In this document: positions 1 to 32,575 of the stretch, one piece after another
Numbering within the stretch: position 1 is the stretch's first letter
Layout: each line of letters starts with the position of its first letter
Origin: Archaeoglobi archaeon JdFR-42
GTDB lineage: Archaea; Halobacteriota; Archaeoglobi; Archaeoglobales; JdFR-42
Assembly: GCA_002010305.1 (NCBI GenBank)
Contig: MTND01000041.1
Span: forward strand, 1 to 32,575
Length of the DNA stretch: 32,575 bases
Direction: 5' to 3'
Program-made: the position numbers and the translations under genes
Notes under the pieces: generated by a model
The model's input: the letters and a program-made list of their open reading frames with translations, nothing else
Database searches by the model: none
What the model was told of the DNA's origin: nothing

Positions 1-101
1 CCAGATTTCAGACGGAAGTGGAAACCTATAATGCTCCCTGAGAAAAAAATAGATTCATCAGGATGTTCATTTTATCAAAAATGTCCTTTTGGGAGGGCTG
101 A
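1..101. repeat. Direct repeat, copy 1 (101 bp, perfect)
   Basis: Bases 1-101 are identical to 1133-1233 (offset 1132). The copies part at 102/1234. The repeat may extend further left, beyond the window. It falls in the 3' end of the ABC ATPase gene. Confidence 0.97.
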
Positions 102-174
102 ATGTGGCAATGTTGTTCCAGAATTAAGAGAAATTGAAAAGGGGCATAAAGTTGCATGTCATCTCTATGGGTAA
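1..174 (+). CDS. Oligopeptide/dipeptide ABC transporter ATP-binding protein, C-terminal end (partial)
   Basis: Frame 1 reads into the window and ends at a TAA at 172-174, giving 57 residues of a protein truncated by the window edge. The residues match the C-terminal oligo_HPY extension of DppD/OppD/DppF-type ATPases: a basic stretch, PIMLPEKK, then SGCSFYQKCPFGRAEC, and a final HKVACHLYG. That is the usual Cys-rich tail ending in a Cys-His-hydrophobic-Tyr motif. Such ATPases energise peptide or nickel uptake from the cytoplasmic face of the membrane. The ATPase core lies outside the window, so the substrate cannot be named. The first 101 bases are repeated perfectly at 1133-1233, where only the tail of the gene is present. 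Confidence 0.8.
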   Translation, partial: PDFRRKWKPIMLPEKKIDSSGCSFYQKCPFGRAECGNVVPELREIEKGHKVACHLYG

Positions 175-495
175 AATGTGGAAGGGGACAAAAATTCTCA
201 GATTGTATGAATTTGAGAACAATCCTCTCTTAATTGAGAGAGGTCTATTATCCCAAATATTTCATCGTGTATTTATATAAAAAAATTGGATTGTGTTTAG
301 TTGAGTATAGAATTGTGAGCGCCATAAATAAACGATGCTTGTAAACAGGCCATGAGTTAAAAAGCAGGAAAGTTTTCAAATAGTAAAGACCTCTAAAAAA
401 TTAAGAAAGTTCTCTAAGAACAAACCTTTCAACACATAAGTCTGCACAATAACAGCCTCAAAAAGCTTAAATAAAATAATTGATAGCGATTAAAC
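175..495. other. Non-coding gap of 321 bp after the ABC gene
   Basis: No convincing gene lies here. An inverted repeat sits at 224-243 (arms cctctct and agagagg, 6-nt loop) shortly after the ABC stop; it could be an RNA hairpin, but no T-run follows immediately. A TATA-like palindrome (tttatataaa) lies near 271-280 and has no obvious gene about 26 nt downstream. A second TATA box near 465-474 serves the hydrolase gene. Confidence 0.5.
463..476 (+). promoter_or_regulatory. TATA box of the isochorismatase-family gene
   Basis: The purine-rich BRE-like aaaag is followed by cttaaataa, centred about 26 nt before the ATG at 496. That spacing places the transcription start at or next to the start codon, as in leaderless archaeal mRNAs. 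No Shine-Dalgarno sequence precedes the ATG. Confidence 0.6.
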
Positions 496-1104
496 ATGAA
501 ACAACATAATGAGCTGAAGATTGATCCAAAAAAGACCGCTATTCTTGTAATTGATATGCAAAATGAGTTTGTGCATGAAAAAGGTAAGCTGAGATGTTAT
601 AACGCAGGAGCTACTATCGAGCCTACCAAAAGACTTCTTGAAGCAGCCCGTGAAGTTAAAGCTCATATCATTTACACTCAGGTAGCTTATCGTTCGGACT
701 ATCTGGATGCCCCCAAACACGAACTTAGCAGGGAACTTGGAGCAACTAAAAAAGGTTCATGGGGAGTTGAAATCGTGGATGAGTTGAGACCAAAAGAGGG
801 AGATATCATAATCGAAAAACAGCGTTATAGCGCCTTCTATGGAACGATTTTGGAGATGATATTACGTAGCCTTGATGTTGATACACTGATCTTAACTGGA
901 TGCGCAACAAATGTTTGTGTTGAATCTACAGCTCGTGATGCTCATGCCAGGAATTTTGATGTAATCGTATTAAGTGATTGTACAGCAGCGTTTGATTCGA
1001 AAGAGGATCAGGAGGCTTCTTTAAGGATTATCAGACGTGTATTTGGTAAAGTATTAACATCTCAGGAAGTTATTGAAGCTCTTAAGAGAGGACATACTCA
1101 ATAA
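496..1104 (+). CDS. Isochorismatase-family cysteine hydrolase
   Basis: This 202-aa protein has the full isochorismatase/nicotinamidase fold signature. The catalytic Asp is D20 in VIDMQNEF, the catalytic Lys is K108 in EKQRYSAFYGT, and the nucleophile is C141 in GCATNVCVE. The family hydrolyses C-N bonds in nicotinamide, ureidoacrylate, biuret, N-carbamoylsarcosine and similar compounds; the substrate cannot be read from sequence. The next intact gene downstream is a PreA/dihydropyrimidine-dehydrogenase-like flavoprotein, so an amide or ureide from nucleobase breakdown is a reasonable guess and no more. The gene lies between two 101-bp direct repeats derived from an ABC-transporter gene, which suggests it arrived or was rearranged as a unit. 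The ATG at 496 is supported by the TATA spacing. Confidence 0.9.
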   Translation: MKQHNELKIDPKKTAILVIDMQNEFVHEKGKLRCYNAGATIEPTKRLLEAAREVKAHIIYTQVAYRSDYLDAPKHELSRELGATKKGSWGVEIVDELRPKEGDIIIEKQRYSAFYGTILEMILRSLDVDTLILTGCATNVCVESTARDAHARNFDVIVLSDCTAAFDSKEDQEASLRIIRRVFGKVLTSQEVIEALKRGHTQ

Positions 1105-1303
1105 TAAGGCAACGGTTCTGATGGCCTCTATTCCAGATTTCAGACGGAAGTGGAAACCTATAATGCTCCCTGAGAAAAAAATAGATTCATCAGGATGTTC
1201 ATTTTATCAAAAATGTCCTTTTGGGAGGGCTGAGTGGGAGATTGCTCTTCTTAAAGTATATGATGGAGAGAGATCTTTGAGTTACAGCAATCTTTACGGG
1301 TGA
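1105..1303 (+). pseudogene. Broken second copy of the ABC ATPase 3' end
   Basis: Immediately after the hydrolase stop, the reading frame gives KATVLMASIPDFRRKW and runs into the same oligo_HPY tail as 1-174. The homology begins near 1107, a few codons upstream of the perfect 101-bp block at 1133-1233. After that block the frame stays open to a TGA at 1301-1303 and still ends in NLYG. The two later cysteines and the His of the intact copy are replaced (C to W, C to S, H to S). There is no ATPase domain and no sensible start. I read it as a non-functional 3' fragment left by duplication or integration. It ends 4 bp before the next gene. Confidence 0.75.
1133..1233. repeat. Direct repeat, copy 2 (101 bp, perfect)
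   Basis: Identical to bases 1-101. Together the two copies bracket a 1,031-bp segment (102-1132) holding the hydrolase gene and its promoter. Past 1233 the sequence resembles copy 1 only weakly, at the protein level. Confidence 0.97.
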
Positions 1304-1307
1304 AGAT

Positions 1308-2453
1308 ATGGATGTGGATTTATCCGTGAAATTTGTAGATTTTAACCTCAAAAATCCATTAATTGTAGCCTCAGGTCCTCTCACATCAACCATTGAGAAA
1401 ATTCGCCTTGCTGAAAAGTATGGAGCAGCTGGGATAAGCACAAAAATGGCAATTATAAAACCCATGTCCACTAGAATGAGAGCCTGGTTAACCAGTAAAA
1501 GCCTTATTTCTCCTTCTGACGAACGTCTTATACTTAAAAAAGCTGTTTTACTTACAAAACAGGCAAAAAAAACTACAGATCTTGTGATCATTTCCAATAT
1601 ACTTGGAGACACTTTAGAATCCTGGAAATCCCTTGCAATAGCCATGGAAAAAGCTGGAACAGACATATTAGAACTCAACCTTTCCTGTCCCAATATACCT
1701 CAGGAAAAGGGGAATGATAAACTCCTGCTTGGTCAGGACCCCATATCAACCATGGCGGTTACCCGGGAAGTGGTTGACAACGTATCCATACCTGTTATCT
1801 GCAAACTCACACCATTAACAGACGATATCGTTGCTATTGCAAAAGCTTGTAAGAAGGGGGGAGCAGATGGAGTCACTGCAGTCAATGCCATGCCAGCAGC
1901 ACCTCCTATAGACATATTCAATCAGGGAAGACCTGTATTTCCCGGTCTCACCACCCATTCTTTTGGAGGTATGACCGGATACTGGCTCAAGCCCATCTCC
2001 CTCAGGTGTGTAGCTCTTATTGCACAAGAAACAGAGATTCCAATAGCCGGTTGTGGAGGTGTCCACGAGTGGAGAGATGCTGCTGAGATGATTATGTGGG
2101 GAGCAAATTGCTTCCAAGTTAACACAAGCCTTATCCTTAAAGGATTTCATCAGATAGAGAGAATAATATCAGGTCTTGAAGGATTCATGGAAAAAATGGG
2201 TTATCAAAGTTTATCAGATTTTCAAGGTCTGGCATTAAATCATCTCACATTACCGACAGAGGTGACATATGCTGATATTACCTTCATAGTCGACGAGAAT
2301 TTGTGTGATGCTTGTGGTGCATGTAACATATTTGGTCACTGTACTGCTATAACGATAGATGATGTAGCCAAAATAAATCCGAAAAAATGTCTGAACTGTG
2401 GTTTATGTATGCAAATATGCCCGAAAAAAGCTATAACAGCTCATTACCACTAA
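1308..2453 (+). CDS. PreA-like dihydropyrimidine/dihydroorotate dehydrogenase-type flavoprotein with two 4Fe-4S sites
   Basis: The 381-aa protein has an FMN-binding TIM barrel (about residues 5-310) followed by a ferredoxin-like tail. Family landmarks are NPLIVASGPLT (16-26), ELNLSCPN (122-129), a TTHSFGGMTG phosphate-loop region (215-224) and AGCGGVHEW (247-255), matching PreA, the C-terminal half of NAD-dependent dihydropyrimidine dehydrogenase. The tail has C361-x2-C-x2-C-x3-C371-P, a canonical 4Fe-4S site, and a first site C333-x2-C-x2-C-x5-C345 whose last spacing is longer than usual. The usual partner PreT (FAD/NAD) is absent nearby, so the electron partner and the substrate are unknown. 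The ATG follows the broken ABC fragment by 4 bp, with a weak GGTGA upstream. It is probably cotranscribed with the hydrolase. Confidence 0.82.
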   Translation: MDVDLSVKFVDFNLKNPLIVASGPLTSTIEKIRLAEKYGAAGISTKMAIIKPMSTRMRAWLTSKSLISPSDERLILKKAVLLTKQAKKTTDLVIISNILGDTLESWKSLAIAMEKAGTDILELNLSCPNIPQEKGNDKLLLGQDPISTMAVTREVVDNVSIPVICKLTPLTDDIVAIAKACKKGGADGVTAVNAMPAAPPIDIFNQGRPVFPGLTTHSFGGMTGYWLKPISLRCVALIAQETEIPIAGCGGVHEWRDAAEMIMWGANCFQVNTSLILKGFHQIERIISGLEGFMEKMGYQSLSDFQGLALNHLTLPTEVTYADITFIVDENLCDACGACNIFGHCTAITIDDVAKINPKKCLNCGLCMQICPKKAITAHYH

Positions 2454-2500
2454 ATCTATATCTCTGATTCGATCACCGGGTAACAGATGGGCAATAAGAG

Positions 2501-3448
2501 TTATTCTTGCATCGCCATAACCAGTAATTCAGAGAGATCAAGAACATTACCTCCACCATCCCTCAGATTTCGTGCACAGAAAGGGCATGGTGTAACAATA
2601 AATTCGGCCCTCGCATCTTTTGCTTCCTTAACCCGTCTTTTAGCCATTGAAAGAGCCAGTTCTGGAAAGGCAGATTTAACACCTCCTCCAGCTCCACAGC
2701 ATAAAGAGTTTTCTCGATAGTGTTCCATCTCTACGAAATCAAATTGAGAAAGGATTTCTCGTGGTGCATCATACAGATTTGCATGTCTTCCAAGATGACA
2801 CGGATCATGGTAAGTAATCGTTCCCGGAAAGGAGACTATATCAAACTCATCCATTCGTTCTTCAAATATCTGGGCTGTATGGGTAATATCAACCCCTTTG
2901 TACTTAAACGAGCTATAACAACCCGCACAGGAAGTTACCATACTTTCATTCTCTTCAGTAACTTTGCAGCAATCTGAAATAAGTTCAATTTTTTTGTACA
3001 TTCTTTTCAGGAGAATGATAGTGGATTCAAATACACTGTTCATTCTGAAAACAGACGTACATCCTGGAAAATATCGTATGCCACCTTTACCCTCTCCCTC
3101 AACTACCTTGGGCAGATTCCATTTTTCACCATATGGATTACGGTGCACGATTCGATTCTGTATGATCCTGTAATGTTTCTCATATCCCTTTCCAGATCGC
3201 AATATGTTTTCTCTTACCATATTGAGAATCCTTGGGTAATCCACAGGTACAGGGCATACATCTCTGCAGGCAAGGCATCGGGTGCATTGAAATATATTCT
3301 TCCGTATACTTTCAGGAGTGGAGATCCATCCCACAAAAGGAGATACTTGAAGAAGCCTTCCTCTTGTTGAGGCCCCTTCATACCTCAATACACCAAACAC
3401 AGGACATACTTCTCTGCAATTCCCGCATTGCAGACATTCCACATCCAT
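2501..3448 (-). CDS. HdrD/GlpC-like Fe-S oxidoreductase with two CCG domains
   Basis: This 315-aa cytoplasmic protein begins with two classical 4Fe-4S motifs (C5, C8, C11, C15-P and C55, C58, C61, C65-P), followed by two CCG (cysteine-rich) domains. The second CCG domain is typical: C217, C250-C251-G, then C288-P-F-C291. The first keeps five cysteines (C130, C160, C161, C174, C177) but has only 12 residues between CC and CxxC instead of the usual 35-36. This architecture is shared by heterodisulfide reductase HdrD, GlpC and lactate-oxidase LutA/LldE-type subunits, which pass electrons to or from a non-cubane cluster. No membrane or flavin partner is adjacent, so the substrate is unknown. It is convergent with the PreA-like gene. 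Confidence 0.85.
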   Translation of the reverse strand: MDVECLQCGNCREVCPVFGVLRYEGASTRGRLLQVSPFVGWISTPESIRKNIFQCTRCLACRDVCPVPVDYPRILNMVRENILRSGKGYEKHYRIIQNRIVHRNPYGEKWNLPKVVEGEGKGGIRYFPGCTSVFRMNSVFESTIILLKRMYKKIELISDCCKVTEENESMVTSCAGCYSSFKYKGVDITHTAQIFEERMDEFDIVSFPGTITYHDPCHLGRHANLYDAPREILSQFDFVEMEHYRENSLCCGAGGGVKSAFPELALSMAKRRVKEAKDARAEFIVTPCPFCARNLRDGGGNVLDLSELLVMAMQE

Positions 3449-3486
3449 CTCTCTCGGATAAACAGTATGGATACTTTATTTTTTCT

Positions 3487-3501
3487 ATTTTTTATACGAC
3501 A
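3487..3501 (-). promoter_or_regulatory. Probable TATA box of the HdrD-like gene
   Basis: Read on the minus strand, cgtataaaaaat lies about 45 nt before the ATG at 3448, which would leave a short leader containing a GAGAGAG purine run just ahead of the start codon. Confidence 0.35.
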
Positions 3502-3617
3502 TAAAAAAAGAGATGATGGAGGTAAAGGTTGATATGAATCCATAACACATCTTCAGAAGAGGGGGCAAGAGGACTATCCCCAAGCTTTATTAGTCCAAGA
3601 GGATATCACACATACTA

Positions 3618-4265
3618 ATGGAAAAACTTATCCAAGCTGCTACAGATATGAGATATCTGATTTTCAGAGGATATCCAAAAGATTCTGCCTTGAAATTCGT
3701 AGGACGGTATTACCTCCTCTCCAAAAAAGAAATGAATGTGCTTCAGCGGGTGGTTATTAGTCCAGACATAACTGAACGTATCATGTATTGCAAGATTTCT
3801 CCAGGAGAGGGGGTTCTACAAAATTATGAGCTGTTTATCGATGGGTATAATGTCCTGATAACGGTAGAGGCAATTCTTTCTGGTAAAAAAATATACAGAG
3901 GGGATGATGGCATTATCAGAGATGTAGAGGGGATTTTCGGGAAGTATCATATCAGTAATATGACCCTTCAGTCTATGGAAGAGATACTAAGAAGCATTAA
4001 GGTTCTGGGACCTTCCAGATGTGTATTTCTGTTTGAGAGTCAAATAAGCAAGAGTGGAGAACTCGCAGGAATGGTCCGAGGTAAATTAAAAGAGTGGGGG
4101 CTTACAGGAGATGCCATAACTGAAAAATCTGTGGATTACGCGTTGAAGCATGTAAGAGGGGTAATTGCTTCCAGTGACACTATTATTCTCAAAGAGGCGG
4201 GAAAAATCATAGATATCCCTGCCATGATAGCTGAAGATCGAGGAGTTGAAATTATCGAGATCTGA
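3618..4265 (+). CDS. DUF434 (DUF434/DUF5616) family protein
   Basis: This 215-aa protein of unknown function is recognised by the DUF434 N-terminus: AATDMRYLIFRGYPKDSAL (7-25), then the FVGRYYLL segment and a RVVISPD stretch. The C-terminal half carries FIDGYNVLITVEA and a later IASSDTIILK, an Asp pattern reminiscent of PIN/NYN-type nucleases: an Asp in a first beta strand and a downstream SSD. That resemblance is my inference; the family has no established activity that I know of. It stands alone on the plus strand. Its 3' end overlaps the converging methyltransferase gene by 14 bp. Confidence 0.75.
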   Translation: MEKLIQAATDMRYLIFRGYPKDSALKFVGRYYLLSKKEMNVLQRVVISPDITERIMYCKISPGEGVLQNYELFIDGYNVLITVEAILSGKKIYRGDDGIIRDVEGIFGKYHISNMTLQSMEEILRSIKVLGPSRCVFLFESQISKSGELAGMVRGKLKEWGLTGDAITEKSVDYALKHVRGVIASSDTIILKEAGKIIDIPAMIAEDRGVEIIEI

Positions 4266-4821
4266 CCAAACGATATACCTCAAGTTTTTCAAAAAACAAT
4301 CTTTTTTCACTGAGTTTTGTCCATTTGAAGCCTTGTTTCTCTGCATACTTTAGAACCTCATCAATACCGGAAAGAGAGGAAACCAGAAGAAGAATTCTCC
4401 CATCACTCTGCAAATTATCACTAATTGAGTCAAGGAAATGATATATCACATCTCTCCCTGATTCTCCACCATTCAAAGCCTTCTCAAGCCAATCATCAAG
4501 CTGCTCTATTTCTGATGTGGGAAGATATGGAGGGTTAAAAATTATGAGAGAGAACTGTTTTTTTATACCTCTAGCAATATCTGTCCTCACTACATCAATT
4601 CCTCTAGCTTTTGCCATTTTTACGGCATAAGGGGATATGTCGGTTCCAATAATACATTTAACTTTATTTTTGATCTTTTCTACGATGAATCCACTGCCTG
4701 CTCCCACTTCCAGAACTTCATCGTCGTCCTCAACTTCTCTCAGTGCTGCTTCTAAAAGCAGATAAGTATCTTCAGATGGTGGGTATACTTCATCATCCAC
4801 ATTGAAAAGCTTATTCATCAT
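4252..4821 (-). CDS. HemK/Mtq2-type class I methyltransferase (probable release-factor glutamine methyltransferase)
   Basis: This 189-aa SAM-dependent methyltransferase has the Mtq2-type entrance motif YPPSEDTYLLLEA (13-25), SAM motif I EVLEVGAGSG (35-44), the acidic DIS (61-63) and the catalytic NPPY (96-99) typical of N5-glutamine methylation. In archaea and eukaryotes this clade methylates the GGQ glutamine of aRF1/eRF1, with Trm112 as partner. That function is inferred from the family. The start ATG overlaps the ksgA stop (ATGA), so the two genes are translationally coupled. It is the last gene of the trmY-to-mtq2 operon. Confidence 0.85.
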   Translation of the reverse strand: MMNKLFNVDDEVYPPSEDTYLLLEAALREVEDDDEVLEVGAGSGFIVEKIKNKVKCIIGTDISPYAVKMAKARGIDVVRTDIARGIKKQFSLIIFNPPYLPTSEIEQLDDWLEKALNGGESGRDVIYHFLDSISDNLQSDGRILLLVSSLSGIDEVLKYAEKQGFKWTKLSEKRLFFEKLEVYRLVRSR

Positions 4822-5651
4822 CGTACACCCTTTTCCTGAAGGAAATCATATACAGTATCACACAATTCAACTAGTTCCTCCACAGATATTTCCTCCACTC
4901 GCTTATCTTTGATGTCCATAATTTCAAATACCCTGCCAGCTATCTTAGTGGACGATTCCATATCCAACCCGTAAACCCTGAGAAAATGAAGTATGGAGTT
5001 TTTCAATTTTTTCCTTCTCTGGCCAAATAATTCTCGAACCATAGAGAAAAAGAAATCCTTGTGAGCTGGAAATATATCCGGTACTGGTTTTATTCTAACG
5101 ATGGCTGAATCTACCTTTGGTACTGGATAGAAACATGTTTTTGGTACGTATTCGAGAATCTCTACATGAGCAAAGGCTTTTAATACTGCTGAAAGTCTAC
5201 CATACCATTTATCTGTGTGGTCAGCTACCATTCTTTTCGCATATTCTTTTTGATACATCAACACACCATCATGAAATTCCTTTTCTAGGATTCTAAAAGT
5301 CAGAGGAGTGGATATAGAATAGGGAATATTGGCTACTACTTTTTCAAATTCAGGCATATCGATTTTTAAAATGTCTCCATGAATAAGCTCAAAATGATCT
5401 GATTTGATTTCTTGGGTTAATATACTCACAAGACGTGGATCAATTTCGACTCCTATCACTCTATCGGCCTTTTCAAGAAGTTTTTTTGTAAGATTTCCTA
5501 CTCCACATCCTATTTCTAAAACCACTTTACCATCAATATTTGCATAATCTACAATCCTATCCAGAACTGCCTCATTTATAAGGAAATGCTGACCTTTGAT
5601 CCGGGAGGGTCTTATATTATATTGCATTAATAATTTCCGAATATCTATCAT
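4818..5651 (-). CDS. ksgA: 16S rRNA N6,N6-dimethyladenosine transferase (KsgA/Dim1)
   Basis: This 277-aa protein dimethylates two adjacent adenosines in the 3'-terminal helix of 16S rRNA during late small-subunit assembly. Visible family marks are the N-terminal GQHFLINEAVLDRIV (20-34), SAM motif I VVLEIGCGVGNLTKKL (43-58), GVEIDPRL (67-74), the catalytic NIPYSIST (108-115) and FYPVPKVDSAIVRI. The length is normal. It lies 16 bp from the DUF655 gene and overlaps the next gene by 4 bp, in the classical archaeal order rpl21e-rpoF-DUF655-ksgA-methyltransferase. The start at ATG 5651 matches the family N-terminus. Confidence 0.95.
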   Translation of the reverse strand: MIDIRKLLMQYNIRPSRIKGQHFLINEAVLDRIVDYANIDGKVVLEIGCGVGNLTKKLLEKADRVIGVEIDPRLVSILTQEIKSDHFELIHGDILKIDMPEFEKVVANIPYSISTPLTFRILEKEFHDGVLMYQKEYAKRMVADHTDKWYGRLSAVLKAFAHVEILEYVPKTCFYPVPKVDSAIVRIKPVPDIFPAHKDFFFSMVRELFGQRRKKLKNSILHFLRVYGLDMESSTKIAGRVFEIMDIKDKRVEEISVEELVELCDTVYDFLQEKGVR

Positions 5652-5667
5652 TTATAGTATAAGGTAA

Positions 5668-6234
5668 TCAGGTGAAAAGCCTATACTTTGGTCTGGGATC
5701 TTTAAGCTCTGCTATAATACGTCTAACAATCAACTGCATGGGGTTATGGAGGCCTTTAACTCTATTTGCAAGATCTTCAAAATCCTTAAATTCTCCTTTT
5801 TTCCTTTCTTCTAAGATGGCCCACATGAGTTTTTTACCTACTCCAGGCAGCAATTCTAGAGCATGTAGGCGGGTCGTTATTGGGGTGGCATTATTAAAAA
5901 AGTCCACATACTTCCCTTCATTCTGTTTGACAATATGTCCTATGACATGGGGAAGCTCAAGCTGGGCTCCATGAGTTAGCTCTTCAAACTTCAATCTCCT
6001 ATTAACCCTTTCCACAACATCCCTCTCTCCACTGCCGATATATAATCTGTCCTGCAATCCTGGAGATTTTCCTTCTTTTACTGTTAATTCAAGGAGAGTG
6101 AAATATTGCTCTCCAATAGCCTGAACCAGAGGTTTCCTCTGGTAAATAGGACGTTCATCATCAAAATAGCCATAAGGTAGGAAATCAAGGACGTAAACAT
6201 ATTCCTCCAGCTTTTCAGGCCTCCCTTTTTTCAC
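5668..6234 (-). CDS. DUF655 family putative RNA-binding protein
   Basis: This protein of about 188 aa has EEYVYVLDFLPYG near its N-terminus, an OB-like middle and a C-terminal helix-hairpin-helix (LLPGVGKKLMWAILEERKKG), as in archaeal DUF655 proteins. HhH elements bind nucleic acid backbones. The biochemical role is unknown, but the gene is fixed between rpoF and ksgA in many archaea, which points to ribosome or RNA metabolism. I chose GTG at 6234 because a GAGAGG Shine-Dalgarno lies 7 nt upstream (6248-6243). The TTG at 6249 is the alternative start and overlaps that element. Confidence 0.82.
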   Translation of the reverse strand: MKKGRPEKLEEYVYVLDFLPYGYFDDERPIYQRKPLVQAIGEQYFTLLELTVKEGKSPGLQDRLYIGSGERDVVERVNRRLKFEELTHGAQLELPHVIGHIVKQNEGKYVDFFNNATPITTRLHALELLPGVGKKLMWAILEERKKGEFKDFEDLANRVKGLHNPMQLIVRRIIAELKDPRPKYRLFT

Positions 6235-6291
6235 AATTATCCCTCTCAATAGTGACAGAATAAAAGAGTAATTTAAGATATATAATATTTC

Positions 6292-6645
6292 CTAAATAAT
6301 ATGGTTCCTCACAACATCCAGTATTTCCTCGAGCTCTTCAGTGGTGAGTGAGAATCGTTCTTTAGCATATATCGCCCTTAACTCGTCTATAGTCATGGGC
6401 ATCAGATCAACTATCTTGATGGCAATTTCTTTTTTCTTAATTCCGTGATCTATCAATTCTTTTAAGAGAGCCTCAGCTTTCTCTTCAGAGAGCTTAGCGA
6501 AAAGATTAACATGTTCGATGGCTCTCCGAGTTTCATAGGCCAGCTCTTCGTTAACCTTTTTCCTTTCTTCAACTGCTTTTTCAAGTATAGCTTTAGCTTC
6601 AGGTATGGTAAGAGGTTCTTCTTCCAGAACTTCCTTAAAGGTCAT
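6292..6645 (-). CDS. rpoF: DNA-directed RNA polymerase subunit F (Rpo4/RpoF)
   Basis: This 117-aa helical protein matches archaeal RpoF/Rpb4. It begins with a PLTIPEAKAILEKA segment, followed by helices with RRAIEHVNLFAKL and the HRDC-like C-terminal part VDLMPMTIDELRAIYAKERF. Subunit F pairs with Rpo7 to form the stalk of RNA polymerase and assists open-complex formation and RNA binding. The gene starts 1 bp after the rpl21e stop, so the two are coupled. Its length is normal. Confidence 0.95.
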   Translation of the reverse strand: MTFKEVLEEEPLTIPEAKAILEKAVEERKKVNEELAYETRRAIEHVNLFAKLSEEKAEALLKELIDHGIKKKEIAIKIVDLMPMTIDELRAIYAKERFSLTTEELEEILDVVRNHII

Positions 6646-6646
6646 T

Positions 6647-6943
6647 TCACATCCCTTTCTGGAGAATCAGATGCTCAGGCCTAACAACTAACATCTTTTC
6701 TTTATTCCCATCTTTTATCTTAACCAGATAGCTCCAACCTCTCTTACCCACCACAGTTCCTGTTCTTCCATGAAATCTGGGGTGAGGTGCTCCTTTTTGA
6801 ACGCTAGGATCTATCACTATGTGAACCTTCTGTCCTTCTTCAAATTGTTGCATGGCTCTCCGTATATTTATGCCCTTTTCTCTGATTTTCTTTTTGAGTT
6901 TATGTCTGGATTTTATTCTGAGTCCATGGGACTTCTTAACCAT
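6647..6943 (-). CDS. rpl21e: Large-subunit ribosomal protein L21e
   Basis: This 98-aa basic protein starts MVKKSHG and has the L21e core: FHGRTGTVVGKRGWSYLV (an SH3-like KOW-type turn), followed by RPEHL. It is a structural component of the archaeal 50S subunit. The start ATG at 6943-6941 overlaps the pus10 stop in a TGATG arrangement. The TTG three bases upstream is not needed. It is normal in length for the family. Confidence 0.96.
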   Translation of the reverse strand: MVKKSHGLRIKSRHKLKKKIREKGINIRRAMQQFEEGQKVHIVIDPSVQKGAPHPRFHGRTGTVVGKRGWSYLVKIKDGNKEKMLVVRPEHLILQKGM

Positions 6944-8121
6944 CAAATACCTCCTTTTACTTCCAGCACATCTAGCTCTTCAACACTAATTTCAACTCCA
7001 AGTTTTTCAGCAAGACTAGGTCGTGTCCTGCCCTCATCTCCCGTCATAAGCTCTTTTATATACAAACCACTCTCACTTACAATTACCAGTTCTACCTCGC
7101 AATCATCTATAGATTTAATATCTATTTGATAAACTTTTCTCTTCCTGATCTTATCAGCCCGACGATGAGAGACTCTTTTTGGTGTCCTCTGAGAGATAAC
7201 TATACCACTTAGATCCTTTACGGCATCATGTAATGCTTCTGGATTAACTTTCTTTTCAAGTCTAATTTTGACCCCGTAGACTTTTACGAAGGCTGCTGAT
7301 TTCAATATCTCTACCGCAGATTTAGAGACAAATTTCAGATCTAAAACCTCAATTTTGCCATGATTTTGAGTATTAATCTCTCTTTCTATGGATTTTAACT
7401 CCAGATGCCGTTTTCTCGGATTTCTAATTTCCACCACAAAGGGCCTTCCATTTCCAAGCATACGAGCGTCAATATCCTCTCTACCGGAACCATGGAATTT
7501 TGCTTCAATACCCTTTGCTTCCTGAAGAAAGAAAGGTGTTATGAGCTCTTCCACAGATTCACTGTACATCTTTCCAGAAAAATTGCACCGTTCGCATCCT
7601 TTTCCTCTGCATTCCCTGCATGGCCATTTTGTCTGAGGTATCCCTCTTACCAGCTTACGGTATCGCCCATACACATATAAAGGTCGAACCTGTAGATCCA
7701 TTTTTTCTCTTTCCGGATCGAAAATCAACAACACATCCGGATTTGCCGGATCAAAACGTTTCCCGAATTTTTCAATTTTTGCAATGATTTCTCGATTAAA
7801 ATGGGATTTAAAAGTCTCAGCCCATTCGCTTCCATGAGTTTCAAACACCAGCTCTTCCATAGCTCCAATTAGCCCATCGACTCTGCATCCCACAGCAAAT
7901 GTCTCGAATTCATAATTTTTAATGACTTCTTTTGCCATTTCTTCATATGTCTCCATACGGTTGAACACACCACCACATAACAGACACTCCTCTGTAAATT
8001 TACGATTTTCAAGAGCTTCTTTTGCCTTTCTGATCCAAAACCCTTTCTCTTTAAGCTTTTCATTTCCTAATTTTGAAAAGAACCGCCCTAAGCAAGAATC
8101 ACATATACCATCCTCCAGCAA
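6943..8121 (-). CDS. pus10: tRNA pseudouridine(54/55) synthase Pus10
   Basis: Pus10 isomerises U54 and U55 in the T-loop of archaeal tRNA. The protein has the N-terminal zinc-binding CDSCLGR and CLLCGG pairs, a central CRECRGKGCERC cysteine stretch, and the catalytic Asp in GSGREDIDARMLG, followed by RPFVVEI. It ends at a TGA shared with rpl21e. The start is uncertain. TTG at 8121 is the first conventional codon, but the frame stays open and homology-like residues (LTRADNLLEDG) continue to an ATT at 8142, which would give the usual spacing of about 13 residues before the first Cys. The preceding trmY encodes the enzyme that methylates the U54 product, so substrate flow follows gene order. Confidence 0.93.
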   Translation of the reverse strand: MLEDGICDSCLGRFFSKLGNEKLKEKGFWIRKAKEALENRKFTEECLLCGGVFNRMETYEEMAKEVIKNYEFETFAVGCRVDGLIGAMEELVFETHGSEWAETFKSHFNREIIAKIEKFGKRFDPANPDVLLIFDPEREKMDLQVRPLYVYGRYRKLVRGIPQTKWPCRECRGKGCERCNFSGKMYSESVEELITPFFLQEAKGIEAKFHGSGREDIDARMLGNGRPFVVEIRNPRKRHLELKSIEREINTQNHGKIEVLDLKFVSKSAVEILKSAAFVKVYGVKIRLEKKVNPEALHDAVKDLSGIVISQRTPKRVSHRRADKIRKRKVYQIDIKSIDDCEVELVIVSESGLYIKELMTGDEGRTRPSLAEKLGVEISVEELDVLEVKGGI

Positions 8122-8147
8122 ATTATCAGCTCTAGTAAGAATATCTC

Positions 8148-8744
8148 TTAACAGAGAACCTCCCTCCTGTCCAGTTCATTGTGGACAATGGTGATGCAAT
8201 GATCGCCATGAAGTGAGAGGGGCGATACACACATCTTTCCGTGGGTATACTTTTCGACAATCCGTTCCTGTTCTTCAGTGAGACCCATCTGATCCCCGAG
8301 AATGAAACATACATCTTTAAAAAAATTCATTTTCCTTACATCATTCCCAGATTCATGCAAATACAACACCTGACTATGGGTTTCATATACATCCTTCATA
8401 ACTTCTTCAAAGGTTTTCTTACTGACAGAAATGCCGGGAGAGGATCTGACACACTCGCTTGATATCTCCTGTCCAAGAGCCTTTTTTAGGAGGCCACCTA
8501 TGTTCCTTTCATCAGGACCGAGGTATTTCACACTGTCCCCATCTATTCTAATCAGCTTGGGAGGGGTGGGTGGACCCAGTAAAAGCAGTAACATCCGAGT
8601 ATTTTTTCTTATCCCATGAGAGAGGAGTAATCCTGAATTAACACATCTGCATACCACATCCATTCTTCCAGCCCCTGGTAAATCGTTTAATGAGAAATCA
8701 CCGGATGTAACGGCTGTATTGCTCACCATCAGGAATGTTCTCAT
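8148..8744 (-). CDS. trmY: tRNA pseudouridine(54) N1-methyltransferase TrmY
   Basis: This 198-aa SPOUT-class methyltransferase converts pseudouridine-54, made by Pus10, to m1-pseudouridine using SAM. Visible marks are LLSHGIRKNTRMLLLLLGPP (the family N-terminal core), the HESGNDVR segment, FILGDQMGLTEEQ (the knotted cofactor loop) and the C-terminal MCVSPLSLHGDHCITIVHNELDR. The length is normal. It is the first gene of the seven-gene operon. Its stop at 8150-8148 lies just upstream of (or within) the pus10 start region, so the pair is probably translationally coupled. A TATA-like gtttaatat lies about 32 nt before the ATG. Confidence 0.93.
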   Translation of the reverse strand: MRTFLMVSNTAVTSGDFSLNDLPGAGRMDVVCRCVNSGLLLSHGIRKNTRMLLLLLGPPTPPKLIRIDGDSVKYLGPDERNIGGLLKKALGQEISSECVRSSPGISVSKKTFEEVMKDVYETHSQVLYLHESGNDVRKMNFFKDVCFILGDQMGLTEEQERIVEKYTHGKMCVSPLSLHGDHCITIVHNELDRREVLC

Positions 8745-9029
8745 GGGAATCTAATCAGAATGCGTACCATATTAAACCCTTTCTTCTCAGAATAAAAAAG
8801 CGCATGCTTCCATGTCGGATTCATATTGCTTGATTTAGAACATGAAAGATTATCAGGAATGGTTAGACGAGAAATGTATTCTCTAGGAGACTATCACACG
8901 GATACATAATTTAGTAAACTCTCATTTCCTAAAAAGGTTACAACTAACTTATATCTAATATATTAAAAACGAAAATAAATTAAATTAATAGACAAGGTTT
9001 TTTAAGTCCTTCATTCATCCAGCATTTAC
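8745..9029. other. Divergent promoter region trmY / rtcA
   Basis: This 285-bp AT-rich gap between divergent genes has no open reading frame of note. It carries the trmY TATA on the minus strand (about 8772-8781) and the rtcA TATA (ttttttaagt, about 8998-9007) 27 nt before the rtcA ATG. Further AT-rich runs lie at 8948-8990. I find no tRNA or convincing C/D-box RNA in it. Confidence 0.45.
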
Positions 9030-10028
9030 ATGCTAGAAATTAATGGAGCCTATGAAGAAGGTGGTGGTCAGATATTAAGAACTTCTATTGCGCTATCTGC
9101 CATCACAGGCACTCCAGTGAGGGTTTACAACATCCGGAGAAAACGATCCAGACCTGGACTGGCTCCACAACATCTCAACGCTGTTAAAGCTGTAGCAATG
9201 ATGACCGATGCAGAAGTATCGGGAATGAGAATCGGCTCTGATGAACTCATATTCAGGCCAAAAACCATTAAAAGTGGAGAATTCCATATAGATATTGGTA
9301 CTGCTGGGAGCATAACTCTTATAATTCAAGCTCTTCTCCCAGTTGCTTTATTAGCCACCGGAAAGACCTCTTTTACTATTACTGGTGGAACAGATGTGCA
9401 ATGGAGTCCTACAGTGGATTACCTCCAGAATATCACTCTGAGGGCCCTAAAAGAGATGGGGTGCTCTCTTCGTATTGACCTCGCGAGGAGAGGGTACTAC
9501 CCAAAAGGTGGCGGAATGGTCATTATGTCTGTAGAACCTTCCTCGATTAAGGGTGTTCACTTTTATCCCGTGAATGAGATGATCAAAGGGATTTCTCATT
9601 GCTCAAACCTTCCACATCACGTAGCTGAAAGACAAGCCAGAGCTGCGAGAAAAGTGTTCGAAGAAGAAGGTTTTAAGTCCAGAATAACATGGGAAAAGAA
9701 AGACGTTTATTCTACAGGGAGTGGGATAACCCTGTGGAGTGGATGGAAAGGTAGCAGTTCTCTTGGTGAAAAAGGGAAAAAAGCCGAAATTGTTGGAAAA
9801 GAGGCGGCTAAAACTTTGCTTGAAGAGATTAACAATGATTTTTCCTGCGACAGACATCTTGCAGATCAGCTCATGGTTTTTGGAGTTCTCGGTAAGGGAG
9901 TTACTGTTTATTCCACATCCACAATCACCAAGCATTGCAGGAGCAATGCCTACGTTATAGAGCAGTTTCTAGATGGAGTGATCCGCATGTATGATAACAT
10001 TATCGAAATCAAAGGAATTGGGCTGTAA
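9030..10028 (+). CDS. rtcA: RNA 3'-terminal phosphate cyclase RtcA
   Basis: This 332-aa enzyme converts RNA 3'-phosphate to a 2',3'-cyclic phosphate through a covalent His-AMP intermediate. The N-terminal EEGGGQILRTSIALSAITG and the SRPGLAPQHLNAVKA segment are diagnostic. The C-terminal CDRHLADQL (H276) supplies the adenylated histidine. The insert domain and GTAGSITLI are also present, and the length is typical. No RtcB or Rtc regulator is adjacent. The ATG at 9030 lies 27 nt after a TATA-like element, so the mRNA is probably leaderless. It complements the other RNA-end enzymes in the window (2'-5' ligase-like and CCA enzymes). Confidence 0.95.
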   Translation: MLEINGAYEEGGGQILRTSIALSAITGTPVRVYNIRRKRSRPGLAPQHLNAVKAVAMMTDAEVSGMRIGSDELIFRPKTIKSGEFHIDIGTAGSITLIIQALLPVALLATGKTSFTITGGTDVQWSPTVDYLQNITLRALKEMGCSLRIDLARRGYYPKGGGMVIMSVEPSSIKGVHFYPVNEMIKGISHCSNLPHHVAERQARAARKVFEEEGFKSRITWEKKDVYSTGSGITLWSGWKGSSSLGEKGKKAEIVGKEAAKTLLEEINNDFSCDRHLADQLMVFGVLGKGVTVYSTSTITKHCRSNAYVIEQFLDGVIRMYDNIIEIKGIGL

Positions 10029-10150
10029 AAGGAATGATGCTCAAAAAATGATGAACTACTGGACATGGTATAGCGACATCTAACAATTGAAATCTAATAT
10101 CCATTCAAAAAGGCAACATTAAAATATTGATAATCTTCTCACCAACCATT

Positions 10151-11092
10151 ATGAGCGAAAATCCCGTATTCAAAGAGGTAATATATGACAAAAACTGGCA
10201 CGACTATACAGCCCTTATTGCCATTAACAGACCAGAGGAGTTTAACTCATATACGCTGAATACTTTAAAAGAAATGGTTGCTGCTTTTGAAGATGCCATG
10301 TGGGACGATAGAATTCAATTCATAGTCCTGACAGGTGCTGGTGACAAAGCTTTCTGTACTGGAGGAAATGTCCACGAATACGCTGAAGAATATAATAAAA
10401 AACCCTGGGATTTCTGGAAATGGGGTGAGATCTACGCAAGGGTCTTTGATATGATTATGCATTGTGGAAAACCTGTTATAGCAAGGGTAAACGGTATTAC
10501 GGCAGGAGGTGGATTTGAATTTGTGGCAGCCTGTGATATGGCCATCGCCTCTGAAAATGCTCGCTTTATATCTCCTGGCCCAAGAGTTGGAATGACTTCC
10601 ATCGGGGGTCTCTCCCAATGGCTTCCATTGCATATGGGATTGAAAAGAACGGCTGAAATAGTTATGCTCAGCTCTGAAATAGATGCGAAAACTGCCCAGG
10701 AATGGGGTGTTGTCAATGCAGTGGTACCCCAAGATGAGCTGGATGACAAGGTTAAGGAATTCATAAACAAGATGATAGATTTATCCCCTTCAAGCCTGTG
10801 GTACTTTAAGGTACACCTGAACTGGTGGAGAGAACTGGTCTGGAGGCTTACTTGGGAACACGGTAAAGCATGGTTTGCCCTGAACATAGGATCCATGGAA
10901 CCTTCTGAAGGGCTTTGGGCTTTCAAAGAGAAGAGGGCAAGGAACATGAAAGGTTTGAGAGACTTTATAGCTGAAGGTGGTGATCCACGGTATCCCTTTG
11001 GGCCATATCTGGGTGAATGCAAGAAATGTGGAACGAGATATATACCTCTGTTCTCAAAGTTCTGCCTGAAATGTGGGGAAAAAATAGAATAA
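10151..11092 (+). CDS. BamA-like (6-oxocyclohex-1-ene-1-carbonyl-CoA hydrolase-type) crotonase with C-terminal zinc ribbon
   Basis: This 313-aa crotonase-fold protein resembles ring-opening hydrolase BamA/Oah more than ordinary enoyl-CoA hydratases. It has FNSYT near residue 31, GAGDKAFCTGGN with EYAEEY (62-79), VNGITAGGGFE for the oxyanion hole, GPRVGMTSIGGLSQWLP where BamA has a similar GPK-HG segment, and AWFALNIGSMEPSEGLWAF near the end. Classical crotonase glutamates are not at their usual places. Unlike BamA it lacks the long insert before the last third. It ends with a four-Cys ribbon: C290-x2-C293-x11-C305-x2-C308. ATG 10151 is preferred over TTG 10127 because a TATA-like cattaaaatat lies just ahead. 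The substrate is presumably a cyclic or aromatic-derived CoA ester; this is inference. Confidence 0.75.
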   Translation: MSENPVFKEVIYDKNWHDYTALIAINRPEEFNSYTLNTLKEMVAAFEDAMWDDRIQFIVLTGAGDKAFCTGGNVHEYAEEYNKKPWDFWKWGEIYARVFDMIMHCGKPVIARVNGITAGGGFEFVAACDMAIASENARFISPGPRVGMTSIGGLSQWLPLHMGLKRTAEIVMLSSEIDAKTAQEWGVVNAVVPQDELDDKVKEFINKMIDLSPSSLWYFKVHLNWWRELVWRLTWEHGKAWFALNIGSMEPSEGLWAFKEKRARNMKGLRDFIAEGGDPRYPFGPYLGECKKCGTRYIPLFSKFCLKCGEKIE

Positions 11093-11095
11093 ATT

Positions 11096-11131
11096 CCCCT
11101 TTTTTAGTTTTTTCCATCTTTTTTGGTAGTT
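11096..11131 (+). terminator. Poly-T termination region after the crotonase gene
   Basis: Three runs of six or more T occur within 36 nt directly after the stop codon (around 11099-11104, 11108-11113 and 11119-11124). Archaeal RNA polymerase terminates at such T-tracts without a hairpin. They lie over the 3' end of the convergent peptidase gene. Confidence 0.55.
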
Positions 11132-12174
11132 CTTTTGACCACTTCATCAAGGTGGAATAAAAATTCAGCCGCTCTGAGGATATCACATGTCATCACTGAT
11201 TCTTCTGTTGTATGAGCCACTTCAAGATTTCCTGGACCAAAAACCACCGTTTTAATTCCGTATTTATTAAACACCATTCCATCAGTCCAGCTCCTCATAC
11301 CATCCTCTCCGGATAAACCTGTCATTTCCATGGCTTTTTTTGCCACAAAAACTACTTCATCTGTTTCTTTCAGTTTATATCCTTCCCATACATCTATAAA
11401 CTCCAGATCTGTACAATAAGCTTCCATGATCTCTTTCAACTCAGAAATTACTGCATCTATCCTCTGTTCCGGCAGTAATCTCACTTCAATTCTCCCTCTA
11501 CAATATCCCGGGACTAAATAAAATGGATTTTCACAGATTAGCTCCTGAAGACTTACTGAGCTTGAAAAAAACGGTCCTCTAGTGTTTGCACAACTGGATC
11601 TCTTCAAAGCATTCATCATATCCCAAACCATCTCCAGAGGATTTTTTCCACTCTCATGGTAGCTTCCATGGGATTCTTTTCCTCGAATACCAAACAATAT
11701 TTCAATGCTTCCTGCATGATACCAGCATAATTTAAGATCTGTGGGCTCCATCACAACTCCCATTGAAGGATTATAATCCTTCAGATACAGCTCTGAGCCC
11801 ATCCCGCCTTCCTCTTCATCAGAGAGAAAAGCAATAGAGATGTCTACATCCATATCCTCCTGAACCATTCGTTCCAGAAATAAGAGAATAGATGCTATAC
11901 ATCCTTTGGCGTCACAGGCACCTGTACCCTTAATTATTCTTTCACTCACATGACACATACATCTATTCTGAATGGTATCCAGATGAGTTGTTACTACAAA
12001 ACTTCCAGCATCAATACCTACATTAACAATACTTTCATGCTCTTTCAACCACGGAGAGAGACCGAGATCATCAAGGTATTCATGAATAAAAATGGCCAGA
12101 TCCTTTTCGTTCCCTGTTGACGAGTCAATCTTCATTAACCGTTCCATGAGAGTGTTGGCTTTTCTGATGTTCAC
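11104..12174 (-). CDS. M20-family metallopeptidase / deacylase (ArgE/DapE/CPG2-like)
   Basis: This 356-aa zinc hydrolase has the M20 signature: the VVTTHLDTIQ metal ligand, KGTGACDAKGCIAS with the bridging Asp, the FLSDEEEGGMGS catalytic Glu pair, VVMEPTDLKLC, and the C-terminal HTTEES His ligand. A dimerisation lid lies between (SHGSYHESGKNPLEM onward). Family members cleave N-acyl amino acids or small peptides; ArgE, DapE, LysK and carboxypeptidase roles cannot be separated here. I chose GTG at 12174 because codons upstream show no family similarity and it lies about 27 nt from a TATA box shared with the divergent GNAT gene. Downstream ATGs are possible but would cut the first helix. Confidence 0.85.
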   Translation of the reverse strand: MNIRKANTLMERLMKIDSSTGNEKDLAIFIHEYLDDLGLSPWLKEHESIVNVGIDAGSFVVTTHLDTIQNRCMCHVSERIIKGTGACDAKGCIASILLFLERMVQEDMDVDISIAFLSDEEEGGMGSELYLKDYNPSMGVVMEPTDLKLCWYHAGSIEILFGIRGKESHGSYHESGKNPLEMVWDMMNALKRSSCANTRGPFFSSSVSLQELICENPFYLVPGYCRGRIEVRLLPEQRIDAVISELKEIMEAYCTDLEFIDVWEGYKLKETDEVVFVAKKAMEMTGLSGEDGMRSWTDGMVFNKYGIKTVVFGPGNLEVAHTTEESVMTCDILRAAEFLFHLDEVVKRTTKKDGKN

Positions 12175-12196
12175 AGTTGTGAGGTTAACCGCAATG

Positions 12197-12206
12197 TTAT
12201 TAATAC
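12197..12206. promoter_or_regulatory. Palindromic TATA box shared by two divergent genes
   Basis: The perfectly palindromic tattaata (12198-12205) is centred about 28 nt from the peptidase GTG (12174) and 30 nt from the GNAT ATG (12232). It is the only good TATA element in the 57-bp gap, so one TBP site probably serves both directions. Both mRNAs would have almost no leader. Confidence 0.55.
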
Positions 12207-12231
12207 TTGTTCTACAGATTTGAGAAATAGA

Positions 12232-12696
12232 ATGGAGATACGCAAGGGGACTTTGAGAGATATAGGAGACTTCATATCCATATATACATCTGCGTATGAA
12301 GGACTGGAACAATATTCGTATCCATCCATCAAAAAAATAAAAAAATACTACAGATGGTTACTTAGAAGGGATGAAGATGGCATATATTTCGCAATACTAG
12401 ATGAACCGGTTGGTGTAGTTGCATCAGATTCTAGATGGTTCAGCATTTTTGAAAACTCCTTAGTCGGGGAAATACACGAGCTAGTAGTTAGAAAAGAATA
12501 CAAAGGGCGAGGAATAGGGAAAAAACTGATCCAGAAGGCTGAAGAATACCTTTTTTCAACTGGAAAACAGGTCATAGAACTATGGGTGGGAGAGACAAAC
12601 ACAATGGCGATACAATTTTATATCAGCCTAGGCTATAATCTTAGAGAGAAATCTTGGGGTCAATGGATTCGAATGGTAAAAAGACTTCAGAGATGA
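12232..12696 (+). CDS. GNAT-family N-acetyltransferase
   Basis: This 154-aa protein has GNAT motif A, VRKEYKGRGIGKKLIQKA, with the pyrophosphate-binding R/K-x-x-G-x-G loop, preceded by EIHELVV. Motif B follows (IELWVGETNTMAIQFYISLGY). It transfers an acetyl group from acetyl-CoA to an amine; the acceptor is unknown. Divergent arrangement with an M20 deacylase suggests an acylated amino compound, but this is only context. The ATG at 12232 is preferred to the TTG at 12220. Confidence 0.88.
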   Translation: MEIRKGTLRDIGDFISIYTSAYEGLEQYSYPSIKKIKKYYRWLLRRDEDGIYFAILDEPVGVVASDSRWFSIFENSLVGEIHELVVRKEYKGRGIGKKLIQKAEEYLFSTGKQVIELWVGETNTMAIQFYISLGYNLREKSWGQWIRMVKRLQR

Positions 12697-12829
12697 AAAG
12701 TAACATGTTTTAGATTCAGAATAGTTTATATAAAATTCATTGTCTCTGACTCGTTAATACATCCACAATAAATTAAGACCGTTGTATTAAATTTATATCC
12801 TCATACTCACGCTCTACCTACGATGATCT

Positions 12830-13585
12830 CTATTGAAATGATATCAGGCGTAAAATGTTGTTTTTTAAAATGTCCTCGATCATATCACGTTTAAGTCCCA
12901 CTTTATCAGCTATCTTCAAAAACTCCTCATATGCTTCATGTATACCGTAATAAGGATAATCACTCCCAAATATGAGTTTATCTTTACATCGCTCAAATAC
13001 CCACTCCACTGCCTGAGGAAAAACTCTGTTCAAATAAAAAAGGGTCATGGAAATGTCAAGATACACATTCTCGTGCCTCATGGCCACCATTACTGCTTCA
13101 GTATGTCTTACTCCACCCATATGGGCCATGATAATTGGAAGATCTGGAAACCCAATGGCCAGATCATCTATATGGTGGGGAAAGGAATCGTATATTCTTC
13201 CACCTTTGCTCCACGTAGGTCCTGTGTGAAACATTACCGGGATACCCAGCTCTTCTGCTTTTTTCATTAAAGGGAATATAGCTGGATTGCTGGGACAGAA
13301 TCCCTGAACTTGAGGATGCAACTTCAGACCTTTCAGGCCAAGGTCACAGATGGCATACTCTAACTCAAGATCACTGCCCCTCATTAAAGGATTAACTGAT
13401 GCAAATCCAATCAGATGGTCGTATTCGGCCACAATCGCCGCTACTTTCTCGTTTCTCGTCTTTGAGGCTATAGGAAGAATGATAGCTCTGTTATTTCCAA
13501 TGTCATTCAGCAACTGTTTAACATCGTTCTTAGGTAGATGGACGTGAGCATCGATGAACTTAAAATCTCTGTTTTTTCCTTTCAT
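12830..13585 (-). CDS. Amidohydrolase-2 family metal-dependent hydrolase/decarboxylase
   Basis: This 251-aa TIM-barrel protein has the amidohydrolase-2 pattern: FIDAHVHLP (HxH metal ligands), GLKGLKLHPQ (strand with KLHP), PVMFHTGP, IIMAHMGG and the final FGSDYPYY with the metal-binding Asp. The family contains ACMSD-like decarboxylases, 4-oxalomesaconate hydratase and small lactonases. The exact reaction cannot be assigned. The ATG at 13585 is about 29 nt after a minus-strand TATA (tatttattttta), so an early TTG at 13606 is rejected. It is monocistronic, with convergent or unlinked neighbours. Confidence 0.82.
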   Translation of the reverse strand: MKGKNRDFKFIDAHVHLPKNDVKQLLNDIGNNRAIILPIASKTRNEKVAAIVAEYDHLIGFASVNPLMRGSDLELEYAICDLGLKGLKLHPQVQGFCPSNPAIFPLMKKAEELGIPVMFHTGPTWSKGGRIYDSFPHHIDDLAIGFPDLPIIMAHMGGVRHTEAVMVAMRHENVYLDISMTLFYLNRVFPQAVEWVFERCKDKLIFGSDYPYYGIHEAYEEFLKIADKVGLKRDMIEDILKNNILRLISFQ

Positions 13586-13605
13586 CTTTTCCTCTACCCC
13601 CTTCA

Positions 13606-13622
13606 ATTAAAAATAAATACTT
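13606..13622 (-). promoter_or_regulatory. TATA box of the amidohydrolase gene
   Basis: On the minus strand, gtatttatttttaatt lies about 25-35 nt before the ATG at 13585, consistent with a short or absent leader. Confidence 0.5.
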
Positions 13623-13684
13623 TCAGTTTATTTCTATTTTTCACTTACACCTGATATCCTTGTTTTCCATCCAGTTATTGACAG

Positions 13685-14407
13685 TTAAACTTCAAAAGAC
13701 TTTAGATCTTCAGCAAATATCAGAAGATCCACAGATCCTGAAAGCATTTTCTGTATCTCATCTCTCCATTCCATGGCCTGGGGGTATAGATGGGTGAGAA
13801 CCAGAGACGATGGTCTGTGTAAGCGTATATACTGCAAGAGATTGTCTGGAGTAGTATGGTTTGACACTTTAAATCTAGGAGGGAAAGAACATTCATGAAT
13901 CAGGATATTCCCTTCTGCCCTCTCCAACAACTCTTTAAATGGTTCAGTATCTCCAGAAAATACCACTTTCCAGTCCTTTGATTCCAGAATGTAGGCTCTG
14001 CATTCAACGCTGTGAATGGTCGGTATGGATTTCATGAATATATCCCCTATTTTTGCTACAGGATCTGTAATTACTTTAACTTTTACATTCTCCTTAAGAT
14101 ACGGATATATCTCGATAATTTTGAAAATAATATCCCCTACATCAGGAGGAGCATACACTGAGAGAGAATCTCCTCCTTCTAGCCATCGAGCTTTAAGCAG
14201 ACCCAGCAGATCTCCCATATGGTCAATGTGGTGGTGAGTGATTAACACGGCATCCAGATCGTTAACATCGATGCCTGTCTGGCCCAGCCTGAAAAGAGTT
14301 CCAAGACCGCAATCAACGAGGAGGAGTATCTCATCCTCTACCAGCACCCCACTCTGGGCACGTCCATCAGGGATAGCAACTCCAGTACCAAGAAATGTTA
14401 ATTTGAT
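13685..14407 (-). CDS. Metallo-beta-lactamase-fold hydrolase (RNase Z-like / PhnP-like)
   Basis: This roughly 240-aa MBL protein has LITHHHIDHMGDLLGLLKA (the HxHxDH zinc motif), a central His in IPTIHSVE, VVFSGDTEPF, ILIHECSF and a final VLTHLYP. The N-terminal first strand KLTFLGTG is clearly encoded, but there is no ATG, GTG or TTG in frame before it. The codon at the expected Met is ATC (14407-14405), 3 nt after an excellent Shine-Dalgarno GAGGTGAT (14418-14411). The next standard codon, GTG at 14347, would delete that strand. Its place after the RNA ligase and cca genes suggests RNA 3'-end processing, though the HHHIDH motif also fits cyclic-phosphate diesterases. Confidence 0.82.
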   Translation of the reverse strand: MKLTFLGTGVAIPDGRAQSGVLVEDEILLLVDCGLGTLFRLGQTGIDVNDLDAVLITHHHIDHMGDLLGLLKARWLEGGDSLSVYAPPDVGDIIFKIIEIYPYLKENVKVKVITDPVAKIGDIFMKSIPTIHSVECRAYILESKDWKVVFSGDTEPFKELLERAEGNILIHECSFPPRFKVSNHTTPDNLLQYIRLHRPSSLVLTHLYPQAMEWRDEIQKMLSGSVDLLIFAEDLKSFEV

Positions 14408-14410
14408 GGT

Positions 14411-14418
14411 ATCACCTC
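14411..14418 (-). promoter_or_regulatory. Shine-Dalgarno that points to an ATC start
   Basis: GAGGTGAT on the minus strand, followed by acc and then ATC. The last gene of the window uses the same element 4 nt before an ATG, so the geometry argues that translation starts at this ATC. Confidence 0.55.
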
Positions 14419-15758
14419 ATGGACATGAACTCCATCAGGAACTTTGCAAATTCCTCTCCTCTTGAATCTACCACATCCATAATATCTTTTCCTGAATATA
14501 CAGCATACCCATCGCGTATCGCTATAGTGACGTGTCTTCCCAGTTCCATTTCATCAAGATTGTTTACAATACACTCCTCTGGTGTGGTGAACTTCCGCTC
14601 AACATACACATAATACCTGCCATCTTCCAGAAAGGGCACATAAGAGGTGTTCTCATACTTCTTGAGAAATTCTTTCGCATTTTCATGAAGATCAAAAGGT
14701 GGTCCTGTCTTCTTTTTTATCACTGGTAGGGTCTTGAATATACATTCTACAAAAAGATAGCAGGCCTTTTCATCTGCCAATCTATTACTCCTCATAACCT
14801 GAAAATCCTGGCTATCCAGAAGATGTACAATCCTGGAAAGAGCTTTATCCAGCTGAGGATAGAGTACATCATCCACTACATTAGGCCTTGCAAATTCGAT
14901 GATCAGCAAAGCAGTATTTCTCTTCTCAATCTCTTTCAGTAACATCTCTCTGGAGATGGGTATTCTCTTCTCTGGAAAGAAGAATTCTTCATCTGGATTT
15001 TCCATAAAAGATCTGCACTTTTCCACAAATTTTGCCATACTGTCAATAGAAAGGTTAGCAGCCACATTTCTGTCCGGATCCACTGGATCAACCACTGTAA
15101 AAGATTCTCCTTTTTTTTCAACCCCATTGAGTAGATCTATAATCAGGCGTCTGTTCCAGTACCTAGCTCTATCAACCAGTTGGAGGAAACTCCCATAATA
15201 GAGTATGAGGAGTTCACACAGATATCCTGAGAAACCCCTGATTTTATATTCTGCTCCATACAGTCCTGAAGCTTTTAAAAATTGTTTCAGAAGCCTCACT
15301 TCATCTTCCATTCCTCTTATACGGGCTCTTAGAAATTCATGATGAAGGGGTGTTCTATCTACAGCTGATTTGATTTCAGAAGCATTTGAAATCCGAAAAC
15401 ACGGTACCACTTCTACAGGAATTCCATTTATATCTCCTTTAACATACGGATGTTCTGCATAACTGATCACATAATTTTCAAGGACCTTCTTTCCTATCTC
15501 AACTCCAAGAGATTCCATCTCTTTTTCTTCAAAATCAAGAGGAAAGAGGAGGAAGAGATCTATTTCTTCTGCACCCCTCAACCAAGTTCCCCTAGAGTAT
15601 GAACCCAGTATTTTTGGTGTTATGAAAGGAGTCTCTTTCAGTGCTCGATCAAGTTTCTGTAACAATTTTTTTTCCACTTTTTTAAGTTTTTCAATCTCCT
15701 CTTCTGTCGGCCTTATTTCCTTTTTCACCTTCTCACATACTTCAATTGCTTTTTTCAT
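14412..15758 (-). CDS. cca: CCA-adding enzyme (archaeal class I tRNA nucleotidyltransferase)
   Basis: This 448-aa enzyme builds or repairs the tRNA 3' CCA end without a template. The nucleotidyltransferase head shows LGSYSRGTWLRGAEEIDLFL, with E65 and D67 as the first two metal-binding carboxylates. The third, Asp110 in the Archaeoglobus enzyme, falls at residue 116 here and is Glu in PVEVVPCF. SAVDRTPLHHEFL, VRLLKQFLKASGLYGAEYK and GFSGYLCELLI follow as in the family. I chose ATG 15758 because it aligns with the known N-terminus. ATG 15800 would add 14 residues and overlap the upstream gene. It is coupled to the metallo-hydrolase downstream. Confidence 0.95.
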   Translation of the reverse strand: MKKAIEVCEKVKKEIRPTEEEIEKLKKVEKKLLQKLDRALKETPFITPKILGSYSRGTWLRGAEEIDLFLLFPLDFEEKEMESLGVEIGKKVLENYVISYAEHPYVKGDINGIPVEVVPCFRISNASEIKSAVDRTPLHHEFLRARIRGMEDEVRLLKQFLKASGLYGAEYKIRGFSGYLCELLILYYGSFLQLVDRARYWNRRLIIDLLNGVEKKGESFTVVDPVDPDRNVAANLSIDSMAKFVEKCRSFMENPDEEFFFPEKRIPISREMLLKEIEKRNTALLIIEFARPNVVDDVLYPQLDKALSRIVHLLDSQDFQVMRSNRLADEKACYLFVECIFKTLPVIKKKTGPPFDLHENAKEFLKKYENTSYVPFLEDGRYYVYVERKFTTPEECIVNNLDEMELGRHVTIAIRDGYAVYSGKDIMDVVDSRGEEFAKFLMEFMSMR

Positions 15759-15783
15759 CTTTTTGCTTTGTCTACTCGGTATT

Positions 15784-16347
15784 TTACTCCCCCCTTGCAT
15801 TAAATATGTAAAGATCTGAGTACACAGGCCCTGAAGGAGTGAGCTTGCTTTTTTTAAGCTTAAATGATTTCACATCCATGCGGCCGAAATCCTTGTCTTT
15901 CTCTATTTCTAGAACTCTTCTGATGAGCCGGTTAACTTCTGGAGACATACGTTTTACCCTTCCGATGGTGACGTGAGGTACAAATCGCTTTTCTTTCCGA
16001 AACCCCATTCTGGAAGTGACTTTTTCTATTTCTCTCCAAAGATGTAATATTTCTTCTTTTCCAGACTCAACACCTACCCAGATCACTCTGGGACGTGTAA
16101 TGCTTGGGAACACTCCCAAACCGCTAAAACTTGCTGAAAAAGATGTAAACATTATCTCTCCCAGAGTTTCCTTAAGTTTTTCAATCGTAGTTTCATCAAC
16201 ATCTCCGAGAAATTTTAAAGTTATATGAAGGTTTTCCGGAGATACCAGCCTGATTCCAGGAGATTTTAGTTCACTAGCAACAGCCGCTATATCATGTCTT
16301 AATTTGTCTGGAAGGTCAACTCCAATAAAAACCCTATGAACATTCAT
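15784..16347 (-). CDS. thpR: RNA 2',3'-cyclic phosphodiesterase / 2'-5' RNA ligase-like protein (ThpR/LigT)
   Basis: This 187-aa 2H phosphoesterase has both HxTx motifs (H41-I-T43-L and H125-V-T127-I) in the usual two-lobed arrangement, preceded by VFIGVDLPDKL. The family hydrolyses 2',3'-cyclic phosphates on RNA and can join tRNA halves by a 2'-5' bond in vitro. I chose ATG 16347, which begins MNVHRVFIGVDL as in the family; upstream codons are non-homologous. It heads a minus-strand operon with cca and an MBL hydrolase. A minus-strand TATA-like cttaatta lies about 27 nt upstream. Confidence 0.93.
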   Translation of the reverse strand: MNVHRVFIGVDLPDKLRHDIAAVASELKSPGIRLVSPENLHITLKFLGDVDETTIEKLKETLGEIMFTSFSASFSGLGVFPSITRPRVIWVGVESGKEEILHLWREIEKVTSRMGFRKEKRFVPHVTIGRVKRMSPEVNRLIRRVLEIEKDKDFGRMDVKSFKLKKSKLTPSGPVYSDLYIFNARGE

Positions 16348-16411
16348 CGAATCCAGATAACATTCTTTGTAATTAAGATTTTTCGATATATTTCTGCCAG
16401 TCTCTGCCGCA

Positions 16412-16424
16412 ATGAATATATAAC
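16412..16424 (+). promoter_or_regulatory. TATA box of the AAA ATPase gene
   Basis: aatatataa is centred about 29 nt before the ATG at 16448. A GGAGGT at 16429-16434 is 13 nt from the ATG and probably too far to be used. Confidence 0.5.
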
Positions 16425-16447
16425 ACATGGAGGTAAAGATTACCTGA

Positions 16448-17527
16448 ATGTCAGAACAGAGAGTGGCAAAGAGATCCCTACCAAAACTAAAATATATTGT
16501 AATTCGCCCCCTTGGATATCCTATGAGAGCATCATACCACGAAGACCCAGAGATAGATGACCCTAAAGTTTTTGAACAGTACGCTAAAGAGCAATGGGTT
16601 GGAGAGGTCGTTAAAAAAGGTAAACTTCTGTTTGACAGTCGAATGTTTCCTGATTTTGCCTTTGAAGTTATTTCTACTGAGCCATCGGAGGGAGAGATTT
16701 CCAATTCTACAGTAATCCTAGTGGAACAGGATTATCCTCTTTTTGAACCACGGGTTGTCAAAGATGTAAGTTTCGATGATATCGTGGGTCAAGAAGAAGC
16801 CAAAAAGAAATGTAGAATTATACTGGAATATCTAAAAAATCCTGAAAAGTTTGGAGAATGGGCTCCAAGGAATATTCTATTTTATGGGCCCTCAGGTACC
16901 GGCAAGACCATGATGGCGATGGCCCTTTCCAAAGCAGCAGAAGTACCCTTTATTCCTGTAAAATCAACCCAGCTCATAGGAGACCATGTAGGGGAAGGGG
17001 CTCGAAGAATCCACAACCTCTTTGATAAAGCTTCTCAGGTTGCTCCTTGTATAGTATTCTTTGATGAATTCGATTCCATAGCTCTCGACAGGAGCTATCA
17101 GGAACTTAGAGGAGATGTCTCAGAAGTTGTTAACGCTCTCCTCACCGAAATGGATGGTATACATGAGAATACCGGAGTCTGCACTATAGCAGCAACCAAC
17201 AGAATTAATTTTCTGGATCAATCCATCCGCAGTAGATTTGAAGAGGAGATAGAATTCAAACTTCCTACTCTGGAAGAGCGGATAAAAATTCTGGAAAAGT
17301 ATACTGCCAGCTTCCCCGTAAGGGTATCCAACGACGTCAATTTTATCACCATAGCGAAAGAAACAGATGGTTTTTCTGGAAGGGATCTGGTAGAGAAGAT
17401 ACTGAAACCCTCGCTTCACTGGGCCATAATAGATGGGCTCCATGAGATTGATACAGAAATCTTCATAAAAAACATAAGAAATGCAAAAAAAATACAATCT
17501 AAACCACCTAAAGGCATGTTTGTCTAA
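16448..17527 (+). CDS. AAA family ATPase (Cdc48/proteasomal-ATPase-like)
   Basis: This 359-aa protein has an N-terminal domain of about 105 residues rich in beta strands, then DIVGQEEAKKKC and a single AAA module: Walker A GPSGTGKT (147-154), Walker B IVFFDE (202-207), sensor-1 AATNR, and the arginine-finger region IRSRFEEEIEF. The segment LIGDHVGEG carries pore-loop residues of a substrate-threading ATPase. Its single ring and short N-domain resemble archaeal AAA proteins related to PAN, but it lacks PAN's long coiled coil and C-terminal HbYX. The terminal residues are GMFV, so proteasome docking is not evident. The substrate is unknown. Confidence 0.85.
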   Translation: MSEQRVAKRSLPKLKYIVIRPLGYPMRASYHEDPEIDDPKVFEQYAKEQWVGEVVKKGKLLFDSRMFPDFAFEVISTEPSEGEISNSTVILVEQDYPLFEPRVVKDVSFDDIVGQEEAKKKCRIILEYLKNPEKFGEWAPRNILFYGPSGTGKTMMAMALSKAAEVPFIPVKSTQLIGDHVGEGARRIHNLFDKASQVAPCIVFFDEFDSIALDRSYQELRGDVSEVVNALLTEMDGIHENTGVCTIAATNRINFLDQSIRSRFEEEIEFKLPTLEERIKILEKYTASFPVRVSNDVNFITIAKETDGFSGRDLVEKILKPSLHWAIIDGLHEIDTEIFIKNIRNAKKIQSKPPKGMFV

Positions 17528-17529
17528 AA

Positions 17530-17540
17530 TAGATTTTTTA
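17530..17540 (+). terminator. T-run after the AAA ATPase gene
   Basis: A run of six T (about 17533-17538) occurs within 12 nt of the stop codon. Confidence 0.35.
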
Positions 17541-17679
17541 AGGGATTTATAAACTAAAATAAACATTTTTGAAAGGTTATGAACTAACAAAACAGTCAGC
17601 AGGGTTATATTGCTCAAAATACACATTAATATATCGGAAGTGATGAATATGACAGTAAAAAATAATGTGGTGGTTAATA

Positions 17680-17685
17680 GGAGGT
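17680..17685 (+). promoter_or_regulatory. Shine-Dalgarno deciding the start of the secreted coiled-coil protein
   Basis: GGAGGT sits 8 nt before ATG 17694. The open frame extends further up to TTG 17610, but only the 17694 start puts a normal signal peptide at the N-terminus. A TATA-like attaatatat lies at about 17625-17634. Confidence 0.7.
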
Positions 17686-17693
17686 CTGGACGG

Positions 17694-18878
17694 ATGAATG
17701 ACCTGCTTAAGGTAACTGGATTGGTCGTTCTAATGTTCATTTTCGCTATTATTCCGGTTTCTGGACAAAATACCACCCTTAATGAGAATGAGAATATTAG
17801 TCTGAATATAACCCACATGGTAAGTATAAATAATACGATGGGTCTGTTTGATGGTTTTTTACAGTTTAACCTTTCAGGTACGCTCCCATTTGGTAAACTC
17901 GTATCCATGATGGTAAAAGAGATGGTTCTCGAGCATGAAGTAAAAATCAAAACCAAACTTATTGGTATCGAACTAACCAGAGGCAATGTTACCACAGGGA
18001 TAAAATTGATTCAGAATGAGAGCAAAGAGATGCAGGAAAAACTAAAAGAATTGAAAGAAGAGAGAAAAGAGTTAATTCAGAGAAAAAAGATGGGAGAAGT
18101 GGACAAGATACAATTCATTCTCGAAATGCGAAGGATTCAACTTGAGGCAAAAGCCATGCATACTGAAAGCCTGAAAATGGAAGAGGAAATGGAAGATACA
18201 TTTCCTGAGGAACATCTTGAAGATAAAGGGATAAACACAACTGCAATTCTTATTCTGAGAGAGGAAGCTCGCAACCTTTCAGGAGACATAGTCAGTGAAA
18301 TTGCCAGATCCATTGGGATTAACGTAAGTAAAGAAGCTATAAAGAAGCTGGAAATCGAGAAAGAGCGGAATAAAACTGAAGTAGAGATTGAAATCACTAA
18401 CGACACTCATAAAGTCAGTATCGAGATTGAAAAAGAAGGAGATAACACAGTGAAAAAAGAGATAACAGTGGAGAGAAAGGCTGAAGAAATCTCTATGGAA
18501 CATGAAGAAGCTGATCTCGAACTTGAAGTAAATGATGCAACTCTCGGTAATACTGTGATAATTAAACTGAGAAACTCTGGAAATGTTGCTGTTGAATTGA
18601 AAAATGCTGCACCTTTCATCATTAAAGACGAGGAAGGAGTGGACATCTTTACTCCTATAGCCATCCAAGTTATCACTGTTGTACAACCTGGAGAGACCAT
18701 TACATGGAAATGGGATCAGAAAGATAACCAAGGAAATCAGGTAGTACCTGGAGAATATAAAGTCGTGGTTTTTACCTCAGCTGGAACTCTTGAGGAATCT
18801 TTCGAAATCTTCCCTAATGCCCTCCCGACTAAAAACATGGAAAAAATTGTTTCCATAAAGCATATGAGCGAAGAGTAA
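17694..18878 (+). CDS. Secreted coiled-coil protein with C-terminal Ig-like domain, function unknown
   Basis: This 394-aa predicted exported protein starts with MNDLLK followed by a hydrophobic stretch and a VSGQN cleavage-like site. An Asn-rich part follows with many N-x-S/T sequons (potential N-glycosylation sites). Next come long Lys/Glu-rich helices (about residues 85-280) likely to form coiled coils. The C-terminal 100 residues look like a beta-sandwich: VNDATLGNTVIIKLRN, VVQPGETITWKWDQKD and VPGEYKVVVFTSAG resemble a BsuPI-type Ig-like fold. I see no C-terminal anchor. It starts a plus-strand set with two related surface proteins, so a shared envelope role is likely. I do not recognise the family as a whole. 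Confidence 0.72.
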   Translation: MNDLLKVTGLVVLMFIFAIIPVSGQNTTLNENENISLNITHMVSINNTMGLFDGFLQFNLSGTLPFGKLVSMMVKEMVLEHEVKIKTKLIGIELTRGNVTTGIKLIQNESKEMQEKLKELKEERKELIQRKKMGEVDKIQFILEMRRIQLEAKAMHTESLKMEEEMEDTFPEEHLEDKGINTTAILILREEARNLSGDIVSEIARSIGINVSKEAIKKLEIEKERNKTEVEIEITNDTHKVSIEIEKEGDNTVKKEITVERKAEEISMEHEEADLELEVNDATLGNTVIIKLRNSGNVAVELKNAAPFIIKDEEGVDIFTPIAIQVITVVQPGETITWKWDQKDNQGNQVVPGEYKVVVFTSAGTLEESFEIFPNALPTKNMEKIVSIKHMSEE

Positions 18879-18891
18879 AGGAGGTAAAACC

Positions 18892-19554
18892 ATGTCCAGG
18901 AGTCTGCAACATCTTTTTACAGTTATCATACTTTTTATTGTCTTGATTACTCCTGCCATATCCCTTGCCTCTGCAAATCAAAATACATCCATTCATGTGA
19001 TAATAAACTCAGAGGGTGCTGCTGTATGGAAAATACTGGTGTCCATTGACACTGACATCCCTGATGAACTAAAAACTGCATGGATGGCAGGATTCGAGAA
19101 AGAGCGGAATAATCTTTTAATGGATTTTCAGAAGAGAATTCAGGAGATGGTTAACCTGGCTGAAAAAGAGACTGGTAGATCTATGGAAGTTACAGGATTT
19201 AACATATCGACCGATGGAAAGATTATTGAGTACAGTTTCGTCTGGAAGGATTTCGCCATAGTGAGGGGGGATCGGATAGAGGTAGGTGATGTGTTTCCTG
19301 GTGGATTCTACCTGTTCGAAGGTGATTCTCTGACAATAACAATTCCAGATGGATGGGAAATTGTTAATATATCTCCATCTCCCGATTCTCAAAGAGGAGC
19401 TTCTCTTACATGGTACGGACCTGAAAATTTCAAAGATGGACAGCCATCCATAACACTGGAAATGAGCACATCAAAAATTAAAGCTGTACCTGGTTTTGGG
19501 AGTATTCTGGCTATTCTTGCTCTGTTATTAATCGGGATAAAAAAATTTAAATAA
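18892..19554 (+). CDS. PGF-CTERM-type surface protein with sensor-like ectodomain
   Basis: This 220-aa protein has an N-terminal signal peptide (hydrophobic about 9-24, ending near SLASA), an ectodomain of about 165 residues, and a C-terminus reading VPGFGSILAILALLLIGIKKFK in two parts: a PGF motif, a hydrophobic helix and a short basic tail. That is the layout of PGF-CTERM sorting signals processed by archaeosortase A. The ectodomain is clearly related to that of the next gene, sharing YSF-WK-F, GDVF-GG-YLF, DSLT--IP and TWYGP-NF. A strong AGGAGGT lies 6 nt before ATG 18892. The ectodomain resembles archaeal membrane-regulator domains of unknown function (DUF7345-like). The ligand is unknown. 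Confidence 0.75.
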   Translation: MSRSLQHLFTVIILFIVLITPAISLASANQNTSIHVIINSEGAAVWKILVSIDTDIPDELKTAWMAGFEKERNNLLMDFQKRIQEMVNLAEKETGRSMEVTGFNISTDGKIIEYSFVWKDFAIVRGDRIEVGDVFPGGFYLFEGDSLTITIPDGWEIVNISPSPDSQRGASLTWYGPENFKDGQPSITLEMSTSKIKAVPGFGSILAILALLLIGIKKFK

Positions 19555-19556
19555 AT
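19545..19556 (+). promoter_or_regulatory. Internal TATA box ahead of the membrane regulator
   Basis: tttaaataaa is centred about 26 nt before ATG 19576 and overlaps the stop region of the previous gene. No Shine-Dalgarno precedes that ATG, so the regulator may have its own leaderless transcript. Confidence 0.45.
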
Positions 19557-19575
19557 ATATTACAATGGACCCATC

Positions 19576-20499
19576 ATGGAAAAACTTCCCATAATTTTTT
19601 TAGCAATAGCTCTTTTATTTCTGTTATCCGTTTCCCCAGTTATTGCTCAAGAAAAAAGGGTTTTTTATCATATCACCATTAAAGAAAAGGGAGATGCGGA
19701 TTTTACTATCCGCTATATCATTCCCTTGACCACCAAAGAAGAGTTGGATTCCTTCAAATTGATTATAGAAGATTTTAATGAGACTATATATCTGAATGAT
19801 TTCATGAGCAGGATGTCAGATTTAGTAGATAGGGCTTCTCTCCAAACAGGTAGAGAAATGCAAGGTATGAATTATAGTGTTAAAATATATCTTATTGAAG
19901 GAGTTTCTCCATATGGAGCCATTTCATACTCATTTCTCTGGAAAAATTTTGGAAAAATTGAGGGAGATAAATTAATCATAGGAGATGTTTTCGAAGGGGG
20001 AATGTACCTTTTCAGGGATGATAGCCTGACAGTATACATTCCAGATGATTATTCTCCTGAAACTATAATTCCCTCTCCAGATGAGATAGAGGATGGAGCA
20101 ATAACCTGGTATGGGCCTAAGAACTTTGGTAATGGAGAGCCTACTCTCATTTTGGTCCCGGTTACGGCTATCGAGAAGGAAAAGCTAGGGGCTGATGTGA
20201 TATATCTCGTCGCTGGTGCTGGGCTTTTCCTTCTACTCATGGTAGTTTCATACTGGAAAATAAAAAAATTAAAAAAAGAGAGAGGAGACAGAGAGTTCGA
20301 TGTTAAAACGGATGAAGAGATCATCATTGACCTTCTCAGAAAGAGGGGTGCTATGCTTCAATCTGATATTGTAAAAGCAACAGGATTTTCCAAGTCAAAG
20401 GTCAGTAATCTAATCGCTGTTCTCAGAAAAAAAGGTCTCGTAGAAAAAGTAAAGATAGGGAGAGAGAACATGATCCGGATTAAAGAGGATGGGTCATGA
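19576..20499 (+). CDS. Membrane-anchored winged-helix transcriptional regulator with extracytoplasmic sensor domain
   Basis: This 307-aa one-component regulator has a signal/anchor helix at 1-24, an ectodomain at about 25-203 homologous to the preceding PGF-CTERM protein, a transmembrane helix near 207-227, a basic linker KIKKLKKERG, and a C-terminal winged helix (about 243-305). The winged helix includes EIIIDLLRKRGAMLQSDIV, an ATGFSKSKVSNLI recognition helix and a wing before VKIGRENMIRI. The layout matches archaeal DUF7345-TM-DUF7343 proteins. It is expected to couple an envelope signal to transcription at the membrane. Its last codons overlap the start of the SAM hydroxide adenosyltransferase gene by 4 bp (ATGA). 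Confidence 0.82.
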   Translation: MEKLPIIFLAIALLFLLSVSPVIAQEKRVFYHITIKEKGDADFTIRYIIPLTTKEELDSFKLIIEDFNETIYLNDFMSRMSDLVDRASLQTGREMQGMNYSVKIYLIEGVSPYGAISYSFLWKNFGKIEGDKLIIGDVFEGGMYLFRDDSLTVYIPDDYSPETIIPSPDEIEDGAITWYGPKNFGNGEPTLILVPVTAIEKEKLGADVIYLVAGAGLFLLLMVVSYWKIKKLKKERGDREFDVKTDEEIIIDLLRKRGAMLQSDIVKATGFSKSKVSNLIAVLRKKGLVEKVKIGRENMIRIKEDGS

Positions 20500-21251
20500 T
20501 AATTACTTTAACAACAGATTTTCAGGATTTTTATCCAGCAGAAATGAAGGGAGTTATTTATTCCATCCACCCAGAAGTAGTTGTGGTGGACATTACTCAT
20601 AATATCTTACCCTATAACATAAAGCAGGGAGCGTTTATCCTGCATTCAATAGTTGAGTGGTTTCCTGAAAAAAGCATTCACGTAGGGGTGATAGACCCTG
20701 GAGTCGGATCTGACCGAGCACCCATTATAATCGATTGCGATAAATTCATGCTTGTAGGTCCTGATAATGGACTCCTGATGCCTACTGCCCACAAAGTTAA
20801 CAAATTTAAGGTATACAGAATTACTAGAACTTTTGGCCACATCTCGAAAACCTTTCATGGAAGAGATATCTTCGCTCCTACTGCGGGATATCTCTCAAAA
20901 GGCATGGACCCAGAAGAGATTGGAGTGAGAGTAAAGAAATGGGTTGAACTGGACCTCTTTGACGTAAGAACTCATGGATCACTGATCCAAGGAGAGATTC
21001 TTCATGTGGATTCCTTTGGTAATCTGATCACCAACATTAAAGCACATCTCCTAAAAGATGCTGCTACTTTGTTCCTTCCTGAGTACGGAATAACAATTCC
21101 CTTAGTGGAATACTATCAGGAAATTAGCCAAGGAGAACTAATGTCCATCATTGGAAGTCACGACCTTCTGGAAATATCGGTCAATCAGGGATCTGCTTCT
21201 TCTCTGTTGAATCTTCATCCGGGAGATAAAATCAGTATAATGATTCAATGA
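20496..21251 (+). CDS. S-adenosyl-L-methionine hydroxide adenosyltransferase (DUF62 family)
   Basis: This 251-aa protein belongs to the duf62/SalL/FlA fold family, whose archaeal members hydrolyse SAM to adenosine and methionine with an activated water. Signature segments are LTTDFQDFYPAEMKGVI (4-20), VVDITHNI, HVGVIDPGVGS (the activating Asp region), LVGPDNGLL and FHGRDIFAPTAGYL. The C-terminal beta-barrel domain includes HVDSFGNLITNI, typical of the hydrolase clade. The fluorinase/chlorinase-specific halide loop is not apparent. It overlaps the regulator gene upstream, an unusual partnership for a housekeeping SAM hydrolase. Confidence 0.9.
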   Translation: MIITLTTDFQDFYPAEMKGVIYSIHPEVVVVDITHNILPYNIKQGAFILHSIVEWFPEKSIHVGVIDPGVGSDRAPIIIDCDKFMLVGPDNGLLMPTAHKVNKFKVYRITRTFGHISKTFHGRDIFAPTAGYLSKGMDPEEIGVRVKKWVELDLFDVRTHGSLIQGEILHVDSFGNLITNIKAHLLKDAATLFLPEYGITIPLVEYYQEISQGELMSIIGSHDLLEISVNQGSASSLLNLHPGDKISIMIQ

Positions 21252-21297
21252 CAAAAGAGTTAAGTGGTATATGTTCAAATCATTTTCGGGGAAAGGT

Positions 21298-21738
21298 ATG
21301 TGGGATGTGAAAAAGATTCTTCTTCCATCAGATGGTTCTTCTGAGTCTCGAATTGCATATGCTCCGGCCCTGGATCTTGCAAAGCTCAAAGAGGCAGAAA
21401 TAATAGCCCTTTATGTAATCAGGGAAACATACATTTTCTGGGAGATGCCACACCCGGAAATAGTGGTCGAATTGGAAGAATCAGAAAAGGAATACGGGAA
21501 AAAGGTTCTTGAAGAGATATCTGAAATAGGACGTAAAGAAGGGGTTAAAGTGTCTACCCAAATTAAAAAAGGTCGTCCTTCTGACACTATTGTCAAAACA
21601 GCCAAAGAAGAGGGAGTTGACCTGATAGTCATGGGAACTCAGGGGAGGGGGGGAGTTAAACGCATAATAGGGAGTGTAGCGGATGCTGTAATTCGGGAGG
21701 CTCATTGTCCCGTGCTGGCGGTTAGGCAGAGAAAATAA
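21298..21738 (+). CDS. Universal stress protein (UspA) family
   Basis: This single-domain Usp of about 146 aa begins VKKILLPSDGSSES and ends with the ATP-binding loop MGTQGRGGVKRIIGSVADAV, then HCPVLAVR. The G-x2-G-x9-G-S pattern marks it as an ATP-binding member. It follows the SAM hydrolase after 46 bp and is probably in the same transcript. ATG 21298 gives the usual short N-terminus; ATG 21271 would add nine residues. The function is a small cytoplasmic stress-associated nucleotide-binding protein, with no known specific target. Confidence 0.9.
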   Translation: MWDVKKILLPSDGSSESRIAYAPALDLAKLKEAEIIALYVIRETYIFWEMPHPEIVVELEESEKEYGKKVLEEISEIGRKEGVKVSTQIKKGRPSDTIVKTAKEEGVDLIVMGTQGRGGVKRIIGSVADAVIREAHCPVLAVRQRK

Positions 21739-21829
21739 ATGTAAAAGGGCCTGATTATATTCTACCTAAATTTGAAGATAGAAACTTAAATCTTAAATAC
21801 ATCTTTACCTTCTTTCTAGTGGTGCCATC

Positions 21830-22321
21830 ATGGAAATCATAAATAACAGTAAGGGACTGGCTGGCTTTAATTCTTCACTTCTTAAGCTAATTCAGAAAAT
21901 CCTGAAAGAGAAAGATGAACGGCGTGTGGTGTTTGTGGGTTGTACAGGTATCTGCATCCCTCTTACGGAGCTTATAATATTTGGTTTGAGAGGTATAAGA
22001 GATACGCGATTCTTTTACATCCTCAATGCTCAGAAAGATAACACATATGAGATCGAATTCAATGGTTTAGAGTTCGACTGGAGACGGAATAACTCCGTAA
22101 TCAATGCAGAAGTGGTTGTATTGCTGGGAGGCCTTACAATACCAAAATTCAATGTCACTCCGAAAGACGTTAACAATCTGATTGAAGAGCTCTCTCCAGA
22201 TGCTGTTATCGGCGCATCAGGTAGTAACGTATTTTCTAAAAGCGGATGGCTGGAGAAGGTAAGGATGGATTATCTGATCGACATGAGTATTAATGTAGCA
22301 ACTTACCGGCTTAAGGAATGA
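21830..22321 (+). CDS. DUF2124 family protein
   Basis: This 163-aa cytoplasmic protein has the DUF2124 pattern VVFVGCTGICIPLTELI (33-49, with a Cys-x-Gly-x-Cys turn), a Rossmann-like alternation, VVLLGGLTIPKFNVTP (112-127) and DAVIGASGSN. The family occurs in methanogens and relatives and has no assigned function that I know of. A TATA-like cttaaatac lies about 33 nt upstream. The gene stands between the Usp and CoA-ligase genes, with separate promoters likely. Confidence 0.8.
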   Translation: MEIINNSKGLAGFNSSLLKLIQKILKEKDERRVVFVGCTGICIPLTELIIFGLRGIRDTRFFYILNAQKDNTYEIEFNGLEFDWRRNNSVINAEVVVLLGGLTIPKFNVTPKDVNNLIEELSPDAVIGASGSNVFSKSGWLEKVRMDYLIDMSINVATYRLKE

Positions 22322-22383
22322 CTTTCATTTACCGGACATTCGGTTTAGAAAAATTGAAATAACATCCTGCCTACTCATGTTTA

Positions 22384-23691
22384 ATGGCCGGATACTGGAG
22401 CAAGGAAGAGACTTTTGGCAGAGAGAGGCTAGAAAGACTTCAACTGAAAAAATTAAAAAAACAGATCAAATATCTACATTCAAATAGTCCGTTTTACAGG
22501 AGAAAGATAAAGCAGGCTGGTATAAAGCCTGGAGATATTAAAAAGCTAGACGACATTAGAAAACTCCCTTTTACCACAAAAGATGAGATAAGAGAGGCTC
22601 AGACTGTAAACCCTCCTTTCGGAGATATCCTTGCGGTGCCAATGGGAGAGTGTACAAGAGCATTTACCAGTTCAGGTACAACAGGGAAATTTGTGTGGCA
22701 TCCATTCACTGAGAAGGACTGGAGCATGTGGGTAAATTTAGCGGCCAGACAATATTACACCATTGGTGTTAGAAAAGGGGATATTTTTGCTCATTTTTTC
22801 AATTTCAATTACATTAAAACGGGACACGTTGTAAGTGAGGGTGTGTCAAAAATTGGAGCTCTCGTGGTCAATGCTGGTACTGGAGGGACTCTTAGGCATA
22901 TTGAGACTCTTCAAGACCTGAAAATTACAGCAATGGCATCCACACCAACTTACGCCCTGTATATGGCTCAAAAAGCCATTGAAAGGGGATTTAATCCCTC
23001 TGAATTTCCAGTAGAAAAAGGATTGTTCGGGGGAGAGCCCGGGACAGAGATTCCAGAATTCAGACAGAAACTGGAAGAAACCTGGGGGATGAAGGCATAC
23101 GATGGATGGGGGATCACAGACATAGGGATACCAATTGCAGTTGAATGTGAAATGCAGCAAGGAGCCCATATCTTCGAAGACTCTGTTATAGTTGAGGTGG
23201 TGGATGAAGAGGGTAATCCGGTGGGAGATGGAGAAAAGGGAGAGATAGTATACACAGATATTACCAACGAGGCTATGCCGTTAATTAGATTCAGATCCAG
23301 AGATCTGGGAATATTCACTACGGAAAAATGTGAGTGTGGAAGGACTTTTGGAAGATTTCTGGGAGGCATTATTGGACGTATGGATGATATGGTCAAAATA
23401 AGAGGTGTACAAGTCTATCCGAGTCAAATTATAGGCATTATCAGCAAATTCAATGAGCTTACTGGTGATTTCAGAATCGTTATTGAACGGGATGTGATGG
23501 ACAGACTGGTGATAAAGGCAGAAATTAAAAAAGGTTTCAACCCAGCAGACATTGAAGAGAAATTGAAAGAAGAGATTAAAAATTTTGTTGGTGTCAAAAG
23601 CCACATAGAGCTTCTTCCTGAGGGAAGTCTGAAAAAATATGAATGGAAAACTCCCCTAATAGAAGACAGGAGGAGGATGATCGAGTTCTGA
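22384..23691 (+). CDS. Phenylacetate-CoA ligase-like AMP-forming acyl-CoA ligase (PaaK family)
   Basis: This 435-aa adenylate-forming enzyme activates a carboxylic acid to its CoA thioester. It has the PaaK-type N-terminus (HSNSPFYRRKIKQAGI), the P-loop FTSSGTTGKF (94-103), GLFGGEPG, the adenylate-binding YDGWGITDIG and the hinge RSRDLG. The C-terminal lid GIIGRMDDMVKIRGVQVYP is followed by a terminal WKTPLIEDRR. The length is normal. Archaeal PaaK homologues act on phenylacetate, indoleacetate or other aryl acids; specificity cannot be read here. The BamA-like enzyme at 10151 could belong to the same metabolism, but the two are 11 kb apart. Confidence 0.88.
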   Translation: MAGYWSKEETFGRERLERLQLKKLKKQIKYLHSNSPFYRRKIKQAGIKPGDIKKLDDIRKLPFTTKDEIREAQTVNPPFGDILAVPMGECTRAFTSSGTTGKFVWHPFTEKDWSMWVNLAARQYYTIGVRKGDIFAHFFNFNYIKTGHVVSEGVSKIGALVVNAGTGGTLRHIETLQDLKITAMASTPTYALYMAQKAIERGFNPSEFPVEKGLFGGEPGTEIPEFRQKLEETWGMKAYDGWGITDIGIPIAVECEMQQGAHIFEDSVIVEVVDEEGNPVGDGEKGEIVYTDITNEAMPLIRFRSRDLGIFTTEKCECGRTFGRFLGGIIGRMDDMVKIRGVQVYPSQIIGIISKFNELTGDFRIVIERDVMDRLVIKAEIKKGFNPADIEEKLKEEIKNFVGVKSHIELLPEGSLKKYEWKTPLIEDRRRMIEF

Positions 23692-23731
23692 TATTTCTTT
23701 TTCAAGGGAATTAGATGTTGATTTTGAGGAG

Positions 23732-25513
23732 TTAACCGGATCTCTTTCGGATATATATCAGTAGGATTCCAACACCAATAAAAACTCCTCCCAGCGTCCC
23801 GTAAACTTTTACAGCAGCATTTCTCCTTGAATCCCATGATCTGTATAACTCGCTTGTCTTTTTATCAGCCACTTCCAGCATACTAGATAATTTCAAGCTC
23901 TCTTCAGATAATTCAGCTGAAAAAGACTGGATTTCCTCTTTCAGAGATTTTAATTCATCATTCAGACTGCCAACTAGGTCGGCAAGGCCATATATGGGTT
24001 TGGCAACCGAAGAGCCAACAAGTGGAATGATAGAAGCAGATTTTCCGGCTGATCTTATGGATCTCTCAGCCTCAGAGAGGATTGTAATCATTTCGGAAAG
24101 TTTATTATTCATTTCATCTGTTTTGGTTTTGAGGTCTTTAAAAGCAGAAATGCTTTCCTGGATATCTGCCTGCAATCCGGTATCTGTTTCTCCATTATTC
24201 ATTAATGCTTCTAGTTCATCGATAACCTTCGGTAGAGAATTGGTGATCTGATCAGAGATATTCTCCCATTCGATCAGCTCTGAATGTAATGATCTCAATT
24301 CCTTTTCAAGGATTGAAATTCCCGGATATGATTTCTTTATAATGTCCCACACTGAATGACCCATAACCTGGATACTTTCCAGCCTGTTTATCTCACCTAC
24401 TACAATCTGGGTAATAGAAACTACAGGAGATACAGCGTTGTGGATGTTCTGGGATGTTCTGAGAATTGCTTTCAATGTATCAATATCAGATGGTTTTAAC
24501 TCACGGGCAGCCTCTTTCCAAGCAGTTTGAGTTAACACTAATTTTGCAATTTCTGGTTCTATAATATAAGATCCATCTGAAGAGAGGATTTCAACCCCAC
24601 TTGCATAGGGGAGGATGTTTCTGTATTTTACAACATAATATCTTACCCCACCATAATTAACCCGGTCAATTATCTCAACACCGCTATCCAGAAGTATTTT
24701 TTTGTCCGGGATTTTCGGTGGAGTTTTTCCAACTCTGGAAGGTTCTTCACTGGCTGATACTGGAGTTGGCACAAGAGGTGGTGTCTCTCCAAGTTGTTCT
24801 ACTTGAGGGGTTACAACTTCATTCAGAGAATATTTTATTGCCTCATAGTGGTTCCGAATTTGTCCATCTACAAATGAACGATTATAGATTTTAAGCTCAT
24901 CGATGATACCTTTAAATTCCTTACCACCCATATTGGGGTTTCTTCCAACGACTATATCCCGGGAATTAGCAATAACAGGAATGGAACTAACTCTCAGAGA
25001 ATCTGATAGTTCACCATCCAGATAGATCTTGAGCCGTCTCCCATCGAAAACTCCTGCAATGAAGTGCCACTTACCATCATTGACAGGATCCGAGCTTACA
25101 ACACCAAAAGGAGACCATGTCTGTTCCCTCCCTACCTGAAACACAACCCGTCCATCTCCCTGTACCATCAGATTAAAACCGGTATACACTCCATTGGATT
25201 CCTTGGCTACAATAACGCCCTGAGTGTCTTGAGTCTTTATCCATACCTCGATGGTCAGTGTCTTTATATTCTCAAAATTTCCACTATCCTTAATCCGGAT
25301 ATAATCATCCACTCCATCGAAATACACTCCCTTTCCCTGTAACCCCTCAACAAATTTTCCCCCAAACAGATATCCATTGTTGCTGTAACCAGAGTAATCT
25401 TTCACATCTCCTTCAAAAGAATACCAGGCGATCAGTCCTGAATCTTCTGCAACAGCCGTAATGGGGAAAAATGCCATTAACAGACTTAATGTTACCAGTA
25501 TTCTCAACTTCAT
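23732..25513 (-). CDS. Exported LamG-domain protein with coiled coil and C-terminal membrane anchor
   Basis: This 593-aa protein has a signal peptide (MKLRILVTLSLLMAFFPITA), then a LamG/concanavalin-like domain (about 25-215: LIAWYSFEGDVKDYSG, VYFDGVDDYIRI, WHFIAGVFDGRRLKIYLDG, DELKIYNRS). A Pro/Thr linker and a unique middle region follow, then a long coiled coil (about 370-560) and a final transmembrane helix (about 568-588) with a KRSG tail. The layout suggests a surface protein that presents a carbohydrate- or protein-binding lectin-like head on a helical stalk. The middle region is unrecognised. ATG 25513 is preferred to ATG 25528 because it starts directly at the signal peptide and has a purine run upstream. 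Confidence 0.78.
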   Translation of the reverse strand: MKLRILVTLSLLMAFFPITAVAEDSGLIAWYSFEGDVKDYSGYSNNGYLFGGKFVEGLQGKGVYFDGVDDYIRIKDSGNFENIKTLTIEVWIKTQDTQGVIVAKESNGVYTGFNLMVQGDGRVVFQVGREQTWSPFGVVSSDPVNDGKWHFIAGVFDGRRLKIYLDGELSDSLRVSSIPVIANSRDIVVGRNPNMGGKEFKGIIDELKIYNRSFVDGQIRNHYEAIKYSLNEVVTPQVEQLGETPPLVPTPVSASEEPSRVGKTPPKIPDKKILLDSGVEIIDRVNYGGVRYYVVKYRNILPYASGVEILSSDGSYIIEPEIAKLVLTQTAWKEAARELKPSDIDTLKAILRTSQNIHNAVSPVVSITQIVVGEINRLESIQVMGHSVWDIIKKSYPGISILEKELRSLHSELIEWENISDQITNSLPKVIDELEALMNNGETDTGLQADIQESISAFKDLKTKTDEMNNKLSEMITILSEAERSIRSAGKSASIIPLVGSSVAKPIYGLADLVGSLNDELKSLKEEIQSFSAELSEESLKLSSMLEVADKKTSELYRSWDSRRNAAVKVYGTLGGVFIGVGILLIYIRKRSG

Positions 25514-25589
25514 TTCCCCGCTCCACATACAATGATCGATAACTTCTTTTAAAATCCTGATAAAATTTTCTATCTTTTCCTGATACTAC

Positions 25590-26438
25590 ATGGACATACA
25601 GTTATATACCCAGAAACATAAAACTCTTCCGGGACCCCATATGGAGGAAGGATCCGATCTATATCTGTGGTACGGAAGGGTAAAAAATGGTCAGATAGTG
25701 GATAAAACCTTAAATGCCGAAGGAGAAAATTCTGAACCACTTTCTTTCGATATCAAATCTTTTGCACTTCATCAGAAAATTTTTCAGGATGAGAGGGAAT
25801 ATTACTCAACTCTGAGAGAGCTAATAATTAATTCTGAAGAGATGAAACTGACTCATGCTTTAAAAGAAGAGGATAAATACATAATAGCCCTTATAAAAAC
25901 TCTTGACGAAATTATCAGGGATATAAATCTCCTCAACGAAAAATACAGGGAACTTAAAGATCTGGGGTATGAGGACGAGGAGAACCTGATATTACGTGAG
26001 ATTAAAACAAGGATCAATGGACTGGAAGAACTCAGAGAGATAATCGAAGAAGAGATAAGGGATAAAATGGAGGCTATCGCTCCAAATCTCACTTCAGTCG
26101 CCGGAGGTATAGTTGGAGCACGACTTATAGAAAGGGCGGGAGGACTGGATAAACTGGCCAGAATGCCGGGTAGCAAAATTCAGGTGATCGGAGCAGAGAG
26201 GGCACTGTTCATGGCGCTCAGAAAAAAGAAAAAAGGTAAACCCCCGAAACATGGTGTGATCTACCAGCATCCATACATACGAACCCTCAGAAAAGCCGTT
26301 AGGGGAAAAATGGCCCGTTATTTGTCTTCTAAAATAGCTATAGCTGCAAGGATTGACTGCTTTGGGAAAACAAAGTATAATGAGATTGCAGAACAGGTGA
26401 AACAGCGGTACGAAAACCTGAACCGTGGAAGTGAGTAA
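25590..26438 (+). CDS. nop5: C/D box snoRNP protein Nop5 (Nop56/58)
   Basis: This 282-aa core protein of the archaeal C/D RNP bridges L7Ae-bound RNA and fibrillarin. It has a fibrillarin-binding N-terminal domain, a central coiled coil (about 85-165) and the C-terminal Nop domain: APNLTSVAGGIVGARLIERA, GGLDKLARMPGSKIQVIGAE, then KHGVIYQHPYIR and AARIDCFG. It is short compared with many Nop5 proteins and similar to the compact Archaeoglobus form, lacking the Lys-rich tail. The flpA start lies 2 bp past the nop5 stop, the usual archaeal gene pair. A TATA-like gataaaatttt lies 27 nt upstream. Confidence 0.95.
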   Translation: MDIQLYTQKHKTLPGPHMEEGSDLYLWYGRVKNGQIVDKTLNAEGENSEPLSFDIKSFALHQKIFQDEREYYSTLRELIINSEEMKLTHALKEEDKYIIALIKTLDEIIRDINLLNEKYRELKDLGYEDEENLILREIKTRINGLEELREIIEEEIRDKMEAIAPNLTSVAGGIVGARLIERAGGLDKLARMPGSKIQVIGAERALFMALRKKKKGKPPKHGVIYQHPYIRTLRKAVRGKMARYLSSKIAIAARIDCFGKTKYNEIAEQVKQRYENLNRGSE

Positions 26439-26439
26439 G

Positions 26440-27090
26440 ATGGATGTTAGTTTCGCTGGATTGCCGAATACTTACTTTTTTCTTGCAGGGAATCGTGAAA
26501 TCATCATTACTAGAAGTGAATATCCATCCCACTATGGCGAGAGAAAATTCAATGGATACAGAGAATGGAGAAAAGAACGAAGTAAATTCGCAGTCCTTAT
26601 CGACAAAAGAGTTCCTATCCCCATAAAAGAAGAGAATGTTTTGCTGTATCTAGGGGCTGCAAGTGGAACTACGGTAAGCCATCTGGCCGATGTTCTGAGT
26701 AGTGGAATGATATATGCCGTGGAATACGCTCCCAAACCTTTTATCAAGCTTCTGAAACTTGCAAAGGAGAGGAATAACATAATTCCTCTTTTGAGAGATG
26801 CTTCTCGGCCTGAGACCTACTCCGGAATTGTAGAAAAAGTTGACTGGATATATCAGGATATTGCTCAGAAAAATCAGATCGAAATTTTCCAGAAAAATGT
26901 GGAATTTTTCTTGAAAGAGGATGGATTTGGTATTATTATGGTTAAGGCCCGGAGCATTGATTCCACGAGAGATGTTGGAGAGATATACAATGCGGTAACC
27001 AGAAAGCTCGAAAAAGAATATACCATCCTGAATGTAGTAGAGCTCTCTCCTTACCATAAGGACCATATTGCCATTCTTATCAAACTGTAA
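26440..27090 (+). CDS. flpA: Fibrillarin-like rRNA/tRNA 2'-O-methyltransferase
   Basis: This 216-aa SAM-dependent methyltransferase is guided by C/D box sRNAs to methylate ribose 2'-OH groups. Visible are the N-terminal beta domain (GERKFNGYREWRKERSKFA), motif I VLLYLGAASGTTVSHLADV, VYAVEYAPKP-like IYAVEYAPKPF, DWIYQDIAQKNQ with the catalytic Asp, IIMVKARSID with the catalytic Lys, and the closing Y-K-H-type YHKDH. ATG 26440 gives a normal N-terminus; the GTG at 26425 overlaps nop5. Confidence 0.95.
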   Translation: MDVSFAGLPNTYFFLAGNREIIITRSEYPSHYGERKFNGYREWRKERSKFAVLIDKRVPIPIKEENVLLYLGAASGTTVSHLADVLSSGMIYAVEYAPKPFIKLLKLAKERNNIIPLLRDASRPETYSGIVEKVDWIYQDIAQKNQIEIFQKNVEFFLKEDGFGIIMVKARSIDSTRDVGEIYNAVTRKLEKEYTILNVVELSPYHKDHIAILIKL

Positions 27091-27544
27091 AATAGTAGGC
27101 TAGAAGTATTAATTGAACAACTCTTAAAGCTTATCATATAATAAAGGTATCTTGAGGAGTTATGATGGAATTAAACCGGTAAATAACCCTCTATGAGATC
27201 TTGGTTTCTTAAAATCACTACATAATCAAAATAAAGGGAGACTGGAGACTAACATCTCAAAATACACCAACAGAAGGGGATTTTTAGTGAACGATTATAA
27301 ATACCCATAAAAAATTCCAACATAGCTAGTTCATTTTTCTCCGATTTGATTAGCAAAATGGATAATATACGATGAGAGTGATTGGGACGTTGCTCTTAGT
27401 ATGTCGTAAAAGTTGAAGATGATGTCATATTTGTATTGTAATTATATTTTTTAGAACCGGTAAGTACCTGCTTGTCCCTCTCCATATTAGACTTCATACA
27501 TCATCTCAAAAAGTACTTATATCCCTCTACCTTTCTTTTTTTGA
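27091..27544. other. 454-bp intergenic region after flpA; possible small RNA
   Basis: No convincing protein gene lies here. A good TATA-like gattataaatacc (27294-27306) has no gene behind it. About 27 nt further on lies a stretch of roughly 120 nt that ends in a run of six T (about 27444-27449), so a small RNA is possible. I looked for C/D boxes because of the neighbouring nop5-flpA pair: only near-matches to box C (cgatga) and no CTGA box D were found. The right end (27502-27527) is the promoter of the next gene. Confidence 0.35.
27502..27524 (+). promoter_or_regulatory. Promoter of the AglD-like gene, with element shared with the ribBA-like gene
   Basis: catctcaaaaagta (27502-27515) runs straight into cttatat, the TATA box, centred about 26 nt before ATG 27545. 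The same 14 bases occur at the same distance (30 nt) from the start codon of the RibBA-type gene on the other strand. Confidence 0.6.
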
Positions 27545-29170
27545 ATGTCCTTCATTTCCGTTGTTCTACCTGCCTACAACGAAGCGGACAGGATTGAGAG
27601 TACCGTTACCATACTCAGAAATCATTTGCTTGAGCTAGACATGCCTTTTGAGATCATAATCGCTGAAGATGGTTCTCAAGACGGGACAGATATAATTGCA
27701 GATTATCTTGCCGAAAAATATACAGAAGTCATACATCTACATTCGGACGAGAGACTTGGGAGAGGTAAAGCCCTAAACAGAGCATTTTCCAAGGCAAGAG
27801 GAGATATCCTTGTATATATGGATGTGGATCTTTCCACCTCTTTAGACCATTTAAAAGAATTGATTTCCGCCATAAATGAGGGCTATGATATTGTCACTGG
27901 ATCGAGACGATTGAAAGAGAGTATATCCACAAGACCGTTGAGAAGGGATTTTGCAAGTTCTGTTTACAATTTCCTTGTCAGGTTATTTCTTAAATCTCGG
28001 TTAAAAGATCATCAATGTGGATTTAAAGCTTTTAAAAAAGAGGCCATTATGGAAATCCTCCCAGAAGTGAAAGACGATCACTGGTTCTGGGACACAGAAG
28101 TTCTGGTACGAGCCCAGTATAAAGGATTCCGGGTTAAAGAGATTCCTGTTAAGTGGGAACAAGCTCCTGAGACCAAGGTCAATATCTTAAAAGATGCTCT
28201 GGAGATGGGTTCTCAAATACTACGATTATGGTTTGAGAGGAAAAAGGAGCGTCGTAGACGAGATATTATTGTATCAATAGCACTGGCAGCCGTAATCCTC
28301 CTTGGAATGTCGTTTTTCATTGGTGTGGGAAATTTAGGGAAAGTTCTTGCATCAGCTGATCTCCGATTTATATTGCTTGCGTCCTTAGTGTATCTGTACT
28401 CATGGCACATAAGAGGTCTCAGATACCGGTATATTTTCCGAAATATCGGATATGATCCCGGAATTGTATTTCATACAGGAACCATAGTCATCAGTCAAAC
28501 AGTAAACATCATAACCCCAGCCCGAATAGGAGATCTGGCCAGGGCATATATTTTTAAAAGATTGAAAAACATCCCTGTAACCTCGAGTATCTCTGCTCTT
28601 GCAGTTGAACGGATATACGATACTACAGCCATCATGGTGATTGCAGTAATTGCTATGATAGGATTTCGTATATCTCTCCCATCATGGATTTCATCGGCGA
28701 TTATTTATTCTTTTCTTGCCCTGTTAGGAGCTATTTTGGTTATATCTCTGTTTTCCAGCCATGGGTCTATCATAGGCAACATCATGAGAGAGATAAAAAC
28801 CACTGCTTCCCATAGAGAGACCTTTTTTTTCGGTTTCGGAACTTCTCTTGGAATATGGTGTGTTGACATACTGGTATGCTTTATTGTACTATCCGCTATT
28901 GCAGGACTGGATTTCTCCCTCTTACCCCTAGTTGCCCTTGGAGTTACAGTAGCCAATTTGACAAAGATTATACCCATAACTCCTGGTGGCATCGGTACTT
29001 ATGAACTCGCTCTCTCGGCCATTATGAGTCTGATATTGCTCCCAGAAATTGCATTCTCAACAGCTTTGATTGATCATCTTTTAAAAAATCTGATCACTCT
29101 CCTTCTGGGTGGAGTGTTTTTTGTAATTTTCCATCTTCGTCCTAGTGAGGTGTTGAGGGGATCTGAATGA
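27545..29170 (+). CDS. AglD-like fusion: GT2 glycosyltransferase plus UPF0104 (flippase-like) membrane domain
   Basis: This 541-aa protein starts with a dolichol-phosphate mannose synthase-type GT2 domain (about 1-235): VVLPAYNEADRI, IAEDGSQDGT (40-48), LGRGKALNRAF, the metal-binding DVDLS (93-97), GSRRL, CGFKAF and DHWFWDTEVL. Residues 245-535 carry seven or eight hydrophobic segments of the UPF0104/lysylphosphatidylglycerol-synthase-TM family, with the conserved RIGDLARAY and PGGIGTYE. Haloferax AglD has the same fusion and loads the final sugar onto dolichol phosphate for S-layer N-glycosylation. A role in envelope glycosylation is inferred. It overlaps the DUF2298 gene by 4 bp (ATGA). Confidence 0.88.
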   Translation: MSFISVVLPAYNEADRIESTVTILRNHLLELDMPFEIIIAEDGSQDGTDIIADYLAEKYTEVIHLHSDERLGRGKALNRAFSKARGDILVYMDVDLSTSLDHLKELISAINEGYDIVTGSRRLKESISTRPLRRDFASSVYNFLVRLFLKSRLKDHQCGFKAFKKEAIMEILPEVKDDHWFWDTEVLVRAQYKGFRVKEIPVKWEQAPETKVNILKDALEMGSQILRLWFERKKERRRRDIIVSIALAAVILLGMSFFIGVGNLGKVLASADLRFILLASLVYLYSWHIRGLRYRYIFRNIGYDPGIVFHTGTIVISQTVNIITPARIGDLARAYIFKRLKNIPVTSSISALAVERIYDTTAIMVIAVIAMIGFRISLPSWISSAIIYSFLALLGAILVISLFSSHGSIIGNIMREIKTTASHRETFFFGFGTSLGIWCVDILVCFIVLSAIAGLDFSLLPLVALGVTVANLTKIIPITPGGIGTYELALSAIMSLILLPEIAFSTALIDHLLKNLITLLLGGVFFVIFHLRPSEVLRGSE

Positions 29171-31137
29171 TCCTGCTTTTAAAGATTCTGTGGATTTATC
29201 TGTTCATGTATGCCTTAGGTGTCGTGTTCTCTCCCTACCTTGGAGATACAATCAGAAGCCATGTAGCTTTGAGGACCATTGGATGGGTTTTTATAACCTA
29301 CGTCTCCTATTTAACAGCCCATTTCATCCCTTTTCTATATGCTTCCTTTCTCTTTTTCATCCCTATCGTAATCCTGATAGCTATTCGCTCCCCTTCCAGA
29401 AAAGACATAAAGGTATCCCTGATTCCAGAAATCCTTTTTGCCACTTCTTTTGGTGCTTTTCTTTTCATCCGTTATTCTGATCCAAGCATTTTTGGAGCTG
29501 AAAAGTTCATGGATATAGCCTTTATACATTCTATTCTTAGATCAGAGTCTTTTCCACCTCCTGATCCCTGGTTTGCAGGAGGAGATCTGAATTTCTATTA
29601 TTACTTCGGGTATGTGATGGTTTCTCAGCTTATCAGGATAGGAGGGTTAACCCCAGAAACAGGATTCAATGTCATTCTTCCTCTCCTATTTTCATTAACC
29701 ATAACACTGGCTTATGAGATCGGAGAGATGCTATCAGGCAGTAGATGGTACGGAGTGTTGTCAGCTTATTTTGTCGGTATTGCAGGGAATCTGGCAGGTT
29801 TCTTTCATATTATATATAATATCTTAAACAGCATTCCTTTTGATTATACATTTTACTGGGCCAGTTCAAGAGTTATACCCGAAACTATCAACGAGTTCCC
29901 ATTTTTTAGCTTTTTACATGGAGATTTGCATGCTCATGTCATAGCGATCCCTCTGAAACTATTTTTTCTGCTAGTATTAGTGAGCCTATGGAAACACGGC
30001 AGAACTGTAGTCCACTATACTCTCCTTTCATTTCTCATGGCCGTCTTTATCATGACTAACACATGGGATTTTGTAGGAATGGGTTTAACTTTACTGACTT
30101 TTCTCTTATTTTTTGAGCCATGGAAGAGAGCCATGGTAAGTGGGGGGCTTATAACCATAGCTTCTTTGGGTTTAGCGCTTCCATTTTTGATCTCATTTGA
30201 GGGCGGAAGTGATTTTGGCTTCGTGACTAAGGCTTCTCCAGTACTGCCATTTCTTGCAATTTATTTGCCGTTTTTCGTCCCTGCTTTTCTGTATAGTAGG
30301 AAAAGTGTGAAAAAGACTGCTCTCCTCGTATCACTATTAGCGGGAAGTGTGCTGTTCATCATGGGATATCAGATCTTTATTGTTGCTCTTCCTTTGCTCA
30401 TATTAATGTTCCCAAAGAAAACCGACTCAGAACCGGATAAATTTGCCAGAACTCTGTTTTTTTCCGGTCTTATCCTGCTTTTAGGAGTAGAAGTGATTTA
30501 CCTGGACAGCAGACTGAACTCTGTTTTTAAATTATACCTTCAGATATGGGTTCTGTTTGCATTATCAGTTCCTTACATGCTACATAAGATACTCTCAGAA
30601 ATCAGAAAAAGTGAGATGAAACTTGTATACTGGATTACGATTGCATTGATTGCTATGACTGCTTTTTATCCTCCTGTTGCTACATATACAAAAGCCCTTT
30701 CATACCCCATGTACACCCTTAATGGGGCAGAGTTCATAAAGAATTCGTATCCTGAAGACTACCTAGCCATACAGTGGCTCGAGAATTACGCCTATGGTAC
30801 TATACTTGAGTATGCAAGCCCGAGTTACGAATATGGTGGGAGAATATCATCCTTTACCGGCCTTCCAACTGTTATTGCTTGGTACAACCATGAAGTTTTC
30901 TGGAGGAAAAACTCTGAAGAAATCATAGAAAGGATAGATGACGTAAAGACCATTTATAGCTCAGACAATGCAACTCTGGTAAGAGAATTAGCCAGAAAAT
31001 ACAACATCTCTTACCTATATGTTGGAAATCTGGAATTTGAAAACTATTCTGTAAATTTTAGCACTCTATCCAGTGCAGGATTTGAACTGATAAAAACTTT
31101 CGGCAATTCTTCGATCTATAAATTCTCACCTGGATGA
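29167..31137 (+). CDS. DUF2298 (YYY-domain) polytopic membrane protein
   Basis: This 656-aa protein has about a dozen transmembrane segments and the DUF2298 signature: FGAEKFMDIAF, then PDPWFAGGDLNFYYYFGY with the tyrosine run, and FFSFLHGDLHAHVIAIPL with the HxDxHxH cluster. Archaeal and Chloroflexi members resemble GT-C glycosyltransferases in topology, with acidic/His loops facing outside; activity is unproven. The C-terminal 110 residues form a soluble domain (YLAIQWLENYAYGTILEYAS and so on), as in lipid-linked sugar transferases. Translational overlap with the AglD-like gene supports a shared glycosylation or lipid-sugar role. Its 3' end overlaps the converging RibBA-type gene by 22 bp. 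Confidence 0.85.
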   Translation: MILLLKILWIYLFMYALGVVFSPYLGDTIRSHVALRTIGWVFITYVSYLTAHFIPFLYASFLFFIPIVILIAIRSPSRKDIKVSLIPEILFATSFGAFLFIRYSDPSIFGAEKFMDIAFIHSILRSESFPPPDPWFAGGDLNFYYYFGYVMVSQLIRIGGLTPETGFNVILPLLFSLTITLAYEIGEMLSGSRWYGVLSAYFVGIAGNLAGFFHIIYNILNSIPFDYTFYWASSRVIPETINEFPFFSFLHGDLHAHVIAIPLKLFFLLVLVSLWKHGRTVVHYTLLSFLMAVFIMTNTWDFVGMGLTLLTFLLFFEPWKRAMVSGGLITIASLGLALPFLISFEGGSDFGFVTKASPVLPFLAIYLPFFVPAFLYSRKSVKKTALLVSLLAGSVLFIMGYQIFIVALPLLILMFPKKTDSEPDKFARTLFFSGLILLLGVEVIYLDSRLNSVFKLYLQIWVLFALSVPYMLHKILSEIRKSEMKLVYWITIALIAMTAFYPPVATYTKALSYPMYTLNGAEFIKNSYPEDYLAIQWLENYAYGTILEYASPSYEYGGRISSFTGLPTVIAWYNHEVFWRKNSEEIIERIDDVKTIYSSDNATLVRELARKYNISYLYVGNLEFENYSVNFSTLSSAGFELIKTFGNSSIYKFSPG

Positions 31138-32315
31138 TGGAACTCAAAGTTCGTGGAAAACATGTGACCCAGCTTTTCTTTTTTTATTCTTAGATATTTT
31201 ACATTTTCTGGACACGGCTGAACTTCCAGAGGATACCTCACCACTGAAATACCATATCTCTCCAGTTCTTCAATTTTCCATGGGTTATTGGTCATCAATC
31301 GAATGGATTTCACTCCTAGATCCATTAAAATTTGTGCTGCAACGCCATAACTTCTCAGATCTGGAGGGAAACCAAGTTCAAGATTTGCATCCACAGTATC
31401 TTTTCCCTTTTCCTGAAGACGATACGCCATCAGCTTATTGATTATCCCTATTCCCCTACCTTCATGACCAAGCATGTACAGTAAAATTCCTCGTTTTTCT
31501 CCCTCTATCTTTTTCAACGCATGTTCAAGCTGATCCCCACAATCACATCTCAGTGAATGGAACACATCTCCCGTCAAACATTCAGAATGAATTCTAGTAA
31601 GAACTTTCTCTTTCCCCCTTACATCTCCTTTCACAAGAGCCACATATTCGTTCCCATATCTTGTTCTGTACCCTATCGCCCTGAATACTCCATAAAACTT
31701 GGTCGGAAGAGTTGCCTCCACAACCCGTTCTATAAGCCTTTCATGGGCCAGTCTGTAACGAACAAGATCCGATATAGATATAACAGGAATATCAAGATCC
31801 TTCAAGAACTCCATTAACGAACTCAAAGTAACCCTACTCTCAATTTTGGTAAAAAGTCCCACTGGAGAGAGACCGGCCATTCGAGCTATATCTAGAGATG
31901 CTTCAGCAATCCCTGGTTTTTCAAGAACACCAGCTTGAGACACTCTCACAGGAATTACATGTCCTGGAACCACAAGATCTTCAGGAAGGGTCTCAGGGTT
32001 AGATAGAGCTTTGACCGTCTTCAATAAATCCTCCGGGGAAGATCCTTTCGAACCCTTTATATCCACTCCAAAAGATATATCTGAAAGACCATTGGCTGAA
32101 GGTATAAACGGGATTTTCAATCTTCCTATGGTTTCAGGGAGTAACGATACATAAATACGATCGCCATTACGCATCATATTACTCAGAATATCGTAATTAA
32201 CTGTTTCTGCAGGTATAACTAAAGAGAGAGAGTCCATCTTGGATTTTTTTTCCACTACACCGATTAATTTTCCTGATTTTGCACGCTCAATCGCCCTCTG
32301 GATATCAATGAACAT
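31116..32315 (-). CDS. RibBA-type protein: degenerate DHBP-synthase domain fused to intact GTP cyclohydrolase II
   Basis: This 399-aa protein has two domains. The C-terminal half (about 205-390) is a good GTP cyclohydrolase II: RIHSECLTGDVFHSLRCDCG (241-260) with zinc cysteines C246, C257 and C259, GHEGRGIGI, AYRLQ with Y298, and PPDLRSY with D319 and R321. The N-terminal half follows RibB along its length (VIPAE, PGHVIPVR, GVL, LVRYRLAHE). It lacks the DRExEGD acidic motif (KKSKMDSLSL there), the GHTEA His (GIAEA) and the later CE. The RibB half is therefore probably inactive. The product expected is the GTP-derived pyrimidine of riboflavin synthesis. ATG 32315 is set by family alignment and TATA spacing. 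Confidence 0.85.
   Translation of the reverse strand: MFIDIQRAIERAKSGKLIGVVEKKSKMDSLSLVIPAETVNYDILSNMMRNGDRIYVSLLPETIGRLKIPFIPSANGLSDISFGVDIKGSKGSSPEDLLKTVKALSNPETLPEDLVVPGHVIPVRVSQAGVLEKPGIAEASLDIARMAGLSPVGLFTKIESRVTLSSLMEFLKDLDIPVISISDLVRYRLAHERLIERVVEATLPTKFYGVFRAIGYRTRYGNEYVALVKGDVRGKEKVLTRIHSECLTGDVFHSLRCDCGDQLEHALKKIEGEKRGILLYMLGHEGRGIGIINKLMAYRLQEKGKDTVDANLELGFPPDLRSYGVAAQILMDLGVKSIRLMTNNPWKIEELERYGISVVRYPLEVQPCPENVKYLRIKKEKLGHMFSTNFEFHHPGENL
31170..31187 (+). terminator. T-run terminator for the DUF2298 transcript
   Basis: A T-rich stretch with a run of seven T lies about 40 nt past the DUF2298 stop, over the end of the converging gene. Confidence 0.4.
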
Positions 32316-32339
32316 CTTGAATACCAACATCAAACTGAT

Positions 32340-32349
32340 ATTTATACTT
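32340..32349 (-). promoter_or_regulatory. TATA box of the RibBA-type gene
   Basis: On the minus strand, agtataaata is centred about 29 nt before ATG 32315, with aaaa-type BRE bases directly upstream that are part of the adjoining inverted repeat. Confidence 0.6.
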
Positions 32350-32374
32350 TTTGAGATGTATCTCAAAATTGAGA
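32349..32374. promoter_or_regulatory. Candidate operator: overlapping inverted repeats with three TTGAGA half-sites
   Basis: ttttgagat-gt-atctcaaaa (32349-32368) is a perfect 9-bp inverted repeat with a 2-nt spacer. Its right arm is also the left arm of a second inverted repeat, tctcaa-aa-ttgaga (32361-32374). The array abuts the TATA/BRE of the RibBA-type gene, where a bound protein would block TBP/TFB. An RbkR-type riboflavin regulator is a plausible owner, but no regulator gene for it is visible here. Confidence 0.6.
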
Positions 32375-32538
32375 CAGGATTGTATTCATACAACTTGTTA
32401 CAGCGATTATTCAAGATAAATAAACCTTCATAAACCACTACTTAAACTGAAACAATCAGATGATCCGTTATAGCTCATCAATTTAGCCCACTACACATAA
32501 TGCCTCATAAGATAAAGTATAGGATAGAGGTGATGTGA

Positions 32539-32575
32539 ATGGATAGAAGAATATGGATGCTGGTTGGAGGATTGC
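32539..32575 (+). CDS. Start of an unidentified gene, cut by the window edge
   Basis: ATG 32539 follows a full Shine-Dalgarno, GAGGTGAT (32527-32534), with 4 nt between. Only twelve codons are visible (MDRRIWMLVGGL). The mix of two Arg followed by hydrophobic residues could begin a signal peptide or membrane helix, or a Rossmann-type strand ending in GG. It is divergent from the RibBA-type gene. No function can be given. Confidence 0.55.
   Translation, partial: MDRRIWMLVGGL

Follow-up and report, generated by a model that had tools for sequence, protein, structure and literature searches.

The window, a stretch of 32,575 nucleotides from Archaeoglobi archaeon JdFR-42 (contig MTND01000041.1), carries a gene for a two-domain protein in which a GTP cyclohydrolase II (GCH II) is fused to a RibB (DHBP synthase) half that has lost its catalytic residues. 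We think it probable that this protein is a monofunctional GCH II that opens the riboflavin pathway on a RibBA scaffold, with the former RibB half kept as a scaffold and RibB itself encoded separately.

The layout of a bifunctional RibBA, with an N-terminal RibB fold and a C-terminal GCH II, was found by Pfam, in the predicted structure, and among the PDB matches (Table 1). DHBP_synthase (PF00926) matched residues 7-187 of the fusion with 109.8 bits, and GTP_cyclohydro2 matched residues 196-361 with 222.2 bits. The fusion scored 257.9 bits with TIGR00505 (GCH II), above the cut-off of 205.85, but only 79 bits with TIGR00506 (RibB), below the cut-off of 177.45; the bifunctional RibBA model PRK09311 gave 413.8 bits and fell below its cut-off of 569. 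The profile scores agree with the residue alignment described below, and both bear out the original prediction of an archaeal fusion in which a dead RibB half is followed by a live-looking GCH II. A gene for a DUF2298 membrane protein (window 29167-31137) is convergent with the fusion gene, and the two ends overlap by 22 bases. Farther away, the Nop/fibrillarin pair (window 25590-27090) encodes box C/D RNP proteins and is ordinary for archaea. In an order-wide comparison, no arrangement of neighboring genes was common to the whole of Archaeoglobales.

Table 1. Positions of the fusion gene, its domains and altered sites, and the upstream elements in the window
Feature	Position	Strand	Details or basis
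RibB-GCH II fusion gene	31116..32315	(-)	399 aa; ATG at 32315, stop 31118-31116
N-terminal half, residues 1-189	31749..32315	(-)	RibB (DHBP synthase) fold minus catalytic residues; Pfam PF00926
Position of loop-1 acidic motif DDEDRENEGD, here EKKSKMDSLS (residues 22-31)	32223..32252	(-)	Residue alignment
Pro-Gly-His, residues 117-119	31959..31967	(-)	Residue alignment
Gly-Ile-Ala-Glu, residues 135-138, replacing G[H/Q]TE	31902..31913	(-)	Residue alignment
Lys157, replacing catalytic Glu174 (E. coli numbering)	31845..31847	(-)	Residue alignment
C-terminal half, residues 196-385, GTP cyclohydrolase II	31161..31730	(-)	TIGR00505 and invariant columns
TATA-like element AGTATAAATATC	32337..32348	(-)	Upstream sequence
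Candidate operator TTTTGAGA-TACA-TCTCAAAA and third half-site TCTCAA	32349..32374	(-)	Layout shared with the rbkR-ribB operon

Thirty-six fusions were aligned with bacterial and intact archaeal RibBAs and with the order's own stand-alone RibBs; E. coli RibB was included for numbering only. In E. coli numbering, the window protein has Cys67 deleted, Thr107 lost, His153 changed to Ile, Thr154 to Ala, and Glu174 to Lys. It keeps Pro134-Gly135-His136, Glu155, and Asp159, and the Arg150 position is basic (Lys). As predicted, the RibB half can be aligned while its DRExEGD motif is gone (EKKSKMDSLS at that position), and the later catalytic Glu is lost, being Lys157 in the window protein. The acidic motif could in principle lie elsewhere in the domain; this would have counted against the original prediction, but the alignment revealed no copy anywhere in the RibB half of the window protein.

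The losses extend over the order. The loop-1 Arg-Glu...Asp pattern, Cys67, Thr107, Thr154, and Glu174 were missing in all 36 aligned fusions, 34 of which have a deletion across the Mg-binding loop 1. The same residues are retained in the stand-alone RibBs, in the other archaeal RibBAs, and in the bacterial RibBAs. The window protein and its counterpart from a sister genome of the same family are less eroded, having retained the length of loop 1 and the PGH histidine, a position taken by Arg, Asn, or Lys in the rest of Archaeoglobales.

Loss of the GHTEA histidine had also been put forward as a sign of inactivity. The histidine is indeed absent from the window protein, which has Ile at position 153, but its loss is not diagnostic: Gln takes its place (GQTE) in every one of the order's 31 stand-alone RibBs, which are otherwise intact, and GQTE is also found in three intact archaeal RibBAs and in the Legionella RibBA. 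M. jannaschii RibB has His at this position. We therefore dropped the histidine as proof of death and argue from loop 1, Thr107, Thr154, Cys67, and Glu174. At the level of aligned residues, the loss of catalytic residues from the RibB half is confirmed as a real observation.

The GCH II half, by comparison of its residues, appears complete and live-looking. The zinc ligands Cys246, Cys257, and Cys259, together with Tyr298 (E. coli Tyr105), Asp319, and Arg321 (E. coli Asp126 and Arg128), were invariant among 34 fusions; all the zinc and catalytic residues expected from the original prediction are present in the window protein. In Streptomyces GCH II variants, the retained tyrosine distinguishes the full reaction from one yielding a formylamino product. 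By that comparison, the retention of Tyr298 argues for the full GCH II reaction.

We surveyed 40 genomes of Archaeoglobales for the enzymes of this step. The fusion was found in 37 genomes, a stand-alone RibB in 38, and both in 35. The frame of the fusion is open in those 37 genomes, and a chance or assembly artifact was ruled out. The stand-alone RibB gene normally adjoins one for an RbkR-like winged-helix/CTP riboflavin kinase; in the two genomes where no stand-alone RibB was found, this kinase gene is missing as well, and the joint absence of the two neighbors makes an assembly gap likely. Neither GCH III nor a creatininase-family ArfB-type hydrolase above the cut-off was found in any of the 40 genomes. 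In three of them (G017, G020, and G034, two estimated to be 99% complete), neither GCH II nor GCH III was found, which leaves room for another opener or for gaps in the assemblies. A further short frame resembling a CTP-dependent riboflavin kinase (G000:C6:74421-74789, about 145 aa, and G001:C224:4470-4799) was seen among the 40 genomes only in the window's family, the G001 match having an internal stop.

The window's genome contains two DMRL-family genes (lumazine/riboflavin synthase), a RibD_C reductase, the kinase/regulator, a stand-alone RibB, and the F420 gene cofH. With riboflavin pathway genes present, an opener is needed, and the fusion is the only one found in this genome. A search for a separate RibB and for the ArfA/ArfB route had been suggested; it located a stand-alone RibB at another site in the genome and returned no GCH III and no ArfB above the cut-off. 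The accompanying statement that archaea usually rely on GCH III plus ArfB proved too broad. Among 296 sampled genomes of this phylum, GCH III was present in 63, GCH II in 61, and neither in 173, both enzymes being found together in one genome (G254). Outside Archaeoglobales, the GCH IIs of the phylum that were readable at full length were intact RibBAs. For the 173 genomes, neither the GCH II nor the GCH III family accounts for the opening of GTP for riboflavin. We found no description of GCH II in Archaeoglobus in the literature.

Named matches to the N-terminal half came from Archaeoglobales, Archaeoglobaceae, Geoglobus, and Ferroglobus, the exceptions being one weak actinobacterial match and one record labeled Bathyarchaeota (L108). 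The latter (MTLR01000162.1, titled Candidatus Bathyarchaeota JdFR-04) encodes an Archaeoglobales-type fusion and is likely a mislabeled or misbinned contig. The window's genome appears to belong to the same order as these relatives but to another family than most of them.

A monomer model of the fusion, built on an alignment of 34 sequences, had a mean pLDDT of 83 and a pTM of 0.82, with both folds present. Most of the dead half exceeded a pLDDT of 90, except around residues 71-80, and the active-site loops of GCH II were predicted with low confidence. The best PDB match of the model was M. tuberculosis RibA2 (TM 0.85, target-normalized), followed by RibBX and many RibBs; the N-terminal half of the model matched solved RibBs with TM values of 0.74-0.89.

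Conservation within the dead half is uneven. Its best-conserved segment comprises the 26 residues 117-142, the former phosphate/His pocket (0.84 versus 0.59 elsewhere), and the linker to GCH II reached 0.89 in the dead fusions as opposed to 0.63 in intact RibBAs. Both values would fit an allosteric sensor in which the former phosphate pocket binds an end product or precursor (FMN, riboflavin, ribulose 5-phosphate, or GTP) and tunes GCH II. The strong conservation of the dead half and the location of this segment would suit either role proposed in the original prediction, a sensor or a dimeriser. The residues of the segment (PGRIFVEE..KE.GVLERP) are unlike those of live enzymes, and a basic residue is retained at the Arg150 position and mostly at that of His136. 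However, the equivalent segment is equally conserved in live RibBs (0.83), so its conservation could be structural, and the window's family has the ancestral PGHVIPVR and not the new motif. We consider a sensor unlikely and regard scaffolding as the most likely role of the dead half. Were the half a sensor, Archaeoglobales would gain enzyme-level feedback atop the transcriptional control of the flavin and F420 branch.

It is far more doubtful that the RibB half still makes DHBP through a rearranged active site or acts on another sugar phosphate. The fold, Glu155, Asp159, and Pro-Gly are retained, but with the Mg-binding loop deleted in nearly all fusions, Thr107, Thr154, and Glu174 gone in every one, and a stand-alone RibB present, activity of this kind would be hard to explain. 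In the M. jannaschii enzyme, mutating the corresponding Thr and Asp residues reportedly lowers or abolishes activity (as cited in PMC5228156).

In trees of both halves, the dead fusions grouped in one clade, to which none of the other archaeal RibBAs belonged. The donor was left unplaced because the bacterial sampling was small (seven bacterial RibBAs) and long branches meet. A GCH II match in genome G071 (L067) is joined to an unrelated N terminus, and we omitted it from the trees.

Purifying selection acts on the dead half, with dN/dS of 0.05-0.10. Synonymous change was unsaturated in three pairs, whose dN/dS values were 0.095, 0.065, and 0.050 for the dead RibB half as against 0.055, 0.022, and 0.031, respectively, for the GCH II half. 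The ratio of amino acid divergence in the RibB half to that in the GCH II half was 2.7 in the dead fusions versus 1.1 in intact RibBAs. Low dN/dS combined with faster divergence of the RibB half indicates that catalysis has been released from constraint and the domain has not. A relic in neutral decay, the least credible reading of all, would account for the rapid divergence and for the shortening of the half in most of the order but is contradicted by the measured selection and by a frame that is open in every gene-bearing genome, across two families.

The preferred reading, a GCH II-only enzyme with a retained scaffold, can be laid out as follows. A two-domain RibBA, probably bacterial in origin, would have been acquired before Archaeoglobales diversified. 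Its C-terminal half would convert GTP to diaminopyrimidinone phosphate in one enzyme, in place of GCH III plus ArfB. The N-terminal half would have lost its DHBP synthase reaction a single time, in the common ancestor, presumably owing to the prior presence of an archaeal RibB. The folded former RibB domain may hold the dimer together and keep GCH II in working shape, and DHBP would be supplied by the stand-alone RibB of the rbkR-ribB operon. Uncoupled activities would suit an organism that uses the GTP branch for both F420 and riboflavin.

The two transcription units have a candidate operator in common. TTTTGAGATACATCTCAAAA and a third half-site sit directly upstream of the TATA-like box of the fusion gene, and the rbkR-ribB operon of the same genome has the same three half-sites in mirrored order. 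The 12-base form, TTGAGANNNNTCTCAA, occurred at exactly two sites in 2,148,619 bases, whereas the reversed pattern occurred at none. These sites are the fusion promoter (window 32349-32374) and the start of the rbkR-ribB operon (L031, G000:C3:77595-77610). The shorter TGAGANNNNTCTCA was found at nine sites in this genome as opposed to four for the reversed control; thus, specificity is carried by the 12-base form.

Exact TGAGA-N4-TCTCA was present in 26 of the 36 fusion promoters, mostly followed directly by AAAA and the TATA box, and nine or ten of the 36 had no clear operator. Among 31 ribB operon regions, 30 had the motif with at most one mismatch, usually where the rbkR frame begins; the regions searched were so long that random sequence of equal length often contains a match, and the telling feature is therefore the fixed position. 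The 179,618 bases around 18 fusions contained 15 exact sites, 14 of them at a fusion promoter. Two extra 12-base matches in G001 (L157 and L158) lie inside reading frames and were set aside as looking like chance. The product of the regulator gene consists of a winged helix and a riboflavin kinase and passes NF010762. A regulator gene and an inverted repeat common to both promoters point to a candidate RbkR regulon. Since both units have the same candidate operator, an RbkR-like regulator probably governs both the GTP and the ribulose branch. The candidate operator TGAGA-N4-TCTCA is new here, although the motif may already be described in the RbkR literature.

These results suggest how riboflavin and F420 biosynthesis can begin in an order that has neither GCH III nor ArfB. 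They also present an order-wide case in which a fused enzyme drops one activity while the domain stays under selection. With its dead half, the separate RibB, and the candidate operator common to both genes, the arrangement offers a small, testable system for studying the function of pseudo-enzyme domains. Annotation pipelines are likely to label the fusion bifunctional, a label that would be incorrect as regards RibB activity.

The RbkR riboflavin regulator (Rodionova 2017, as cited in PMC8305020 and PMC10746257) resembles the Archaeoglobales protein in combining a winged helix with a CTP-dependent riboflavin kinase and in adjoining ribB; the inverted repeat here is a candidate site for such an RbkR-like protein. 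Archaeal GCH III (ArfA) plus ArfB serve the same pathway step but are unrelated proteins. RibBX of A. baumannii (PDB 6mnz), likewise a two-domain RibB-GCH II-like protein, mirrors the present case: it is a DHBP synthase, and in the alignment the zinc cysteines are missing from its GCH II-like half. Bifunctional RibBA (M. tuberculosis RibA2, PDB 4i14) has the same domain order, both folds, and the GCH II active-site residues, whereas the Archaeoglobales fusion is without the DHBP synthase residues and is accompanied by a separate RibB.

A precedent is the Arabidopsis RIBA3 clade, which has the RibBA architecture and a dead DHBPS half and is conserved over a large clade; AtRIBA3, a RibBA with such a half, is still active as a GCH II in vitro (PMC3509567). 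Judged by residues alone, the Archaeoglobales fusion has the two marks of RIBA3, a dead DHBPS half and intact GCH II residues. RIBA3 is a plant paralogue alongside the bifunctional RIBA1, whereas the fusion is the only GTP-opening enzyme found, and the RibB beside it is an archaeal stand-alone protein. We conclude that the fusion is best described as a putative RIBA3-like, GCH II-only RibBA that has become fixed in an archaeal order.
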